From NCBI GenBank assembly GCA_900199595.1, contig FZRB01000014.1, positions 1 through 64,000 on the forward strand: a stretch of 64,000 bases of DNA, given 5' to 3'. Origin of the DNA: Lachnospiraceae bacterium. Lineage in GTDB: Bacteria > Bacillota > Clostridia > Lachnospirales > Lachnospiraceae. The translations under genes were made by a program, and so were the position numbers. The number at the start of each line of letters is the position of its first letter. Position 1 is the stretch's first letter. The notes beneath the pieces were generated by a model. That model ran no database searches and was not told the DNA's origin. It saw nothing but the letters and a program-made list of their open reading frames with translations. Below are positions 1 to 64,000 of the stretch, one piece after another.

Positions 1-1
1 T

Positions 2-205
2 TCTGCTGATCTTCGAAAGACTCTGTTTCAGATAATGGATGTACTTATAAAAACAGCTCCGATAGACGATCCGGTATATCAATTTCTTGATAAGAAAAGA
101 TCTCAAGGTAAACCGTACTATGTCTATATGACTGCTGGAGCAAATAAGTTTTTACGAGTCTACTATGGGCGAGTTACCGAATATCTATCGACTCTTTCAG
201 ATTAA
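2..205 (+). CDS. IS110-family transposase, C-terminal end (partial)
   Basis: The frame starting at base 2 is open from the window edge to a TAA at 203-205 and gives about 67 residues. It contains DDPVYQFLDKK and YYVYMTAGANKFLRVYYGRV, which match the extreme C-terminus of IS110-family transposases (DEDD/serine type, using a bridge RNA). The catalytic parts lie outside the window, so whether the copy is intact cannot be judged. It runs convergently towards the flavoprotein gene that ends at 336. The 130 bases between should hold the right end of the insertion sequence. Confidence 0.85.
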   Translation, partial: SADLRKTLFQIMDVLIKTAPIDDPVYQFLDKKRSQGKPYYVYMTAGANKFLRVYYGRVTEYLSTLSD

Positions 206-335
206 TCATAACTAATAAATGATCCTGATCAGACCGGCACTGATGTGGTGGTCTGCTTTTGATACCTTTTTCCAACCTGTATTTAATTTTCAATTTTTAT
301 AAATTTAGCCTTGACTTTTTATTTGCAGGCTATGT
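206..335. mobile_element. Probable right-end region of the IS110 element
   Basis: This is non-coding DNA between the transposase stop and the stop of the flavoprotein gene. It holds a hairpin at 230-255 (arms CAGACC and GGTCTG) followed by CTTTT, which could act as a terminator for the transposase or be part of the element's end. The exact IS boundary is not visible because IS110 elements lack clear terminal inverted repeats. Assignment rests on position only. Confidence 0.4.
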
Positions 336-2090
336 TTACAAATATTTTGAAGTTTCATAAGTTTTATAACATTCAATCAGGTCTTCAATCAGGTATTCAG
401 ATACAGCCTCAGCAGCTTTTATTCCATCTGCAGCAGCTGATGTTATGCCTCCTGCGTAGCCTGCACCTTCACCGGCCGGGAAAACCCCGGGATACTCAGT
501 CGCCATCATTGTATCATTTCTTTTAATTCTTACAGGCGAACTGCTTCTTGCTTCAACTGCAGAAATAACTGTATCGGGATCATCGTAACCTTTTATTTTT
601 TTTCCGAAATAAGGCATAGCCTCAAGTATAGCATCATACACATATGCAGGAAGAACACTTTTTATTTCAGAGCATTCATACTTACCTTTGATTAATGGTT
701 TAATACTTGCAAGTTCCCTGGTTTTTTCACCTGATATCATATCCTTATAGGTTGTTACCGGTATGGAACCATTTCCGGCAGTATATGCTGCTTTTTCAAT
801 GCTTTGCTGGAAGCTGATGCCACCTAGAACATCGTAATTATCGTATTTATAATCCTTATAATCTTCAGGATTTATATTTACTATAATGGCAGAATTAGAG
901 TTTTCGGAATTTCTCAAATAATTGCTCATGCCATTTATACATATGCCATCTTCTTCGGTAGATGAATTAACTATGTAGCCTCCGGGACACATACAGAAGG
1001 AAAATACACTTCTTTCTTCATCAAGACTTCTGGTATGATAAGTCAGCTTATAGTCAGCAGTTGGAAGACTGTCTCCATATAAAGTCCGATAGTTTTCACC
1101 ATACATAGCTTTATTTATGGTTTCTGCTTTATGTTCAACTCTTACACCGATGGCGAAGGGCTTTTTTTCCATTTCAAAATTGTTTTTGCACAGCATTTTG
1201 TAGGTATCTCTGGCACTATGTCCAATTGCAAGGATAACACTGTGAGTGCTCAGCTTATACCTTCCCTCAGGAGAATCTATGGTGAGCTCATAAGTTGGAA
1301 GCTCAGATTCATAGCCAAAACCAATACCGCTTGTATCGTTATCAAAGTCAATATTAATAAGCTTATTAGAGAATCTGATCTCTCCTCCAAGTCTAATAAT
1401 ATCATTTCTCATATTTATCAGAATGCCACGAAGAACATCCGTTCCAATGTGCGGCTTAGCCATATATGAAACCGAACTATCTGCGCCATACCTGACAAAT
1501 GTATCCAGTACCTCTTTAAAATATCCGCCCTTGTCTTTATTACCGGTATTCAGTTTACCATCAGAAAAAGTTCCTGCACCACCCTCTCCAAAGCATATAT
1601 TGCTTTCGGGATTAAGCTTTCCGGTATTCCATAGTTCATCTATATCCTTCAGTCTTTCTTCGACAGGTTTCCCTCTTTCAAGAATAATGGGCCTAAAACC
1701 TGCCATACAAAGTTTTATGGCAGCATGATAGCCGGCTGGACCGGATCCAACGATTACAGGACGATATGTTTTATCAATATCCAGAAACTCTCTTAATTCA
1801 CTATTTATTATATGAGGAAATGTATAATCAAGAGGTTTAGTTAACATAATATTTTTATTGTTAACTATTCTTAAAAATCTGCTTTCGTTCTTACAAATAA
1901 CACCGATTGAAACAACATAATGAATATTACTATGCTCTCTGGAATCAAGAGATTCTTTTATGATTTTAAAGCTTTCCACTTCATTTTTAAAATCATTATC
2001 GTTTTTCAGTCTGAGACATTTTTTTATCGTACTGATAAGATCAGATTTGTCATATCCTATTTTCTGTTTTGTATCTCTTAATATGATCAT
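336..2090 (-). CDS. FAD-dependent oxidoreductase, COG2509-like
   Basis: 584 residues. A dinucleotide-binding motif (VGSGPAGYHAAIKLCMAGF) starts near residue 111, preceded by an N-terminal region of about 100 residues with no flavin motif. FGEGGAGTFSDGKLNT, FCMCPGGYIVNSS and a C-terminal FPAGEGAGYAGGITSAAADG are typical of the uncharacterised FAD-dependent dehydrogenases of COG2509. The substrate is unknown. The start codon overlaps the stop of the upstream flavoprotein gene as ATGA, so the two are translationally coupled and probably work together. It is the last gene of the ybeY operon and ends just before the IS110 remnant. Function beyond being a soluble flavoprotein is inference. Confidence 0.85.
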   Translation of the reverse strand: MIILRDTKQKIGYDKSDLISTIKKCLRLKNDNDFKNEVESFKIIKESLDSREHSNIHYVVSIGVICKNESRFLRIVNNKNIMLTKPLDYTFPHIINSELREFLDIDKTYRPVIVGSGPAGYHAAIKLCMAGFRPIILERGKPVEERLKDIDELWNTGKLNPESNICFGEGGAGTFSDGKLNTGNKDKGGYFKEVLDTFVRYGADSSVSYMAKPHIGTDVLRGILINMRNDIIRLGGEIRFSNKLINIDFDNDTSGIGFGYESELPTYELTIDSPEGRYKLSTHSVILAIGHSARDTYKMLCKNNFEMEKKPFAIGVRVEHKAETINKAMYGENYRTLYGDSLPTADYKLTYHTRSLDEERSVFSFCMCPGGYIVNSSTEEDGICINGMSNYLRNSENSNSAIIVNINPEDYKDYKYDNYDVLGGISFQQSIEKAAYTAGNGSIPVTTYKDMISGEKTRELASIKPLIKGKYECSEIKSVLPAYVYDAILEAMPYFGKKIKGYDDPDTVISAVEARSSSPVRIKRNDTMMATEYPGVFPAGEGAGYAGGITSAAADGIKAAEAVSEYLIEDLIECYKTYETSKYL

Positions 2091-3334
2091 TTTTCTATAC
2101 TGTTTCCTGCCAGGTATCCTGTAATAAATGCATAAGTAAGATTATATCCGCCGCATTTACCTATAACGTCAGTTATTTCACCAGTTGCAAATAAGCCTCT
2201 GTGAGTTTTAAGTTTCATAGTGGCAGCATCAATGAGAGGTGTTTTTATACCTCCTGCTGTGGCCTGTGAATACTCAAAACCATATATTCCTTTTATCTTA
2301 AGAGTCCAGTCAGTAAGCTCACGATACAGGTTTATTATACCTGATTCGCTTATATCTGCCAGAGTAATATTTCTAAATTCTCCATATATATTATCAATAA
2401 AATAGGACGCCAGTTTATCATTTATATATCCGTTAAGAAAACTTATCAGTTTTTTGCCGGGAAATTCATTTTTTATAATATTAAAATGTTCTGTAAATGA
2501 CAATTCATCAACCTTATGCATTACATTAATATGAATATCTGAGCCTGCATTAAGGAAACCGGACATATTCATTATTACTATCCCGCTGAGTCCGTTTTCA
2601 TTAATCTGAATCTCTCCATCCTCAGTATGATTGTCGACTCTCACCTCGGCTTTTAATCTGACGCCTGCCAGACTGCTGAGATTCTCTGTCAGTTCAACGG
2701 GAGCTAGTCCGCTGGAAAATGTACTGTAATCAATACTTAGTCTGCTCAGCAATCCTTCTGTTACGGATATTTCAGCTTCGCCAAGTCCTTTACCCGACAT
2801 ACCGCCTATAGCGAGAACAACATTTTTTGCAGTTATTACTCTGTCATTCTCAGAATCTTCATTTTTGTTATTATTACCGGTTATTTCAAAATAATCAAAG
2901 CCTTCAGTTATATCAGTAACAGTAAAATCATTGATAAACTCAACGCCCAGATTTCTGGCTGCATCAAGAAGAGCCCAGCAGACAGATGATGCCTGAAGAC
3001 TTCTGGGATAATAATATCCGTTCAGGTTAATGGTTTTAATTCCAAGGCTGTTAAAATAGTCCAGAATAAATGTTCTCTGTCTTAGTCCGGTCTTGCGATA
3101 CAGATTTTCATAGACCTGATCAACAAATTCATTTCCATAATATACATCATCATCCCATATATCGTTTGTGAGATTACATCTTCCGTTTCCAGTGGCATAC
3201 AGCTTCTTACAGGGCTTTTTGTTTTTATCTACCACTACCGAAGAAAGCCCCCTGCGGGAGCTTTCTATAGCGGCCACGATGCCTGAGGCACCTGAGCCTA
3301 TTATACATACGTCGTAGACAGTTTTGTTCATCAT
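2087..3334 (-). CDS. HI0933/BaiN-family flavoprotein
   Basis: 415 residues. The N-terminus has the FAD-binding GSGASGIVAAIESSRRGL, followed by KKLYATGNGRCNLTN, the hallmark of the HI0933/YhiN family (COG2081). The C-terminus has the family's second FAD motif, ATGEITDVIGKCGGYNLTYA. One family member, BaiN of Clostridium scindens, reduces bile-acid intermediates, but most members have no known substrate and the annotation should stay generic. It lies 22 bases after the DUF3048 gene and overlaps the next flavoprotein by four bases (ATGA). Length is normal for the family. Confidence 0.88.
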   Translation of the reverse strand: MMNKTVYDVCIIGSGASGIVAAIESSRRGLSSVVVDKNKKPCKKLYATGNGRCNLTNDIWDDDVYYGNEFVDQVYENLYRKTGLRQRTFILDYFNSLGIKTINLNGYYYPRSLQASSVCWALLDAARNLGVEFINDFTVTDITEGFDYFEITGNNNKNEDSENDRVITAKNVVLAIGGMSGKGLGEAEISVTEGLLSRLSIDYSTFSSGLAPVELTENLSSLAGVRLKAEVRVDNHTEDGEIQINENGLSGIVIMNMSGFLNAGSDIHINVMHKVDELSFTEHFNIIKNEFPGKKLISFLNGYINDKLASYFIDNIYGEFRNITLADISESGIINLYRELTDWTLKIKGIYGFEYSQATAGGIKTPLIDAATMKLKTHRGLFATGEITDVIGKCGGYNLTYAFITGYLAGNSIEK

Positions 3335-3356
3335 TTCATTAATATCCTGCTTATGA

Positions 3357-4529
3357 TTATTCTACGATTATACCTTTCTTTTCGTCATCAGGAAATACAG
3401 TAACCCAGGTTTTACCAGGATTAAGCTTAAGCTCCTGACCATCAGCTGTTGTGAATACAGTTACACCGTAATCAGAACTCTTTCCTTTTCTTTTTGTATC
3501 ATCAAGAAGTCCATCGGTTATGCTGTAATCAATAAATTTTTTCTTGCCTTTTTTCTCCCACTTAATAGGGATGATCTTTCCGTTTGAAGCGTAGAATCCG
3601 TCACCCTTGCCACTGTACTCGATATCAATACATCCTACACTGTCGTTTATAATATCCTTGTGAGGAGCAAACTGGATGATTACATTTTTATATGTAAGCT
3701 GATTTCCTGACTCAGCATCTATCTGAGGTTCACCATACTGAAATCTCTTATATACCTTAGCACTTGAATCATATTCAAACCATGGCTTTCTGCCTTCATT
3801 ATAAGCAGTTGTGATCTTATCAGCTTTATCTCCGCTTTCAAGATCCTTATCTTCCATGTTGAAGCTGAACATTTTCTTATAACCTTCAGACTTTTCAGTG
3901 CTGAATTCGTCAGCCTTTATGGCTTCAAGAATATTTTTTCCTGAAGAATATGCATTATGTGGAGCTTCTCTGTCATCTGATCTGAAGCCGTATTCACCAT
4001 CTTTACCATTAAGGTCTACCTGATCAAGTGGTTTTAAGGTTTCAAATTCGTGCTCAGCATATATAGATTGTCCCCAGTGAACAAAAACTGCATCATACTC
4101 GAGAGCTTTACGGTCATAATAATGTCTTGCACTTCTTATAGGTCCTATCTTCTCTACGTCTGTATAGTCAGTCTGGAAAATAGCCATAAGACGTGTGATA
4201 CCACCTTCTTCAAGCATTTCATAAACTACATCAGCTCTTTCTATTCCTGACTGAGGCATAGCATCTTCGATATTATTTACCATAACAGCCATATATCTCT
4301 GCTTTGCAACTTCCTTATCGATCCATTCACCGGAAAGATCACTCATAACCTTTCCATCCTTGCTCATATCGATATCAGAGGAATCATTTAAAGTTGAGGT
4401 TTCAGTAACATTAATTGAATAGCTTTCTGTTGTTACTTCTTCTACTTCATCCTTTTTTCCACAGCCTGATACTGCTGATAAAATAAGCATTGATGATAAA
4501 GTAAGTGCTAATAATTTCTTTTTACACAT
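3357..4529 (-). CDS. DUF3048 lipoprotein (YerB-like)
   Basis: 390 residues. A lipoprotein signal peptide with lipobox SAVSGC puts the lipidated Cys at residue 23, so the mature protein should be anchored on the outer face of the membrane. YMAVMVNNIEDAMPQSGIE, VVYEMLEEGGITRLMAIF and KIGPIRSARHYY are strongly conserved in DUF3048, and the C-terminal half (ending in the GKTWVTVFP region) is the YerB_C-like part. The family has no firmly known function. The gene start overlaps the end of ybeY by eight bases. The nearest Shine-Dalgarno-like AAAGGA is about 13 bases from the ATG, rather far, so translation may depend on coupling to ybeY. Confidence 0.88.
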   Translation of the reverse strand: MCKKKLLALTLSSMLILSAVSGCGKKDEVEEVTTESYSINVTETSTLNDSSDIDMSKDGKVMSDLSGEWIDKEVAKQRYMAVMVNNIEDAMPQSGIERADVVYEMLEEGGITRLMAIFQTDYTDVEKIGPIRSARHYYDRKALEYDAVFVHWGQSIYAEHEFETLKPLDQVDLNGKDGEYGFRSDDREAPHNAYSSGKNILEAIKADEFSTEKSEGYKKMFSFNMEDKDLESGDKADKITTAYNEGRKPWFEYDSSAKVYKRFQYGEPQIDAESGNQLTYKNVIIQFAPHKDIINDSVGCIDIEYSGKGDGFYASNGKIIPIKWEKKGKKKFIDYSITDGLLDDTKRKGKSSDYGVTVFTTADGQELKLNPGKTWVTVFPDDEKKGIIVE

Positions 4530-5028
4530 AATCTCTGGTGTATCCTTTCTTTGTAAGAATGTTTCTTTGCATTTCTTCCATAATCAGTCTGTCTTCATCC
4601 TTTATATGATCATATCCGAACAGATGCAGCATACTGTGTACAACCAGAAATGCAAGTTCTCTTTTGGCACTATGACCATATTCGGCAGACTGTTCATCCA
4701 CCTTCTCTTTAGAAATAACTATATCACCCAGAAGCAGTTCTTTGCTTTCGGGATTAAAATAATCCTGAGGATATCTTTCAACATAGCTTAGATCATTTGG
4801 TGAATCAAAATCAAGCATAGGAAAAGAGAGCACATCTGTCGGTGAATCTATTCCCCTTTCGTCCATATTAATTGTGTGAATACCATCGTTATCAGTTATA
4901 GTAACAGATAGCTCACATTCATATGGACACTTTAGATATTCAAGAGTGCCTCTTACAGTATCCTCGATTATTTCTTCATAATAATCAGGTAAATCTTCTT
5001 CAATTGTATTATCAATGTAAATATTCAT
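4522..5028 (-). CDS. ybeY: Endoribonuclease YbeY (rRNA maturation)
   Basis: 168 residues from the ATG at 5028. The zinc-binding HSMLHLFGYDH (HxxxHxxxxxH) near the C-terminus is diagnostic of YbeY, a metal-dependent RNase acting in 16S rRNA maturation and ribosome quality control. RGIDSPTDVLSFP is the other conserved block. A longer reading frame back to a TTG at 5064 exists, but that TTG is part of the promoter's -35 box. The ATG at 5028 also gives the usual family N-terminus (MNIYIDN). There is no Shine-Dalgarno sequence before it, and the promoter places the transcript start at about the ATG. First gene of a four-gene operon. Confidence 0.92.
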   Translation of the reverse strand: MNIYIDNTIEEDLPDYYEEIIEDTVRGTLEYLKCPYECELSVTITDNDGIHTINMDERGIDSPTDVLSFPMLDFDSPNDLSYVERYPQDYFNPESKELLLGDIVISKEKVDEQSAEYGHSAKRELAFLVVHSMLHLFGYDHIKDEDRLIMEEMQRNILTKKGYTRDYV

Positions 5029-5035
5029 AAATGAC

Positions 5036-5064
5036 ATTATACAATCTAATGACATATGTGTCAA
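5036..5064 (-). promoter_or_regulatory. Consensus sigma-A promoter of the ybeY operon
   Basis: On the minus strand, TTGACA (5059-5064) and TATAAT (5036-5041) are both perfect and separated by 17 bases. Transcription would start about seven bases past the -10, at 5028-5030, which is the ybeY start codon. The -35 lies within an inverted repeat TGACA-N4-TGTCA (5050-5063) that recurs at 23676-23689. Confidence 0.85.
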
Positions 5065-5081
5065 AAGTTGCTTTCATAGTT

Positions 5082-6524
5082 TTAATCTACAAATTCAACA
5101 CCTGAAAGAAGATTCTTCTTTGTTTCATACAGATTAACAGATAGATCAAGATAATGAATATGAGGATTATAGAATCGCTGTTCCTCTTCCCATATCTCAT
5201 TAGTCAGCTGTTTTTTAACAAATTCCTGTATTTCCTTCAGTGTTGGCTCATTATACACATATTCGCCGTCTTTAAAGATAGGAACCTGAAGAGCCTTCGC
5301 ATCTACATTTCTGAATTTCATATTCTTCCAAGGCATCTGAGGATCAATAAATGTATAGGACTCACTGAAATCAGGTTTTTCATCTTCAAGAGTCAAAAGG
5401 TCTGCTATAGCATAGCCGGTCTTCTGACTGTATATACGATAAACCTTCTTCTTTCCAGGATTTGTTATTTTCTCTATATTTTCAGATATCTTGATCTTCG
5501 GGATATATGTATCGCCTTCTTTTACAGCCACAAGCTTATATACTCCACCGAAAACCGGATCAGACTTAGAGGTGATCATTCTTTCACCAACACCATAGGA
5601 GTTGATCTTTGCTCCCTGTTTATTAAGAGAATCAATAAGGTATTCGTCAACACTGTTGGATACTACTACTGAACAGTCTGTAAGTCCTTCCTCATCAAGT
5701 CTCTTCCTTATTTTCTTTGAGAAATAAGCAAGGTCTCCACTATCTATACGAACACCCTTAAGACGTTTGCCCATAGGCTCAAGAACTTCATGAGCTGCCT
5801 TAATGGCATTTGGAAGTCCGCTTTCAAGGATGTCAAATGTATCTATTAACAGAACGCTGTTATCAGGATATATCTCGCAATATGCCTTAAAGGATTCATA
5901 TTCTGAAGGGAAGAATTCAACCCAGCTGTGTGCCATGGTACCTACAGCGGTTACACCGAACTGCTGATCAGCCATTACAGTGGCTGTGGTATTGACACCA
6001 CCTATATAACATGCTCTTGTACCCCATACAGCTGCATCAGGTCCCTGTGCACGACGGGCACCAAATTCCATTACAACTGCATCTCCTGCTGCTCTGGCAA
6101 TTCTGTTAGCCTTGGTAGCTATAAGAGACTGGAAGTTGATGCATATAAGAAGCATGGTTTCCAGAAGCTGAGCCTCTATTATTGGAGCGGTCACAGTTAC
6201 AATAGGTATATTGGGATAAACTATGGTTCCTTCAGGAACAGCTTCGATGGTACCTGTAAATTTAAAATTCTTCAGATAGTCAAGGAAGCCATCGTCAAAC
6301 ATCTTTCTGCCGCGAAGATATTCTATATCATCGTCAGTGAACTTAAGATTCTTTACATAGTCTATAAGCATATGTAGTCCGGCACTGATAACGAAACCGC
6401 CACCATCAGGATTCGTACGGTAGAACATATCAAATACAGCGACCTTGTCCTTATTCCCGGTGACAAAATAACCGTTGGCCATGGTTAACTCATAAAAATC
6501 CATAAGCATTGTTAAATTTCTCAT
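5082..6524 (-). CDS. pncB: Nicotinate phosphoribosyltransferase
   Basis: 480 residues, the usual length for the Gram-positive form of the enzyme that makes nicotinate mononucleotide from nicotinate and PRPP (NAD salvage, cytoplasm). Recognisable blocks are MDFYELTMANGYF at the N-terminus, EFGARRAQGPDAA, GTMAHSWVEFFPSE (the His is the conserved phosphorylated residue) and VRIDSGDLAYFSKKIR. A purine-rich AAGGGG sits nine bases before the ATG. It is 30 bases downstream of typA on the same strand, so it may be co-transcribed with it. It stops 17 bases before the -35 of the ybeY promoter. Confidence 0.94.
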   Translation of the reverse strand: MRNLTMLMDFYELTMANGYFVTGNKDKVAVFDMFYRTNPDGGGFVISAGLHMLIDYVKNLKFTDDDIEYLRGRKMFDDGFLDYLKNFKFTGTIEAVPEGTIVYPNIPIVTVTAPIIEAQLLETMLLICINFQSLIATKANRIARAAGDAVVMEFGARRAQGPDAAVWGTRACYIGGVNTTATVMADQQFGVTAVGTMAHSWVEFFPSEYESFKAYCEIYPDNSVLLIDTFDILESGLPNAIKAAHEVLEPMGKRLKGVRIDSGDLAYFSKKIRKRLDEEGLTDCSVVVSNSVDEYLIDSLNKQGAKINSYGVGERMITSKSDPVFGGVYKLVAVKEGDTYIPKIKISENIEKITNPGKKKVYRIYSQKTGYAIADLLTLEDEKPDFSESYTFIDPQMPWKNMKFRNVDAKALQVPIFKDGEYVYNEPTLKEIQEFVKKQLTNEIWEEEQRFYNPHIHYLDLSVNLYETKKNLLSGVEFVD

Positions 6525-6554
6525 GATTGTATACCCCTTTTTTATTCAAAAAAA

Positions 6555-8384
6555 CTAATTGGAATTATTTCTATTAGCTCTCATTCTTAGTCGTGAATCT
6601 AGTATCTTCTTACGAATACGAAGGTTCTCCGGTGTGATCTCCAGAAGCTCGTCTGTTTCAAGGAAGTCCAGACACTGCTCAAGTGACATCTGCTTCGGTG
6701 GAACAAGCTTCAGAGCTTCATCAGCTCCTGAGGAACGTGTATTTGTAAGATGCTTAGTTTTGCATACATTTACTTCAATATCCTCAGAACGTCCTGTTTC
6801 TCCGACTACCATTCCTCCATATACTGATACACCCGCACCAATAAACAGAGTACCTCTCTCCTGGGCATTGAAGAGTCCGTAGGTAACTGATGTACCGGCT
6901 TCAAATGCAATAAGGCTTCCGTTTGATCTGTAGCTGAGATCTCCCTTATAAGGGTCATATCCGTCGAATATGGTATTAATTACTCCATTGCCCTTAGTAG
7001 CTGTAAGAAACTCTCCTCTAAAGCCTATAAGGCCTCTTGAAGGGATTCTGAATTCCAGTCTGGTAACTCCTCCATTTGTAGGAGCCATTCCGGCAAGTTC
7101 TCCCTTTCTCATACTGAGCATATTGATAACTGTACCGGAGAATTCGTCAGGTACATCTACGATAGCGACTTCAAAAGGTTCGAGTTTCTTTCCTCTTTCA
7201 TCCTGTTTATAGATAACCTCAGCTTTGCTGACTGCAAATTCGTAGCCTTCACGACGCATATTTTCGATAAGAACTGAAAGGTGAAGCTCTCCACGTCCGG
7301 ATACTTTAAAGCAGTCTGTGGATTCTGTATCTTCTACTCTCAGAGATACATCAGTATTCAGCTCTCTATACAGTCTGTCTCTTATCTGACGGCTGGTTAT
7401 GAATTTACCTTCTTTTCCGGCAAGTGGTGAATCATTTACCATAAAATTCATAGATATTGTTGGTTCTGTTATCTTCTGGAATGGTATGGCATCAGGTTCA
7501 TCAAGAGAACATATGGTATCACCTATCTTAAGATCGGCTATTCCTGAAACAGCAACTATTGAACCTACGGTTGCACTGTCAACGTCAACCTTTGATAATC
7601 CATCATATTCATAAAGCTTTGTTATCTTTACTTTTTCCTTACGGTCAGGATCATGATGATTAACTATCAGAGCTTCCTGATTAACTTTTATTGTACCATT
7701 ATCTATCTTTCCTACACCTATACGTCCGGTATATTCATTATAGTCTATAGTACTTATAAGCATCTGAAGACCTCTTTCTTCATCTCCTTCAGGTGCAGGT
7801 ATTGCTTTAATTATAGTTTCAAACAGAGGCTGCATATCCTTACCCGGTTCATCTGGGCTGTAGGAAGCTACTCCGTCTCTGGCAGATGCATATACAAATG
7901 GACAGTCAAGCTGCTTATCATTTGCATCCAGATCCATAAGAAGCTCGAGAACCTCTTCTTCTACAGCTTCCGGACGGGCGTCAGGTCTGTCTATCTTATT
8001 TACACATACAATTACAGCCAGATCCAGCTGCAGGGCCTTCTGAAGTACAAATCTTGTCTGGGGCATAGGGCCTTCAAAGGCGTCTACTACAAGAATAACT
8101 CCGTTAACCATTTTAAGAACACGCTCAACTTCTCCTCCGAAATCAGCATGTCCCGGTGTGTCAATGATATTGATTTTGATATCGTTATACATAACAGCAG
8201 TATTTTTGGAAAGAATAGTTATTCCTCTTTCTCTTTCGATATCATTTGAATCCATGACTCTTTCTGCTACATCCTGATTTTCTCTGAAGACACCGCTCTG
8301 TTTAAGCAGGCCGTCAACCAGGGTTGTCTTACCATGATCTACGTGAGCAATAATGGCAACATTTCGAATGTTTTCTCTTATCAT
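6555..8384 (-). CDS. typA: Ribosome-associated GTPase TypA/BipA
   Basis: 609 residues, typical for BipA. GTPase motifs are in order: [10 protein letters not shown] (G1), RGITI (G2), DTPGHADF (G3), NKIDRPDA (G4) and SARDG (G5). Elongation-factor-like domains follow, then the BipA-specific C-terminal region with [14 protein letters not shown]. It binds the ribosome and helps 50S assembly and stress or cold adaptation. AGGAG stands seven bases before the ATG. Preceded by the LTA-synthase-like gene and followed by pncB, with short gaps on the same strand. Confidence 0.96.
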
Positions 8385-8420
8385 AAAATTTCTCCTATAT
8401 ATAAATGTTTAAAGTTTAAC

Positions 8421-10496
8421 TTATTCATGATAAGTAAAGCTGTTGGATCTGCTCAGCTCATGCTTATCTTTATCTATCTGCGCAACTGAAAATACATCTC
8501 CTTCCTTCGGTGGTTCTTCTATTTCGTCTGGAATGATCATTATAGTATTTTCATCCACATAAGTGGTTGGTTGTCTTGTATCATTTATAATTATTTTAGA
8601 AAAGGTTGTAAAATTATTACCCCTGGCTACTATGGAACCTGTAGAGGTATTATACGATATATCAGTCAGCTCTATATCATAAAGTCCAAGACGCATATTT
8701 GTCCTTTCATAGGGCTCTGTATATTTGTAGCTGTATCTGTCGCCATATAACATATCATATTGGAGTTCATGAAGACACCAGTTAAATGTGGCATTTCCGG
8801 CTACTGCATCACCATTAAAATATGCTCTGTGTGTATTCTGAATCAGTCCCGGTTTAAATCCCAGAGCTCTGAGCAGGTAATCTGAAACTTCGTATGAATA
8901 CAAATCTTTATCACCAAGCCCTGTATTGAAGCTGCTTACAATAACATACTCCGTCTGGGTTTCAGTACCTTTGTTAAACTGCCCTTCTTCAAAAGTAAGG
9001 CTGGGGATATGATCTCCATAAAGAACAAGTACATAATCCCTGTCTCTGTTATCAAGAGTTTCTTTAAGCTCTCCTATCATCTGATCCATTTCATAGCACT
9101 GGTTCACGAAATAGCCGAACTGATTAGTCAGTTCAGGGTCTCCTGAATCAAGGGTTACTTTAACGTGTTCAATACTTTTCAACTCGCTTTTTGGATAACG
9201 ACCATGTCCCTGTACTGATATTGTATATACAAGATCAGGTTCTTCATCATAATCAAGAGCTTTTATTATTTCTTCCGGAAGACAGTCGTCCTTAGCCCAG
9301 CCGGTAAGAGTTTTATTAAAATGAAGCATATATTCAAGAGAAGTAAATGTCTGAAAGCCAAGACTGGCATAGCTTTCATCTCTTGAATAGAATTTGGCTT
9401 TATTGTTATGTATGGCATGGGTTCCGTAGCCTTCTCTGAGAAGTATCTGGGCTATGCTTTCACAGGGGGTATCAGTAAGAACAGTTTTGTAAGGATACTC
9501 TCCTGCACCAAACAGTTTGCTTTTCATTCCGGTAAGCATTTCAAATTCGGTATTTGCTGTTCCTGCTCCGATCGCAGGTACTGTCAGAAAGCCGCTTGGG
9601 TATTCCTCCTGAAACTTCTTAAAGTTAGGTATGGACTCCTTACTTGTATGAACACCATTTACTCTGCCTATATCAATAAAGGATTCAAGCTGAATAAAAA
9701 TAATATCAGGCAGCTGTTTTACATTGTTTTTATATGAATATTCTACTTTATTAACATTATCCTTTGTTTTTTCAGCAGTATTCAGAATTTTATCTATGGT
9801 CTCTTCGCTGTAATCGTCAGGCTTACTGATACCCTGATCTATAATACTATTGGAAAAACAGTAAACAAATCCATAGGATTTATATGCAGTACCCAGATTT
9901 GTAAATTTATCTGATATCAGTGATGTTTCCAATGCAAGGAATGTCATTATATAAACAACAGTAAAAGAAATCAGTACAACTATACTTCCCTGGACATAAT
10001 TTACCTTTCCTTTGATAATAGGTGTCTTTAGGAATGCAAGAACTATGATAATAATAAATATGATCACACTGGCTACTATTGCAATTCTCTGAGGCAGATT
10101 AAAGTATATATTAAACATACTCAGAACATCTGAAAACATCAGAAAATCAATGGCTGAAAACGGTGTGATTCTATATCCGAGAAGAACAAAATTGATTATT
10201 CCTACACCCAGCCATAACAAAGAAATCAGGCCCATGGCAAATCCTCTTCTTTTGAAAAGAAGAGAAATCGAAAGCGTAAAATATATGATCAATATATTAT
10301 ATAAAAAAACGATTGGATTATGAATGATAAATACAAAAGGACTAAGAAGTGATCTTCGTCCCAGTATTTCAAGAAATACTACTTCGATGACTGATAGAAT
10401 AAAACAGACAATAAGCCATTTCCAAAGAGGAAGATCATATGATTTTCTTATGGCCTTACCTATTTTAGATTTGATTTTTATAAATGCCTCTTTCAT
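8421..10496 (-). CDS. LTA synthase-like membrane phosphotransferase
   Basis: 691 residues. Five hydrophobic segments occupy roughly residues 25-200, followed by an extracytoplasmic alkaline-phosphatase/sulfatase-fold domain. The catalytic Thr is in GAGTANTEFEMLTG, and metal ligands include IQLESF and YGDHIPS, as in LtaS and related phosphoglycerol transferases. About 85 residues follow the enzymatic domain, including YDIELTDISYN and GSIVARGNNFTTF, and look like an IPT/TIG-type beta-sandwich not present in ordinary LtaS. Probable role: adding glycerol phosphate to a cell-surface polymer; the acceptor is not predictable. AAAGG precedes the ATG. A tRNA-Gly gene and terminator lie directly upstream. 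Confidence 0.85.
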   Translation of the reverse strand: MKEAFIKIKSKIGKAIRKSYDLPLWKWLIVCFILSVIEVVFLEILGRRSLLSPFVFIIHNPIVFLYNILIIYFTLSISLLFKRRGFAMGLISLLWLGVGIINFVLLGYRITPFSAIDFLMFSDVLSMFNIYFNLPQRIAIVASVIIFIIIIVLAFLKTPIIKGKVNYVQGSIVVLISFTVVYIMTFLALETSLISDKFTNLGTAYKSYGFVYCFSNSIIDQGISKPDDYSEETIDKILNTAEKTKDNVNKVEYSYKNNVKQLPDIIFIQLESFIDIGRVNGVHTSKESIPNFKKFQEEYPSGFLTVPAIGAGTANTEFEMLTGMKSKLFGAGEYPYKTVLTDTPCESIAQILLREGYGTHAIHNNKAKFYSRDESYASLGFQTFTSLEYMLHFNKTLTGWAKDDCLPEEIIKALDYDEEPDLVYTISVQGHGRYPKSELKSIEHVKVTLDSGDPELTNQFGYFVNQCYEMDQMIGELKETLDNRDRDYVLVLYGDHIPSLTFEEGQFNKGTETQTEYVIVSSFNTGLGDKDLYSYEVSDYLLRALGFKPGLIQNTHRAYFNGDAVAGNATFNWCLHELQYDMLYGDRYSYKYTEPYERTNMRLGLYDIELTDISYNTSTGSIVARGNNFTTFSKIIINDTRQPTTYVDENTIMIIPDEIEEPPKEGDVFSVAQIDKDKHELSRSNSFTYHE

Positions 10497-10519
10497 TTAT
10501 TTGCCTTTACAAGTATAAA

Positions 10520-10546
10520 GACCTGCAATATAAATAATTGCAGGTC
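10520..10546 (-). terminator. Terminator after tRNA-Gly
   Basis: Perfect 10-bp stem (GACCTGCAAT with ATTGCAGGTC) with a seven-base loop, followed on the minus strand by TTTAT. It lies between the tRNA-Gly and the LTA-synthase-like gene, so it should end the tRNA transcript. Confidence 0.75.
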
Positions 10547-10561
10547 CCGATAAATACCAAA

Positions 10562-10580
10562 GTGCGAGACGAGACTCGAT
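10562..10580 (-). repeat. Degenerate copy of the tRNA-Gly 3' end
   Basis: GTGCGAGACGAGACTCGA here matches GCGCGAGACGGGACTCGA at the 3' part of the neighbouring tRNA-Gly with two mismatches. It lies 31 bases further downstream of the tRNA. It may be a remnant of a second tRNA-Gly gene or an old attachment-site scar. Confidence 0.55.
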
Positions 10581-10591
10581 TATATAACAAA

Positions 10592-10663
<72 letters not shown>

Positions 10664-10697
10664 AAAAATTATCTATTGCATTGTCGCAACAGTAGGT

Positions 10698-10726
10698 ATA
10701 TTATCACAAGTTGATATTTGTGTCAA
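10698..10726 (-). promoter_or_regulatory. Promoter of tRNA-Gly
   Basis: Minus-strand TTGACA at 10721-10726 with either TAATAT (10698-10703, 17-base spacer) or GATAAT (10700-10705, 15-base spacer) as -10. The start would be near 10691, about 28 bases before the mature tRNA. Confidence 0.6.
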
Positions 10727-10756
10727 TATTTTTTCTGTATCATTTGAATTATTTTT

Positions 10757-10906
10757 TTAAAATAATATATTCTTCCTGTTTCTTATAAGGGATGCACCTG
10801 AAACAATATTTAGTATACCAAGAGTAATTCCTATAATTATAAGAAGTATTCCAATAGCAATATTTGAACCGCCAACTGTTTTTAGAAGCTTATATACTTT
10901 TTCCAT
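10757..10906 (-). CDS. Small single-pass membrane protein, 49 aa
   Basis: ATG at 10906 to TAA at 10757 gives 49 residues starting MEKVYKLLKTVGG. One strongly hydrophobic segment (IAIGILLIIIGITLGILNIV) lies at about residues 16-35, followed by a short basic tail (RNRKN). AAGGTG lies nine bases before the ATG, a good ribosome binding site, and the gene follows pyrE after 24 bases on the same strand, so it is likely translated from the pyrE message. No family recognised. Reality is supported by the ribosome binding site, spacing and coherent membrane topology; conservation has not been checked. Confidence 0.65.
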   Translation of the reverse strand: MEKVYKLLKTVGGSNIAIGILLIIIGITLGILNIVSGASLIRNRKNILF

Positions 10907-10930
10907 ACCCTGAATCACCTTTCTGTTTAG

Positions 10931-11593
10931 TTACTGTTTAACCCCATATTCTTCATAATATGCATCTATACGCTGCTTAAGCTCTGAATCTATTACGCCT
11001 CTGTCGATAAGATAATCGACGATCTCATTCATAGAAACTATAGCTGCTGTATCAAAACCATAAAGATCCTTTATCTCTTCAAGAGCTCCTTTGTCTCCTT
11101 TTCCTCTTTCACATCTGTTAAGAGAAACCATAAGACCTACTATCTCTATATCAGCCTCGGCTTTTATGATTGGAATGGTTTCTTCCATAGATTTGCCTGA
11201 TGTTGTGACATCTTCTACAACTACAACTCTGTCACCATCATGAAGAGGACTGCCCAGAAGCATTCCAGTATCACCATGATCCTTTGCTTCCTTACGGTTT
11301 GAAGTATATCTGATTTCTTTTCCATAAAGATTATGATATGCAATTGCCGTAGCTACACTGATAGGAATACCTTTATATGCGGGACCAAATACAACATCAA
11401 AATCATCACCGTATGTATTATGAATAGCCTGAGCATAATACTCTCCCAGTTTCAGAAGCTGAGAGCCGGTTATATAAAGTCCTGCATTCATAAAGAATGG
11501 GGATTTTCTTCCGCTTTTAAGAGTAAAATCACCAAACTTCAGTACATTTGAATCAAGCATAAAATCAACGAATTCTTTTTTGTAGCTTTCCAA
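10931..11593 (-). CDS. pyrE: Orotate phosphoribosyltransferase
   Basis: 220 residues. Converts orotate and PRPP to orotidine monophosphate in pyrimidine synthesis. The PRPP-binding signature VVVVEDVTTSGKSM is clear, with FGPAYKGIPI and the flexible-loop region RKEAKDHGDTG also conserved. The start is a TTG at 11593, preceded seven bases away by GGAGG; the ATG inside that spacer is out of frame. It stands alone among pyr genes here, 46 bases downstream of coaBC, so it may be read with the pantothenate operon. Confidence 0.95.
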   Translation of the reverse strand: MESYKKEFVDFMLDSNVLKFGDFTLKSGRKSPFFMNAGLYITGSQLLKLGEYYAQAIHNTYGDDFDVVFGPAYKGIPISVATAIAYHNLYGKEIRYTSNRKEAKDHGDTGMLLGSPLHDGDRVVVVEDVTTSGKSMEETIPIIKAEADIEIVGLMVSLNRCERGKGDKGALEEIKDLYGFDTAAIVSMNEIVDYLIDRGVIDSELKQRIDAYYEEYGVKQ

Positions 11594-11639
11594 GTCATTA
11601 CCTCCGGATATCTAATGGTTTAGTCTTTTACGAACAGAA

Positions 11640-12857
11640 TTATTCTATCACATTTTTATCCTGTTTTAAAGTTAAAACTTTGTCCAGGATTTTGTTGGCA
11701 GCATCGTATTTACTCATAAGCGGAAGCTCAGTTTCATCTTCTCTGGTGATAATAGTGATGATGTTTGTATCAACCTGATATCCGGCTCCCGGAGTCCTGA
11801 GACTGTTGGCGCATATCATATCTGCGTTCTTAGATTCAAGCTTCTTTCTGGAATTTTCGAGTACATTTTCGGTTTCCATGGAAAAACCAACAATAATCTG
11901 ATCATCCTTTTTTTCAGAACCTATGGTTTTAAGTATATCATGAGTTCTTTTAAGACTGATGGCCATATCTTTTTCAGATTTTTTAATTTTTTCATCAGCG
12001 GTATTCTCAGGAGTATAATCAGCAACGGCTGCGGACATAATAATAATATCTGAATCAGCTGCTTTTGCTGTCATTTCCTTAAACATATCCTCGGCTGAAG
12101 TTATATTTATACGATTCACCCCTAATGGAGTCTTAAGATTAACCGGACCTGATACAAGAGTTACTTCAGCGCCTCTGTTTGCTGCAGCACGTGCAACGGC
12201 AAAACCCATTTTACCGGATGAATGATTAGTTATAAATCTGACAGGATCTATATTTTCCTGTGTGGGACCTGCATTTACAAGAATTTTCTTTCCGGCAAGA
12301 TCTTTTTCCTCAGCCAGCTCATAGATTATGCTTTCAACCAGTTCTTCAGGTGAAGGCAGTTTTCCTTTACCGTCATAACCACATGCAAGATGCCCTGAAG
12401 CCGGCTCAATTATTTTAAATCCATATTTCTTCAGCTTCTCTATATTATCCTGAACGATTCTGTTTTCATACATGTATGTATTCATGGATGGTGACACAAG
12501 AATAGGACATCTAGCCGGAAGTACAACAGTCGAAACCATATCGTCAGCTATTCCATTTGCAATTTTTCCGATTATATCTGCTGAAGCCGGGGCAACCATA
12601 ATAAGATCTGCCGATGTTCCAAGTGATATATGTGGTACATTCACATAATCATCCGGATTCTCATCAAAAACGTCAGTGTATACCTTATTTTTGGTAAGCA
12701 CACTAAATGTCTCAGCAGGAATAAAACGGGTTGCATTTTCTGTCATGCATACATGAACATCTGCTCCCTCTTTAACAAGCATACTTGCAACGTCTGCCAT
12801 TTTGTAGGCGGCTATTCCACCGGTTATACAAAGGAGAATTCTCTTATCTTTTAACAT
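11640..12857 (-). CDS. coaBC: Bifunctional CoaBC (4'-phosphopantothenoylcysteine synthetase/decarboxylase)
   Basis: 405 residues. The N-terminal CoaC flavoprotein half (about 1-180) has GGIAAYKMAD, the active-site His in VPHISLG, SPSMNTYMYEN and the Cys-containing ACGYDGKGKLPSP. The C-terminal CoaB half has VNAGPTQENIDPVRFITN and SSGKMGFAVARAA. Together they carry out two consecutive steps of CoA synthesis on 4'-phosphopantothenate. It follows panD in the same direction after about 53 bases, completing a pathway-ordered operon. AGAGGA precedes the ATG. Confidence 0.96.
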   Translation of the reverse strand: MLKDKRILLCITGGIAAYKMADVASMLVKEGADVHVCMTENATRFIPAETFSVLTKNKVYTDVFDENPDDYVNVPHISLGTSADLIMVAPASADIIGKIANGIADDMVSTVVLPARCPILVSPSMNTYMYENRIVQDNIEKLKKYGFKIIEPASGHLACGYDGKGKLPSPEELVESIIYELAEEKDLAGKKILVNAGPTQENIDPVRFITNHSSGKMGFAVARAAANRGAEVTLVSGPVNLKTPLGVNRINITSAEDMFKEMTAKAADSDIIIMSAAVADYTPENTADEKIKKSEKDMAISLKRTHDILKTIGSEKKDDQIIVGFSMETENVLENSRKKLESKNADMICANSLRTPGAGYQVDTNIITIITREDETELPLMSKYDAANKILDKVLTLKQDKNVIE

Positions 12858-12910
12858 ATATTTTCCTCTAATTTATCTTTATGATGCGGTGTCAAAAGTA
12901 TCTTAATCAG

Positions 12911-13300
12911 TTATATATCAAAAAGCTCTCCATGATTTTCATATCTGGTAACTCTCTTGATATGATTTTCTCTGTCAACAAAAACAACCTTAGGAGGATT
13001 CTCCTTAAACTCGTCAGGAGTCATGGAAGCATAGCTCATGATTATAACCCTGTCTCCTTCAGATACAAGTCTTGCAGCTGCTCCATTAAGACATATAATA
13101 CCTGAGCCACGTTCTCCTGCTATGACATAGGTTTCAAGACGGTTACCGTTATCTACATTTGCCACCTGAACCTTTTCGTATTCCATCATACCGCAAGCGT
13201 CCATCAGCTCTTCATCGATCGTAATGCTGCCTACATAGTTAAGTGCTGCCTGTGTAACAGTTGCTCTGTGAATTTTTGATTTTAAATATGTTACCTGCAT
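12911..13300 (-). CDS. panD: Aspartate 1-decarboxylase
   Basis: 129 residues, typical length. A pyruvoyl-dependent enzyme giving beta-alanine for pantothenate. The self-cleavage site Gly24-Ser25 lies in NYVGSITID, with the conserved lysine and histidine in [16 protein letters not shown] and [15 protein letters not shown] downstream. The proenzyme should cleave itself into beta and alpha chains. Lies between panC (upstream) and coaBC (downstream). Confidence 0.97.
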
Positions 13301-13342
13301 TTTATTAATTCCTTATATTTTTTATTTTCCTGACACTTCAAT

Positions 13343-14197
13343 CTATACCTCTGTTATGAAGTTGTCTATGAGTCTTACTTTATTATTTATCTTTACAGCA
13401 ATAGCCACAAGTATTTCCCCGGTTATTTCTTCAACCGATTCCATGGTAAGGTTATTTACAACCTCTACATATTCTACATCAGCCATTGGTTCACTTTCCA
13501 GGAGTGCTGTCATTTTCTCTTTTACTACGTTTGCATTTCTCTCGCCGTTATCAACAAGCTCTTTACCAAGATTAATAGATTTGCTTAAAATAAGAGCTGC
13601 ATTTCTTTCTTCAACATTCATATAGGTGTTACGTGAGCTCATAGCAAGTCCGTCAGCTTCTCTCACTATAGGACAGCCTATAATCTCAAGAGGCATATTT
13701 AAGTCCTTTACCATTCTTTTTATGACAGCAAGCTGCTGGGCATCCTTCTGACCGAAATAAGCTCTGTCAGGACCAACTATGTTGAAAAGCTTTGAGCAGA
13801 CAGTACAGACTCCTCTGAAATGTACAGGTCTGGAAAGACCACACAGATGATTTGTAAGACCATTCATATCTACAAAGGAAACAAAACCATCCTTATACAT
13901 TTCTTCAGGCTCCGGATTAAAAACAAGATCTGCACCTGTAGTTTCACATAACAGACTGTCTCTTTCCAGATCCCTTGGATAAGCCTCCAGATCTTCATTA
14001 GGACCAAACTGAATAGGATTGACAAATACACTTACCACAGTTCTGTCATTATCCTCTACAGATCTTTTTATAAGTGACTGATGACCGGCATGAAGATATC
14101 CCATAGTAGGTACAAGACCAACAGTCTCTCCGTTTTTACGCCATTTTTTTACATATTTTCTTACTTCGTCGACAGTTTTAACAACTTTGATACTCAT
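13343..14197 (-). CDS. panC: Pantothenate synthetase
   Basis: 284 residues. ATP-dependent condensation of pantoate and beta-alanine. LVPTMGYLHAGHQSLIKRS carries the HxGH nucleotide-binding motif, and NPIQFGPNEDLEAYPRDLERD, YFGQKDAQQLAVIKRM and AMSSRNTYM are the remaining family blocks. 46 bases after panB on the same strand, in biosynthetic order. Confidence 0.97.
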   Translation of the reverse strand: MSIKVVKTVDEVRKYVKKWRKNGETVGLVPTMGYLHAGHQSLIKRSVEDNDRTVVSVFVNPIQFGPNEDLEAYPRDLERDSLLCETTGADLVFNPEPEEMYKDGFVSFVDMNGLTNHLCGLSRPVHFRGVCTVCSKLFNIVGPDRAYFGQKDAQQLAVIKRMVKDLNMPLEIIGCPIVREADGLAMSSRNTYMNVEERNAALILSKSINLGKELVDNGERNANVVKEKMTALLESEPMADVEYVEVVNNLTMESVEEITGEILVAIAVKINNKVRLIDNFITEV

Positions 14198-14243
14198 TTG
14201 ATTTTTCTCGCTTTCATTAATCTACTATTTTATGTTAACTAAT

Positions 14244-15077
14244 TTAGCCTCTTACTGCTTCGGCAAGGATTTCGGGTGCGATTGAGTAATTATGCTCTTC
14301 TGCAGGGTATGTGCCGGCCTTTACTTCTGCGTCATAGGCTCTGAAACCTTCTTTCATAACTTCACCAACGTTAGCAAAATGCTTTACGAACTTTGGCTTG
14401 TAATCGCTGAACATTGCAAGCATATCAGCATATACAAGTATCTGGCCGTCTGTACCTGCTCCACCGCCGATTCCGATAGTAGGAATGGTAAGCATATCTG
14501 ATACATAGGTTGCAAGATCTGCAGGAACGCACTCAAGTACGATGGAAAATGCGCCTGCTTCCTCAAGAAGCTTTGCATCATTTATAAGCTTCTTTGCTGA
14601 CTGAATGTCTCTTCCCTGTGCTTTATATCCGCCGAATGCATTAATTGACTGAGGTGTAAGTCCTATATGTCCCATAACAGGAATGCTGGCCTTAACGATT
14701 GCTTCAACCTGAGGAATTATTTCTTCACCACCTTCTAGCTTAACAGCTCCGGCTCTTCCTTCTTTCATAAGTCTTCCGGCATTTATAACTGCATCATAAA
14801 CGCTGGCCTGATAAGACATAAATGGCATATCTATAACTACAAGGCTGTTTTTTGCTCCTCTTGCTACTGCTGCTCCATGGTGGATCATATCTTCCATGGT
14901 TACAGATACGGTATCCGGATAACCAAGCATTACATTTCCAAGAGAATCTCCGACAAGAATTCCGTTTATTCCCGCTTCATCAACAAGCTTTGCAGTTGAA
15001 TAATCATAAGCAGTGAGCATAGAAATCTTCTCACCCTTTTTCTTCATTTCCTTAAAAGTTACACTAGTGTTTTTCAT
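14244..15077 (-). CDS. panB: Ketopantoate hydroxymethyltransferase
   Basis: 277 residues. Makes ketopantoate from 2-oxoisovalerate and methylene-tetrahydrofolate. [36 protein letters not shown] and the metal-binding [15 protein letters not shown] region are conserved. Its start overlaps the stop of the upstream panG gene by four bases (ATGA), so the two consecutive enzymes are translationally coupled. Confidence 0.97.
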
Positions 15078-15931
15078 ATGGCAGTCTCCTTTCCTTTAAG
15101 AACAGCTTCCATCTTACTGTAATCTGTATCTTCATGTTTTTCTTTTGCTATCTTTAATACTTCAAGGGAGCATTTTTTATAGAGCTCCTTATCATCACCA
15201 TTTAGCACCTCAAGATGTTTTACTACGGTACTAATATCATTTCTTTCAAGAGGACCCGTAAGCTGTGCTACAACACCTTTTTCGGTTATACCTACAGCAT
15301 TATCCCTGAATAGGCCACATAATGCCTTTTCAGCCATCTCATCATCCATACCGCATTCTGTAAGCAGCCTTTTGCTGAAGCCATAGATGCCACAGACAAG
15401 ATTACTTGCAACCGCTGATGCCGCATGATATTTAGACTTGGCGGAGGTATCAATTGTTCCTGTCTTAAGACCTGAGGAACTGAAAATATCAACCATCTCA
15501 CTAAGATGCTCGGGACTTCCTTCAATTGTAATAAATGCGTTGGAAAAACTTTTATACGATGTATACTTATCTGAAACAGCATACATGGGATGGACGGAAT
15601 ATCCATAGACCTGATAGGGGCTTCCTTCGAAGATTTCGGAGGAAAGAGCACCACTGGTATGGCAGAAGATCTTGCCATTTGTTTCAGGAAAATGCTTTAT
15701 ATTGTCAAAAACCTGACCTATAGCATTATCACTGACCGTAATAAACACAGCATCGCTTTCTTTAATCAAATCAACTATGCTACTAAAGTATCGGGTATCG
15801 GTAAACTGTGCTGCGTCTGCAGCGTGTTCTGGGTTTCTGCTGAAATAACCGGAAATATCAAAACCTTTAGTTTTAAGATATTTACCGAGTGTGTATCCAA
15901 CACGTCCGGCGCCAATAAATCCAATCCTCAT
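15074..15931 (-). CDS. panG: Rossmann/DUF2520 protein, probable ketopantoate reductase PanG
   Basis: 285 residues. The N-terminal Rossmann motif [19 protein letters not shown] binds NAD(P)H, and the C-terminal helical DUF2520 domain includes [22 protein letters not shown]2520 proteins include PanG, an alternative ketopantoate reductase described in Francisella and found in some Firmicutes. Context supports that role here: it overlaps panB by four bases, panC, panD and coaBC follow, and no panE is seen in the window. Role assignment is family knowledge plus gene context, not sequence alone. A promoter lies about 90 bases upstream. Confidence 0.8.
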
Positions 15932-16023
15932 ACTATCACCTCATTTCTAAGGCGACACTGCTTTATTATTTTTTATATATTTTTTCAGGTATAGTTTCCG
16001 TATGGAATACCATCCGAGTACGA

Positions 16024-16053
16024 ATTATACATTAAAGTTTATATTTTTGTAAA
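16024..16053 (-). promoter_or_regulatory. Promoter of the pantothenate operon
   Basis: Minus-strand TTTACA (16048-16053), 18-base spacer, TATAAT (16024-16029). Transcription would begin near 16017, giving a leader of about 86 bases before panG that contains a small ATGG/CCAT inverted repeat. Confidence 0.6.
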
Positions 16054-16089
16054 GAGAAATAAATGTTAAGCATATACATCAGTTTAACA

Positions 16090-19000
16090 TCATAAACTGC
16101 TCTTAAGACTTATGTAGGTACCAAGAAGATCGTTTATTTCTACAAAATCCTTTTTTTCAATAGATTCGCCGAGAACATTCAGGAAGTCTATATCTTCAGC
16201 ACCGTACTCCTTCGTGCATATTTCCTTGTATAATTTTTTAATAAGGCTCATATCTTCAAGATAGGTCGCTTCTCTCATACTTCTTAAGGTATCTATATCG
16301 ATGATAACAGATGCTGTTTCGTTAATTGAATAATCATTATCATCAAATTCCTGAATATCTGATATATCTTCTGCCGCAAATGTTTCTTCAGCTGAAGTAT
16401 CTGCTGACTCTTCTTTATCAGTGATATTTCCTTTTTTAGCCATTTCAGCATATTCAACATCACTTATACCTTTAACGGTATTAACGAATTCAAGATATTC
16501 CTTTATATAATCTGTAATAACCGAAAGGCAATCCTTCATGAGATACAGATTGTCCTTTACATAGCTCTTATTACCTGTATTGACAGCAGACTCGATTCTA
16601 AGTGCGATTTCAGAAGCTTCAACAGCACCAATATTCTGACATCCTGTTCTGATATTATGAATTTTATTTCTAAATCCTCTGTAATCATTATTAAAACGGA
16701 AATCCAGATCATTAATGGCATCTTTATTCTGATTATAAAATGTACTCAGAATTCTGTTGTAGACATCAATGCTTCCGCCGATTTTTTCTAGTGTTGTAAC
16801 CACATCAAAGAAATCTTCAAGTTTCTTAAGGCCTTCGCTGTATCTTGAATCAGATATATACTGGGTTACATCATTTGATTTATATTTTATTTTTTCTTTA
16901 TCAGCAAATCTGACTACAAGTCCGGCAAACACAGTAATATCAAAAGGCTTAAGAACAACGTCTGAGAAGCCTTCATTTATAAGATCCTGGCGATTTTTAC
17001 CTATAGCATCCTCTGACATTGCTATTACAGGAAGAGTCCTGTATTTGTCGTCAGAAAGATCACGTATCTCTTTTAGTGCATCTATACCATTCATAACAGG
17101 CATTACGATATCCATGAATACCATATCATAATCATGATTCATTACCATATCAATTGCACTAAGTCCGCTTGCAGCTGTGTCTACTCTGATATCCAGTGCT
17201 GACATAACATCCATTGCTACATTTCTGCTTATATCAACGTCATCTACGAGAAGAATCCTAAGATCAGGAGCCCACATTCTCTCAGCTTCTTCACGGGATA
17301 CACGTTCAATGGTATTCTCATTCAATGGAATAACAGCTCCGCTTTCATCATACTTTTTCTGAAGAACCGAAACAGTGAAGGTAGAACCGGCACCATCTGT
17401 GCTTTCAACTTCTATATCTCCATTCTGAAGTTGGGCAAGCTTCTTGGCAATAGATAGACTGATACCATTTCCGGTACTCATAACTGTCTTTTTAGACTCA
17501 TCTACATAGTATAGTTCAAATATATGCTCTAGTCTTTCGGGACTTATTCCGGTACCGGTGTCAGATATACTGAATATCATATTTACACTGTTCTCAGGCA
17601 TGGCATCATCAGTAACACTGAACTCATAGCAGTCAACAGAAAGAGTTATTGAGCCTTCTTTTGTATATTTCAAAGCATTTTCGAGTATTATTCCAAGGGT
17701 GGTTTTTATCTTATCAAAGTCACCGATGAGTATATCCGGAATATTTTCACCCAGATCAACAACGAACTTAATTGGCATATCAGAAAGCTTATTAAGCATA
17801 TTATCTGATATATCACAGATAAGTGTGGTTATGGAATAAGGCTCATTAAGAAGTTCCTCTGCTCCCGATTCAAGTCTTGCCAGAAGGATTGTCTCATCAA
17901 CCTTATATAAAACGTCCTCACCCTTTTGTATTATGGTCTTAAGTTCATCTGCAGTATCTTTATCTACACTTCCATCCTTGATCATTGAATTAGCTTTACT
18001 GATCATCGCATTGATAGGAAGTTTGATCTCGTTGCTCATATTTGCCAGGTAGTCAGTTTTAGCAGTATTACTCTTAATTGCATCCTCGTGTTCCTTGGAA
18101 AGGTCCTCAAGCTCTTTATTTTTACCGAGGAATTTATTTCTTAAGTTAATTGTCGTTCCGACAGCAACCAGGACAATTAATATTATTAAAAATATAAATA
18201 AAGCACGAATTATCTTATTTTCAAAAAAACCATCCTTCTTGTTTATAGTAAAGGATAATGTATTATCGCTGGCTGTATTATCACCATTTGTGGCGCTGAC
18301 TATAAATATATAATTACCACCATCAAGGTTAGTATAAACAGCCTGAAGATTATCATTTCCGGAAAGTACCTGAGGCTCATTATCAAAACCTATAAGCTGA
18401 TAGGTTACTTTAATATTCTCTCTGTTTGAATAACTGAGCACACCAAAATCTATCTCAACTCTTTGTGTGTCTGAAGGAATGGAAATAGAATCACCGGCAT
18501 CACTGTAATGTATTATGGTTCCGTCTATGTCTACATCAGTAACGTTTATTTTAGGTGGAATGGTATTTATATAAATGTTCTTGGGATCCAGAGTCAGAAC
18601 ACCTTTTTCGGTACAAATGTAAATAAGACCGTTTTCGTCCATTATACAATGTGAATTAGCCGTTATAATGCTGTTGATACCGTCACCTGTTGACAGATAC
18701 CTTTCCTTAAGGGGAGCGGTTCCCAGAAGCTCATCCTCAGATGTGAAGAGAACACCCTTGGAGCCTATAATGTAAATATCATCATTATTATTTAATATAC
18801 TTGATATATTGTTGGAAAAATCAACATTACTGATTGCTCTGAAGGTACCGTTATAGAAGGAAAGACCATTATTTGTTCCAATCCATAAGCCCTTCTCAGT
18901 ATAAAGTAAAGATGCAACTACGTTTGATGTAAGTCCGTCTTTTTCGCTGTAGGTTGTGATTTTATCATTTTTTATGGTATATAATCCGCCACCATCAGAA

Positions 19001-20478
19001 CCTGCATATAAGGTATCATCATTATCCTGACAGAAACAAAGGATATTTGGATAATCAAGACCGGAATTATAATTATAATTTGAAGCTATATCTCCTTCAG
19101 GGGATATAATACTCATTCCTTCTTCGGTTCCTACAGCAACACTGTCATCGTTCATGATATATAAGCAATTTATAAGGTTACTGATAAGTCCCTTGGATTT
19201 GCTAAATGGAGTTATCTTGTTGTTCGGGCTGATTTTAATAACTCCATATCTTCTATAGGTGGCAATCCATATATTTCCCTTTGAATCTGCTTTAATATCT
19301 CTTATTGATATACCATTAAGATAATCAGTAACTTCATTAGAGATATTTGCGTTATTGGAATCGATAATTAATAATCCGTCGTCTGTTCCTATATATGTAT
19401 TATTTCTAAATTTATAAATACAGTTAGCAGCTTTATCTTCCAGTTTATATTTTTTATTAAAATACGAAAACTTGCTTTTTGACATATAAAGAATTCCGGA
19501 ACGCTTAGAGGCAAACCAGAAATTACCTTCATAATCAACAATCATCGATGTTATATAATTATTGATTTCAAGTCCGCTTATACCAATAAATGTATTATCA
19601 TTTTTAAAATATCCAATTCCGTTATCTGTACATACGTAAACATTACCATTTACACTGTATATATCATTTATTCCTGTAAATGATGAATGTAATATCTGGA
19701 ATGAATTCCATCCACTGAAGGAGATAATATCATTTCCGACAGTTCCTAAAAATATTCTGGAATTAGAATCACTTGATATTGAAGTAAGCTCTTCTGTGGT
19801 AAGATTTTCAGTTGTTGATTCTTTAATCTTACCGTTTTTATCCATGGAAAAAAGAGTATTTCCATTATAAATTCCCCATATATGAGAATTGGCAAATGTA
19901 ATACCCTGGATATTTTTCTTAGCAAGAGGCTCCACTCTTATAAGATTTTCACTCTGACCATCAAAATAATAAAGTCCATATGCTGTTGCAACATAAATAA
20001 TACCATCAGAAGACTGACAGATATCATTTATTGTTTTAATTCCGTTATAATAATCATCAGAAAAATGATTAACATTTGTTCCATTAATATTGAAAAGTCC
20101 ATAATTGTTTGTTCCGACCCATAAAGTACCGTTACTGTCCTGATATAATGAATTAATGTAGTATACATCCTCTTTATCGGTATCCCAGAGATTAAAGAGT
20201 TTGAATTCAGAACCATTATATCTGTATAGTCCGCTGTCGGTTCCAATCCATATATAGCCTGATTCAGTCTGATAAATACAGTTTATTTCAGAACTTCCGA
20301 GTCCGCTTTCCTGATCATATATTGTCTGCATATATTCATCACTGATACCCTCAGCATAAATTTTTAACGGATTAACGACAAAAAGGCATGTTAAAATACA
20401 TGCCATTGTCAGAACAAACATATTTATTAAATTATTAAGCCTCTTCGAGAAATGCTTCATAACCTTTTTCTGTTTCAT
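16090..20478 (-). CDS. Large hybrid sensor protein with propeller, HATPase, REC and HPt domains
   Basis: About 1462 residues. A signal/membrane segment is followed by a two-component-regulator beta-propeller built from many repeats of the form GLWIGTNNGL (about 45-640), then a Y_Y_Y-like domain (about 670-740) and a transmembrane helix (about 757-780). The dimerisation helix is YLANMSNEIKLPINAM, in which the phospho-accepting His is Asn (residue about 816, codon AAC at 18031-18033). The HATPase is intact (ENALKYT, DTGTGIS, GNGISLSIAKK). A receiver domain (Asp about 1123 in FMDIVMP, Lys in LKPFD) and an HPt domain (His about 1274 in KIHNIRTG) follow. The 20478 ATG has AAAGG nine bases upstream; 20460 is an alternative. 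It overlaps the aminopeptidase gene end. There is no DNA-binding domain. Confidence 0.85.
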   Translation of the reverse strand: MKQKKVMKHFSKRLNNLINMFVLTMACILTCLFVVNPLKIYAEGISDEYMQTIYDQESGLGSSEINCIYQTESGYIWIGTDSGLYRYNGSEFKLFNLWDTDKEDVYYINSLYQDSNGTLWVGTNNYGLFNINGTNVNHFSDDYYNGIKTINDICQSSDGIIYVATAYGLYYFDGQSENLIRVEPLAKKNIQGITFANSHIWGIYNGNTLFSMDKNGKIKESTTENLTTEELTSISSDSNSRIFLGTVGNDIISFSGWNSFQILHSSFTGINDIYSVNGNVYVCTDNGIGYFKNDNTFIGISGLEINNYITSMIVDYEGNFWFASKRSGILYMSKSKFSYFNKKYKLEDKAANCIYKFRNNTYIGTDDGLLIIDSNNANISNEVTDYLNGISIRDIKADSKGNIWIATYRRYGVIKISPNNKITPFSKSKGLISNLINCLYIMNDDSVAVGTEEGMSIISPEGDIASNYNYNSGLDYPNILCFCQDNDDTLYAGSDGGGLYTIKNDKITTYSEKDGLTSNVVASLLYTEKGLWIGTNNGLSFYNGTFRAISNVDFSNNISSILNNNDDIYIIGSKGVLFTSEDELLGTAPLKERYLSTGDGINSIITANSHCIMDENGLIYICTEKGVLTLDPKNIYINTIPPKINVTDVDIDGTIIHYSDAGDSISIPSDTQRVEIDFGVLSYSNRENIKVTYQLIGFDNEPQVLSGNDNLQAVYTNLDGGNYIFIVSATNGDNTASDNTLSFTINKKDGFFENKIIRALFIFLIILIVLVAVGTTINLRNKFLGKNKELEDLSKEHEDAIKSNTAKTDYLANMSNEIKLPINAMISKANSMIKDGSVDKDTADELKTIIQKGEDVLYKVDETILLARLESGAEELLNEPYSITTLICDISDNMLNKLSDMPIKFVVDLGENIPDILIGDFDKIKTTLGIILENALKYTKEGSITLSVDCYEFSVTDDAMPENSVNMIFSISDTGTGISPERLEHIFELYYVDESKKTVMSTGNGISLSIAKKLAQLQNGDIEVESTDGAGSTFTVSVLQKKYDESGAVIPLNENTIERVSREEAERMWAPDLRILLVDDVDISRNVAMDVMSALDIRVDTAASGLSAIDMVMNHDYDMVFMDIVMPVMNGIDALKEIRDLSDDKYRTLPVIAMSEDAIGKNRQDLINEGFSDVVLKPFDITVFAGLVVRFADKEKIKYKSNDVTQYISDSRYSEGLKKLEDFFDVVTTLEKIGGSIDVYNRILSTFYNQNKDAINDLDFRFNNDYRGFRNKIHNIRTGCQNIGAVEASEIALRIESAVNTGNKSYVKDNLYLMKDCLSVITDYIKEYLEFVNTVKGISDVEYAEMAKKGNITDKEESADTSAEETFAAEDISDIQEFDDNDYSINETASVIIDIDTLRSMREATYLEDMSLIKKLYKEICTKEYGAEDIDFLNVLGESIEKKDFVEINDLLGTYISLKSSL

Positions 20479-21847
20479 AAATATCAGCCTTTGAGGTAAC
20501 TTCCCATGGTGCATGCATATTCAGGACAGCAACACCACAATCAATTACTTCCATGCCGTATAATGAAAGTATGTATGCTATAGTACCACCACCGCCGATG
20601 TCAACCTTACCAAGCTCGGCAGTCTGATAATATACCTTATTCTTTTCAAGAATACCTCTTATTTTTCCTATATATTCAGCGTTTGCATCGTTAGAACCTG
20701 ATTTACCTCTGGCTCCGGTAAACTTATTGAATACCATTCCCCTTCCGAGAAATGCAGCATTTTTAGGTTCAAAACAGCTGGAATATAATGGGTCATAGCC
20801 AGCACTTACATCAGATGAAAGCATACAGGAATTTGATAAACATCTTCTGAGAGAAAGACTGCTGTTATAGCCAGCAAGTTCAAGTATCTCTGCTACAGTA
20901 TTTTCGAAAAACTTTGACTGCATTCCTGTAGCACCCACAGAGCCTATCTCTTCTTTATCAACCAATAGGGTACAGGATGTCTTTTCAGGATTCTTAACAT
21001 TTAACTGAGCTATTAGGGATGTATAAGCACATACTTTATCATCCTGGCCATAAGCAAGAATCATGGAACTGTCAATACCCATGTCACGCGGCTTGCCTGC
21101 AGGAACTATTTCAAGCTCAGCTGAAATAAAATCTTCTTCCTCAATATCATATTTTTTCTTAAGGATGCTGAGTACATTTTTAGTTACCATATTTTTCTTG
21201 TCTTCTTTTTGCTTGGAATCCTTATCATCCTTTTTTATCTTTAAAGGTCTGGAAGCTATAAGAAGATCAAGATCCTCTCCCTCGACAGCAACATTTGCCT
21301 TCTTACCCATCTGATTCTGAGCAAGATGAATAAGAATATCAGTAACACAAAATACAGGATCATTATCATCTTCACCGATAACTATTTCTACAAGAGATCC
21401 ATCAGTCTTTGCAACAACACCATGTATTGCAAGAGGCAGAGTTACCCATTGATATTTTTTTATTCCACCGTAATAATGTGTATCAAGATAAGCAAGATCA
21501 TTGTTTTCATAGAGCGGATTCTGCTTTACATCAAGTCTGGGAGAATCTAGATGAGCACCCAGAATATTCATGCCTTTTTCCAGATCTTTCTTACCGATAT
21601 TAAAAAGTGCGATGGTTTTACCCATGCATACGGCATAAACCTTATCACCGGCCTTAAGTTTCTTGTTCTTTTTAATTGCATCCTCAAGGGATATATATCC
21701 GGCTGCCTTAGCCTTTTCAATCACATACTTAGTTCCTTCTCTTTCGGTCTTACCCTTGAACAGATAATCCTTATAGCCTTCACAAAGCTTATTTATGTTT
21801 GCTTCATCATTCTTTGAGTATGATTTCCAAGCATTCTTACGTTCCAT
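20435..21847 (-). CDS. M18-family aminopeptidase
   Basis: 470 residues. A zinc metallopeptidase of the aspartyl aminopeptidase family (M18), cytoplasmic, releasing N-terminal residues from peptides. Characteristic blocks are ILGAHLDSPRLDVK (metal His/Asp), LLVDKEEIGSVGATG (catalytic Glu), SSDVSAGYDPLY and GGGGTIAYIL. Its C-terminal codons overlap the start of the large sensor gene. Only 33 bases separate its ATG from the end of a structured repeat element (21881-22405), so its promoter must lie inside that element or further upstream. Confidence 0.93.
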   Translation of the reverse strand: MERKNAWKSYSKNDEANINKLCEGYKDYLFKGKTEREGTKYVIEKAKAAGYISLEDAIKKNKKLKAGDKVYAVCMGKTIALFNIGKKDLEKGMNILGAHLDSPRLDVKQNPLYENNDLAYLDTHYYGGIKKYQWVTLPLAIHGVVAKTDGSLVEIVIGEDDNDPVFCVTDILIHLAQNQMGKKANVAVEGEDLDLLIASRPLKIKKDDKDSKQKEDKKNMVTKNVLSILKKKYDIEEEDFISAELEIVPAGKPRDMGIDSSMILAYGQDDKVCAYTSLIAQLNVKNPEKTSCTLLVDKEEIGSVGATGMQSKFFENTVAEILELAGYNSSLSLRRCLSNSCMLSSDVSAGYDPLYSSCFEPKNAAFLGRGMVFNKFTGARGKSGSNDANAEYIGKIRGILEKNKVYYQTAELGKVDIGGGGTIAYILSLYGMEVIDCGVAVLNMHAPWEVTSKADIYETEKGYEAFLEEA

Positions 21848-22081
21848 GTTATCTTCCTTCTTTTCTTATTAATGTTTTCGCCGCGACAAGTAAGTATATG
21901 CTTATGCGAAAGTATACATGTTCGACATCGCTCTCGCTCATGGCGGGTTTCCCGAACGGACCACTTCGCTTACGCTTCGTTTGCTAAGCTCTCACTTCGC
22001 CTAAAGGCTTGTGAATCGCTAAGCACCGCGACCCTTATGGTCTCACATGCATACTTCGCACATCGCATTTATAACTTACTT

Positions 22082-22109
22082 GTTCGCGATTATACGTTAT
22101 ATCGCGAAC
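22082..22109 (+). other. Central hairpin of repeat copy A
   Basis: GTTCGCGAT (22082-22090) pairs with ATCGCGAAC (22101-22109) around a ten-base loop; three further pairs extend it outward (C-G, T-A and a T-G wobble). The same stem in copy B (40234-40267) has C-G where this copy has T-A at one position, a compensatory change. Confidence 0.8.
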
Positions 22110-22242
22110 GAGCTTACGTAGCTGGGCACGAGTGTATGCCTGAGGGACCATAAGCGGTCTGTTCACTTAGCGATTCAGACATCTGCTTTTTAGATGGCTG
22201 AGAGCTTAGTGAGCCTAGGGCACCGCGCCTGTGCGCAATTAG

Positions 22243-22344
22243 CTCCCGATTCAAGGAATCGGGGGTCTGTCCGAAGGACAGAAGCGTTCTGCATAGCAGA
22301 ACCAAGACTTGCTCTGCAAGTCTAGCATATCGCAAAGCGATATG
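22243..22344 (+). repeat. Array of five perfect hairpins with 3-base loops
   Basis: Five consecutive hairpins, none related in stem sequence: 22245-22263 (CCCGATTC, loop AAG), 22266-22282 (TCTGTCC, loop GAA), 22286-22302 (GTTCTGC, loop ATA), 22306-22322 (GACTTGC, loop TCT) and 22326-22344 (CATATCGC, loop AAA). Every stem is 7-8 perfect pairs and linkers are 2-3 bases, giving a period of about 20 bases. Absent from copy B at the corresponding place. Confidence 0.88.
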
Positions 22345-22413
22345 GCTCAAGCAGTGTCCTCTCAGGCATATCATCTCGTGACAGCGAAGTTACAGCTCGA
22401 CGCGGAAATATCT

Positions 22414-23622
22414 CTAATAATTCTTTAATACTGATTCAATGATTTCACAAGCTTTATCAATTTCAGCTTTAGTCACGACAAGCGGTGGAACCATCCTTAT
22501 TACATCAGGCTTTACAACTGACATAAGCAGCTTCTTATCAAATGCATCATGCTTTACGTCTGCTGCAAATTCACCATCAAGAACCATTCCTACCAGAAGT
22601 CCCATTCCACGAACTTCTTTAACGTGAGGAAGCTTTCTCAGTTTTTCTGAGAAATACTCTCCCATTTCAGCTGCATTTTCAGCAAGCTTTTTATCTATTA
22701 TTTCATTGATAGCGGCATAGGATGCAGCACAGCATACTGGATTTCCTCCAAATGTAGTGCCATGAGAACCTGCACTTAGTGACTGCATAGCTTCATTGGT
22801 TGCACACATAGCTGCTATAGGCATTCCGCCACCCATTGCTTTAGCCATTGTTACGGCATCAGGTTTTATTCCGAAATTCATATAGGACATAACAGCTCCG
22901 GTTCTTCCCCATCCAGTCTGAACCTCGTCAAGTAAGAGAAGAAGTCCTTTATCATCGCAGAGCTTTCTAAGTCCTTGCATAAATTCCTGTGTAGCCGGAT
23001 ATACTCCGCCCTCGCCTTGTACAGGCTCTACCATTATGGCGATAACATCATCTGTTACAGCCTCTTCAAAGGATTTCAGATTATTAAATTCTGCATATTT
23101 AAAACCACCAACTAATGGTTCAAAACCTTTATGAATAGCACTTCCCGGCTGACCGGTAGCACTTAGTGTTGCAAGTGTTCTTCCATGAAAAGAATTATAA
23201 GCTGTTATAATAGTGTTTTTGCCGGGACCTTTCTTTTCATTTCCATATTTTCTGGCGAGCTTAAGCATAGCTTCATTTGCTTCTGCACCTGAATTCTGGA
23301 ACTGAATCTTATCCATTCCAATTGTTTCACATATAAGCTTTGCAAGAATTGTCTGTGGAACTGTATAAAAATAGTTTGATGCATGGATAAGCTGGGAAGC
23401 CTGCTCGTTTATAGCATTAATAACATTTTCATTACAGCCTCCGACAGAATTAACAGCTATTCCGCCAAGGAAATCCAGATATTTTTCCTGATTTTCATCA
23501 ATCAAATACATATCATGACTTTCATCAACTATAAAATCATACCTTTTAAAGGTTTCATTCATATATTTTTCAGCCATTTCAACTAATTCATCTTTTGTCA
23601 GATTAAAATCTTTTAATAGCAT
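22414..23622 (-). CDS. argD: Class III aminotransferase, acetylornithine aminotransferase-like
   Basis: 402 residues. A PLP-dependent fold-type I enzyme: FQNSGAEANEAMLKLAR, NSFHGRTLATLSATG, LLLDEVQTGWGRTG and the PLP lysine in TMAKAMGGGMPIAA are all present. The best match in type is ArgD (acetylornithine or succinylornithine aminotransferase, arginine synthesis). No other arg gene is in the window, so a related omega-aminotransferase role cannot be excluded. AGAGG precedes the ATG. The repeat element begins nine bases past its stop codon. Confidence 0.85.
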   Translation of the reverse strand: MLLKDFNLTKDELVEMAEKYMNETFKRYDFIVDESHDMYLIDENQEKYLDFLGGIAVNSVGGCNENVINAINEQASQLIHASNYFYTVPQTILAKLICETIGMDKIQFQNSGAEANEAMLKLARKYGNEKKGPGKNTIITAYNSFHGRTLATLSATGQPGSAIHKGFEPLVGGFKYAEFNNLKSFEEAVTDDVIAIMVEPVQGEGGVYPATQEFMQGLRKLCDDKGLLLLLDEVQTGWGRTGAVMSYMNFGIKPDAVTMAKAMGGGMPIAAMCATNEAMQSLSAGSHGTTFGGNPVCCAASYAAINEIIDKKLAENAAEMGEYFSEKLRKLPHVKEVRGMGLLVGMVLDGEFAADVKHDAFDKKLLMSVVKPDVIRMVPPLVVTKAEIDKACEIIESVLKNY

Positions 23623-23675
23623 AATTTATATACCTCTTACTAATAAAACTTTATGCTGAAAAGCTTTTTAAGCTT

Positions 23676-23689
23676 TGACACATATGTCA
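23676..23689. promoter_or_regulatory. Inverted repeat TGACA-N4-TGTCA upstream of argD
   Basis: TGACACATATGTCA lies 54 bases before the argD start. The 16-base string TTTGACACATATGTCA (23674-23689) also occurs, on the other strand, over the -35 of the ybeY promoter (5050-5065). It could be a shared operator or simply the -35 region of a promoter pointing rightward. Confidence 0.35.
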
Positions 23690-23712
23690 CTATATCACAT
23701 TTTTAAGTAAAT

Positions 23713-23988
23713 TTAAATATTCATATCATCAATGATGCTCTGCTGATACTGCCTGCTGAGTTCCATTATTTTTTTTATAAATGCTGTATACATAGGTTTT
23801 AACTCGTCATCAACATCTGTTATCAGATTATTTATAACTTCAGCTTCTCTTTCAGGATTATATATCTTAGCTCCGCTTGCAGCCTTTATTCCTGCGATTT
23901 CTTTTGATACAGACATTCTTTTTATGAATAATTCTTTCATTTCTTTATCTATTATATCTATCTTATTTCTTGCATCTGTTAAATCCAT
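23713..23988 (-). CDS. Chorismate mutase (AroQ class)
   Basis: 91 residues, a stand-alone AroQ-type helical chorismate mutase converting chorismate to prephenate for phenylalanine and tyrosine. The opening ARNKIDIIDKEMKELFIKRM, the KEIAGIKAASG lysine and the C-terminal MELSRQYQQ match the family. AGGAG lies before the ATG. Lies between the helicase gene upstream and argD downstream on the same strand. No other aromatic pathway gene is in the window. Confidence 0.9.
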   Translation of the reverse strand: MDLTDARNKIDIIDKEMKELFIKRMSVSKEIAGIKAASGAKIYNPEREAEVINNLITDVDDELKPMYTAFIKKIMELSRQYQQSIIDDMNI

Positions 23989-24026
23989 TTTATATCTCCT
24001 ATCATTTGATTCTGTAAAATGTATCC

Positions 24027-25853
24027 TTATGTAAGGATATTTAAAAATCTGGATACAACCCCGACCTTCTGTCCAAGTATTCTTGGTGTATAAAGATATA
24101 ACCGGTTGCTGCTTCTTGTCATTCCTACGTACAGAAGTCTTCGTTCTTCTTCTATTTCATGAGGTGAAGCAGAACGCTTATGTGGTATTATACCTTCGAT
24201 TACATCAAGTATATGAACTTCCGTAAATTCAAGACCCTTTGAACTATGGAGAGTCATTAGCTGCACTCTTTTTTCATCATTAACAGTTGATTCTTCTTTA
24301 GATAGAGCGATTAATTTTCTATAATCATCGATCATATCATAAAAATCTTTAAAATCCTTAAGATCCTTTGTCATAGCCTGAAGCTCATCCAGAATGTCAG
24401 ACATCTCTTCGTAGTCTCCACCATTTTCCTGTACAAGCTTTTTCAGATATGTATTATAGCCAATGGCTTCTCTTATATAGTTAATTGCAGCATATGGATT
24501 TAAAGTACTGATGGTTCTTAGTTCTGAAGAAAGCCTTCTTATATTGGTTCTCAGATAATCCTTATCTGCTGCATTTTCCATAAGCTTATCAAGCTCAACT
24601 GTGTCAGAACTGATCATATCTCTGGATATATAACGAAGCGGCTTATTCATAATAGTAAGAAATATACTTCTCTTATGATTGCCTAAAGCAAATGAAATGT
24701 AATTAATTACAGGAATGACAACCGGATGTGAGAATATATCCGGGATCTGATCACGTATCTGAAAATCAATTCCCGACTCCCTTAATTTATACATGAGTCT
24801 TCCCGGTTGATTATTTGTTCTATAAAGAACAGCTATATCGCAGGGGCTGACTCCTTCCTTAATGGAGTTTTGTATTCTCTCTACTATTACTTCATTTTCT
24901 TTTTTTATATCCTGAACTGATGTGATTTCAAAACTGCCTTTTTGTTCGGAAGCTGAAACAAGCTTTTTTGAGAATCTATTTTTATTGAGTTTTATTAATT
25001 CAGATGATTTATCAACAATTATGGAAGGACATCTGAAATTTTCGGAAAGATTAAGAACAGTTACATCTTTATATTCTCTGCTGAAGGCCTTGAGAACATC
25101 AGGTCTTGCTCCCCTGAATCCATATATAGACTGATCATCATCTCCTACAACATATATATTTCCATCAGGATAAGATATAAGCTTAAGTATTTCATATTGA
25201 AGCAGATTGGTATCCTGAAACTCATCTACAAGAATATATGGATACATCTGTCTTAATCGAACAGTAATATCTCTTCTTTCAGAAAGAAGTTTATAGCATA
25301 ATGTAAGCATATCATCAAAATCAATAAGACTGTTTCGTTCTTTATAGCTGTTATAATCTTTATATGCTTTAATAAAATCCTGCTGACTCATAGCTGTCGA
25401 ATAATAGTTTTCAATATCTATCATATCTGAAGATATAATTGAAAACTGGCTTATGACGTCGGATATTATGTCATCATTATTGTACAATTCCTTATTAATG
25501 CTGCATAAGATTTCTCTTATCTTTTCTCTTTTTTCGCTTTCATCAAGAACAGTTATACGTTTATCCTGACCATAGGCTGTTCGTATTATCCAAAAGAAAA
25601 ATGAGTGAAAGGTTCCGAATCTTACTTTCGTTTCTTCCAGATCGCATAGTTCAAGGAATCTGTTTTTCATAGATTGGGCTGCAGCTTTGGTAAATGTTAT
25701 AACAAGTATATTCTGCGGATTTATGTTATGACCATAAATGAGATTATTTATTCTGTTGATTATGACCGTTGTTTTTCCTGAACCTGGAGTACCAAGTACA
25801 AGATGAGGTCCGTTAAATGCCTCAATGGCCGATGCCTGTTCTTCTGTAAACAT
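24027..25853 (-). CDS. UvrD/PcrA-like superfamily 1 DNA helicase
   Basis: 608 residues from the ATG at 25853 (GGGG seven bases upstream; a GTG at 25865 is possible). Motifs in order: LGTPGSGKTTVIINR (Walker A), FTKAAAQSM (Ia), VDEFQDTN (Walker B), VGDDDQSIYGFRGARPD (III), LSENFRCP (IV), QLMTLHSSKGLEF (V) and RRLLYVGMTRSSNRL (VI). It is about 120 residues shorter than PcrA, lacking the PcrA-type C-terminal tail, like a clade of short clostridial UvrD-like helicases. Role in repair or recombination is inferred from family. Confidence 0.9.
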   Translation of the reverse strand: MFTEEQASAIEAFNGPHLVLGTPGSGKTTVIINRINNLIYGHNINPQNILVITFTKAAAQSMKNRFLELCDLEETKVRFGTFHSFFFWIIRTAYGQDKRITVLDESEKREKIREILCSINKELYNNDDIISDVISQFSIISSDMIDIENYYSTAMSQQDFIKAYKDYNSYKERNSLIDFDDMLTLCYKLLSERRDITVRLRQMYPYILVDEFQDTNLLQYEILKLISYPDGNIYVVGDDDQSIYGFRGARPDVLKAFSREYKDVTVLNLSENFRCPSIIVDKSSELIKLNKNRFSKKLVSASEQKGSFEITSVQDIKKENEVIVERIQNSIKEGVSPCDIAVLYRTNNQPGRLMYKLRESGIDFQIRDQIPDIFSHPVVIPVINYISFALGNHKRSIFLTIMNKPLRYISRDMISSDTVELDKLMENAADKDYLRTNIRRLSSELRTISTLNPYAAINYIREAIGYNTYLKKLVQENGGDYEEMSDILDELQAMTKDLKDFKDFYDMIDDYRKLIALSKEESTVNDEKRVQLMTLHSSKGLEFTEVHILDVIEGIIPHKRSASPHEIEEERRLLYVGMTRSSNRLYLYTPRILGQKVGVVSRFLNILT

Positions 25854-25926
25854 GTTTATCCCCACACATTAACAACACATTATAATTTGTTACGTTACAC
25901 TATATAGTATCTTTAAAATCTTAAAA

Positions 25927-25945
25927 GGGTGGGCAAAGCCCACCC
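25927..25945 (-). terminator. Terminator after the SEC-C gene
   Basis: Perfect 8-bp stem GGGTGGGC/GCCCACCC with a three-base loop. On the minus strand it is followed by TTTTAAGATTTT. It lies ten bases past the SEC-C gene stop and before the helicase gene. Confidence 0.9.
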
Positions 25946-25955
25946 TGATATAAAC

Positions 25956-26456
25956 TTAAGCACCACAGCATTTCTTATATTTCTTTCCACTTCCACATGG
26001 ACATGGATCATTACGCCCTATCTTGGGAGCCTTTACTACTGTATGAGAAGTTTTCTCCTTTTTATAGAGTTCATCTCTTTTAGCCTTGTCATAGATTTTA
26101 TCCCATGCAGGTAATGTATATAACCATTCAGCATTACAGCCAACCATATTCATGTAGAGCTTTTCAGTATCTATATCAAGTGTAACCTCTGAATCCTCTG
26201 TGATTTCCTCAAGATTATTTGACTGCTTTAAGCTGTCGTCAATACCATCAAGAAATCCAACAATAGTTTCAATATTTGTATTATATTTTTCAGACAATTC
26301 TTTGACAGTTCCCTTTACTATTTCAGCCGGGTTTTCAAGAAGCTGCTCATATATTCCTTTTTCAATCTGAAAATAATTTAACCAGAACTGCTTTCCTTCA
26401 GGTGTTCTGTCATCAAGACCATATGCATGATCTCTCCAGTCTTTTAATAATCCCAT
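25956..26456 (-). CDS. SEC-C motif protein
   Basis: 166 residues. The C-terminus [18 protein letters not shown] is a complete zinc-binding SEC-C motif, as at the end of SecA. The preceding 140 residues are helical and acidic, with [21 protein letters not shown], and resemble a group of clostridial SEC-C proteins of unknown function. The zinc motif suggests ribosome or SecB-like protein binding, but that is inference. Monocistronic to judge from the terminator downstream and 80 bases of non-coding DNA upstream. Confidence 0.85.
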
Positions 26457-26537
26457 TTTATTATATTCCTTTCGTTTTCAATTATCAGACAGATGTGATT
26501 ATAACAAAGTTGTTGATTTCTTTCAAGTATTTGCATT

Positions 26538-27839
26538 TTATTCATATCTAAGCGCATCTATAGGATTAAGATTAGCTGCTTTAATTGAAGGGATAAGACC
26601 AAATACTATTCCGATAACCATAGAAAATACTACAGATATCATTATAGCAGGTACACTTATTGCAACAGGAACTTCCGCAACATTTGATATGAAATACGCA
26701 AGCGCTATTCCTGTAAGTACTCCTAAAATACCACCCATACTTGTAAGAACAGAAGCTTCAGTAAGAAACTGTCCCAGTATAGCGCCTTTACGTGCACCAA
26801 TAGCCTTCTTAAGTCCTATTTCTTTCGTTCTTTCCGTTACAGATACCAGCATTATATTCATAACGCCAATACCACCAACTAATAACGATATACTTGCAAT
26901 CCAGATAAGCTGTGTACTTGTTGAAGTCTGTAATTCCTGAAGATTTTTGGCCTTTTGAAGTATGTCTTCACTCTTATATTTTACAGTTTCTTCTTCTCCC
27001 TCAGATTCATCATCATCTTCTTCTTCCATTGAATTTGATGATTTCTGAATAAAGCTATTAAGATAATCCTGTGTTTTCTTACCGGCATCCTGCATATCTT
27101 CTGTAGATCTTGCCTTAACAATAACCTGATATGGTTCATCATAGGAATAAACAATTGGCCATATAGTATCGGGAAGAATAATGGTACTGGATGATTCTTC
27201 ACCATAATATGTATACCAGTCATCTATACTGTTTATAATCGGCTGATAGTTATCATCCTTTTCAACTACTCCGACTACAACAAAAGGATTACCGGAAATC
27301 TCTATAGTTTTATTAATAGGATTCTCTCCGTTAAAAAGTGAATATGCAGTAGTCGAGTCAAGGATGGCTACCTTTCGGAACTCTTTGAAATCAGCATCTG
27401 TAAACAGTCTTCCCTGATGAACCTTATAATTCATCAGCTTTATAAAATCGTTGGTACAACCGTAAATGTATGAACCGGTAAGCTGGTTAGTGCTGTGGTT
27501 TATTCCTTCATAGGTGGCTGCTCTATGATAAATGGCTACATCCTGTACACTTTCATAGGATTTGATAGTATTCAGCATGTCTTCATTAATCAGAGGAAGA
27601 GCCTTAAGGTCGACTCCATCATTGGCATTAACCTTCATACCTCCCTGGGTGATATTTACATTTACTATGTTATCACCGGAACCGACCAGGCTGTTTTTTA
27701 TCTCATCATTAGTTCCTTTGATAGTTGAAACAATGGCAATAATGGCAGCTATACCGATAATAATTCCGAGCATTGTAAGAAAGGAACGCATTTTATGACT
27801 GAATATACCTTGAAATGACAGTCTTATATTCTCAATCAT
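26538..27839 (-). CDS. MacB-like ABC transporter permease
   Basis: 433 residues. N-terminal transmembrane helix (MLGIIIGIAAIIAIVSTI, about 23-40), a large extracytoplasmic MacB_PCD-type domain (about 45-300), then three C-terminal helices in an FtsX domain with NIMLVSVTERTKEIGLKKAIGA. The extracytoplasmic domain carries an acidic stretch (MEEEDDDESEGEEE) just before the second helix. MacB-type permeases work mechanically rather than by a membrane channel, moving peptides, antibiotics or lipids. Follows the adaptor gene by 12 bases and is the last gene of the operon. Confidence 0.9.
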   Translation of the reverse strand: MIENIRLSFQGIFSHKMRSFLTMLGIIIGIAAIIAIVSTIKGTNDEIKNSLVGSGDNIVNVNITQGGMKVNANDGVDLKALPLINEDMLNTIKSYESVQDVAIYHRAATYEGINHSTNQLTGSYIYGCTNDFIKLMNYKVHQGRLFTDADFKEFRKVAILDSTTAYSLFNGENPINKTIEISGNPFVVVGVVEKDDNYQPIINSIDDWYTYYGEESSSTIILPDTIWPIVYSYDEPYQVIVKARSTEDMQDAGKKTQDYLNSFIQKSSNSMEEEDDDESEGEEETVKYKSEDILQKAKNLQELQTSTSTQLIWIASISLLVGGIGVMNIMLVSVTERTKEIGLKKAIGARKGAILGQFLTEASVLTSMGGILGVLTGIALAYFISNVAEVPVAISVPAIMISVVFSMVIGIVFGLIPSIKAANLNPIDALRYE

Positions 27840-27851
27840 TCTAATTCTCCT

Positions 27852-29594
27852 TTAATACAAATCATCATACTCTGCTTCCACGCAGACCTTACCTTCAGTT
27901 GCATTTTTATCGAATGGAAAAGCAAGATAGTCACTTGCTGATATGCCGCCTGTTACGACTATTTCTGTTCCATAATATATCTTTCCTGTATTGATATATT
28001 GTTTTTTAAGTCTTCCATCATGCTCTTTAAGAACATAATATCTGTTTCCTTCTTTCTTTGTGAAGTATAAAGGAATAACCAGATCATCAGGTTCATCCAT
28101 GGAATCATCTTCAAATGATTCTTCATCATATAAAGCATCAGCATCGGTTGCTGTACTGATATCAGGTATTTCCTGTTCAGGAACATCACTTTCATCACTT
28201 CCCGAACCACTTATACTTACCTCTACATATGATCCATCAGATAGATCGCTTGATGGTTCGATAGATACCTTTACAGGATAATATGATTGAATAAGGTTGC
28301 TTCTGCTCTGTCCAACAGGATTTATTCCTATATCAACTATTGTACCTGGATATCGATTACCTGTATCATAACAATAAACAGATACTTTAGAACCTATACT
28401 CAGTTTTGCTATTTCATACTCGCCTGCTGAAACTGTGGCTATATATGAACCGGAGCCTTCAATTATAATCAGTGGAGAGCCTGAAGCACGGCTTTCATCG
28501 GCGGTTATAACCTGAGTTACAGTACCACTGATTTTTGCTACGATTGCTGAAGAATTCTGTTTTCTTTCAGCTTTCTTTATTTCAAGATTCTGAGTATCAA
28601 TTTCATTTTGAATTGATTTTATTTCTTCATTCTGCCTTTTGATGGCAAGAGAAAGCTCATATGATGTATATTCTTCATCATCTTCATCTTCGTCTTCGTC
28701 ATCATCATCGTCGTCATCAAAAGGAATTCTATGTTGAGTTGTAGCCTCTGTAGTAGCTTCCGTAGTTGTAACTGTTGTTGTCGCAGTAGTCTGCTCAGTA
28801 GTTTTCTTTTTCTTCTTTTTCTTTTTTTCTGTAGTGGTTTCTGTTGTTTTTTCCTCATCATCCGGAGCTGTTGTTGGATCACTTTCTGGCGTAGAAGTTG
28901 CTTCTGCATCAGGTGTAGGAGTTGCATCTGGATCTGGTGAAGGAGTTGCTTCTGCATCAGGTGTAGGTGATGCATCTACATCAGGTGAAGGAGTTGGTTC
29001 TTCTTCTGTAGTTGCTTCCGTAGTAGCTTCCGTTGTATTTTCTGTAGTTTCCTCAGTGGTCTTCTCTGTAGTATTTTCTGTAGTCTTCTCAGTGGTTTTT
29101 TCAGTAGTCTTCTCAGTAGTCTTCTCAGTTGTTCTTTCTGTAGTTCTACCTCTGGTAGTAGCTTCAGTTTTTTTCTGAGTTGTTTTATCCTTAGGTTTTA
29201 TTTTTTTAAGCTTCTCCAGTTCATTATAAGCCTGGGTAAGCTCTGTTTTTGAAACCTCAAGATCTGTTTTCATGGATTCCAGACTTAGTTTGGCCTGTGT
29301 ATCATCGTATTTGATCAATTCCTGACCGGCCTTAACCTTATCTCCTACTTTTACAAGAACTTCTTTTAATTCCTTTGAACTGTCAAGGTAGACCTTCTGT
29401 GTTCCACTGGATGAGATAGAGCCGGACATTGAACTTGAATCATCTTCATACCAGCTGCTGTCTCCACAATCTTGAAGAGAATAAACATTTACAGGATTAG
29501 AATTCTGTTTATGTCTCTTATATATCCTTATACCAACATATGTGCCACCGATGACAAACAATAATACAATTAAGGTAATTATTACTTTTTTCAT
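27852..29594 (-). CDS. Efflux adaptor (HlyD/MacA-like) with long Thr/Glu/Pro-rich insertion
   Basis: 580 residues. Signal anchor at 4-24. The two halves of a biotinyl-lipoyl domain (about 66-97 and 349-370) and the two helices of a coiled-coil hairpin (about 100-133 and 310-345) bracket a disordered insertion at about 135-309. The insertion is (TTEK)n, then proline-rich TPSPD/TPDAEA repeats, a run of eight lysines and a run of seven aspartates. Beta-barrel and membrane-proximal domains follow. In Gram-negative MacA the hairpin tip touches TolC; a Gram-positive has none, and the insertion is long enough to reach into the cell wall. ATGA overlap with the ATPase gene upstream. Confidence 0.87.
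   Translation of the reverse strand: MKKVIITLIVLLFVIGGTYVGIRIYKRHKQNSNPVNVYSLQDCGDSSWYEDDSSSMSGSISSSGTQKVYLDSSKELKEVLVKVGDKVKAGQELIKYDDTQAKLSLESMKTDLEVSKTELTQAYNELEKLKKIKPKDKTTQKKTEATTRGRTTERTTEKTTEKTTEKTTEKTTENTTEKTTEETTENTTEATTEATTEEEPTPSPDVDASPTPDAEATPSPDPDATPTPDAEATSTPESDPTTAPDDEEKTTETTTEKKKKKKKKTTEQTTATTTVTTTEATTEATTQHRIPFDDDDDDDEDEDEDDEEYTSYELSLAIKRQNEEIKSIQNEIDTQNLEIKKAERKQNSSAIVAKISGTVTQVITADESRASGSPLIIIEGSGSYIATVSAGEYEIAKLSIGSKVSVYCYDTGNRYPGTIVDIGINPVGQSRSNLIQSYYPVKVSIEPSSDLSDGSYVEVSISGSGSDESDVPEQEIPDISTATDADALYDEESFEDDSMDEPDDLVIPLYFTKKEGNRYYVLKEHDGRLKKQYINTGKIYYGTEIVVTGGISASDYLAFPFDKNATEGKVCVEAEYDDLY
28668..29192 (-). repeat. Low-complexity coding repeat (Thr-Glu, Pro-Asp, polyLys, polyAsp)
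   Basis: Encodes residues 135-309 of the adaptor. Short tandem units of 9-12 bases (TTE, TTEK) and longer units coding SPTPDAEAT-type peptides are repeated, so length polymorphism among strains by slippage or recombination would be expected. Confidence 0.85.
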
Positions 29595-30541
29595 AATGAA
29601 TTACCTCCCTTTTCAGATACTTCCTCCAGCTCTATTCCCAGATTATCATCTGTAATAACCGGCTGAATATTGGGCTGAGGCATTGGTTGTTGTACCGGTT
29701 GAGGCATAGGCTGAGGCATTGGTTGTTGTACCGGTTGAGGCATAGGTTGTGGCATTGGTTGAGCCGTTGATTGAGCCGTTGATTGTGGTGTCGGTTGCGG
29801 CATCGGCTGTGGATTAATATTTTCGATGTTTGATGGGATACTTAATGTATCGATTCTGTTAGTATTTATTTCATCACTCTTAATCTCACCATCAAATATC
29901 TTTATTATCCTGTTAGCATGACGAGCTATCTCTTCAGCATGAGTAATCATGATAATTGTTGAGCCTTCATTATGAAGCTGCTTAAATATCTTCATTACCT
30001 GTATACCGGACTTGGAATCAAGAGCTCCTGTAGGCTCATCGGCAAGCAGAATACTTGGTTTGTTAACCATTGCCCGTGCAATTGCCACTCTCTGCTTCTG
30101 ACCACCGGATAGCTGAGTTGCTTTAAAACTCATTCTCTCCTCAAGGCCGACCTTAATAAGAGCCTCTTCACAAAGCTTTCTTCTTTCTTTTCTTGGAACA
30201 TGTGCATATTGTAAAGGAAGCTCTACATTTTGAAGAGCATTCTGTCTGGGCATAAGATTAAAGTTCTGGAATACAAAACCTATTTCTTTATTTCTGATAT
30301 CTGAAAGCTTTCTGTCATTCATACTTCCGATATCATTACCATGAAGATACATCTTTCCCTCTGTAGGTTTATCCAGACACCCGATAATATTCATCAGTGT
30401 TGATTTTCCCGAGCCGGAGGGACCCATGATTGCAACATATTCGCCCTGTTCAATTTTAAGGTTAATATCAATCAGAGCAGGAACTTCCATCATGCCCTGA
30501 TTGTAATTTTTGTATATATGTTCTAATTCAAGTAGAAGCAT
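29591..30541 (-). CDS. MacB-like ABC transporter ATP-binding protein with PQP tail
   Basis: 316 residues. Complete nucleotide-binding domain: Walker A GPSGSGKST (40-48), Q-loop FQNFNLMP, signature LSGGQKQR (144-151), Walker B LLADEPTGALD (165-175) and switch His in MITHAEE. The domain should end near residue 225. About 90 residues follow that are unusual for the family: PQPMPQP units from 243 to 293, then an acidic end. Partners are the permease at 26538-27839 and one or both adaptors. Start overlaps the next gene as ATGA. Confidence 0.93.
   Translation of the reverse strand: MLLLELEHIYKNYNQGMMEVPALIDINLKIEQGEYVAIMGPSGSGKSTLMNIIGCLDKPTEGKMYLHGNDIGSMNDRKLSDIRNKEIGFVFQNFNLMPRQNALQNVELPLQYAHVPRKERRKLCEEALIKVGLEERMSFKATQLSGGQKQRVAIARAMVNKPSILLADEPTGALDSKSGIQVMKIFKQLHNEGSTIIMITHAEEIARHANRIIKIFDGEIKSDEINTNRIDTLSIPSNIENINPQPMPQPTPQSTAQSTAQPMPQPMPQPVQQPMPQPMPQPVQQPMPQPNIQPVITDDNLGIELEEVSEKGGNSL
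29663..29815 (-). repeat. Coding repeat of PMPQP units
   Basis: Tandem repeats encode the proline/glutamine tail (residues 243-293) of the ABC ATPase, with a higher-order unit PMPQPMPQPVQQ repeated twice. Confidence 0.85.
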
Positions 30542-30552
30542 ATATTTACCTC

Positions 30553-32100
30553 CTACTCTTCTTCAGAATCATCATATTCTTCATCGTCATCATCTTCGCT
30601 GTCATCTTCGTCATCTTCGTCATCTGATAAATCTTCAGGACTGTCAATGAGTTCACCCGGATCGGTTATAATAGTATTATCATCAGATGGATTTACATTT
30701 ACAGAATCATCTATATTCGGGAAATCAGTATCAGAATCTTCAATCAGTTCATTTGTAAGGGTACCATCTTCAGACTCTTCACCGCCCATACCTTCATCAC
30801 CGAATCCGTCTGTTTCGTCCATTTCAAAATCTTCATCTTCGAAGTCTTCAGATCCACTTATGTCGTCATAGTTTGTAGTGGTAGGATCTCCTTCTTTTAT
30901 ACCATCGTCCGGATATGCTACATAATCATCAAGTGTAAGTCCGGCTGTGATTTCATAAGTATCAGCCTCTTCATTATGTTCGCCAAGGGTTATAGCTGCT
31001 TTAACAATATTTCCGTCTTCGCCTTTCTTCCAGACAAATGTACCCGCTTCTTCTTTAACTATATAATATGCAGGAAGCTGAACTCCTTTTACTCCTTCTT
31101 CCTGGCCATAATCGAGCTCAATAAACAAATGCTGACCGAGAATCATATTATCTGTACTTTCAGGTGTAACATAGAAATTATAATTTGAAGCTGACTCGCC
31201 GTAATCATAATAATCATTCTGTTCTGATTTTGGCTCCATATCAACCTTTGCTATTTTACCCTTCCAGGTGACGCTCTCATCAGTTCTGGATCTGAGAATT
31301 ATCTTTGTACCTGATGTAAAGTTGTGAATGTTCATTTCATCAGTAATACCTTTTATACGATAATCGCCTTCAGCAATAATTGTAATAAATGCATCTGATT
31401 CTTCTGATTCTTCTGATGAATATGACATATCATCCATATCATCATCCATATCCATTTCCATATCAGCATCAAAATCAGAATCATCATCAGATTCCTTTGC
31501 ATCAGCTGTTCCGGCTGTCTTAACTATTCCATTCATAGGTGAAGTAACTACAGCTTTCTCTATAGATTCCTTCATTTTTTTGATTTCCAGATCTTTTACT
31601 GAAAGATCATACTCAGCTTCTTTGATAGAAGAATTTGTACTGTTGATCTGAGAAGTATAACTAAGAATATCATCCTGATCGGTTGCTTTATTTCTTTGTG
31701 TAGTATAATCGCTTAATGAGGTGTTAAGACTATCTATATTATTGACTATACCGGTTCTTTCTATATTTAACTGTTCCAGACTCAGTTCCATTTCAGTTGT
31801 ATCATATGCAAAAAGCTTATCACCTTTTTTTACAGTATCTCCAACCTTTACATAAACCTCTTTTACACTCTTGCCTGAATCCTTGTTTACTCCCTTTGAT
31901 TCCTGAGACTCAACAATGCCCATGAATCGACTTGTATTTCCAACAGGAAGACCGTTTATGGATCTTACAGATTCTACATATACGATGTTTTTGTCGTATC
32001 CGCCAAGACTTCGTTTTCTTAGGAAATAAATGGCTCCGATAATACCTGCGATAATAAGCAAACTTAATAATATAACTATTACCACGGTTCTCTTTTTCAT
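30553..32100 (-). CDS. Efflux adaptor (HlyD/MacA-like) with acidic insertion and tail
   Basis: 515 residues. Signal anchor at 5-27, a lipoyl half near 77-100, helical hairpin about 101-183, second lipoyl half starting VVTSPMNGIVKTAG (184-197). That half is interrupted by a 40-residue Asp/Glu/Met-rich insertion (198-236) before FITIIAEGDYRI. Barrel domains follow to about residue 410, then about 100 residues of acidic tail ending DDDDEEYDDSEEE. It is the first adaptor in the operon; a second, different adaptor follows the ATPase. Two adaptors for one ABC pair is unusual; they might form a hetero-oligomer. Surface acidity could bind cations, which is speculation. Confidence 0.85.
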   Translation of the reverse strand: MKKRTVVIVILLSLLIIAGIIGAIYFLRKRSLGGYDKNIVYVESVRSINGLPVGNTSRFMGIVESQESKGVNKDSGKSVKEVYVKVGDTVKKGDKLFAYDTTEMELSLEQLNIERTGIVNNIDSLNTSLSDYTTQRNKATDQDDILSYTSQINSTNSSIKEAEYDLSVKDLEIKKMKESIEKAVVTSPMNGIVKTAGTADAKESDDDSDFDADMEMDMDDDMDDMSYSSEESEESDAFITIIAEGDYRIKGITDEMNIHNFTSGTKIILRSRTDESVTWKGKIAKVDMEPKSEQNDYYDYGESASNYNFYVTPESTDNMILGQHLFIELDYGQEEGVKGVQLPAYYIVKEEAGTFVWKKGEDGNIVKAAITLGEHNEEADTYEITAGLTLDDYVAYPDDGIKEGDPTTTNYDDISGSEDFEDEDFEMDETDGFGDEGMGGEESEDGTLTNELIEDSDTDFPNIDDSVNVNPSDDNTIITDPGELIDSPEDLSDDEDDEDDSEDDDDEEYDDSEEE

Positions 32101-32102
32101 AA

Positions 32103-32306
32103 TTAGTCCTCTTTTCTATCAAATACTTTCTTTAACCAAAGTATAATATACAGCAATACGGGGTATATGATAACAACAAAAAGCATCGAAAAGATATACT
32201 TACTGCCTATAATTACCATATATATAAAGCCAGCCAGAATTATAAGATATACTATCAATAATAAAAGTGCAATAATTCTGATTATTAATTGTTTTTTATT
32301 CTTCAT
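32103..32306 (-). CDS. Small membrane protein, 67 aa, two helices
   Basis: 67 residues with two hydrophobic segments, about 8-32 (IIRIIALLLLIVYLIILAGFIY) and 38-56, short basic ends, and no cysteines. Its start overlaps the rarA stop by 11 bases and its stop is two bases before the adaptor start, so it is embedded in the operon. No family recognised. It may assist the exporter, but that rests only on position. Confidence 0.75.
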   Translation of the reverse strand: MKNKKQLIIRIIALLLLIVYLIILAGFIYMVIIGSKYIFSMLFVVIIYPVLLYIILWLKKVFDRKED

Positions 32307-33624
32307 CTGTTATATTCCTTATATAATTCAACCATTCGGATATATTCTTTTCGTATCCGTTTTCGCCGGGGATATAGAATCTTTCATCAACAAGATCATC
32401 AGGAAGATACTGCTGCTGCACAAAATGTTTCGGATAGTCATGTGCATATTTGTAGCCTGTATGACCAAGTTCAGCACTACCATGATAATGTGCATCTCTG
32501 AGATGCGGAGGAACTTCTGCATTTGTATATTTTTTAACTGCTTCATTAGCAGCAAAAATTGCATTAACTACTGAATTACTCTTTGGGGCAGTTGCAACAT
32601 AGGATGCAGCATGAGCAAGAATTATCTGTGACTCAGGAAGACCTACACGTTCACAAGCCAGTGCAGCCTGTGTAGCAACAACAAGAGCCATTGGATCAGC
32701 ATTTCCCACATCCTCTGAAGCACAGATCATTATTCTTCTGGCTATAAACTTTATATCTTCTCCACCATAAAGCATTTTTGCAAGGTAATAAACAGCGGCA
32801 TCCGGATCACTGCCTCTCATGGATTTAATAAAAGCAGATATAACGTCGTAATGATTATCTGAGTTTTTATCATATCTGATAGCACGTCTCTGTATACATT
32901 CTTCTGCTACTTTAATATCTATTACTATCTTGCCATTTTCGTTTCTTTCAGTAGAAAGAATTCCAAGTTCTACAGCATTAAGAGCCTTACGTGCATCTCC
33001 TTCTGCCATTTCAGAAAGAAAATCAGCAGCCTCTTCAGTTATTTCGGCTTTAAAACTGCCCATTCCTTTGATTTCATCGTATACTGCTCTATTTATTAAT
33101 GTTTTAATATTATCTGCACTCAAAGGTTCGAGCTTAAAAATTGTTGATCTTGAAACTAAAGCACTGTTTACTTCAAAGAAAGGATTTTCGGTTGTTGCAC
33201 CTATAAGAATAACAGTTCCCTTTTCTACATAGGGTAATAGATAATCTTGTTGAGATTTATTAAATCTGTGAATCTCATCAATAAAAAGAATGGTCTTTTT
33301 GCCATACATACCAAGATTTGACTGTGCTTTTTCAACTACAGCTTCCATATCCTTTTTACCGGATGTAGATGCATTCAGTTCTTCAAAAGCTGCACTGGTA
33401 GTATTTGCAATAACCATTGCCAGAGTAGTCTTTCCCGTTCCCGGAGGACCATAGAATATTAATGAACTGAGCTTATCAGCTTTGATAGCTCTGTATAAAA
33501 GTTTTCCAGGAGCTATTATATGCTCCTGTCCCACAAACTCATCAATTGTTTTTGGACGTAAACGACTAGCAAGAGGAGCCTCTTTTTTCTGCTCCTCTTG
33601 TCTCATATAATCAAAAAGATCCAT
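32296..33624 (-). CDS. rarA: Replication-associated recombination AAA ATPase RarA
   Basis: 442 residues. RarA/MgsA family, related to clamp loaders, acting at stalled replication forks. RPKTIDEFVGQEHI, Walker A FYGPPGTGKTTLAMVIA, Walker B LFIDEIHRFNKSQQD, sensor ATTENPFFEVN and the C-terminal SMRGSDPDAAVYYLAKML and ICASEDVGNADP are all family hallmarks. Length is typical. Seven bases follow the REC gene. It sits oddly between a regulator and a transporter; rarA is often placed variably, so the linkage may be incidental. Confidence 0.95.
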   Translation of the reverse strand: MDLFDYMRQEEQKKEAPLASRLRPKTIDEFVGQEHIIAPGKLLYRAIKADKLSSLIFYGPPGTGKTTLAMVIANTTSAAFEELNASTSGKKDMEAVVEKAQSNLGMYGKKTILFIDEIHRFNKSQQDYLLPYVEKGTVILIGATTENPFFEVNSALVSRSTIFKLEPLSADNIKTLINRAVYDEIKGMGSFKAEITEEAADFLSEMAEGDARKALNAVELGILSTERNENGKIVIDIKVAEECIQRRAIRYDKNSDNHYDVISAFIKSMRGSDPDAAVYYLAKMLYGGEDIKFIARRIMICASEDVGNADPMALVVATQAALACERVGLPESQIILAHAASYVATAPKSNSVVNAIFAANEAVKKYTNAEVPPHLRDAHYHGSAELGHTGYKYAHDYPKHFVQQQYLPDDLVDERFYIPGENGYEKNISEWLNYIRNITDEE

Positions 33625-33631
33625 TATTTCC

Positions 33632-34021
33632 TCAAATTAAGCCAAGTTTTTTAATAATACTGTCAAACTTAACAATATCTATAGGCTTACATATATAATC
33701 ATCATAATCATTACTTGCATATGAAGCATCAAAATCCTCATCAAGTGCTGAAATCATTACAACTTTACATCTGGATATTCTTGGTATACCAAGTTTTCTT
33801 TCAGCATCTCTTATAGACTGAAGTGCCTTATATCCATCAATCCTTGGCATCATTATATCCAGACAAACAAGATCAAACTCTTTGCCCTCTGTAACAGACT
33901 TTACAAATTCATCTACTGCTTCTATTCCATCAGTTGAAAGAACAACTTCTCCATATCTGGATAAAAGCTTTGAAAGGAATTTTCCGCTTGCTATATCGTC
34001 TTCTGCGATTAATACCCTCAT
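33632..34021 (-). CDS. Stand-alone receiver domain protein
   Basis: 129 residues, CheY-like with no output domain. Acidic pocket in LIAEDDIASG, phosphorylation Asp in LVCLDIMMPRIDG, conserved Ser in VVMISALDE and Lys in YICKPIDI are all present, so it should be phosphorylatable. No cognate kinase is adjacent. It lies 14 bases after the TetR gene and seven bases before rarA. GGAGGG precedes the ATG. The target of its signal is unknown. Confidence 0.9.
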   Translation of the reverse strand: MRVLIAEDDIASGKFLSKLLSRYGEVVLSTDGIEAVDEFVKSVTEGKEFDLVCLDIMMPRIDGYKALQSIRDAERKLGIPRISRCKVVMISALDEDFDASYASNDYDDYICKPIDIVKFDSIIKKLGLI

Positions 34022-34035
34022 TTTATTACCCTCCG

Positions 34036-34626
34036 TTAAATAACCTTTAAAGAATTAATCCATATTTTATAATATGACATAATATCTTCTTTGATTGATT
34101 TTTTATATATCATTACCCTTCTGTTGAGAAAACAGACTCTTATAAAACCAAGAAGCTGATCAGTCAGCTGTTCAGCATTATAGTTATTATTGATTTCATG
34201 ATTCTCAATTGCATTTTCAAAAAGATCTAAAAGACATCTGCGTCTGTTCATATATCCGCTTTCAACAAGCTCCCTGGTATGAGTATTATGAAGAAGCTCT
34301 TCAAGCTGAAGCATAATGGAAGAAAGACTGTAATAACTGTTATAATATGAACAGAATGCATCTATATAAAATGCAATTTTATCTATATAACTTACATCCT
34401 TGGAATTTATAGTCCTGATGATACTGTTATCAAATTTAAAAAATGTATTAACAATATCAATCAATATCTCATTTGTATCCAGATAATACTTATAAAGCAT
34501 ATCCTCACTGATATTGGTTTTAAGTGAAATATTCTTATAATTTAGAGATGATAAACCGGCATCACTGACAATGTCAATTGATGCGGATATTATTCTATCC
34601 TGGACAGATATAAATTCCTCAGTCAT
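34036..34626 (-). CDS. TetR/AcrR-family transcriptional regulator
   Basis: 196 residues. The N-terminal helix-turn-helix of about 50 residues (RIISASIDIVSDAGLSSLNYKNISLKT, with recognition region ISEDMLYKYY) is TetR-like. The remaining helical part would bind the inducer and dimerise, with no recognisable ligand. It heads the operon that ends in the MacB-like exporter, as is common for TetR regulators of efflux. The promoter upstream carries an inverted repeat suited to autorepression. Confidence 0.88.
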   Translation of the reverse strand: MTEEFISVQDRIISASIDIVSDAGLSSLNYKNISLKTNISEDMLYKYYLDTNEILIDIVNTFFKFDNSIIRTINSKDVSYIDKIAFYIDAFCSYYNSYYSLSSIMLQLEELLHNTHTRELVESGYMNRRRCLLDLFENAIENHEINNNYNAEQLTDQLLGFIRVCFLNRRVMIYKKSIKEDIMSYYKIWINSLKVI

Positions 34627-34659
34627 CTACTGTTCCTCCCCAATTTACCTAAAACCCAT

Positions 34660-34696
34660 ACAAAGGTATTTTATAAATATTTGAAACCTTTGTCAA
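34660..34696 (-). promoter_or_regulatory. Promoter and candidate operator of the TetR-efflux operon
   Basis: Minus-strand TTGACA (34691-34696), 17-base spacer, TAAAAT (34668-34673). Perfect 8-base inverted arms ACAAAGGT (34660-34667 on +) and ACCTTTGT (34686-34693 on +) flank the -10 and overlap the -35. A dimeric repressor bound there would block RNA polymerase. Confidence 0.65.
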
Positions 34697-34711
34697 CCAT
34701 ACGAACTTAAA

Positions 34712-34740
34712 AAAGCGGAAGACTTATGGACTTCCGCTTT
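34712..34740 (-). terminator. Terminator of the cold shock gene
   Basis: Ten-base arms AAAGCGGAAG and CTTCCGCTTT with a nine-base loop. On the minus strand a T-run follows. It lies 28 bases past the csp stop, upstream of the TetR gene promoter. Confidence 0.9.
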
Positions 34741-34767
34741 CTGTAGTGAGACTTTTGGATATAAAAC

Positions 34768-34971
34768 TTATTTAATTACTGTAACATCAGTTGCCTGTGG
34801 ACCTTTTTCGCCTTCAGTAAGGTTGAATTCAACTTCCTGACCATCACTGAGGGTTTTAAAGCCTTCCATATTTAAACCTGAGAAGTGAACGAATACATCT
34901 TTTCCTTCTTCATCAGTAATAAATCCATACCCTTTTTGGTTGTTAAACCATTTTACAGTTCCTTTAGCCAT
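34768..34971 (-). CDS. csp: Cold shock protein
   Basis: 67 residues from ATG 34971, the standard length of a CspA-family single-strand nucleic-acid chaperone. RNP motifs KGYGFITDE and DVFVHFSGL are intact. The longer frame begins at a TTG that is part of the Shine-Dalgarno (TTGGAGGA), so the ATG 11 bases later is the true start. Monocistronic: own upstream region with an inverted repeat and own terminator. Confidence 0.95.
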
Positions 34972-35015
34972 GATATATAAATCCTCCAATAATTATTCTA
35001 CTTAACGATTTTAAT

Positions 35016-35060
35016 ATTATAGTCATGACAAGTCAATTTACACTTTGTGCCAAGTGTAAA
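35016..35060 (-). promoter_or_regulatory. csp upstream region: -10 box and inverted repeat
   Basis: A perfect -10 TATAAT lies on the minus strand at 35016-35021, but no good -35 is at the normal distance. Instead, 9-base inverted arms TTTACACTT (35037-35045) and AAGTGTAAA (35052-35060) sit where the -35 should be, which suggests activator or repressor binding. Confidence 0.5.
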
Positions 35061-35065
35061 CTTTT

Positions 35066-35701
35066 TTATAATATCGCTATACTATTATAATTAATTTTGT
35101 ATTTATACAGACTATTTGATAAAAAAAGGTCCTCTGATTCTAAAACATTTTCATTTACCATTCTTATTAAATCTTTTATTTCTGATACTTCATTATATTC
35201 AATATTAGGAAATATAATGATTTCATTAACACTGGATGGAATGATATAGTAATCCTTTTTGAAAAGCGATCCGATCATTTCAAGCAGTTCTTTGTTATAC
35301 AGTAAAGATGCTCCATATAACATATATTTGTTAGTCAAAACAAAAGTGTTTTTTGAAGATATGTCAAATGAATTATCTGTTTGTTCCATAAAAGCTTCAT
35401 CAGGAATAATCTTCATAAAGATATCAAACATTGACCTGAACTGTATTCCAAGTGTACGTATATGATTTAAATAAGCAAAATCAATTATTTTATCACAATC
35501 AAGTTTATAATCTCTTATCAATGATTCAGATACATATTCATAGGTGTTTTCTTTTTTATTTAGTAATACAGGAACCAGCGCCAAATCAAGAAAACGCCTG
35601 TGAGGCGTTTCTGATAAAATGTCCTTATTCCTTTCGTAGTTAATAAGAACCGTTATTAATGAATCAAAAAGCTCATCAGTAGTTATTTTTCTTTTTTCCA
35701 T
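35066..35701 (-). CDS. DUF5688-like protein
   Basis: 211 residues, no signal peptide or membrane segment. The order of features, an N-terminal helical region, then FVLTNKYMLYGASLLYNKELLEMIG and YYIIPSSVNEIIIFPN near the C-terminus, resembles the DUF5688 family common in Lachnospiraceae, whose function is unknown. Its own consensus promoter (35784-35812) and good ribosome binding site (AAGGGAG) show that it is expressed independently of its neighbours. Confidence 0.65.
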   Translation of the reverse strand: MEKRKITTDELFDSLITVLINYERNKDILSETPHRRFLDLALVPVLLNKKENTYEYVSESLIRDYKLDCDKIIDFAYLNHIRTLGIQFRSMFDIFMKIIPDEAFMEQTDNSFDISSKNTFVLTNKYMLYGASLLYNKELLEMIGSLFKKDYYIIPSSVNEIIIFPNIEYNEVSEIKDLIRMVNENVLESEDLFLSNSLYKYKINYNSIAIL

Positions 35702-35783
35702 TTAATTCTCCCTTCTTCAGGGAACAAATTTAAAATAACTACAAGCTTATAAGAAGATTTATATAATTCGCACGTATGGATGT

Positions 35784-35812
35784 ATTATACAATACAAAAA
35801 TATAGGTGTCAA
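35784..35812 (-). promoter_or_regulatory. Consensus promoter of the DUF5688-like gene
   Basis: Minus-strand TTGACA (35807-35812) and TATAAT (35784-35789), both perfect, 17-base spacer. The start would be near 35777, leaving a leader of about 75 bases. Confidence 0.85.
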
Positions 35813-35846
35813 AAATTATTATAATACATTCTTCCTGAAAGAATTA

Positions 35847-36923
35847 TTATAGTTCATTTCTGTCTGAAAGAAATGTATCTAATGCTTCAAACAGACTATT
35901 CATTTCCTCATCAGTTCCTATAGTGATTCTCAAATAATTGTCTATTCTATCCTGACTGAAATGACGTACATATATTTCCTTCTCTCTTAAGTAATTAAAT
36001 ATATCTACGGCATTTACACTCTTATGACTGGCAAATACAAAATTAGTAGATGAAGGAAGAACGTCAAAGCCAAGTTCTTTAAGTTTTGATAATGTATATT
36101 CGCGTGTTTTTTTAACCTTTGCAATGGAATCTCTGAAGTAAAAATCATCATCTACAGATGCACTTCCGCATTCTATCTGAAATGGGTTCATCGTATAGGA
36201 ATTATAAGAGTACTTTACATCATTAAGATATTTTATAAGTACCGGATTTGATACGGCATAGCCCACTCTGAGACCTGCAAGATTTCTAGACTTTGAAAAA
36301 GTTCTCACAACTATAAGATTATCAAATTCATTGATCATATCGAGGCAGGATAAACCTTCATCTGCAAAATCAATATAAGCTTCGTCTATGATGATTATGC
36401 TGTCAGGATTTTTCTCAATTATCTTACGGATATCCTGCTTATCCATTATAATGCCTGTAGGTGCATTTGGATTAGCTATTACTATTCCACCGTTAGGACG
36501 CATATAATCATTCTTGTTTATCTCAAATTTCTCATTTAGCGGTATAGTTCTGTACTTTATACCGAGCATTTCGGCCCATACAGGATAAAAGGAATAGGTA
36601 ACATCAGCAAAAAGGATTTCTTTTTCCGAATTAAAAAATGTCATAAATGACATACCAAGAACATCATCAGAGCCTACTCCAACAAATACCATGTTATCGT
36701 TAACATTATGATAGGCTGCCAGCTTTTTCACCAGCTTCTCAACCTTTGCATCAGGGTAACGTCTTAGACTATCAGGAGTCAGACTACTCATAGCTTCAGT
36801 TACAAGCGGTGAGGGCGGATAAGGATTTTCATTAGTATTCAGCTTTATAATATTGGTTTCCTTAGGCTGTTCACCCGGAACATAGGGTTCAACCTTTCTG
36901 ATGTTTTTTATCCAGTTACTCAT
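35847..36923 (-). CDS. hisC: Histidinol-phosphate aminotransferase
   Basis: 358 residues. A PLP enzyme of fold type I acting late in histidine synthesis. KLNTNENPYPPSP at the N-terminus, ANPNAPTG, IIDEAYIDFAD, the PLP lysine in VRTFSKSRNLAGLRVGY and the C-terminal YLRITIGTDEEM are typical of HisC. No other his gene is nearby; orphan hisC genes may also act on phenylpyruvate or related keto acids. It follows murF by 17 bases and probably shares its transcript. Confidence 0.92.
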   Translation of the reverse strand: MSNWIKNIRKVEPYVPGEQPKETNIIKLNTNENPYPPSPLVTEAMSSLTPDSLRRYPDAKVEKLVKKLAAYHNVNDNMVFVGVGSDDVLGMSFMTFFNSEKEILFADVTYSFYPVWAEMLGIKYRTIPLNEKFEINKNDYMRPNGGIVIANPNAPTGIIMDKQDIRKIIEKNPDSIIIIDEAYIDFADEGLSCLDMINEFDNLIVVRTFSKSRNLAGLRVGYAVSNPVLIKYLNDVKYSYNSYTMNPFQIECGSASVDDDFYFRDSIAKVKKTREYTLSKLKELGFDVLPSSTNFVFASHKSVNAVDIFNYLREKEIYVRHFSQDRIDNYLRITIGTDEEMNSLFEALDTFLSDRNEL

Positions 36924-36940
36924 TTTATATCTCCATTAAA

Positions 36941-38404
36941 CTATACAATTTCTTTAACTATTTCAGAAAATTTCATACCATTTGAAGCTTTTAGAACTAT
37001 GATATCTGCAGGCTTGATAATACTTTTAATATATTCTGAAGCATCCATGTTTTTTTCAAAACTGTTGATCAATATGTCAGTATCCTTTATTTCTTCTGCT
37101 ATCAGCTTTGAAGAAATTCCAACAGTAATAAGTTCATTTATCGAATCGTTATTTTCTGAATAACATTTTTTTATAAATCTTCCTACCTCACGATGATATT
37201 CATCTGAGTTTGGTCCAAGTTCAAACATATCACCAAGAACGGCTATACGTCTGCCATGAGCAGGTTTATCACGAAGAACACTTATGAGTGCCTTCATGGA
37301 ATCCGGACTGGCATTATATGTGTCATCTATGACAGTATAACCTTTATCTGTCATGATTTCTTTCTGTCTCATTCCTTCAAAGTTTTCAAGAGCTTCTGCA
37401 GCTTTATCAGTATCCAGTCCAAGATAATCACAAATGGCCATAGCAACAAGAGAATTAAGAACATTATGCATTCCGGACTGTGTAAGGTTTACTGTTACCT
37501 TTTTATCTTCGTGAACATATGTATAAGTATTATAGCCATCCATATATCTGATGTCTGTTGCTCTGTAATCAGCATCAGAACCGGTACCGTATTTCATTAT
37601 TTTGCAATTGGGAGCAGCATTACCATCAGTAATAAATGAAATATCATTTGAGCTGCTTATTTTAGAAAGAAGACTGTCATCGGAATTAATAAACAGCACA
37701 CCATTATCATTCATTCTGGAGGCTATTCTCAGCTTTTCATGCATTATTCCTTCACGTGTCTTCATGAACTCTATATGAGCAACACCAATCATTGTACATA
37801 CAGCAATATCAGGCATTACCATTTTAGTCAGCTTATCCATACCACCAGGTTCGCTTATGCCCATTTCAAGAACTGCTATATCACTATCAGTATCATTCAT
37901 ATGAGATAAAGTCAGGGGTACACCAATTTGTGAATTCATATTTCCGGAAGTGGAAAAAACATTTAATGATGATCTGAGAGCATGAGTAATCATCTCTCGA
38001 GTAGTTGTTTTTCCCACACTGCCCGTTACTCCAATTACCTTTTTTTCATAGATACTTCTGATATATCCACCTATTAATTGTAGTGCATCCAAAGTAGAAT
38101 TAACAAGGATATAAGCTTTATTATCAGGTAGACTGCTTTTATCAGAAAGAGCAAGAATCTCATCTTCTCCTTTTTCTATCAGCATAATATCCGTTATTTT
38201 AGCAACATCAGGAATAAACTTATGTGCATCTACATTTTCTCCGACAATTGCAACAAAAAGAGTATTGGGCTTAACTTCTCTTGAGTCAGTTACTATATCA
38301 GTTACTTCTTCAGATAACAGCTTACTTTTTTCATTATCATCAATTTTATTAAGTAATGTTGCATTAGTAATATTAATAATATCTTTAACAGTAATATTTT
38401 TCAT
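36941..38404 (-). CDS. murF: UDP-MurNAc-tripeptide-D-Ala-D-Ala ligase
   Basis: 487 residues. Last cytoplasmic step of UDP-MurNAc-pentapeptide assembly. Mur ligase ATP site GVTGSVGKTTTREMI, then TSGNMNSQIGVPLTLS, VLEMGISEPGG, and VIDDTYNASPDSMKALISVL of the central and C-terminal domains identify MurF. Normal length. Lies after the DJ-1 gene by 18 bases and before hisC. Confidence 0.95.
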   Translation of the reverse strand: MKNITVKDIINITNATLLNKIDDNEKSKLLSEEVTDIVTDSREVKPNTLFVAIVGENVDAHKFIPDVAKITDIMLIEKGEDEILALSDKSSLPDNKAYILVNSTLDALQLIGGYIRSIYEKKVIGVTGSVGKTTTREMITHALRSSLNVFSTSGNMNSQIGVPLTLSHMNDTDSDIAVLEMGISEPGGMDKLTKMVMPDIAVCTMIGVAHIEFMKTREGIMHEKLRIASRMNDNGVLFINSDDSLLSKISSSNDISFITDGNAAPNCKIMKYGTGSDADYRATDIRYMDGYNTYTYVHEDKKVTVNLTQSGMHNVLNSLVAMAICDYLGLDTDKAAEALENFEGMRQKEIMTDKGYTVIDDTYNASPDSMKALISVLRDKPAHGRRIAVLGDMFELGPNSDEYHREVGRFIKKCYSENNDSINELITVGISSKLIAEEIKDTDILINSFEKNMDASEYIKSIIKPADIIVLKASNGMKFSEIVKEIV

Positions 38405-38422
38405 TCTGATTATTCTTCCTCT

Positions 38423-38971
38423 TTAGTAAACAACTGATTTGGCAATTTCAGCTGCTTTGTTGTTATCTATAAGAACTGATATAAGTTTAAGAGCAAAATC
38501 TATAGCTGTACCAAGACCTCTGCTTGTTATGAACTGACCATCATGAATTACCTTCTCGTTTTCACCTGGCCATAATGCTCCTGTAAGTCCTGCCTCAAGT
38601 CCTGGATAACAAGTAGCCTTAATATCTCTTAGAAGCCCCATTTCACCGAAAATCGTAGGTGCAGCACAAATAGCAGCAAGGTACTTTCCAGCTTCTTTAT
38701 AATTCAGAATGGCATCCTTTACAGCACTGCTTTCCTTAAGATAATTTGTTCCTGGCATTCCACCTGGAAGAACAAGCATATTGCCATCATATTCCATATC
38801 TTTTATTAACATATCAGCAATAACCTTAATTCCTCTTGCACCGGTTATATTTAGATCATCCTTTATAGATACCATTGTAATATCAATGCCGGCTCTTCTC
38901 ATAAGATCTACAACAGTAAGACCTTCAATTTCTTCAAATCCATCTGCAAGAAGTATATATACTTTATTCAT
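38423..38971 (-). CDS. DJ-1/PfpI-family protein
   Basis: 182 residues from ATG 38971, chosen because AAGGAG stands nine bases before it and because it gives the usual DJ-1 N-terminus (MNKVYILLADGFEEIEG). The nucleophile elbow AAICAAPTIFG has the conserved Cys, with the catalytic-site Glu in DGFEEIE. The family includes DJ-1, YajL and deglycase or chaperone candidates; the exact activity is debated. Upstream is a long inverted repeat (39012-39037) holding a -35-like TTGACA. Confidence 0.88.
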   Translation of the reverse strand: MNKVYILLADGFEEIEGLTVVDLMRRAGIDITMVSIKDDLNITGARGIKVIADMLIKDMEYDGNMLVLPGGMPGTNYLKESSAVKDAILNYKEAGKYLAAICAAPTIFGEMGLLRDIKATCYPGLEAGLTGALWPGENEKVIHDGQFITSRGLGTAIDFALKLISVLIDNNKAAEIAKSVVY

Positions 38972-39011
38972 ATTCCAAATCTCCTTTTTGATATATTGTA
39001 TTAATGATTTT

Positions 39012-39037
39012 GGTGTCAAAAGTACCTTTTTGACACC
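39012..39037 (-). promoter_or_regulatory. Inverted repeat with -35 box before the DJ-1 gene
   Basis: Perfect 10-bp inverted arms GGTGTCAAAA and TTTTGACACC with a six-base centre. No T-run follows on the minus strand, so it is not a normal terminator. TTGACA (minus, 39014-39019) could serve as -35 with a poor -10 TATATC after 18 bases. A 13-base part (39012-39024) recurs exactly at 12888-12900 upstream of coaBC. Confidence 0.45.
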
Positions 39038-39062
39038 ATATGACATACGGATTGCTCCATTG

Positions 39063-39884
39063 CTAAAGCAATTCATTGATAATATCGTTCAAAACATTAG
39101 TTTCTATTCTTTCAATCTGTCCGTTATCAACAAAAGAAGTAAACTCAGGATTAACAGGAATTCGTGCTGTAAGTCCTATTCCATAAGCTGAAGCTATTTC
39201 ATCAACACGACTCTTACCAAATATCTCATGATTTGCTCCACAGTCAGGACATTTATAATAGGACATATTTTCCACAAGACCAACTATAGGAACATTCATC
39301 TTTGCAGCCATCTTTACAGCCTTAGCAACGATCATTTCAACAAGTTCCTGAGGCGATGTAACAACAATGATTCCATCAATAGGCATAGTCTGAAAGACAG
39401 TTAATGGAACATCTCCAGTTCCAGGAGGCATATCTACAAACATTACATCGATATCACCCCACATAACGTCAGTCCAGAACTGTTGAACTGCTCCTGCAAT
39501 TACAGGACCTCTCCAGATTACAGGTTCTGTTTCATCATCTACAAGAAGATTGATTGACATCATTTTAATACCTGAAGAAGTAACAACCGGCATTATACTG
39601 TCATGAATACCAACTGCTTTTTCATGAACTCCAAAAGCCTTTGGTATAGAAGGACCTGTTATATCAGCATCCATTACAGCTGTTTTAAGACCTTTTCTAT
39701 TTGCTAATACAGTAAGCATAGAAGTGACAAAGGATTTACCAACACCACCCTTTCCACTTACAATTCCATAAACCTTCTTTATAGAAGAATCTTTATTGGT
39801 GACTTTTCTGATTCCTTCAGGCATACTCCTTGCAAAGGCTTTATCCATTGCTTCCTGTTTTTCTTTCGAGATATTTTCGCTCAT
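39063..39884 (-). CDS. Mrp/NBP35-type P-loop ATPase (Fe-S carrier)
   Basis: 273 residues. Deviant Walker A VSGKGGVGKSFVTSML, DADITGPSIPKAFG, FVDMPPGTGDVPLTVFQ and the cluster-binding CxxC in YYKCPDCGAN place it in the ApbC/Mrp family, which carries iron-sulfur clusters to apo-proteins. It lacks the N-terminal DUF59 domain of larger Mrp proteins. Its promoter overlaps a perfect palindrome (39960-39980), which suggests tight regulation. Confidence 0.93.
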   Translation of the reverse strand: MSENISKEKQEAMDKAFARSMPEGIRKVTNKDSSIKKVYGIVSGKGGVGKSFVTSMLTVLANRKGLKTAVMDADITGPSIPKAFGVHEKAVGIHDSIMPVVTSSGIKMMSINLLVDDETEPVIWRGPVIAGAVQQFWTDVMWGDIDVMFVDMPPGTGDVPLTVFQTMPIDGIIVVTSPQELVEMIVAKAVKMAAKMNVPIVGLVENMSYYKCPDCGANHEIFGKSRVDEIASAYGIGLTARIPVNPEFTSFVDNGQIERIETNVLNDIINELL

Positions 39885-39938
39885 ATGAAGCTATACTCCT
39901 TAAAACTTATTATTTTTTGTATTTTTATAACAAATCTT

Positions 39939-39980
39939 ATTTTATCATCAAATAAATAAATTTCAATATGATATTGAAAT
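39939..39980 (-). promoter_or_regulatory. mrp promoter with perfect palindromic operator
   Basis: Minus-strand TTGAAA (39961-39966), 16-base spacer, TAAAAT (39939-39944). The -35 lies inside a perfect inverted repeat, arms ATTTCAATAT (39960-39969) and ATATTGAAAT (39971-39980) around one G. It does not read as a classical Fur or PerR box. Confidence 0.6.
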
Positions 39981-40042
39981 CACATTCAAACCTCTTACAA
40001 AATATATAAATCTATGATAGTATATTTTCTTGTACATGATTT

Positions 40043-40463
40043 CCGCGGCAAGCTATAACTCGCAGTCACGAGATGATATACCTGAGAGACTCTACTCTCG
40101 TACGGTTCGGGTACCCCTAGCGGTCGCTTCGCTCGCTAAGCTCTCAGCCATCTGGAAAAACAGATGTCTGAATCGCTAAGCGCCGAGACCCGAAACGGTC
40201 TCTCAGGCATACACTCGTGTCCTGCTCAGTTAGCTTGCTCGCAAATATACGTTAAGTCGCGAGCAAGTAAATGATAAAGCGATGTGCGAAGTATGTATGT
40301 GAGACCATAAGGGTCGCGGTGCTTAGCGATTCACAAGCCTTTAGGCGTAGTGAGAGCTTAGCAAACGAAGCGTAAGCGAAGTGGTCCGTTCGGGAAACCC
40401 GCCATGAGCGAGAGCGATGTCGAACATACATACTGTCGCACAAGCTAAATTTACTTGCCGCGG
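40043..40463 (-). repeat. Structured non-coding repeat element, copy B (421 bp)
   Basis: It lies in the 614-base gap between divergent mrp and CYTH genes. Perfect 10-base terminal inverted repeats: CCGCGGCAAG (40043-40052) and CTTGCCGCGG (40454-40463). It is oriented opposite to copy A (21881-22405); 40279-40427 matches it at 147 of 149 positions. Two inverted related arms each carry GCTAAGCTCTCA, a hairpin, TGAATCGCTAAGC and a GGTCTC hairpin, around a central hairpin at 40234-40267. The array of five hairpins in copy A is absent. No target-site duplication is evident at the ends. The remaining gap (39885-40042) holds only the mrp promoter region. Confidence 0.87.
40234..40267 (-). other. Central hairpin of repeat copy B
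   Basis: CTTGCTCGC (40234-40242) pairs perfectly with GCGAGCAAG (40259-40267) around a 16-base loop. Compared with copy A, one T-A pair is replaced by C-G and a T-G wobble by T-A, so pairing is kept while the sequence changes. Confidence 0.8.
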
Positions 40464-40504
40464 ATGTAGTCTAGAAAAGTATACTAATCAGGACGGTAAT
40501 GAAT

Positions 40505-41002
40505 ATGGAGATTGAAAGAAAATACCTCGTAAAAGATCTTCCTTTGGGGTTGGAAGAATATGAAAAACATGAAATCGAACAGGGTTATCTTGGCACTGAT
40601 CCTGTTGTCAGAATAAGAAAAAGTGATGATAGACACATCCTGACCATCAAATCAGGCGGTCTTTTGATGAGACATGAATTCGAAAAAGATATTACCCTTG
40701 AGGAATATGATGAACTGTCTAAAATGGTACGTGGAAATATTATATCAAAAACAAGATATAAAATACCTTATGATATATATACCATTGAACTGGATATATT
40801 TCATAAGGCATTTGATGGTCTAATATATGCTGAAGTTGAATTTAAAGATGTAGAAAGTGCAAAAAGTTTTAAAGCGCCTGATTATTTCTTAAAAGAAGTA
40901 ACTGAAGATGCATCCTATCAGAATTCCTCACTTAGTGAAATGAATCCTTCTGATATAGAATCTTTTATTACATCTGCTTATTTACTCTCTTCCACCACCT
41001 AA
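40505..41002 (+). CDS. CYTH-domain protein (triphosphate tunnel metalloenzyme)
   Basis: 165 residues from ATG 40505; GGACGG eight bases upstream fits this ATG rather than the one at 40499. MEIERKYLV is the classic CYTH opening (ExExK), followed by PVVRIRKSDDRHILTIKSG, YKIPYDIYTIELDIF and AEVEFKDVESA, alternating charged strands that line the tunnel. Family activities include inorganic triphosphatase, thiamine triphosphatase and adenylate cyclase; the short bacterial form is most likely a triphosphatase. It overlaps the opposite-strand membrane protein gene tail-to-tail by 21 bases. Repeat copy B ends 41 bases upstream. Confidence 0.9.
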   Translation: MEIERKYLVKDLPLGLEEYEKHEIEQGYLGTDPVVRIRKSDDRHILTIKSGGLLMRHEFEKDITLEEYDELSKMVRGNIISKTRYKIPYDIYTIELDIFHKAFDGLIYAEVEFKDVESAKSFKAPDYFLKEVTEDASYQNSSLSEMNPSDIESFITSAYLLSSTT

Positions 41003-41878
41003 TCCATCTATAAATTCGTCTATATCCGGCAAATGTGGTTTAATTGCACTCATGATAACAGCAATTGTTATAAATATACCGGCAACTGACATAACAAGAG
41101 ATGGAAGTAATTGTCCGGCAGCTTCATTTGCTGTAACCAGAATAATACTGATAGTCTGTGCATAAAAGCAAAACTGGAAGGAATCCTTCATTGTCATTTT
41201 CAGCTTACTGATTGCAGTTGTTGATCTCGTAAATAATGCATATAGTAAAGCGAAAAACAAATACTTAACTGCTGCAATTATTGCTAATACAGTAAATATA
41301 AATAACAGAATGATATAGAACAAAGGAGCCATATTCTTTAAAACATTATTATTTGTGCCATTTGGCAAAACCATTCCTATAGGATAAGAATATACCTCAT
41401 TATAATTAATGGAAGTCTCTGTTTCAATATAGGTGACCATTTTTATAGTCCTACTGCCTATAGCAATATATGCTCCAGTAGTATCAAAATCAGCCTTTTC
41501 AAATGATGACTTACTTGTATCCATTATTATTTCTGCGTTATTGAGTCGCATTTCGAATTTCTTATCAGCAGTAAGTACTCCATCTTTTACTTCAATTTTA
41601 GGGATTCCCTCTGTAAACAGCTTTGAAAATCCACCAAAGGAATATATTCTTGAAGCAGTCGGTACAGCAAATGACATTATGCTTACAAGAAGTGCCATAA
41701 AAATAACATACAAAACAAATCTTGAAGAGTTTTCCACGCTAAGCTTTGCCAGTTGTTTTATCCTGATGATTGATGTAACAAACATTTCAAGAACACTTAT
41801 ATTATTTTTATTGTTGTCACGATTCGGTATATAGCTGTTATATTTATTTAAATCGTTTTCATTTGTATAATAATTCAT
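40982..41878 (-). CDS. DUF1189-like multi-pass membrane protein
   Basis: 298 residues. One hydrophobic segment at about 55-75, an extracytoplasmic region (about 80-170) with IPKIEVKDGVLTADKKFEMRL, then about four membrane segments between 185 and 285. The layout and the phrase 'IPKIEVKDG' match DUF1189 proteins (YqhQ-independent, function unknown, sometimes linked to maltodextrin loci). Its 3' end overlaps the CYTH gene on the other strand. It starts 16 bases downstream of ribH on the same strand, so it may receive rib transcription. Confidence 0.7.
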   Translation of the reverse strand: MNYYTNENDLNKYNSYIPNRDNNKNNISVLEMFVTSIIRIKQLAKLSVENSSRFVLYVIFMALLVSIMSFAVPTASRIYSFGGFSKLFTEGIPKIEVKDGVLTADKKFEMRLNNAEIIMDTSKSSFEKADFDTTGAYIAIGSRTIKMVTYIETETSINYNEVYSYPIGMVLPNGTNNNVLKNMAPLFYIILLFIFTVLAIIAAVKYLFFALLYALFTRSTTAISKLKMTMKDSFQFCFYAQTISIILVTANEAAGQLLPSLVMSVAGIFITIAVIMSAIKPHLPDIDEFIDGLGGGRE

Positions 41879-41894
41879 AAACCAAATCCTTTAA

Positions 41895-42359
41895 TTATTT
41901 AAGATTATTTATAAGGTTTATCATTTCTATAGCTCCAAGAGCACAGTCATAGCCTTTATTTCCGGCCTTTGTTCCGGCTCTTACTACAGCCTGTTCGATA
42001 GTATCAGTTGTTAGTATTCCAAACATAACAGGCTTTTCTGTTTCAAGACTGACCTGAGCTATTCCTTTGCTGACCTCAGCGCAGACATAATCATAATGAC
42101 TTGTTTCTCCTCTTATAACAGTTCCAAGACATATAACAGCATCATATTTGTCATTTTTTGCTGCCTTTTTTGCTATAACAGGTATTTCAAATGCACCGGG
42201 AACCCATATGATATCTATGTTATCCTCTTCTACGTCATGTCTTACCAGTCCATCTACTGCGCCATCTACCAGTTTAGAAACAATAAACTCATTAAACCTT
42301 GATGCGATTATGCATATTTTAGTATTTTTTGCTGCAACAACATTTCCTTCAATCTTCAT
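41895..42359 (-). CDS. ribH: Lumazine synthase
   Basis: 154 residues from ATG 42359, preceded nine bases away by AAGGAG; this is the standard RibH length. [49 protein letters not shown] (catalytic His) and [17 protein letters not shown] are diagnostic. Condenses the 3,4-dihydroxy-2-butanone phosphate product of RibB with the pyrimidine from RibD. Last of the rib operon. Confidence 0.97.
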
Positions 42360-42386
42360 CTTTGTTTTCTCCTTTTTCAGAATCAT

Positions 42387-43592
42387 TTATACATCATTTA
42401 ACATATGTCCCATTTTTTCTTTTTTTGTTTTCAGATAGAAAAGATCATATGTAGAAGGTTCTATTTCTATTGGTACTCTCTCAACTATATCCAGCTTATA
42501 TCCCTGTAGACCATATATCTTTTCAGGATTATTGGTGAGAAGTCTCATTCGTCTTACTCCAAGCTCAACAAGTATCTGGGTACCGATGGTATAGTCCCTT
42601 GCATCAGCAGGAAAACCAAGCTCTTCGTTGGCCTGTACGGTATCACGTCCCATATCCTGAAGTGCATATGCTTTTATTTTATTGATAAGACCGATACCTC
42701 TGCCCTCCTGTCTCATATACAGCAGAACACCTTTCTTTTCTTCGGAAATCATTTTAAGAGCTGCATCAAGCTGCTGACCACAGTCACATTTTGCAGAACC
42801 AAAGGCATCTCCTGTAAGACATTCAGAATGTACTCTGACCAGAATATCATCATCACCATTTATTTCTCCCATGGTTAATGCCACATGATGTTCACCATTC
42901 AGCTTATTAATAAATCCATGGATAATAAATTCGCCGTATCTTGTAGGAAGCTTCGCTTTTGTAACTTCCTCGACAAATACCTCATGCTCTTTTCTATATC
43001 TTACAAGCTTTTGTATAGTTGATATCTTGAGACCGTGTTCTTTTGAAAAGCTGATAAGGTCATCGTATCTTGCCATGGTACCATCATCATTCATGATTTC
43101 ACAGCATAGGCCTACAGGTTTAAGTCCTGCAAGTCTGCAGAGATCAACTGTAGCTTCGGTATGTCCGGGTCTTTCTATAACTCCTCCCGGTCTTGCTTGT
43201 AGAGGAAACATATGTCCGGGCTTTCTGAAATCATCTTTTGTTGATTCATCTGATGCAAACTTTCTGGCTGTATATCCTCTTTCTACTGCAGATATTCCTG
43301 TTGTTGTATCTATATGATCAATAGATACGGAAAATGCGGTGGTATGATTATCAGTATTAACTATACACATCTGTGGAAGATTATATTTGTTGCTGTAGAA
43401 TTCATCCATTGGCATACATATAAGTCCTCTGGCATATTTTGCCATAAGGTTTACATTTTCTGTAGTTGCAAATTCGGCAGCAAATATAATATCTCCTTCA
43501 TTTTCCCTGTTTTCATCGTCCATGATAATTACAGGGATTCCTTTTTTCATATCTTCTAATATTTCTTCGATAGAATTAAGTGTTTCATTCAT
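42387..43592 (-). CDS. ribBA: Bifunctional DHBP synthase / GTP cyclohydrolase II
   Basis: 401 residues. The RibB half (about 1-200) has [17 protein letters not shown] and [16 protein letters not shown]. The RibA half has the zinc cysteines in [19 protein letters not shown] and [20 protein letters not shown]. Supplies both precursors of riboflavin synthesis. 17 bases after ribE, same strand. Confidence 0.97.
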
Positions 43593-43609
43593 ATAATATA
43601 CCTTCTATA

Positions 43610-44260
43610 TCAAAAATACTTCAACGCTTCCATCAATGAAGCATCATTTTTTTGATTCTTTTCTTTATTTTCTTCATTAGTTAAAAATCTATGTATATAT
43701 TTTCCGATTATATCATTTTCAAGATTTACTATATCGCCCTTCTTTTTTACACCAAGGACGGTTTTGTCTAAAGTATGTGGTATGATGGAAACCTTGAAAC
43801 TGTCTTTATTCAAATCAGCAACTGTAAGACTGATACCATCGACAGCTATCGACCCTTTCATAACAATAAAGTCAATAATACTCTTATCAGCACAAATTGT
43901 AAACCATACAGCATTATCTTCTCTTACTATTGAAGTTATCGTACCGGTACCATCTATATGCCCAGATACAATATGTCCTCCGAATCTCGATGATACTGAC
44001 ATAGCTCGTTCAAGATTTACAGTGCTGTTAACTTTAAGACTGCCTAACGATGATTTTCTCATAGTTTCGGCCATTACGTCGGCCTTAAACCCTTTGGAAA
44101 GTATCTCAGTGACAGTAAGGCAGACACCATTTACGGCAATGCTGTCTCCTATCTTAACATCATCCATTATATAATTAGCTTCAATCTCAAGGACTTCAGA
44201 TTTGGAGCCTTTTATTATTCTATTTATTTTTCCTAGTTCTTCAATAATACCGGTAAACAT
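43610..44260 (-). CDS. ribE: Riboflavin synthase alpha chain
   Basis: 216 residues. Two lumazine-binding repeats: MFTGIIEELGKI opens the protein, with GDSIAVNGVCLTV in the first repeat and KGSIAVDGISLTV in the second, plus GGHIVSGHIDGTG. Dismutates dimethylribityl-lumazine to riboflavin. Four bases after ribD. Confidence 0.96.
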   Translation of the reverse strand: MFTGIIEELGKINRIIKGSKSEVLEIEANYIMDDVKIGDSIAVNGVCLTVTEILSKGFKADVMAETMRKSSLGSLKVNSTVNLERAMSVSSRFGGHIVSGHIDGTGTITSIVREDNAVWFTICADKSIIDFIVMKGSIAVDGISLTVADLNKDSFKVSIIPHTLDKTVLGVKKKGDIVNLENDIIGKYIHRFLTNEENKEKNQKNDASLMEALKYF

Positions 44261-44263
44261 TGA

Positions 44264-45379
44264 TTATTCTCCTTGTTTTATATATGAAAGAACTATATCT
44301 CCATCTATATTATCAAAATCTTTTAGTTCATAGTTGAAGGCTTCTGATACTTCATCAATACCGGAACCGGAAACAGGAGTGGAATTTTTCCCTCCAAATA
44401 TCTTTGGAGCGATAAAGCATTTTATCTCATCAATGAAGCCACCACTTATCAGGCTCCAAGCCAATTCGCCCCCGCCTTCAAGAAGAATACTGTCTATATG
44501 CATTTTTCCCAGTTGATTCATTAGTTTATTTAAATTGATTTTTCCGTTTTCAGCATTTGGTATTAAAAGAGTTCCGATACCATATTCCTTTAATTCTCTT
44601 ATCTTTTGACGGTTCTTTTTTTCATCTTCAGCCCTGGATACTATATAAGTCTTAATATCCTTTGCTGTCTGAACAATTGCAGAATCAATTGGAATCCTGA
44701 GGTCTGAATCACAAATGATTCTTATAGGATTTCTCCCGCCATCCATATGACACATAAGACTTGGATCATCCTTTAATACAGTTCCAATACCAACCATAAT
44801 AGCCATATATCTGTTTCTCATTTTTTGAACATATGCTCTGCTGGTTTCATTTGAAATCCATTTACTTTTTCCGGAATCCGTAGCGGTTTTTCCATCCATG
44901 GTCATTGCATATTTATAAACAATATATGGTCTGTTAGTCTTTATGTAATGAAAAAATACAGGATTAAGCTTATCACATTCATCTTTAAGAGAATTAGTTA
45001 TTACCTCTATTCCATTTTCTCTAAGTGACCAAATACCATTTCCGGATACCACAGGATTAGGATCTTCAGATCCAACATATACTCTCTTTATGCCTGCCTC
45101 TATAATTGCTTCAGTACAGGGAGGCTGCTTGCCGGTATGGCAGCAAGGTTCAAGAGTTACATACATTTCTGCCCCAACGCAGCTATAGCCGTTTTCTTCA
45201 GCATTTTTTATTGCTTCACGTTCTGCATGAAGATCTCCGAACTTCGTATGATAACCTTCACCGATTATCTTATCATCCAATACAATAACAGCGCCTACGA
45301 GAGGATTGGGATTTACATGTCCCTCCCCCTTTCCAGCCAGTTCAATCGCACGCTGCATATATTTTCTGTCGTAAGCCAT
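44264..45379 (-). CDS. ribD: Bifunctional pyrimidine deaminase/reductase
   Basis: 371 residues. N-terminal deaminase with zinc motifs DLHAEREAI and VTLEPCCHTGKQPPC; C-terminal reductase with VYKYAMTMDGKTATDSG and SILLEGGGELAWSLI. Second and third steps of riboflavin synthesis. First gene behind the FMN riboswitch. Confidence 0.97.
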   Translation of the reverse strand: MAYDRKYMQRAIELAGKGEGHVNPNPLVGAVIVLDDKIIGEGYHTKFGDLHAEREAIKNAEENGYSCVGAEMYVTLEPCCHTGKQPPCTEAIIEAGIKRVYVGSEDPNPVVSGNGIWSLRENGIEVITNSLKDECDKLNPVFFHYIKTNRPYIVYKYAMTMDGKTATDSGKSKWISNETSRAYVQKMRNRYMAIMVGIGTVLKDDPSLMCHMDGGRNPIRIICDSDLRIPIDSAIVQTAKDIKTYIVSRAEDEKKNRQKIRELKEYGIGTLLIPNAENGKINLNKLMNQLGKMHIDSILLEGGGELAWSLISGGFIDEIKCFIAPKIFGGKNSTPVSGSGIDEVSEAFNYELKDFDNIDGDIVLSYIKQGE

Positions 45380-45423
45380 CTATATACCTCATCTTCATTA
45401 TTTAATAGTTTACAAATAATAAA

Positions 45424-45446
45424 CGCCCCGATGACGTACCGGGGCG
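45424..45446 (-). terminator. Riboswitch expression-platform terminator
   Basis: GC-rich stem CGCCCCG (45424-45430) with CGGGGCG (45440-45446), followed on the minus strand by TTTATTATTT. It lies just after the FMN aptamer and before ribD, so FMN binding should favour termination of rib transcription. Confidence 0.88.
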
Positions 45447-45460
45447 CACATACGCTTTCC

Positions 45461-45572
45461 AATCAATCCCATCCAGACTTTACTGTCGGCTTCTGAATCA
45501 AACAGAATCAACTGCTTAAGCAGCTCGCGGGCTATACCGCCGGTCGGGAATTTCACCCTGCCCCAAGATTAT
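45461..45572 (-). ncRNA. FMN riboswitch (RFN element)
   Basis: On the minus strand the conserved GGGGCAGGGTGAAATTCCCG, ACCGGCGGTATAGCCCGCGA, GCCGACAGTAAAGTCTGGA and ATGGGA blocks appear in order, the full RFN aptamer. P1 is weak (AATC/GATT). A possible promoter is TTGGAA (45597-45602), 16-base spacer, TACATT (45575-45580), placing the start at the base of P1. It controls the ribD-ribE-ribBA-ribH operon. The promoter lies inside the last codons of the Sel1-repeat gene or directly after its stop. Confidence 0.96.
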
Positions 45573-45585
45573 ATAATGTATTTAA

Positions 45586-48303
45586 TTAGTTTTCTTTTCC
45601 AATTGACAGGAAACCACCTTCACTGGCACGAAGCATAGCTGCAAGACCGATATTACGTCTGCTTCCATCCTCAGATACATAAATTTCACCACTTTCTACA
45701 AGTGATTTAGCTATCTGAGTAACCTCATCCTTAAAGGAAATCATCTGTCGTCTGTCACGAGAACTGAGTTTGAACAGGTACTGGTTCTTTGAACTTATAA
45801 GAAGGATACTAAATGAATGTACATTATCCTTCTGTTCTCTCATTCCGGAACCTATCATTCTACTGTTAGCAATGATGATATCTGCATTATCATCAGGAAG
45901 ATATTCAGAAAGAATGAGTTTATATATCTTAAGATAATCCTGTTCATTTTCAATCTTAATAGGCAACTCTGCTACAGCGAACTCAATTACAGAATCAGCT
46001 ATTCTTATTGTACCACCATCATCATCGATAGTAGCAACACTTGAACGAGGAACAATCAATCTGAAGAACTTGTTTTCAATAACCTTCTGATCTTTATTAG
46101 GTTCTGTGATTACAAGGTCCGGATATGTTTTTTCAAGCTTATTCATCGAGATAATAGCTGAATCTTCTCCACTTTCTGCAGTAGCCATAAGGGCTTTGTA
46201 AAGTTCGGTAATCTGTGGAGTACGATATTTAACCTTCTCGGTAATCTTATCAACTGCAGGTTCATATGCCATTGCTGCGTTCTGCATATAAAGATTGATA
46301 AGTTCTTCTTCCGGTGTTCCTTTTTCCTCTTTATACTGAATAACCTTAAAGAGATTCTCTTTATCAAATTCATCAAAGTTATTGTCAAAAGCTTTTTCAA
46401 AATACTTTAATGATTTTTTCTCGCCTGAGAATTCCGGCTGAGATTCCTGATATTCATATATCTTACCAAGCTCATAAGCCGCCTGTGTACTTCCAAGTCC
46501 AAGAGCTTCAAGGAATGATTTTTCTATTTCATATTCATTTGCAATAAAGAATACCTGGCTTTGCTTCATAAGAGCAACCTTAAGTGCAGTAGCTCCGGAA
46601 CCGGCTTTGACGGCTCTTTCCCATTTTTCAACTGCTGACTGAAGGTTTTCTCCATTAAGATCTTTGATATCCTTAATATATGCTTCTGCTTCGCTGATAC
46701 CGTTTTTCTGAGCTTCCTGGAAGTATTTTAAAGCTTTATCTCCATCTCTTCCGGTAGAAAGAAGTCCGTAATAATAGAATCTTCCAAGGTAGAAAGGAAC
46801 TCTCTTGTGACCCAGTCTCTCAGCATCTTCATACCATTTAAGCGCTTTAGAATAGTCTTTTCTTTCCTGATCAAATATATTACCGATAAGGAAAGCAAGA
46901 TCCGGATCTTTGGTTGCTTCAAAAAGCTGTTTAGCATAACTTATAGTTTTCTCAATATCACGATAAGGTGAATCTTTATCGAAATACAGATCAATAAGCA
47001 GATAACTTGCCTTGATAGATCCAAGCTTAAGTGCCTGCTTGGCATTTGTCATGGCACCTTCATAGTCTTCAAGATAATAGCAATATACAGCTTCACTGTA
47101 ATACTGGTTATCTTTACGGTTAAGACTCTGATCACTTACACGTGTTGGATTAACAAATGCAAAGGAGTTTGCAGTTTCAAAGATGATCTCTTCGTACTGC
47201 TCAATAATCTCCATAGTAGCACATACGAATCTCATACAAGCAAGACGTCTGCCCTGATAAAATGCAAATGTAACGATACCTTTGTTCATTTCTTTATGAT
47301 AGAAGGTTGTACATATACCATCTGCATACTCTGTAATATATGATTTTAACTGAAGCTCTTCTTCAAAAGCATCATTGCAATATCTGAGGTAATTTTCCAG
47401 AGTCTTCTTGGATTCTCTTGGTATACTGTCATAGCTTACATACATCTCAAAATCTTTATATGTAAGACTAGGTGCATAATATTCTTCATCAGTTTCTTCA
47501 TTGATTGTCTTAACCCAATCCTTTGGAAGCTTGTGGATATATCCATCTATCTGATTATGCACATATGTATACTGATACTGAAGTGAAGCAGGATCTATAA
47601 CCTTATATCTAGGCTCTTTACCCTTTTCCTTACGCTTCTCAGATATTTCTGTATAAAGCTTATCCTTCTCTTCAAATTCAAGAGAGTCAGTATGCTGGCT
47701 GGCATACTCTACTCGGTCATAAGCCTTCATGGCATTTTCATCACCGAGATCAGCAAGCTGTTTATACCATGCCATCGCTCTGTCAAGATCAATAGGAACA
47801 ACAAATTCACTTTTGTTTCCATATTCATCTATTCTGGAAAGTCCGTTTTCATAAATAGAACCAAGGTTCATATATGCAGACTTTACACCCAGCTGAGTTG
47901 CTTTTTCAAAAAGTGATATAGCTTTGGAGAAGTTTTGGGCTTCAAGGTACATCTTTGCAGTTTTGTAAACAACTTCAGGATCATTTGAAAGATTAGCGTA
48001 TTTTTCAAGATAAGTAGCTGCTTTATTGAGATCCTTATCTGTTTTGGCATTGTCATATTTACCTGTTTCAAAATACTCACTAAGAACCTTAAGAGCATCT
48101 AAACCGATGGTTTTATAACTTTGGTCATTAAAACCAATATCGGCAATACCCTCAAGTATTTCAACAGCTTCACTACCGTTTGCATTCTCCATCAGACTCA
48201 TGGCTTTATCATACTGGAGTTCAACTGAACTCTTGTTTGATTTCTTTCCGCCGAATCTGGTGATTTCGCTAAACTTATCTCTTAAGTTACTAAAAAAACC
48301 CAT
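45586..48303 (-). CDS. Sel1/TPR-like repeat protein, 905 aa
   Basis: 905 residues from ATG 48303 (GGAGG eight bases upstream gives the start MGFFSNLRDKF). Two blocks of helical Sel1/TPR-type repeats with units such as AYMNLGSIYENGL, KALKWYEDAERLGHKRVPFYLGRFYYYG and AAYELGKIYEYQ cover about 40-210 and 400-680. Between them (about 260-390) and at the C-terminus (about 745-905) are non-repeat domains, possibly related to each other, each with a YLKIY or LENYLRYC phrase and an anti-parallel strand pattern. No signal peptide or membrane segment, so it is a cytoplasmic scaffold. Specific partner unknown. It has its own strong promoter. Confidence 0.75.
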   Translation of the reverse strand: MGFFSNLRDKFSEITRFGGKKSNKSSVELQYDKAMSLMENANGSEAVEILEGIADIGFNDQSYKTIGLDALKVLSEYFETGKYDNAKTDKDLNKAATYLEKYANLSNDPEVVYKTAKMYLEAQNFSKAISLFEKATQLGVKSAYMNLGSIYENGLSRIDEYGNKSEFVVPIDLDRAMAWYKQLADLGDENAMKAYDRVEYASQHTDSLEFEEKDKLYTEISEKRKEKGKEPRYKVIDPASLQYQYTYVHNQIDGYIHKLPKDWVKTINEETDEEYYAPSLTYKDFEMYVSYDSIPRESKKTLENYLRYCNDAFEEELQLKSYITEYADGICTTFYHKEMNKGIVTFAFYQGRRLACMRFVCATMEIIEQYEEIIFETANSFAFVNPTRVSDQSLNRKDNQYYSEAVYCYYLEDYEGAMTNAKQALKLGSIKASYLLIDLYFDKDSPYRDIEKTISYAKQLFEATKDPDLAFLIGNIFDQERKDYSKALKWYEDAERLGHKRVPFYLGRFYYYGLLSTGRDGDKALKYFQEAQKNGISEAEAYIKDIKDLNGENLQSAVEKWERAVKAGSGATALKVALMKQSQVFFIANEYEIEKSFLEALGLGSTQAAYELGKIYEYQESQPEFSGEKKSLKYFEKAFDNNFDEFDKENLFKVIQYKEEKGTPEEELINLYMQNAAMAYEPAVDKITEKVKYRTPQITELYKALMATAESGEDSAIISMNKLEKTYPDLVITEPNKDQKVIENKFFRLIVPRSSVATIDDDGGTIRIADSVIEFAVAELPIKIENEQDYLKIYKLILSEYLPDDNADIIIANSRMIGSGMREQKDNVHSFSILLISSKNQYLFKLSSRDRRQMISFKDEVTQIAKSLVESGEIYVSEDGSRRNIGLAAMLRASEGGFLSIGKEN

Positions 48304-48348
48304 ACCAAGCCCCTCCGCTTTGTAAAAACATGTCAGTTTCAAATAAAA

Positions 48349-48377
48349 ATTATAACATATTTTGTGGGATGTATCAA
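48349..48377 (-). promoter_or_regulatory. Promoter of the Sel1-repeat gene
   Basis: Minus-strand TTGATA (48372-48377), 17-base spacer and an extended TGTTATAAT (-10 at 48349-48354). It starts immediately after the crh stop codon, separating this gene from the hprK cluster. Confidence 0.8.
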
Positions 48378-48383
48378 TAAATC

Positions 48384-48641
48384 TTAAAAAGAATTAGTCA
48401 TATAATTTACAATAGCTTCTACAGCTTCATTTTCATCATCACCATCAGCCTCAACCTCTATTTCCTCATCATTACAAAGACCGAGACTCATCATTCCCAT
48501 GATACTCTTGGCGTTGATCTTTTTATTTCCTGAAATAAAATACATGGTGCTGGCAAATCTGCTTGCAGTCTGTACGATTTCTGCAACAGGACGAGCCTCA
48601 TCAAATTTGGGAATACTTACAGTGATCTTTTTGTTAATCAT
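48384..48641 (-). CDS. crh: Crh-like HPr paralogue (Glu15, Ser46)
   Basis: 85 residues with the HPr fold. At the position of the PTS phosphorylation His15 there is Glu (FDEARPV), so it cannot accept phosphate from enzyme I. Ser46, the HPr kinase target, is present in AKSIMGMMSLG. In Bacillus Crh has Gln at position 15 and acts with CcpA in catabolite repression. The gene follows whiA by two bases as in Bacillus, and hprK is at the head of the same gene cluster. Hence regulation by Ser46 phosphorylation is likely. Confidence 0.85.
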   Translation of the reverse strand: MINKKITVSIPKFDEARPVAEIVQTASRFASTMYFISGNKKINAKSIMGMMSLGLCNDEEIEVEADGDDENEAVEAIVNYMTNSF

Positions 48642-48643
48642 AA

Positions 48644-49558
48644 TTATTTCTCCTCTTTTCTGAGATTGTCAGCGATTTCACTGATTTTTCTCAATCTGTG
48701 ATTTATACAGGATTTGGAAAGCCGGGGTGACATATCCTCTCCTAACTCTTTAATTGATAATAACGGGGAATTTAGTCGTGCATTTGCAACTATTCTGAGC
48801 GCTTCAGGCAGTTCATCAAACAATCCATGTTCTTTAATGTATTTAATATCATCTAGCTGATTAGTTGCTGCACTAACTGTTTTAGCCATATTTGCGGTAT
48901 CACAGTTTACTTCTCTGTTTACATTATTTCTTATGTCTTTTAAAATTCGTATATTTTCAAAATCCATAAGAGAATTTACAGCCCCAACTAAAGCCATAAA
49001 CTCAGATATTGTGTCTCCATCTTTTATGTATACAGCATAACGATTATTTCTTTTCTGAACCTTTAAGCTTATATGTAAAGAAGAAACTATACGTTGAAGT
49101 TTTTCCGCTTCTTCCTTTTGAGAACATATGATACTCATCTGATAAGTTTTATCAGGACTTCCTACAGATCCACCAGCAAGAAATGCTCCTCTTAAATAGG
49201 CTTGTTTACAGCAGCTTCTTTCAGTAATTATATCTCCTACTGATATACGATTGTCATTTATACTTAGTTTAAGCTTCGTAAAATATGTTTCTTGAATATC
49301 CGGATCTGTACAAATCAGTTTCCGATGATGGAGTTTTTCGTGTTCAGGTTTCAGATAGTCTGAATCAGCTGATATAACAAGATTTGACAGCTTACGTATC
49401 TTAGATTCCAAAAGTTCATTTTCAGCTCTGATTATCAGAACGTTATTTTCAATTCTTCCATTTATTGCAATAATACCGGATAATTCAGCCATTCTGCAAT
49501 GAAGGCTTTTGGGAATCAAATGATACAATTCATTTTTTACATCAGAAGAAAAAGACAT
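48644..49558 (-). CDS. whiA: WhiA, LAGLIDADG-like regulator
   Basis: 304 residues, typical. N-terminal LAGLIDADG-like domain (SFSSDVKNELYHL, YLRGAFLAGGSVGSPDKTYQM) with no endonuclease residues, and C-terminal helix-turn-helix with ARLNSPLLSIKELGEDMSPRLSKSCINHRLRKI. Influences cell division and chromosome segregation in Gram-positives. Its ATG overlaps the rapZ stop by one base (TAATG). Confidence 0.96.
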   Translation of the reverse strand: MSFSSDVKNELYHLIPKSLHCRMAELSGIIAINGRIENNVLIIRAENELLESKIRKLSNLVISADSDYLKPEHEKLHHRKLICTDPDIQETYFTKLKLSINDNRISVGDIITERSCCKQAYLRGAFLAGGSVGSPDKTYQMSIICSQKEEAEKLQRIVSSLHISLKVQKRNNRYAVYIKDGDTISEFMALVGAVNSLMDFENIRILKDIRNNVNREVNCDTANMAKTVSAATNQLDDIKYIKEHGLFDELPEALRIVANARLNSPLLSIKELGEDMSPRLSKSCINHRLRKISEIADNLRKEEK

Positions 49559-50439
49559 TAAGCTTCACCCTTTACATATGTATCATTTGCGATATCACGA
49601 TGGAATACTCTGACAGAATATGGAAGATCTGACATGGCTTCATGCAATTCATTTGCAATAGTTACGGATCTGTGTCTTCCACCGGTACATCCAATAGCTA
49701 TTACTACCTGATGTCTGTCTTCATTATTTACAAATTCATTTACAGTCATGGACATAATATCTTTGAGCTTTTCAAGAAATTCTCTGCTTCTTTCAGACTC
49801 CATAACATATTGTCTGACTTCAGGATCGTTACCTGTTTTTTTTCGAAGACTTTCTTCGTAATAAGGATTCGGCATAAACCTTACATCAAATACAAAATCT
49901 GCATCCTGAGGAATTCCGAATTTAAAACCAAAAGACATAATGGTAACTATCATATTTGAATAGTCAATATCGGTTGAGAAGATTTTAATGGTTTCAGATT
50001 TGAGCTCTCTTGTAAGCAGTCTTGAAGTATCAATGGTATAATCAGCAAGCTTTTTTAAAAAATCTATTTTACTGCGTTCTTCATTTATACCATCTTCAAG
50101 TGTCCTTCCTTTTTGCAGAGGATGCTCTCTTCTGGTTTCCTTATATCTTTTTAAAAGTGTTTTATTGGATGCGTCAAGATATAAAATCTCGAAATTAAAC
50201 TTATTCTCTCTTAATCTGTTAAGATAAAGACTTAATTCTCCGAGAGCCTCACCACTTCTAATATCTATTCCAATTGCTATTTTGTCATTTTCAAAGTTAT
50301 TATCTATAGATAATTCGACAAATTTTTCAATCAAAGCCACAGGAAGATTATCTACACAGAAAAACCCCATATCCTCCAATGATTTTAATGCAGTTGATTT
50401 TCCGGCTCCACTCATACCGGTTACTATAACAAAACGCAC
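49558..50439 (-). CDS. rapZ: RNase adapter / nucleotide-binding protein RapZ (YvcJ)
   Basis: 293 residues. Walker A GMSGAGKSTALKSLEDMGF, FCVDNLPVALIEKF, TRREHPLQ and the C-terminal IAIGCTGGRHRSVTIANEL are family hallmarks. In Bacillus YvcJ is a GTPase/ATPase near whiA; in enterobacteria it steers RNase E to a small RNA. Coupled to whiA through TAATG and 18 bases after murB. Confidence 0.95.
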   Translation of the reverse strand: MRFVIVTGMSGAGKSTALKSLEDMGFFCVDNLPVALIEKFVELSIDNNFENDKIAIGIDIRSGEALGELSLYLNRLRENKFNFEILYLDASNKTLLKRYKETRREHPLQKGRTLEDGINEERSKIDFLKKLADYTIDTSRLLTRELKSETIKIFSTDIDYSNMIVTIMSFGFKFGIPQDADFVFDVRFMPNPYYEESLRKKTGNDPEVRQYVMESERSREFLEKLKDIMSMTVNEFVNNEDRHQVVIAIGCTGGRHRSVTIANELHEAMSDLPYSVRVFHRDIANDTYVKGEA

Positions 50440-50457
50440 CCCAAATACTCCCTTATA

Positions 50458-51327
50458 CTAAAATTCTCCAATCAGTTTTACTTCTGTTTCCAGCTTTACT
50501 CCAAAATGCTTATAAACCTCATTCTGAACATAGGTTATCAGCTCAAATATATCTTTGGAGGTGGCATTATCATAATTTATGATAAAACCGCAATGCTTTG
50601 GACTTACCATTGCACCGCCCACTTTACTACCTGAAAGACCACTATCCATAATAAGCTTTCCGGCAAAATAGCCTTCCGGTCTTTTAAACGTAGAACCGGC
50701 ACTTGGATATTCAAGAGGCTGTTTGCTTTTACGTCTTTCAGTAAAATCATCCATCATGCTTCTGATTTCAGTTTTATCTTCTTTTTTTAGGTTAAATGTA
50801 ACACCTGTAATGATGGCATCCTCTTCCATAGCCCTGCTATGTCGATAGGAAAAACTCATATCTTCAGAAGGAACGGTCTTAAACACTCCATCCTTGAAGA
50901 TTTCAACACTTTCTGTTATATCTTTGATCTCACCATTATAGGCTCCAGCATTCATATATACTGCTCCACCAACTGTGCCCGGGATACCAAAAGCAAATTC
51001 AAGTCCTGAAAGACCATTTTCATATGCAGTCATGGAAACTTTTGAAAGAACGGCTCCTGCACCGGCATGAACTGTGCAGCCATCAACAGTTATATCATCA
51101 AAGGCATTTCTTAAATCTATTACAGGAATATCAATACCCTTATCAGAAATAAGAAGATTACTTCCATTTCCTATTATAAGTGGTTTAATTCCTGCATTTT
51201 CACAGATACTCATAACCTCTTCAAGGCCACTACGATTATATATTTTATAGTATTCGACAGCATTTCCACCGGTTCTGAAGGTGGTATGCTTATTCATGGG
51301 TTCATTTTTTATAAGCTCATAATTCAT
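50458..51327 (-). CDS. murB: UDP-N-acetylenolpyruvoylglucosamine reductase
   Basis: 289 residues, type II (short) MurB. FAD-binding KPLIIGNGSNLLISDKG, GLEFAFGIPGTVGGAVYMNAGAY, the catalytic Ser in SAGSTFKRP and a Glu near the C-terminus (ETEVKLIGEF). Second step of UDP-MurNAc synthesis. It begins the murB-rapZ-whiA-crh run, downstream of a strong hairpin that separates it from the ROK gene. Confidence 0.96.
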   Translation of the reverse strand: MNYELIKNEPMNKHTTFRTGGNAVEYYKIYNRSGLEEVMSICENAGIKPLIIGNGSNLLISDKGIDIPVIDLRNAFDDITVDGCTVHAGAGAVLSKVSMTAYENGLSGLEFAFGIPGTVGGAVYMNAGAYNGEIKDITESVEIFKDGVFKTVPSEDMSFSYRHSRAMEEDAIITGVTFNLKKEDKTEIRSMMDDFTERRKSKQPLEYPSAGSTFKRPEGYFAGKLIMDSGLSGSKVGGAMVSPKHCGFIINYDNATSKDIFELITYVQNEVYKHFGVKLETEVKLIGEF

Positions 51328-51349
51328 ATATAAATTATCCTTAAATGCA

Positions 51350-51385
51350 AAACTCTACAATGTACTATACTACATTGTAGAGTTT
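51350..51385. terminator. Strong hairpin between the ROK and murB genes
   Basis: Perfect 15-bp arms (51350-51364 and 51371-51385) around a six-base loop. The good T-run (ATTTTTT) is on the plus-strand side, where no gene points; on the minus strand only TTTTG follows. It may still end the hprK-ROK transcript or be bidirectional. Confidence 0.7.
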
Positions 51386-51470
51386 ATTTTTTCAATATGT
51401 ATTTTTGTTAAAAATAAATGATATTTGGCTTATTTACTGTATATTATTACTATCCGAATATACGAGTAAA

Positions 51471-52406
51471 TTAAAGTATAGAAGCGGCTCCGCCATACAT
51501 TCCCGCATCATTACCCAGAGTTGCAAGTTCAAACTTGGTATTTCTGCATGCATGGAAAGCATATTCCTGGAAATATTTCTTGGTGGCATCGATCAGTATA
51601 TCACCAGCTTTAGAAACACCTCCACCAATAACAAATACTTCAGGATCAACAACACAGGCAACATTTGCAAGGGCATATCCAAGTCTTCTTCCGTGTTCTT
51701 CAACCAGCTCAGTTGCCAGAGTATCTCCACCCTTAGCAGCATCAAATATTTCTTTTGCAGAAATATATTTAACTTCTCTTAGTTTTGATGACTTATCAGA
51801 AGTCTGAAGTGCACGGTTAGCAAGTCTTACTATACCTGTAGCTGAAGCATATTGTTCAAGACATCCTTTTTTACCACAGTTACAAACATCCTGTTCATCG
51901 AGATCAATAGTCATATGGCCTATTTCGCCTCCGGCCCCATTAACGCCGGCAAGCATTTTACCATTTATTATTATTCCGCCTCCGACTCCTGTACCAAGAG
52001 TAACCATTACGACACTATTATAACCTTTTCCGCCACCCTGCCAATATTCGCCTAAAGCAGCCATATTGGCATCATTACCAACCTTAACAGGGAGATTGAT
52101 TATTGAGCTTAATTCCTCTGCAGCATTAAATACGCCCCATCCGAGATTTACACATTTTATAACAGTACCATCTTCCTTAACAGGACCGGGAACGCCCATT
52201 CCTACTCCCTGTATTTCAGACTTATCTATTCCGTCTTTTGAGAGTTTATCCTCGATTGATTCACCTATATCAGAAAGAATATATGCTCCACCGTCATCCT
52301 TTCTTGTGGTTATCTCCCATTTATCGAGAAGTTCACCAGATGTTGAAAAAAATCCGATTTTTACTGTAGTTCCTCCGATGTCTACACCAAATACATATTT
52401 AGCCAC
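51471..52406 (-). CDS. glcK: ROK-family glucokinase
   Basis: 311 residues. ATP-binding FGVDIGGTTVKIGFF, VGNDANMAALGEYW with the catalytic Asp, TLGTGVGGGIIINGKM and the zinc motif CNCGKKGCLEQYAS match ROK glucokinases without a DNA-binding domain. Phosphorylates glucose. Follows hprK by 15 bases, a sensible pairing of sugar phosphorylation with catabolite control. Confidence 0.92.
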   Translation of the reverse strand: MAKYVFGVDIGGTTVKIGFFSTSGELLDKWEITTRKDDGGAYILSDIGESIEDKLSKDGIDKSEIQGVGMGVPGPVKEDGTVIKCVNLGWGVFNAAEELSSIINLPVKVGNDANMAALGEYWQGGGKGYNSVVMVTLGTGVGGGIIINGKMLAGVNGAGGEIGHMTIDLDEQDVCNCGKKGCLEQYASATGIVRLANRALQTSDKSSKLREVKYISAKEIFDAAKGGDTLATELVEEHGRRLGYALANVACVVDPEVFVIGGGVSKAGDILIDATKKYFQEYAFHACRNTKFELATLGNDAGMYGGAASIL

Positions 52407-52421
52407 GTTTTTACCTCCAAA

Positions 52422-53360
52422 TTAATCTTTATTTTGTATTCCTCTTGTAACTCTGTTGTACATTTCCTGAGCTGCATTATAACCCATCTTCTTCTGCCTG
52501 TGATTAACGGCAGCAGATTCAACTATAATAGCAAGATTTCGGCCAGGTCTGATAGGAATCGAATGAGATACAACCTTTGTTCCGAGAATTTCAACATGAT
52601 TATCTGATAATCCCAGACGATCATAGTTGGCATCTTTGTCCCACTCCTCAAGCTTTATTACAAGGTCAACCTGCTGAGACAGCTTAACACATTCAACACC
52701 AAACATAGTCTTAACATCTATGATACCAATACCTCTCAGCTCGATAAAATGTCTTGTTATCTCGGGAGACTCACCTATAAGCTGTTCATCACTTATCTTC
52801 TTAATCTGAACAACATCGTCAGCAACAAGTCTGTGACCTCTCTTAATAAGCTCAAGAGCTGCTTCAGACTTACCAATTCCGCTATCTCCCATAATCAGAA
52901 CACCTTCACCGAAAACATCTACAAGAACAGCGTGTATGGATATTCTCGGAGCAAGCTCTTCATGAAGATATCTAACTGTTTCATGTACAAAGGAAGATGT
53001 TGTTGCACTGCTGGTAAGGACCGGAATGTTATGCCTGTTACCTGATTCTATAATAAAATCATATGGCTCAATGTCCCTGCAGAAAACCAGACAAGGAATA
53101 GGAAAACTGAAAAGTTTATCAAATATCTCGATATTCTCATCGCGGGTATGCATATCTGCTATATATGCATGCTCAACATTTCCGCATATCTGCACTCTGG
53201 TTGTATCAAAATGCTCAAAAAAACCAGCAAGCTGAAGAGCCGGTCGGTTAATATCCGGATCACTGATAAGTATTTTATCAGTATCTATATCCGGCGTATG
53301 ATTAATAAGATTCATCTTATTAATAAATTCTGTAAGGGTAATGCTGTATTCTTCTTTCAT
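52422..53360 (-). CDS. hprK: HPr kinase/phosphorylase
   Basis: 312 residues. C-terminal kinase domain with Walker A MGDSGIGKSEAALELI and the family signature IELRGIGIIDVKTMFG; the N-terminal domain is of the usual type. Phosphorylates or dephosphorylates Ser46 of HPr and Crh in response to glycolytic intermediates. The Crh-like protein is encoded at the other end of this cluster. Divergent from uvrC, with overlapping promoter regions in a 105-base gap (minus-strand extended TGTTAGAAT, -10 at 53435-53440). Confidence 0.97.
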   Translation of the reverse strand: MKEEYSITLTEFINKMNLINHTPDIDTDKILISDPDINRPALQLAGFFEHFDTTRVQICGNVEHAYIADMHTRDENIEIFDKLFSFPIPCLVFCRDIEPYDFIIESGNRHNIPVLTSSATTSSFVHETVRYLHEELAPRISIHAVLVDVFGEGVLIMGDSGIGKSEAALELIKRGHRLVADDVVQIKKISDEQLIGESPEITRHFIELRGIGIIDVKTMFGVECVKLSQQVDLVIKLEEWDKDANYDRLGLSDNHVEILGTKVVSHSIPIRPGRNLAIIVESAAVNHRQKKMGYNAAQEMYNRVTRGIQNKD

Positions 53361-53465
53361 AGAACCTCCCCCAAATCATCAACTTTTTACAGTTAATCTC
53401 AGAGTAATCCGGAAAGTTCACACTGAGTGTAGATATTCTAACATATTTATGATATATTTTCTACT

Positions 53466-55283
53466 ATGGAAATATTTGATATAGAAGAAGAACTGACTAA
53501 ACTGCCTCACAGCCCCGGTGTCTATATAATGCATGATGATAACGAGGCTATTCTTTATGTGGGAAAAGCGGCTGATCTTCACAACAGAGTAAGACAATAT
53601 TTTCGTGCCGGACATGGTCATAACAATTCACCCAAGATACTACGCATGGTTTCTCAGATCAGATATTTTGAATATATTATTACTGCTTCTGAGATGGAAG
53701 CTCTCGTACTTGAGTGTAATCTAATAAAAGAACATCGCCCTAAGTATAATACAATGATGACCGATGACAAAGGTTATCCATATATCAAAATAACCATTAA
53801 CGAAGATTTTCCTCGAGTTATGATGAGTCACCAGATGCGAAGGGACGGAAATCTTTATTTCGGACCATTTACTGATGGCAAGGCTGTTCATGATACTATC
53901 GCACTTATAAAAAAACTTTTTATGATAAGAAGCTGCACTAAAAAGATCGATGTTTCCGTTACCGATGAAAGGCCTTGTCTCTATTATCAGATAGGTCAGT
54001 GTAACGCCCCATGTGCAGGATTAATTACTAAAGAACAATATCATCAAAAAATAGAGAAAATAGTCGGCTTTTTAAATGGAAATATTTCGGAAATTATTAA
54101 TGAGCTGAAAAATGATATGAAAACAGCTGCCGAAAAATTAGATTTTGAAACAGCTGCTGAAAAAAGAGATTTAATAGACAGCATAAATAAAATCTCAGAA
54201 AAACAACGTGTCAATAAGACTAACGGTGATGACAAGGATATAATAGCACTTGCAAGAAATGAAACGGATATAGTTATCTCTATATTTTTTATCAGAGAAG
54301 GAACTCTTATTGGCAGAGAAAGTCATCATATGAATGCAGAAAGCTCTGACTCCGATTCTGAAATTATTACAGACTTTATAAAGCAATACTATGTCGGAAT
54401 CCCATTTATACCTAAAGAAATCCTGACTATTACTCCAATTGTCAGAGATGATGTAATTATAGATTATCTTTCAGAAAGAAAAGGTCAGAAGGTATCGATT
54501 ATTTCTCCACAAAAGGGAGAAAAGAAAGGTCTTATAAAGCTGGCTGAGGATAATGCAAGACTTATCCTCTCTCAGGATCTTGAAAGAATAAAAAGAGCTG
54601 AAAAAAGAACAATCGGTGCATGTCAGGAAATTGCAGATATTGTTGGTCTGGAAAATGTACGACGACTGGAAGCTTATGATATATCAAATATATCAGGCTA
54701 TCACTCAGTAGCTTCTATGGTTGTTTTTGTAGATGGGAAACCCAAGCGAAATGCATATAGAAAATTCAGATTAAAAACAGTTGAAGGGCCTGACGATTAT
54801 TCATCTATGAAGGAAGTCCTTTCCAGAAGATTCACAAACGAAGATTTAGGTGATTATCCGGATGTTATAATGATGGATGGCGGTAAAGGTCAGATTCATA
54901 TAGCTGAAACGGTATTAAACAGTCTGGGAATAGATATCCCTGTATGTGGAATGGTGAAGGATGATAATCACAGAACCCGGGCATTGATATATAATGATAA
55001 GGAAACAAGTTTCAGACATGGCAGTGAAGCTATTCATATGATCACTGCTCTTCAGGATGAAACGCATCGCTTTGCCATAAACTATCATAAGCAGCTAAGA
55101 AGCAATGAACAGACCAGGTCAATTCTTGATGATATACCCGGAATCGGTCCAAAAAGAAGAAAAGCACTTTTATTATATTTTAAAGAAATTGATGCAATAA
55201 AAAAAGCTTCTGTAGATGAGCTTTCAGCTGTTGAAGGTATGAATATAAAAAGTGCTGAGGAAGTATATAATTTTTTTAATTAA
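53466..55283 (+). CDS. uvrC: Excinuclease ABC subunit C
   Basis: 605 residues. GIY-YIG nuclease at the N-terminus (LPHSPGVYIMHDDNEAILYVGKA), UVR motif region around 195-235, RNase H-like endonuclease with RRLEAYDISNISG and DVIMMDGGKGQIH, and C-terminal helix-hairpin-helix (DDIPGIGPKRRKALL). Makes both incisions in nucleotide excision repair. No Shine-Dalgarno sequence is visible before the ATG. YqeG-type gene follows. Confidence 0.97.
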   Translation: MEIFDIEEELTKLPHSPGVYIMHDDNEAILYVGKAADLHNRVRQYFRAGHGHNNSPKILRMVSQIRYFEYIITASEMEALVLECNLIKEHRPKYNTMMTDDKGYPYIKITINEDFPRVMMSHQMRRDGNLYFGPFTDGKAVHDTIALIKKLFMIRSCTKKIDVSVTDERPCLYYQIGQCNAPCAGLITKEQYHQKIEKIVGFLNGNISEIINELKNDMKTAAEKLDFETAAEKRDLIDSINKISEKQRVNKTNGDDKDIIALARNETDIVISIFFIREGTLIGRESHHMNAESSDSDSEIITDFIKQYYVGIPFIPKEILTITPIVRDDVIIDYLSERKGQKVSIISPQKGEKKGLIKLAEDNARLILSQDLERIKRAEKRTIGACQEIADIVGLENVRRLEAYDISNISGYHSVASMVVFVDGKPKRNAYRKFRLKTVEGPDDYSSMKEVLSRRFTNEDLGDYPDVIMMDGGKGQIHIAETVLNSLGIDIPVCGMVKDDNHRTRALIYNDKETSFRHGSEAIHMITALQDETHRFAINYHKQLRSNEQTRSILDDIPGIGPKRRKALLLYFKEIDAIKKASVDELSAVEGMNIKSAEEVYNFFN

Positions 55284-55300
55284 ACCAAATGAGGTATGCC

Positions 55301-55810
55301 ATGAGTTTTAAGCTTTTTCCAAAGGAATACTATGATTCAACATATTCTATAAATTTTGAAAAATATTATAAGCTTGGATATCGCGGTATTATATTTGATA
55401 TTGATAATACCCTTGTTCCTCATGATGCCATGCATGATGACAGATCCAGGGAATTATTCAAAAGGCTGAAATCGATCGGCTATAAAATATGTTTTGTTTC
55501 AAATAATGATGAACCGAGAGTCAAAGAATTCAATGAAGAGGTCGGCGGTTATTATGTATATAAAGCTGATAAGCCTAAAAAACAAGGGTATTTAAAAGCT
55601 ATAAAAAAAATGAAAACCAACCGGGAAACCACTTTGTTTGTAGGCGATCAGCTGTTCACAGATATATGGGGAGCTAATAACGCCGGAATTCACTGTATTC
55701 TGGTAAAGCCGGTTGATAAAGAAATCAAGTTCTATATCAATCTTAAACGTATACTTGAATACCCAATAAAAAAAGTATATCTGATCAATCATAAGCTAAA
55801 AACAAAATGA
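55301..55810 (+). CDS. yqeG: YqeG-family HAD phosphatase
   Basis: 169 residues from ATG 55301, where GAGG lies seven bases upstream. HAD motif I GIIFDIDNTLVPHD, motif II FVSNN and motif III region with FVGDQLFTDIWGANNAG identify YqeG (HAD superfamily IIIA). The family resembles mitochondrial PTPMT/GEP4-type phosphatases, which dephosphorylate phosphatidylglycerol phosphate. Follows uvrC closely, so a two-gene transcript, ended by a bidirectional hairpin at 55808. Confidence 0.88.
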   Translation: MSFKLFPKEYYDSTYSINFEKYYKLGYRGIIFDIDNTLVPHDAMHDDRSRELFKRLKSIGYKICFVSNNDEPRVKEFNEEVGGYYVYKADKPKKQGYLKAIKKMKTNRETTLFVGDQLFTDIWGANNAGIHCILVKPVDKEIKFYINLKRILEYPIKKVYLINHKLKTK

Positions 55811-55841
55811 GTCAATGGAATAATCCATTGACTCATTTTTT
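55808..55841. terminator. Bidirectional terminator
   Basis: Arms TGAGTCAATGG and CCATTGACTCA (55808-55835) followed by a T-run on the plus strand; the minus strand also has ATTTTGTTTTT beyond the stem. It ends uvrC-yqeG (overlapping the yqeG stop) and the opposing 697-residue gene. Confidence 0.92.
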
Positions 55842-55859
55842 CTCACACCCTATATAATC

Positions 55860-57953
55860 TTAAAGAACGTCTGCTCTAAGTTTCTTAAGTACCTGATATG
55901 TCTTTGTTCTGATCTCTTCTGCTTCAAAAAGTGAAAGCATAGTATCCATATCGAACTTAGTCTTCATAAGAGTATCAATCCAGTCATTTACGTAATCTTT
56001 TACATAATCAATATTCTCTTCAGATTTATCCTTAAGAATATTCTGGATATTATTTATATTCTCTACAACTGTAGGTGTAGATGTGATACTTGACCCGGAT
56101 GGAGTCTGTGAACCTTCGTCTGAAAGCTCGATAACCTTACCGGTCTTAGTAATAATAACCTTCTTATTAGGTGTAGTTTCAGGCTTAGACTGAACACCTG
56201 TAGCCTTCTTGTCAAGAAGCTTTTCAGTTGCCTTAATAAGACATACTACTGAATAAGTAGCTTCCTGAGGTGTCTGCTCAGCATGTCCCTTTGTATCATG
56301 CTGATGCCATAACCATTCTGATTTGAGAAGCATTTCTTCAATCTTTGAATCATCAAGAAGTTTCTTTAAATCGTTATCTACAGACTGAACTGCTGATCTT
56401 CCGAAAAGACCACCACCCTTTGACTGAGAGCTGTCTAACTTCTTATATCTTGAAGGTACTGCTACATTATCATAAGCTTTTACAAGATACTTCTCTGCTG
56501 TCTTAGGATCATAATCTCCGCTGATAACAGCAATTCTTCCACCGTTAAGTCCATTAACGATCATATCTTCAGCAGCCATAAATACGAGAGTCTTCTGACG
56601 ATCATCAATCATCTGCTTAATCTCATAATTTGTCTTTGACTTCTCAAGAATAGCATTCTTACGAACCTTAAATGCCTTAATCTTCTCTTTAATACTGAAG
56701 AACATCTTCAAAAGTGAAGGGTTAGCATTTACGTAGTCATTAATCCATGATATTTCAACATATTGATGCTCTATCTTATTTGAAAGCTCGTATACATTAT
56801 ATCCATCAAATACTACATTTAATGTAGTAAACAGTTTTTCAAGTATCTCATACTTTTCTTCCCAAGGTCTTCCTGATACATCAGAGTTAACAAGTTCCTT
56901 GATTCCACATTCATAGAAAACAAGATTATATTCATAAAGACCTTCGAAAATATTTGTCTTTCCTGTAAGCTGAGCTCCGGCACCGAGAATCTGAAGATTC
57001 TTCTTCATGTCAGGCTCATTCTCGATATAGAGATAAACCTTCTTAACAAATGCAGATACTTCACCGATAAGTGTATCAATTCTCTTGTTATAAAGCTCCT
57101 GCTTAGATATAGCTGTAAGAACATTTCTGCTGAGAACGCTTGTATCCTGAGTGCTGTTAACATTTCTGATGAGCTCCTTAAAGCTCTCATAAACAGCCAT
57201 GTTATCAATAGGAATAAACTCTGCATTTAAGCCATAGAATTCAAATGCCTTATTGTAATCCTTATTAGCAATAAATGTATTGAAGAGTCCGATGGAAAGC
57301 TGTGTCTTATAATCATTTCCAACATGTGGATCTTCAACTACATAATCATACAGAACCTCAAGGTTACTGAGGTATGCATCTGAATTAGCAAGGGATGTTG
57401 GAAGTCCCATATCCATGACTACATTTATAAGATCCAGATATCCAAGTAGAGCCTTATCAAAGTTCTTAGGTCTGTCATCATCCTCAAGAATCTGATAACT
57501 TACATTTATAAGCAGCGGAGCAATACGTTCACCAATAAGGCGCATTGCTTCACCAAACTTTTCACGCTGATATAAATATATAAGCCAGATACTGTATCTG
57601 TAAATACCTGTTGTATTAATAGGAGCATCTATATCAGAAGGTTCTATGTCTCCATAAACAAACTTGAAAAGAGGCTCAATCCATTCATCTATCTCATATC
57701 TACCCTTAGCTTTAATGTTTTCATCAACAAATTCGCCAAGTTCATAAAGCTTTGCACATTGAGACTTAACATCGTCATCAACATTCATGCTCTTCAGATC
57801 AAAATTGCTGTCTTTCAGGTAATCAATAACTAATGCATAAAAACCATCTTCGACCTGTTCATTTAAGAATCTAATAAGTAACCCCTTATTATTCGAAGCT
57901 GCTATGGATAAAACATTATTATCGCCGCCCGTAATATTAGCTGGTAATGCCAT
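55860..57953 (-). CDS. Unrecognised 697-residue cytoplasmic protein
   Basis: 697 residues from ATG 57953 (GAGGAGG nine bases upstream). Predicted all-helical and acidic, without signal peptide or membrane segments. The first 450 residues are helical repeats with no family I can name. From about 490 on there is VFMAAEDMIVNGLNGGRIAVISGDYDPKTAEKYLV, then a Gly/Ser linker (SKGGGLFGRSA), WLWHQHDTKGHAEQTPQEATYSVVCLIKATEKLL, a Thr/Pro/Ser-rich hinge (about 605-640) and a C-terminal helix. The strong promoter and ribosome binding site imply abundance. It might be a scaffold protein, but no function is claimed. Confidence 0.8.
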   Translation of the reverse strand: MALPANITGGDNNVLSIAASNNKGLLIRFLNEQVEDGFYALVIDYLKDSNFDLKSMNVDDDVKSQCAKLYELGEFVDENIKAKGRYEIDEWIEPLFKFVYGDIEPSDIDAPINTTGIYRYSIWLIYLYQREKFGEAMRLIGERIAPLLINVSYQILEDDDRPKNFDKALLGYLDLINVVMDMGLPTSLANSDAYLSNLEVLYDYVVEDPHVGNDYKTQLSIGLFNTFIANKDYNKAFEFYGLNAEFIPIDNMAVYESFKELIRNVNSTQDTSVLSRNVLTAISKQELYNKRIDTLIGEVSAFVKKVYLYIENEPDMKKNLQILGAGAQLTGKTNIFEGLYEYNLVFYECGIKELVNSDVSGRPWEEKYEILEKLFTTLNVVFDGYNVYELSNKIEHQYVEISWINDYVNANPSLLKMFFSIKEKIKAFKVRKNAILEKSKTNYEIKQMIDDRQKTLVFMAAEDMIVNGLNGGRIAVISGDYDPKTAEKYLVKAYDNVAVPSRYKKLDSSQSKGGGLFGRSAVQSVDNDLKKLLDDSKIEEMLLKSEWLWHQHDTKGHAEQTPQEATYSVVCLIKATEKLLDKKATGVQSKPETTPNKKVIITKTGKVIELSDEGSQTPSGSSITSTPTVVENINNIQNILKDKSEENIDYVKDYVNDWIDTLMKTKFDMDTMLSLFEAEEIRTKTYQVLKKLRADVL

Positions 57954-58015
57954 ACACCACTTCCTCCTCATATAACTAAAATATCCAGGTAAACTTACCC
58001 TTTACATACATATTA

Positions 58016-58044
58016 ATTTTACAAAAATTAAAAATTTATGTCAA
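58016..58044 (-). promoter_or_regulatory. Promoter of the 697-residue gene
   Basis: Minus-strand TTGACA (58039-58044), 17-base spacer, TAAAAT (58016-58021). A second TTGACA lies 14 bases upstream. The leader is about 55 bases. Confidence 0.8.
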
Positions 58045-58077
58045 CGTCATTTTGTCAATATTTAACTAAAATTATTG

Positions 58078-59883
58078 TTAATTTTGCACAAGTCCAGCCA
58101 TTTTAAGTATAGCCATTGCATTTCTTGTAGTGCATCTTCCATCTTTTATTGTGTAATCAAATTTTAATGTATCATTTTCATAATATTCTTCAAAATGATA
58201 ATTTGCCACTTCGCTTCCATCGTTGTGTTTAAGATCACAAAGTTCAAAATCATGAGTAGTAACTATAACAATTGAATTACCGGAAGAAAGCTTTGTAAGG
58301 GCTTCACTTGCACCAACTATACGATCTGCGGAATTGGTTCCTTTAAAGATTTCATCAATCAGACAAAGTGCAGGTATCTCATTATCTGACTGAATATATT
58401 CAGCCATCCCTTTTATTCGGAGTATTTCAGCATAAAATGTTGATATTCCGCCTGATACATCATCCATAACTCTCATAGAAGTAAAGATTCTCATGAAAGG
58501 AACAGAAAACTCGGATGCACATACAGGAGAACCGATAAAGGATAATACCATGTTAATTGCAATTGTTCTTAAAAATGTGGTCTTACCGGACATATTAGAA
58601 CCTGTAATAACATTAAGATTATCATCTATATCAGCACAGTTGCTTACTACTGTTTCCATATTAAGTAATGGATGATATATGTCTTTCATGTTTAATGACA
58701 GCTTAGAATAGTCAAATGAAACATTGGGTTTGCATGTTTTTCTTATCATTGGAAGCACTGCAATGGATAGCAGTTCTTCTATATCTGAAATTATATCAAT
58801 GGATTCGTCAAATACAGTACTGTGCTTCTGATTCCATCTGAAGGATGCAAAAGCAATATAATAATCCCAACCTGTAAAGCCGGACAGCACCATATGAATA
58901 ATAGGATTAAACGAAATATTATCAAAGGTACCAATAGTACCCAGTTTTTTTATAGCGTCAAGAAGACCATCCCTGCCGGAGACTCTGTCATGAATTTTCT
59001 TAAGTAATTCTGTTTCAAATGCTTCTGTGCTTATAAGATTAAGAAGTTTTAAATAATCTACTGCTACATTTCCGTATTTTTTGACAGGCGCAGAAAGACT
59101 GTCAATTAATGCCTGAGGTCCCCAGGTAAGTATCAGTCCGGCTACAAAAGTAAAAAGAATACGTGCAGGATTATATCCACGGGTTAAAACAAGGATAATT
59201 GCAGCAATATTAATCGCAGGAATAAGTATCATCAGTAAATAAATCCATACAGGAAAGCTTTTTACTTCTTTTACTTCCTTTTTTTCTTCTTTTATATCAT
59301 CCCTTATTTTATCTTTTTTATTTTTTTCTATAATTCTTTCTGATGTAGCTTCAAACTCAATCATAAAGTTCTTTTTTTCAGAAAGCTCCATAACTGAGGC
59401 GTAACGGTCCGAAATACTTTCACTGCTGTTATTCTCGAGAGTCAGCGTTTTTGCAAGCTTTGCCCTGCCCTGTTCTGTGTGAGCTATTGAAATCAATTGA
59501 TAGAGAGATGAAGGGCCAAGAAGATCCAGATCATATGCAAGAGTAGAATCTTTTTTCAAAAATTCCTTTCCATCATCTTCAAAATCCTTCCATTCATTTC
59601 CAAGTCTCTTGATAAATCTTCCTGCAACAGTAATTTTAGCTTTTGTACCAAGAAGCTTATCATCAAGAGTTCCATGATATTTTACTAGAGCTATAAATAT
59701 AATAACCGGAATAAATGCGGCAAACAGTAATAACAGATTATGGTTTTTTAATGCCACAAATATCAGTACTACTGCTATAAAAAATACCAACAGTCTAAAG
59801 GATGCAATTAATGAGTATTTTTTATCTATTTGTTGTCTTTCCAGTTCAGCTTCTGTCTTTAATTTAAGTAACTCTTCTTTCAT
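58078..59883 (-). CDS. Membrane-anchored MutS-family ATPase
   Basis: 601 residues from ATG 59883 (GGAGG nine bases upstream). Two N-terminal membrane helices (about 24-64), a MutS core-like helical region, two more membrane helices (about 210-265) and a C-terminal MutS ATPase: Walker A TGSNMSGKTTFLRT, FTSMRVMDDVSGGISTFYAE, Walker B LCLIDEIFKGTNSADR and VTTHDFELC. It lacks the MutS mismatch-recognition domain I, so it is not the repair protein. Such membrane MutS homologues exist in Clostridia but have no known role. Alone in its transcript; divergent from the LEA-like gene. Confidence 0.87.
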   Translation of the reverse strand: MKEELLKLKTEAELERQQIDKKYSLIASFRLLVFFIAVVLIFVALKNHNLLLLFAAFIPVIIFIALVKYHGTLDDKLLGTKAKITVAGRFIKRLGNEWKDFEDDGKEFLKKDSTLAYDLDLLGPSSLYQLISIAHTEQGRAKLAKTLTLENNSSESISDRYASVMELSEKKNFMIEFEATSERIIEKNKKDKIRDDIKEEKKEVKEVKSFPVWIYLLMILIPAINIAAIILVLTRGYNPARILFTFVAGLILTWGPQALIDSLSAPVKKYGNVAVDYLKLLNLISTEAFETELLKKIHDRVSGRDGLLDAIKKLGTIGTFDNISFNPIIHMVLSGFTGWDYYIAFASFRWNQKHSTVFDESIDIISDIEELLSIAVLPMIRKTCKPNVSFDYSKLSLNMKDIYHPLLNMETVVSNCADIDDNLNVITGSNMSGKTTFLRTIAINMVLSFIGSPVCASEFSVPFMRIFTSMRVMDDVSGGISTFYAEILRIKGMAEYIQSDNEIPALCLIDEIFKGTNSADRIVGASEALTKLSSGNSIVIVTTHDFELCDLKHNDGSEVANYHFEEYYENDTLKFDYTIKDGRCTTRNAMAILKMAGLVQN

Positions 59884-60046
59884 TATATCTTTCCTCCGAT
59901 AAATACTTATATAATTTAACACAACAGTTGTCGTTTTAAAAGCTTTTGTTGATTTTTTTATTATATTGTCATACAATAACTTAAAATCAGACAAGGATTC
60001 TGATATCGCATCTTTGTATTTTTAACGAAAGGAAGGTATGTAACTT

Positions 60047-60613
60047 ATGGCAAGACGCGGAATATTTGGAGGATTACTTACAATAACAACTGCAGCAGCT
60101 GCTGTAGCAGGTGTATGTTATCTGTTCAAAGACGAAATTAAGGGGACTAAAACTTATAAAGATTTAGACGAAAAATATGATGTAGACAAAAAAATCAAGG
60201 AATACAGCGAAAAAGCCAAGACTAAGGCATACGATCTTAAGGATAAGACCAAAACTGCTGCCAAGGACATAAAGTCAAAGGTTGATGAATGGAAGGCTTC
60301 TGATGATGATGACCTTTTTGATGATGATGAAATAATAATAGACGATGGCGATGTAGCTGAAAACCGTGATTATGTTTCTATAAAAGAAGATATTGAAGAA
60401 AAAGCTGAAGATATTAAGGAAGAAGTTCAGGATAAAGTAGAGGATATCAAAGAAGAAGCTCAGGAAAAGGCTGAAGATATCAAGGAAGAGGCTCAGGAGA
60501 AGGCTGAAGATATCAAAGAAGAAGTTAAGGATAAAGCTGATGATATCAAAGATATCGTATCTGACAAGCTTGATGATATAAAGGATATATCAGATAATAT
60601 TGAGTTAGATTAA
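60047..60613 (+). CDS. LEA/apolipoprotein-like repeat protein with N-terminal anchor
   Basis: 188 residues. The short hydrophobic N-terminus (GLLTITTAAAAVAGVCYLF, about 9-27) resembles the anchor of YtxH-like proteins. An amphipathic helix region follows, then an acidic DDDDLFDDDE patch (about 85-95). From about 118 come six tandem 11-residue units of the type KAEDIKEEAQE. Eleven-residue amphipathic repeats are typical of LEA and apolipoprotein-like proteins that coat membranes or protect under stress. The ribosome binding site is strong (AAAGGAAGG). Function inferred only from pattern. Confidence 0.8.
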   Translation: MARRGIFGGLLTITTAAAAVAGVCYLFKDEIKGTKTYKDLDEKYDVDKKIKEYSEKAKTKAYDLKDKTKTAAKDIKSKVDEWKASDDDDLFDDDEIIIDDGDVAENRDYVSIKEDIEEKAEDIKEEVQDKVEDIKEEAQEKAEDIKEEAQEKAEDIKEEVKDKADDIKDIVSDKLDDIKDISDNIELD

Positions 60614-60634
60614 TATCTTAAAACATAAAAATAT

Positions 60635-60666
60635 AAAAAGACCAGTCTTAGTCGGCTGGTCTTTTT
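60635..60666. terminator. Bidirectional terminator
   Basis: Arms AAAAAGACCAG (60635-60645) and CTGGTCTTTTT (60656-60666) with a ten-base loop and A/T runs on both sides. Shared by the LEA-like gene (+) and the membrane protein gene (-), whose stop codon lies within the loop. Confidence 0.92.
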
Positions 60667-61400
60667 TTGACTTTAATATGTGATATATGGGCCTTGATAA
60701 TATAATTGTCAGTTATTATATCAGCTCCATTTACAGATACTACCCTGTTCTTCATTTCAGAATCCAGTTTTTTAATAAGTTTCTTTCTTGAACAGGAAAT
60801 GCCTTTTGAACTAAATAGTATGTTATACTGAGGACATAAAACAGTAATAATCAGATATATTATCGTAATGATAATAAGACATACAGCCGCAAGACCGGTA
60901 TATTCAATAAACATAATCCTGCGTTCAGGGTATTCAGGCTGATTAATAATTATATTTTCAAAATAACCATCAAGGGAAGCTTCACCTTTATTGATATAAT
61001 CCAGATATTCAGATTTTATCAGTTCTGATGAAGCCTCATCATAAACTAGTGTAGCATTAATACTTAAACTCTCTCCTCTTTTAATCTGGTCAGAAGTATC
61101 ATTATTTATAACAAATAAATACACGAATGACCCATCGGTATAATAATAGTAATGTCCTTTTATTTCATTATCGACAGAATAATCAAATCCCGAATAAATA
61201 AGATCAATATCAGCATTTATAGATACATTTCTTTTATTAATCTTATAAAACATATCTATATCTGATAAATTAGTTAATTCATAGGTCTGATTCTTATCCA
61301 GAATCTTAAGCTCTGTACATATAAAAACAAACGAAGCCTCTATTATTAATATAGGAATGAACATAAATATTAAGTTTCGTAATAAAAGTTTTTTAAACAT
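60648..61400 (-). CDS. Membrane protein of unknown function, 250 aa
   Basis: 250 residues. Transmembrane helices at about 9-30 and 168-190 enclose an extracytoplasmic domain of about 135 residues with YELTNLSDID, FDYSVDNEIKGHYYYYTDGSFVYLFVI and other beta-rich phrases. The cytoplasmic C-terminus of about 55 residues is basic (CSRKKLIKKL, HIKVKKRPAD). No family recognised with confidence. It lies 13 bases after leuS and may be read from its transcript; the stop codon overlaps a terminator. Confidence 0.78.
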   Translation of the reverse strand: MFKKLLLRNLIFMFIPILIIEASFVFICTELKILDKNQTYELTNLSDIDMFYKINKRNVSINADIDLIYSGFDYSVDNEIKGHYYYYTDGSFVYLFVINNDTSDQIKRGESLSINATLVYDEASSELIKSEYLDYINKGEASLDGYFENIIINQPEYPERRIMFIEYTGLAAVCLIIITIIYLIITVLCPQYNILFSSKGISCSRKKLIKKLDSEMKNRVVSVNGADIITDNYIIKAHISHIKVKKRPAD

Positions 61401-61413
61401 AGTCTTATATATA

Positions 61414-63852
61414 CTACTTGGCTACTATATTTATAATTTTACCCGGTACATATATTTCTTTCACTATTGTTTTACCATCAAGTCGTGAACCAAGAGCATC
61501 CTTGGCTGCAGCAAGTATTTCATCCTTTGAAGCATCTGCCGGAACACTTATAGTAAGTCTGGTCTTTCCGGAAACCTGAACAGGAAGCGTTATCTCAGAG
61601 GTTATAAGATGTTTCTCATCAAATTCCGGCCAGGATTCTTCAAATACAGAATCAGTTCCACCAAGCATCTCCCAGAGTTCTTCACCAAGATGTGGAGCAA
61701 ATGGAGCTATAAGTCTAACTGCTGTCTTCAAAGTTTCTTTATCAACTCCGGAAGTCTTAGTAAGTTCAACAAATTTATTGTTATACTCCATAAATGCAGA
61801 AACAACTGTATTAAGATTGAAGCTCTCAAGTCTCTCAGTAACATCCTTTACAAGACCACTTCTAAGACGAAGTGTTTCCTCTGTTTCAGGAACATCACCC
61901 TTTTCTATATTATCCGTAACAACACCATAGAATCTCTTAATAAATCTGTAAATTCCATCTATTCCGGCATCATCCCAGATAGCATCTGCTTCTGGCGGAC
62001 CTACGAAAAGCTCATAAAGTCTTAATGTATCACAGCCATAATCACGTACGATATCATCAGGTGAAACTATATTTCCAAGAGATTTACTCATCTTGGTAGG
62101 CTTACCAGTAACTCTGTCACGCCCGCAGATCATACCCTGGTTGAAGAGCTTTTTGAATGGCTCATCAAATCCAACAACGCCGATATCATAAAGGAATTTT
62201 GTCCAGAATCTTGAATAAAGCAGGTGTAGAACGGCATGCTCAACACCACCGATATACATATCTACAGGAAGATATTTATCAGCCTTTTCTCTTGAAACAA
62301 GCTCCTTATCATTATTAACATCAACATATCTCAGGAAATACCATGAAGAACCAGCCCACTGAGGCATAGTATTTGTCTCACGTTTAGCAGGACCGCCACA
62401 CTGAGGACAAGTACAGTTAACCCACTCTTCAATTGCAGCAAGTGGAGACTCTCCTGTTCCTGTTGGCTCATACTTCTCTACCTCAGGCAGACGAAGTGGT
62501 AGTTCCTCCTCAGGAACTGCAACGCAGCCACACTTCTCACAATGAACGATAGGAATCGGCTCACCCCAGTATCTCTGACGGGAGAATACCCAGTCACGAA
62601 GCTTATAGTTTGTAGTAGCCCTTCCATAGCCCTTATCTTCTATTATCTGAGGAGCTGTCTCTTTAAGAACAGCTGACTCCATACCATTCCATTCACCTGA
62701 ATTAACCATTACACCACTTGCAGCAGTATAAGCTTCAGTCATGTCATTTCCGTCCTGAACATCATCAAGAGTCGGAGCAATAACCTGAATGATAGGAAGA
62801 TTAAACTTCTTAGCAAATTCAAAATCTCTGTCATCATGAGCAGGAACGCACATGATAGCTCCTGTACCGTAATCAGCCAGAACATAATCAGAAAGCCAGA
62901 TAGGTGTCTTAGCTCCGTTAAGCGGATTTATAGCATAGCAGCCTGTGAATACACCTGTCTTCTCTTTGTCAGCCATACGATCGATGGAAGACTTAAGAGA
63001 TGTCTGATATATATAGTCCTTAACAGCCTTTTCAGTTTCAGGCGTATAAAGCTTTGAAGCAAGTTCTGACTCAGGAGCAAGTACCATAAATGTTGCTCCG
63101 TAAAGAGTGTCAGGTCTGGTTGTATAAACAGTAATTACTTCATCTCTTCCGTCTACAGGGAAGTTAACCTCAGCACCCTTGGACTTTCCTATCCACTCAG
63201 ACTGCATCTTCTTAACCTTTTCAGGCCAGTCAAGCTTATCAAGGTCTGCAAGAAGTCTCTCAGCATAAGCTGTTATCTTAAGCATCCACTGACGAAGGTT
63301 CTTCTTGGTAACATCAGCACCGCAGCGCTCACATTTTCCATCCTTAACCTCTTCGTTAGCAAGACCTGTCTTACATGAAGGACACCAGTTGATAGGCATT
63401 TCCTTTTCATATGCGAGACCCTTCTTGAACATCTGAACGAATATCCACTGAGTCCATTTGAAATAATCGGGATCTGTGGTATTTACTTCCATATCCCAGT
63501 CATATATAGCAGCAATCTGCTGGATCTGCTTTTTGATATTGGCTACATTCTTAGCTGTGGAGATAGCCGGATGTACACCATTCTTAATTGCATAATTTTC
63601 TGCAGGAAGTCCAAATGCGTCCCAGCCCATAGGGTGGATAACATACTTTCCATGCATCATCTGATAACGGCTCCATACATCGGAGATAACATAACCTCTC
63701 CAGTGTCCGACATGAAGTCCGTTTCCTGAAGGATATGGGAACATATCCAGACAGTAATATTTAGGCTTTTTGCCGTCATTGACGTTTACAGGATTCTCCT
63801 TCCATTTATCATTCCATTTAGCTTCGATTAATTTGTGATCGAACTTAGCCAT
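61414..63852 (-). CDS. leuS: Leucyl-tRNA synthetase
   Basis: 812 residues, class I synthetase. HIGH motif as HVGHWRGYV in FPYPSGNGLHVGHWRGYV, KMSKS as TKMSKSLGNIVSPDD, editing domain TTRPDTLYGATFMVLAPE, four-Cys zinc site in INWCPSCKTGLANEEV and CERCG, and a C-terminal anticodon-binding region. GGAGG is eight bases before the ATG; the upstream gene's TAA directly abuts the start (TAAATG). A tRNA-Leu T-box was not seen, as the gene follows another gene directly. Confidence 0.98.
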   Translation of the reverse strand: MAKFDHKLIEAKWNDKWKENPVNVNDGKKPKYYCLDMFPYPSGNGLHVGHWRGYVISDVWSRYQMMHGKYVIHPMGWDAFGLPAENYAIKNGVHPAISTAKNVANIKKQIQQIAAIYDWDMEVNTTDPDYFKWTQWIFVQMFKKGLAYEKEMPINWCPSCKTGLANEEVKDGKCERCGADVTKKNLRQWMLKITAYAERLLADLDKLDWPEKVKKMQSEWIGKSKGAEVNFPVDGRDEVITVYTTRPDTLYGATFMVLAPESELASKLYTPETEKAVKDYIYQTSLKSSIDRMADKEKTGVFTGCYAINPLNGAKTPIWLSDYVLADYGTGAIMCVPAHDDRDFEFAKKFNLPIIQVIAPTLDDVQDGNDMTEAYTAASGVMVNSGEWNGMESAVLKETAPQIIEDKGYGRATTNYKLRDWVFSRQRYWGEPIPIVHCEKCGCVAVPEEELPLRLPEVEKYEPTGTGESPLAAIEEWVNCTCPQCGGPAKRETNTMPQWAGSSWYFLRYVDVNNDKELVSREKADKYLPVDMYIGGVEHAVLHLLYSRFWTKFLYDIGVVGFDEPFKKLFNQGMICGRDRVTGKPTKMSKSLGNIVSPDDIVRDYGCDTLRLYELFVGPPEADAIWDDAGIDGIYRFIKRFYGVVTDNIEKGDVPETEETLRLRSGLVKDVTERLESFNLNTVVSAFMEYNNKFVELTKTSGVDKETLKTAVRLIAPFAPHLGEELWEMLGGTDSVFEESWPEFDEKHLITSEITLPVQVSGKTRLTISVPADASKDEILAAAKDALGSRLDGKTIVKEIYVPGKIINIVAK

Positions 63853-64000
63853 TTATTTTTCCTCCTGGTGTTTATTAGAATTTTCAGTATTTTTTTTATC
63901 AAGATGCGTAACTTTATTTAAAAGCTCTTTTGAAGCCTGAAGCTGCGCCTTCTGTTTCTCTCTCTTCTTTATCATGCTCTGGGACTCAATTCTCTTCTTA
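63853..64000 (-). CDS. C-terminal end of a partial gene upstream of leuS
   Basis: The minus-strand frame is open from the window edge to TAA at 63853-63855, directly next to the leuS ATG. The visible 48 residues are hydrophilic and helical with many Lys, Gln and Glu (MIKKREKQKAQLQASKELL) and an Asn/Lys-rich end. The N-terminal part is outside the window, so the protein cannot be named. Its last codons contain the leuS ribosome binding site, so the two genes are probably in one operon. Confidence 0.7.
   Translation of the reverse strand, partial: KKRIESQSMIKKREKQKAQLQASKELLNKVTHLDKKNTENSNKHQEEK

Follow-up and report, generated by a model that had tools for sequence, protein, structure and literature searches.

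Small palindromic repeats are common in bacterial genomes, and most of them are short or simple. Of the described systems, the BOX elements come closest in style to the repeats reported here. In PMC3049150 they appear as modular, intergenic and tightly folded elements with paired terminal parts, and 60.8% of those in Streptococcus pneumoniae lie on the leading strand. The Correia/NEMIS, ERIC and RUP elements are MITEs with TA at their ends and target-site duplications, according to PMC2229807. REPs measure 20-50 nt and are most often accompanied by a GTAG foot (PMC8266576), while invertons flip between inverted repeats (PMC11892184).

We analysed a window of 64,000 nt (the whole stretch of DNA under study) that carries two palindromic elements, copy A and copy B, with likenesses to all four systems. 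They share with BOX the variable inner hairpin modules, the narrow host range and the nesting with other repeats (PMC3049150). They are set apart from the description of BOX given there by a covarying unit of about 120 nt, by head-to-head pairs, a five-hairpin array and copy-specific outer stems, by opposite orientations at the same site, and by the lack of a bias towards the main gene strand, against the leading-strand preference of BOX. Like Correia/NEMIS, ERIC and RUP, the family has stem-loop units of about 100-200 bp, terminal inverted repeats and an intergenic location; those elements, as presented in PMC2229807, are simple long stem-loops, whereas the unit here is branched and TA ends or duplications are not established for it. 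The imperfect palindromes, conserved mismatches, single or inverted paired arrangement and distinguishable strands recall REP/BIME elements, but the units are at least about 120 nt long, GTAG was found in 0 of 63 cases and they do not lie near RAYT-like genes (compared with PMC8266576). As in invertons, a segment between inverted repeats occurs in both orientations, here between species; unlike the invertons of PMC11892184, that segment is a palindromic repeat in its own right and is dispersed. On this comparison, none of BOX, MITEs, REPs and invertons appears to combine a branched covarying unit, copy-specific paired arms and opposite orientations.

Two elements and their shared folding unit

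A sequence-only reading of the window had placed two non-coding elements in opposite orientation, copy A and, at 40043-40463, copy B. Both were recovered as placed (Table 1), and when bases 21918-22066 are compared with 40279-40427 read on the other strand, 147 of the 149 positions agree. The 10-base inverted ends are perfect in copy B (CCGCGGCAAG at either side) and degenerate in copy A (CCGCGACAAG and CCGCGTCGAG). In copy B the inverted ends extend further out, to GTATAT/GTATAC, and the wider bounds of Table 1 are therefore better. Also as described from the sequence, the copies exceed the window in GC content (0.507 and 0.515 vs 0.361) and in observed/expected CpG (1.25 and 1.40 vs 0.65), and every one of the 12 CpG-richest 500-bp windows listed overlaps one of them. 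GCTAAGCTCTCA, with at most one mismatch allowed, occurs four times in the window against 0.35 expected, always inside copy A or B. No credible protein is encoded, the two longest ORFs within copy A (93 and 86 aa) lying below any Pfam cut-off, and the folding energy is far under that of 100 shuffles (z of -10.2 for copy A and -10.8 for copy B). Pfam identifies the neighbours of copy A as an M18 aminopeptidase and a class-III aminotransferase, and those of copy B as a P-loop NTPase and a CYTH protein. Elsewhere in the window, a 1474-aa ORF at 16090-20514 appears by eye to resemble a two-component sensor of the hybrid type whose sensor part is rich in repeats.

Table 1 Coordinates of copy A, copy B and their parts within the window
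Feature	Position	Strand	Basis or remark
Copy A, whole element, CCGCG...CGCGG feet	21881..22405	.	Opposite orientation vs G070 orthologue
Copy A unit 1, conserved fold	21913..22054	-	Covariance model R1, 52.6 bits, E 2.0e-8
Copy A unit 2, conserved fold	22136..22257	+	R1, 62.9 bits, E 7.0e-11
Five short hairpins, array in the small (P3) hairpin loop of copy A unit 2	22242..22346	.	Fold, by eye
Copy B with its outer terminal inverted repeats GTATAT/C...CCGCGGCAAG	40020..40484	.	
Copy B left terminal inverted repeat	40020..40052	+	
Copy B right terminal inverted repeat	40454..40484	-	
Copy B unit 1, conserved fold	40077..40212	-	R1, 82.2 bits, E 1.8e-15
Copy B unit 2, conserved fold	40291..40432	+	R1, 53 bits, E 1.5e-8

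Each element had been read as an internal inverted duplication. The duplication is present, and is better described as one conserved unit that occurs twice, head to head, in the order minus strand then plus strand, with the five-hairpin array as an insertion in copy A. This array interrupts unit 2 of copy A, the outer 3' arm of which runs to about 22375 by eye on the predicted fold.

Three parts make up the unit of about 120 nt: an outer stem, a long stem-loop that is conserved, and a small hairpin whose loop is mostly of the GNRA type. Its consensus, built from 66 and then 39 cores, has the long stem-loop with CTTAGCGATTCA...TGAGAGCTTAG, a conserved CTAGGGG stretch and the small hairpin. An exact DNA pattern served to select the core sets, and with them alignments A1 and A2, so that CTTAGCGATTCA and GAGAGCTTAG are invariant there by selection and the other parts are free. 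Of the 118 pattern matches listed, 48 were set aside (inserts, stretch ends or no clear small hairpin) and 70 kept; A1 holds 66 of these 70, and A2 the 39 of the 66 that were left after truncated, odd and near-duplicate rows had been dropped.

Placed on a plain MAFFT alignment, the named structure (43 pairs) had 84.2% of cells paired, vs 32.5-45.2% when slid by 1-3 columns, and 297 double-change cells vs 62-103. The corresponding values for A3, an alignment of 42 model-found units from four genomes, were 90.5% vs 29.1-46.7% and 344 vs 31-83, although A3 was fitted to the covariance model and shares units with A2, and hence is not independent. The exact first motif is kept in 20 of the 42 A3 units, and the small-hairpin loop reads as GNRA in 29 of 42 by a rough regular-expression reading. 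RNAalifold, run unaided on the 66 rows, returned the central stem only, with 14 pairs, 5 of them with double changes. The alignments show strong base-pair covariation within the unit.

Nothing in copies A and B reached a gathering score in a search of the window against Rfam 15. Three chance-level matches lie around copy B, one of them inside it (sRNA154, E 0.91, 17.3 bits vs 88). A match to a known Rfam family or to a described IS-derived MITE, either of which had been named beforehand as removing novelty, was therefore found neither in Rfam nor in the literature searched, where no description of the repeat family turned up; the latter result is not proof of absence. The window also holds an FMN riboswitch at 45457-45574 on the minus strand (104.1 bits).

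Distribution, ends and comparison of sites across species

A DNA search of the own genome (G000) gave 51 matches with copy A and 34 with copy B, which are pieces rather than elements. Covariance model R1 located 21 units in the own genome and matched 26 of 36 same-genus relatives, and none of the 24 genomes tested from other genera of the order had a hit. The exact inner stem-loop pattern was found in at least 113 stretches of a species-level genome collection, and the titles among the matches listed were mostly of Lachnospiraceae and Eubacterium assemblies, many of them rumen-derived. Distant blastn searches of plasmid and phage collections with copy A gave no match. Copies A and B are apparently members of an undescribed short non-coding repeat family of one gut-bacterial genus.

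Units were found singly or as head-to-head pairs, and the divergent head-to-head layout of copies A and B recurs in own elements C7, C12 and C18 (5 of 5 pairs). When own copies are aligned at their ends, the inverted repeat is seen to extend outward past CCGCGGCAAG, across some 15-20 AT-rich bases, as far as GTATAC; copy A retains this outer repeat only in degenerate form. Terminal inverted repeats GTATAC...CCGCGGCAAG bound elements in at least the own genome, G070 and G071, and paired GTATAC-type ends 325, 477 and 503 bp apart occur at three places in G070 and G071. GTATAC ends are absent from many units of other species, and one mode of movement may therefore not fit all. By eye, the copies with terminal inverted repeats show no clean target-site duplication beyond the palindromic GTATAC on both sides, the empty-site relatives being too diverged. 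The features of MITEs seen here are short length, lack of coding capacity and many copies, together with terminal inverted repeats in the own genome, G070 and G071.

A five-hairpin array similar to that of copy A is present in other repeats of the own genome (L018, L019, L025-L029) and in units of other species, and the genus carries a set of nested palindromic repeats. As separate observations, own repeats L026-L029 share the ends ATGACATAAGTGTCAAAAGTC and GGTGTCAAAAGGTAC, and several own copies have another MITE-like repeat, with ends ACATGATTTGTGATTA, inside or next to them (L036, L037, L039, L040, L042, L043).

The exact-end search, the Y1-transposase loci and the PF06782 loci tied no transposase or recombinase to the family. 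No longer element with exact GTATAC...CCGCGG ends, which could be an autonomous partner, was found in the own genome and 60 other genomes of the genus, a search that diverged ends would escape. One genome, G002, had 12 R1 hits, of which 11 were fetched, and 10 of these fall within insertion sequences some 1765 bp long that encode a PF06782 transposase, the unit being located between the end of the insertion sequence and its transposase gene. These insertion sequences (L222-L231; PF06782/UPF0236), which we take to be of the ISLre2 type, comprise one subfamily of six near-identical copies (five matching the sixth at 99.9% identity or more) and another of three identical copies; 9-bp target duplications can be seen by eye at nine of the ten insertion sequences. 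An origin of the family from this insertion sequence, as an ISLre2-derived MITE, was rejected: its ends are GACTCTGTCAAGC or GTCACTGTCAAGT while own elements end in GTATAC, the own genome has no PF06782 protein, and the unit is missing from all 7 PF06782 loci examined elsewhere in the genus. The unit in the G002 insertion sequence is most likely a passenger.

Empty sites, which the earlier reading had suggested seeking in related strains, do exist: neither G021 nor G071 has an element at the copy A site or at the copy B site (by eye, with no R1 hit). Comparison of flanking proteins revealed several sites common to species, mostly with the same unit direction, indicating that units can also be long inherited. 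At three pairs of loci the unit is turned round (L090/L118, L097/L157 and L148/L180, the latter two with one flank matched).

The junction between the B and D genes of the V/A-type ATPase gave a match in 43 of 61 genomes, and the best 30 of the 43 were resolved. Among these 30 species, eight carry the unit, in sense orientation in G005, G008, G012, G034 and G069 and in antisense orientation in G000, G016 and G071. Remnants seen by eye are a stem base in G033, a core-less hairpin in G067 and only CCGCGG in G030; 13 junctions measure just 14-53 bp, and another six, of 72-244 bp, contain other sequence that in part forms hairpins. Other hairpin-forming sequences without a model match were noted at this junction in other species of the genus (L339, L352, L355, L356). 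On a B-gene tree the eight carriers need six changes, all six forced by well-supported branches, vs a mean of 7.2 with shuffled carrier labels (93 of 500 shuffles as low as observed). These changes indicate that the ATPase junction repeatedly gained or lost the unit.

The sister of G000 on this tree is G070 (support 88/89), a draft assembly that is 78% complete in about 260 contigs. In 3 of 3 comparable elements, the G070 orthologue has the opposite orientation. The orthologue of copy A aligns inverted (443) rather than direct (79) with host flanks in place; own C14 aligns with G070 C235 at 286 inverted vs 108 direct, and own C12 with G070 C95 at 643 inverted vs 54 direct, the flanks in both cases being unchanged up to GTATAC. 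Six further G070 stretches had no clear orthologous flank when compared with 17 own loci. In the nine elements examined, exact inverted repeats whose arms lie more than 60 bp apart reach at most 12-14 bp, which is short for RecA recombination. As repeats of this length are also below usual assembly k-mers, an assembly error is an unlikely cause of the flip. The closest own copy of C95 is its orthologue C12 (94%, inverted). Against flipping, opposite orientation could arise by independent insertion at the same site; C14 is not the closest own copy of its orthologue C235, and a separate insertion at the same place is therefore possible there.

Outer stems and gene context

The arm, mismatch, context and flank counts rest on the pattern-selected core sets, among the matches listed. 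In 104 units, the own left and right arms pair with a median local score of 34 (lowest 13), vs a median of 17 for arms across different copies (95th percentile 24, highest 71). Left arms of different copies are seldom alike, only 0.6% of pairs scoring above 40. The sequence of the outer stem thus varies between copies yet remains self-complementary. Single mismatches in the outer stems are more often G.T than A.C (94 vs 54) and G.A than C.T (73 vs 29), and tandem mismatches are GA/GA in 20 cases vs TC/TC in 0, a bias that favours folding of the strand shown. In the 32 units antisense to both neighbours, the bias is lost or weak (G.A vs C.T 12:13; G.T vs A.C 25:17), so part of it may follow transcription.

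Among the matches listed, 113 of 118 cores lie outside ORFs of at least 90 aa. The flanking gene directions of the 118 cores are << in 33, >> in 32, >< in 12 and <> in 11, with 25 incomplete and 5 within an ORF. Core strand and main gene strand coincide at 54 loci and differ at 60, showing no bias. Promoter-like sites upstream vs downstream of 97 cores numbered 1 vs 1 (strong) and 24 vs 20 (weaker), with no clear excess. The apparently random orientation to genes, together with the lack of a clear promoter excess, argues against the unit being either a dedicated RNA gene or an mRNA element bound to one strand.

Competing explanations

The sequence-only reading had proposed either a MITE-like repeat moved in trans or a large folded RNA. 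The first proposal is supported by the many copies, the terminal inverted repeats, the mostly intergenic location, the occupied and empty sites and the inverted alleles, while movement in trans is what we infer, because no enzyme was found. Of the second, the folded strand is supported by the strong covariation, but the RNA gene is opposed by an apparently random orientation to genes and by the lack of any own promoter that stands out. The family probably consists of genus-wide non-autonomous palindromic interspersed repeats, MITE/BOX-like, that are moved and flipped by a putative trans-acting enzyme. Such an enzyme would recognise the ends and/or the folded strand and would move and flip the element; the fold may be kept because only folding copies get processed. 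Effects on neighbouring mRNAs, such as a hairpin within an operon, would be side effects, perhaps selected at some sites. A bolder proposal, which we regard as rather doubtful, is that the family represents a new class of mobile DNA: the enzyme would recognise the conserved folded strand and not conserved ends, and copies would each remake their long palindromic arms, flip in place at the ends and be exchanged at fixed gene junctions.

If the unit were instead transcribed and acted as a small RNA or mRNA element, the copies being RNA genes or cis-regulators, then the strong covariation, the mostly GNRA-looped hairpin, the conserved internal loops, the presence of units at the same gene junctions in several species and the excess of G.T over A.C, of G.A over C.T and of tandem GA, expected if the strand shown folds, would all fit. 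This account is unlikely, and weaker than the MITE/BOX-like one, given the near-equal agreement and disagreement with gene strand, the spread of flanking gene directions, the lack of a clear upstream promoter-like excess, the disappearance of the G.A bias in units antisense to both neighbours and the same-site elements in opposite orientation. That last observation would suit a site-specific invertible segment switching the expression of its neighbours, with the CCGCG/GTATAC ends as recombination sites: all three comparable orthologues are turned round between two closely related species while the host flanks keep their place, the longest exact inverted repeats in the elements reach just 12-14 bp, and the GTATAC ends hold an outward TATAC(T/A) that is -10-like by eye. 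Units are, however, present at many sites, missing from orthologous sites and found hitch-hiking in an insertion sequence, and are thus dispersed and not just inverted, and the neighbours of copies A and B are enzymes rather than surface genes; we consider an inverton quite improbable.

Replication template switching could keep the palindromes self-complementary, leaving the outer stem functionless and only the inner unit selected. Consistent with this, arms differ among copies and, by eye, orthologous outer arms change in concert (L104/L183; G012, G034, G069). The G.T over A.C bias and the tandem GA motif nevertheless suggest selection of the folded strand, and spread and flips are left unexplained, making template switching a distinctly unlikely full account. 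An inverted target duplication was also considered as the origin of the outer arms. Least credible, and in our view highly improbable, are REP/BIME elements moved by a RAYT (TnpA_REP) single-strand transposase. The units are palindromic, intergenic, single or in inverted pairs and have a one-strand mismatch bias, and the genus has Y1-transposase frames of 193-284 aa that are RAYT-like by length and score; but no unit lies near any of the 16 loci around such frames, and the own genome, with its 21 units, has no Y1 frame above 169 aa, and Y1 matches are absent from G016 (20 units) and G033 (11 units). In addition, none of 63 CGCGAG...CCGCGG stretches (overlapping loci recounted) has GTAG ahead of its foot, and a bias to the main gene strand is lacking. 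Mobile MITE/BOX-like repeats remain our preferred explanation.

We know of no other case in which a covarying fold, copy-specific paired outer stems and inverted same-site alleles are combined. With its many species, empty sites and inverted alleles, the family offers a natural system for finding the enzyme and for testing selection on folded DNA vs RNA, and it is a candidate family for RNA and repeat libraries.
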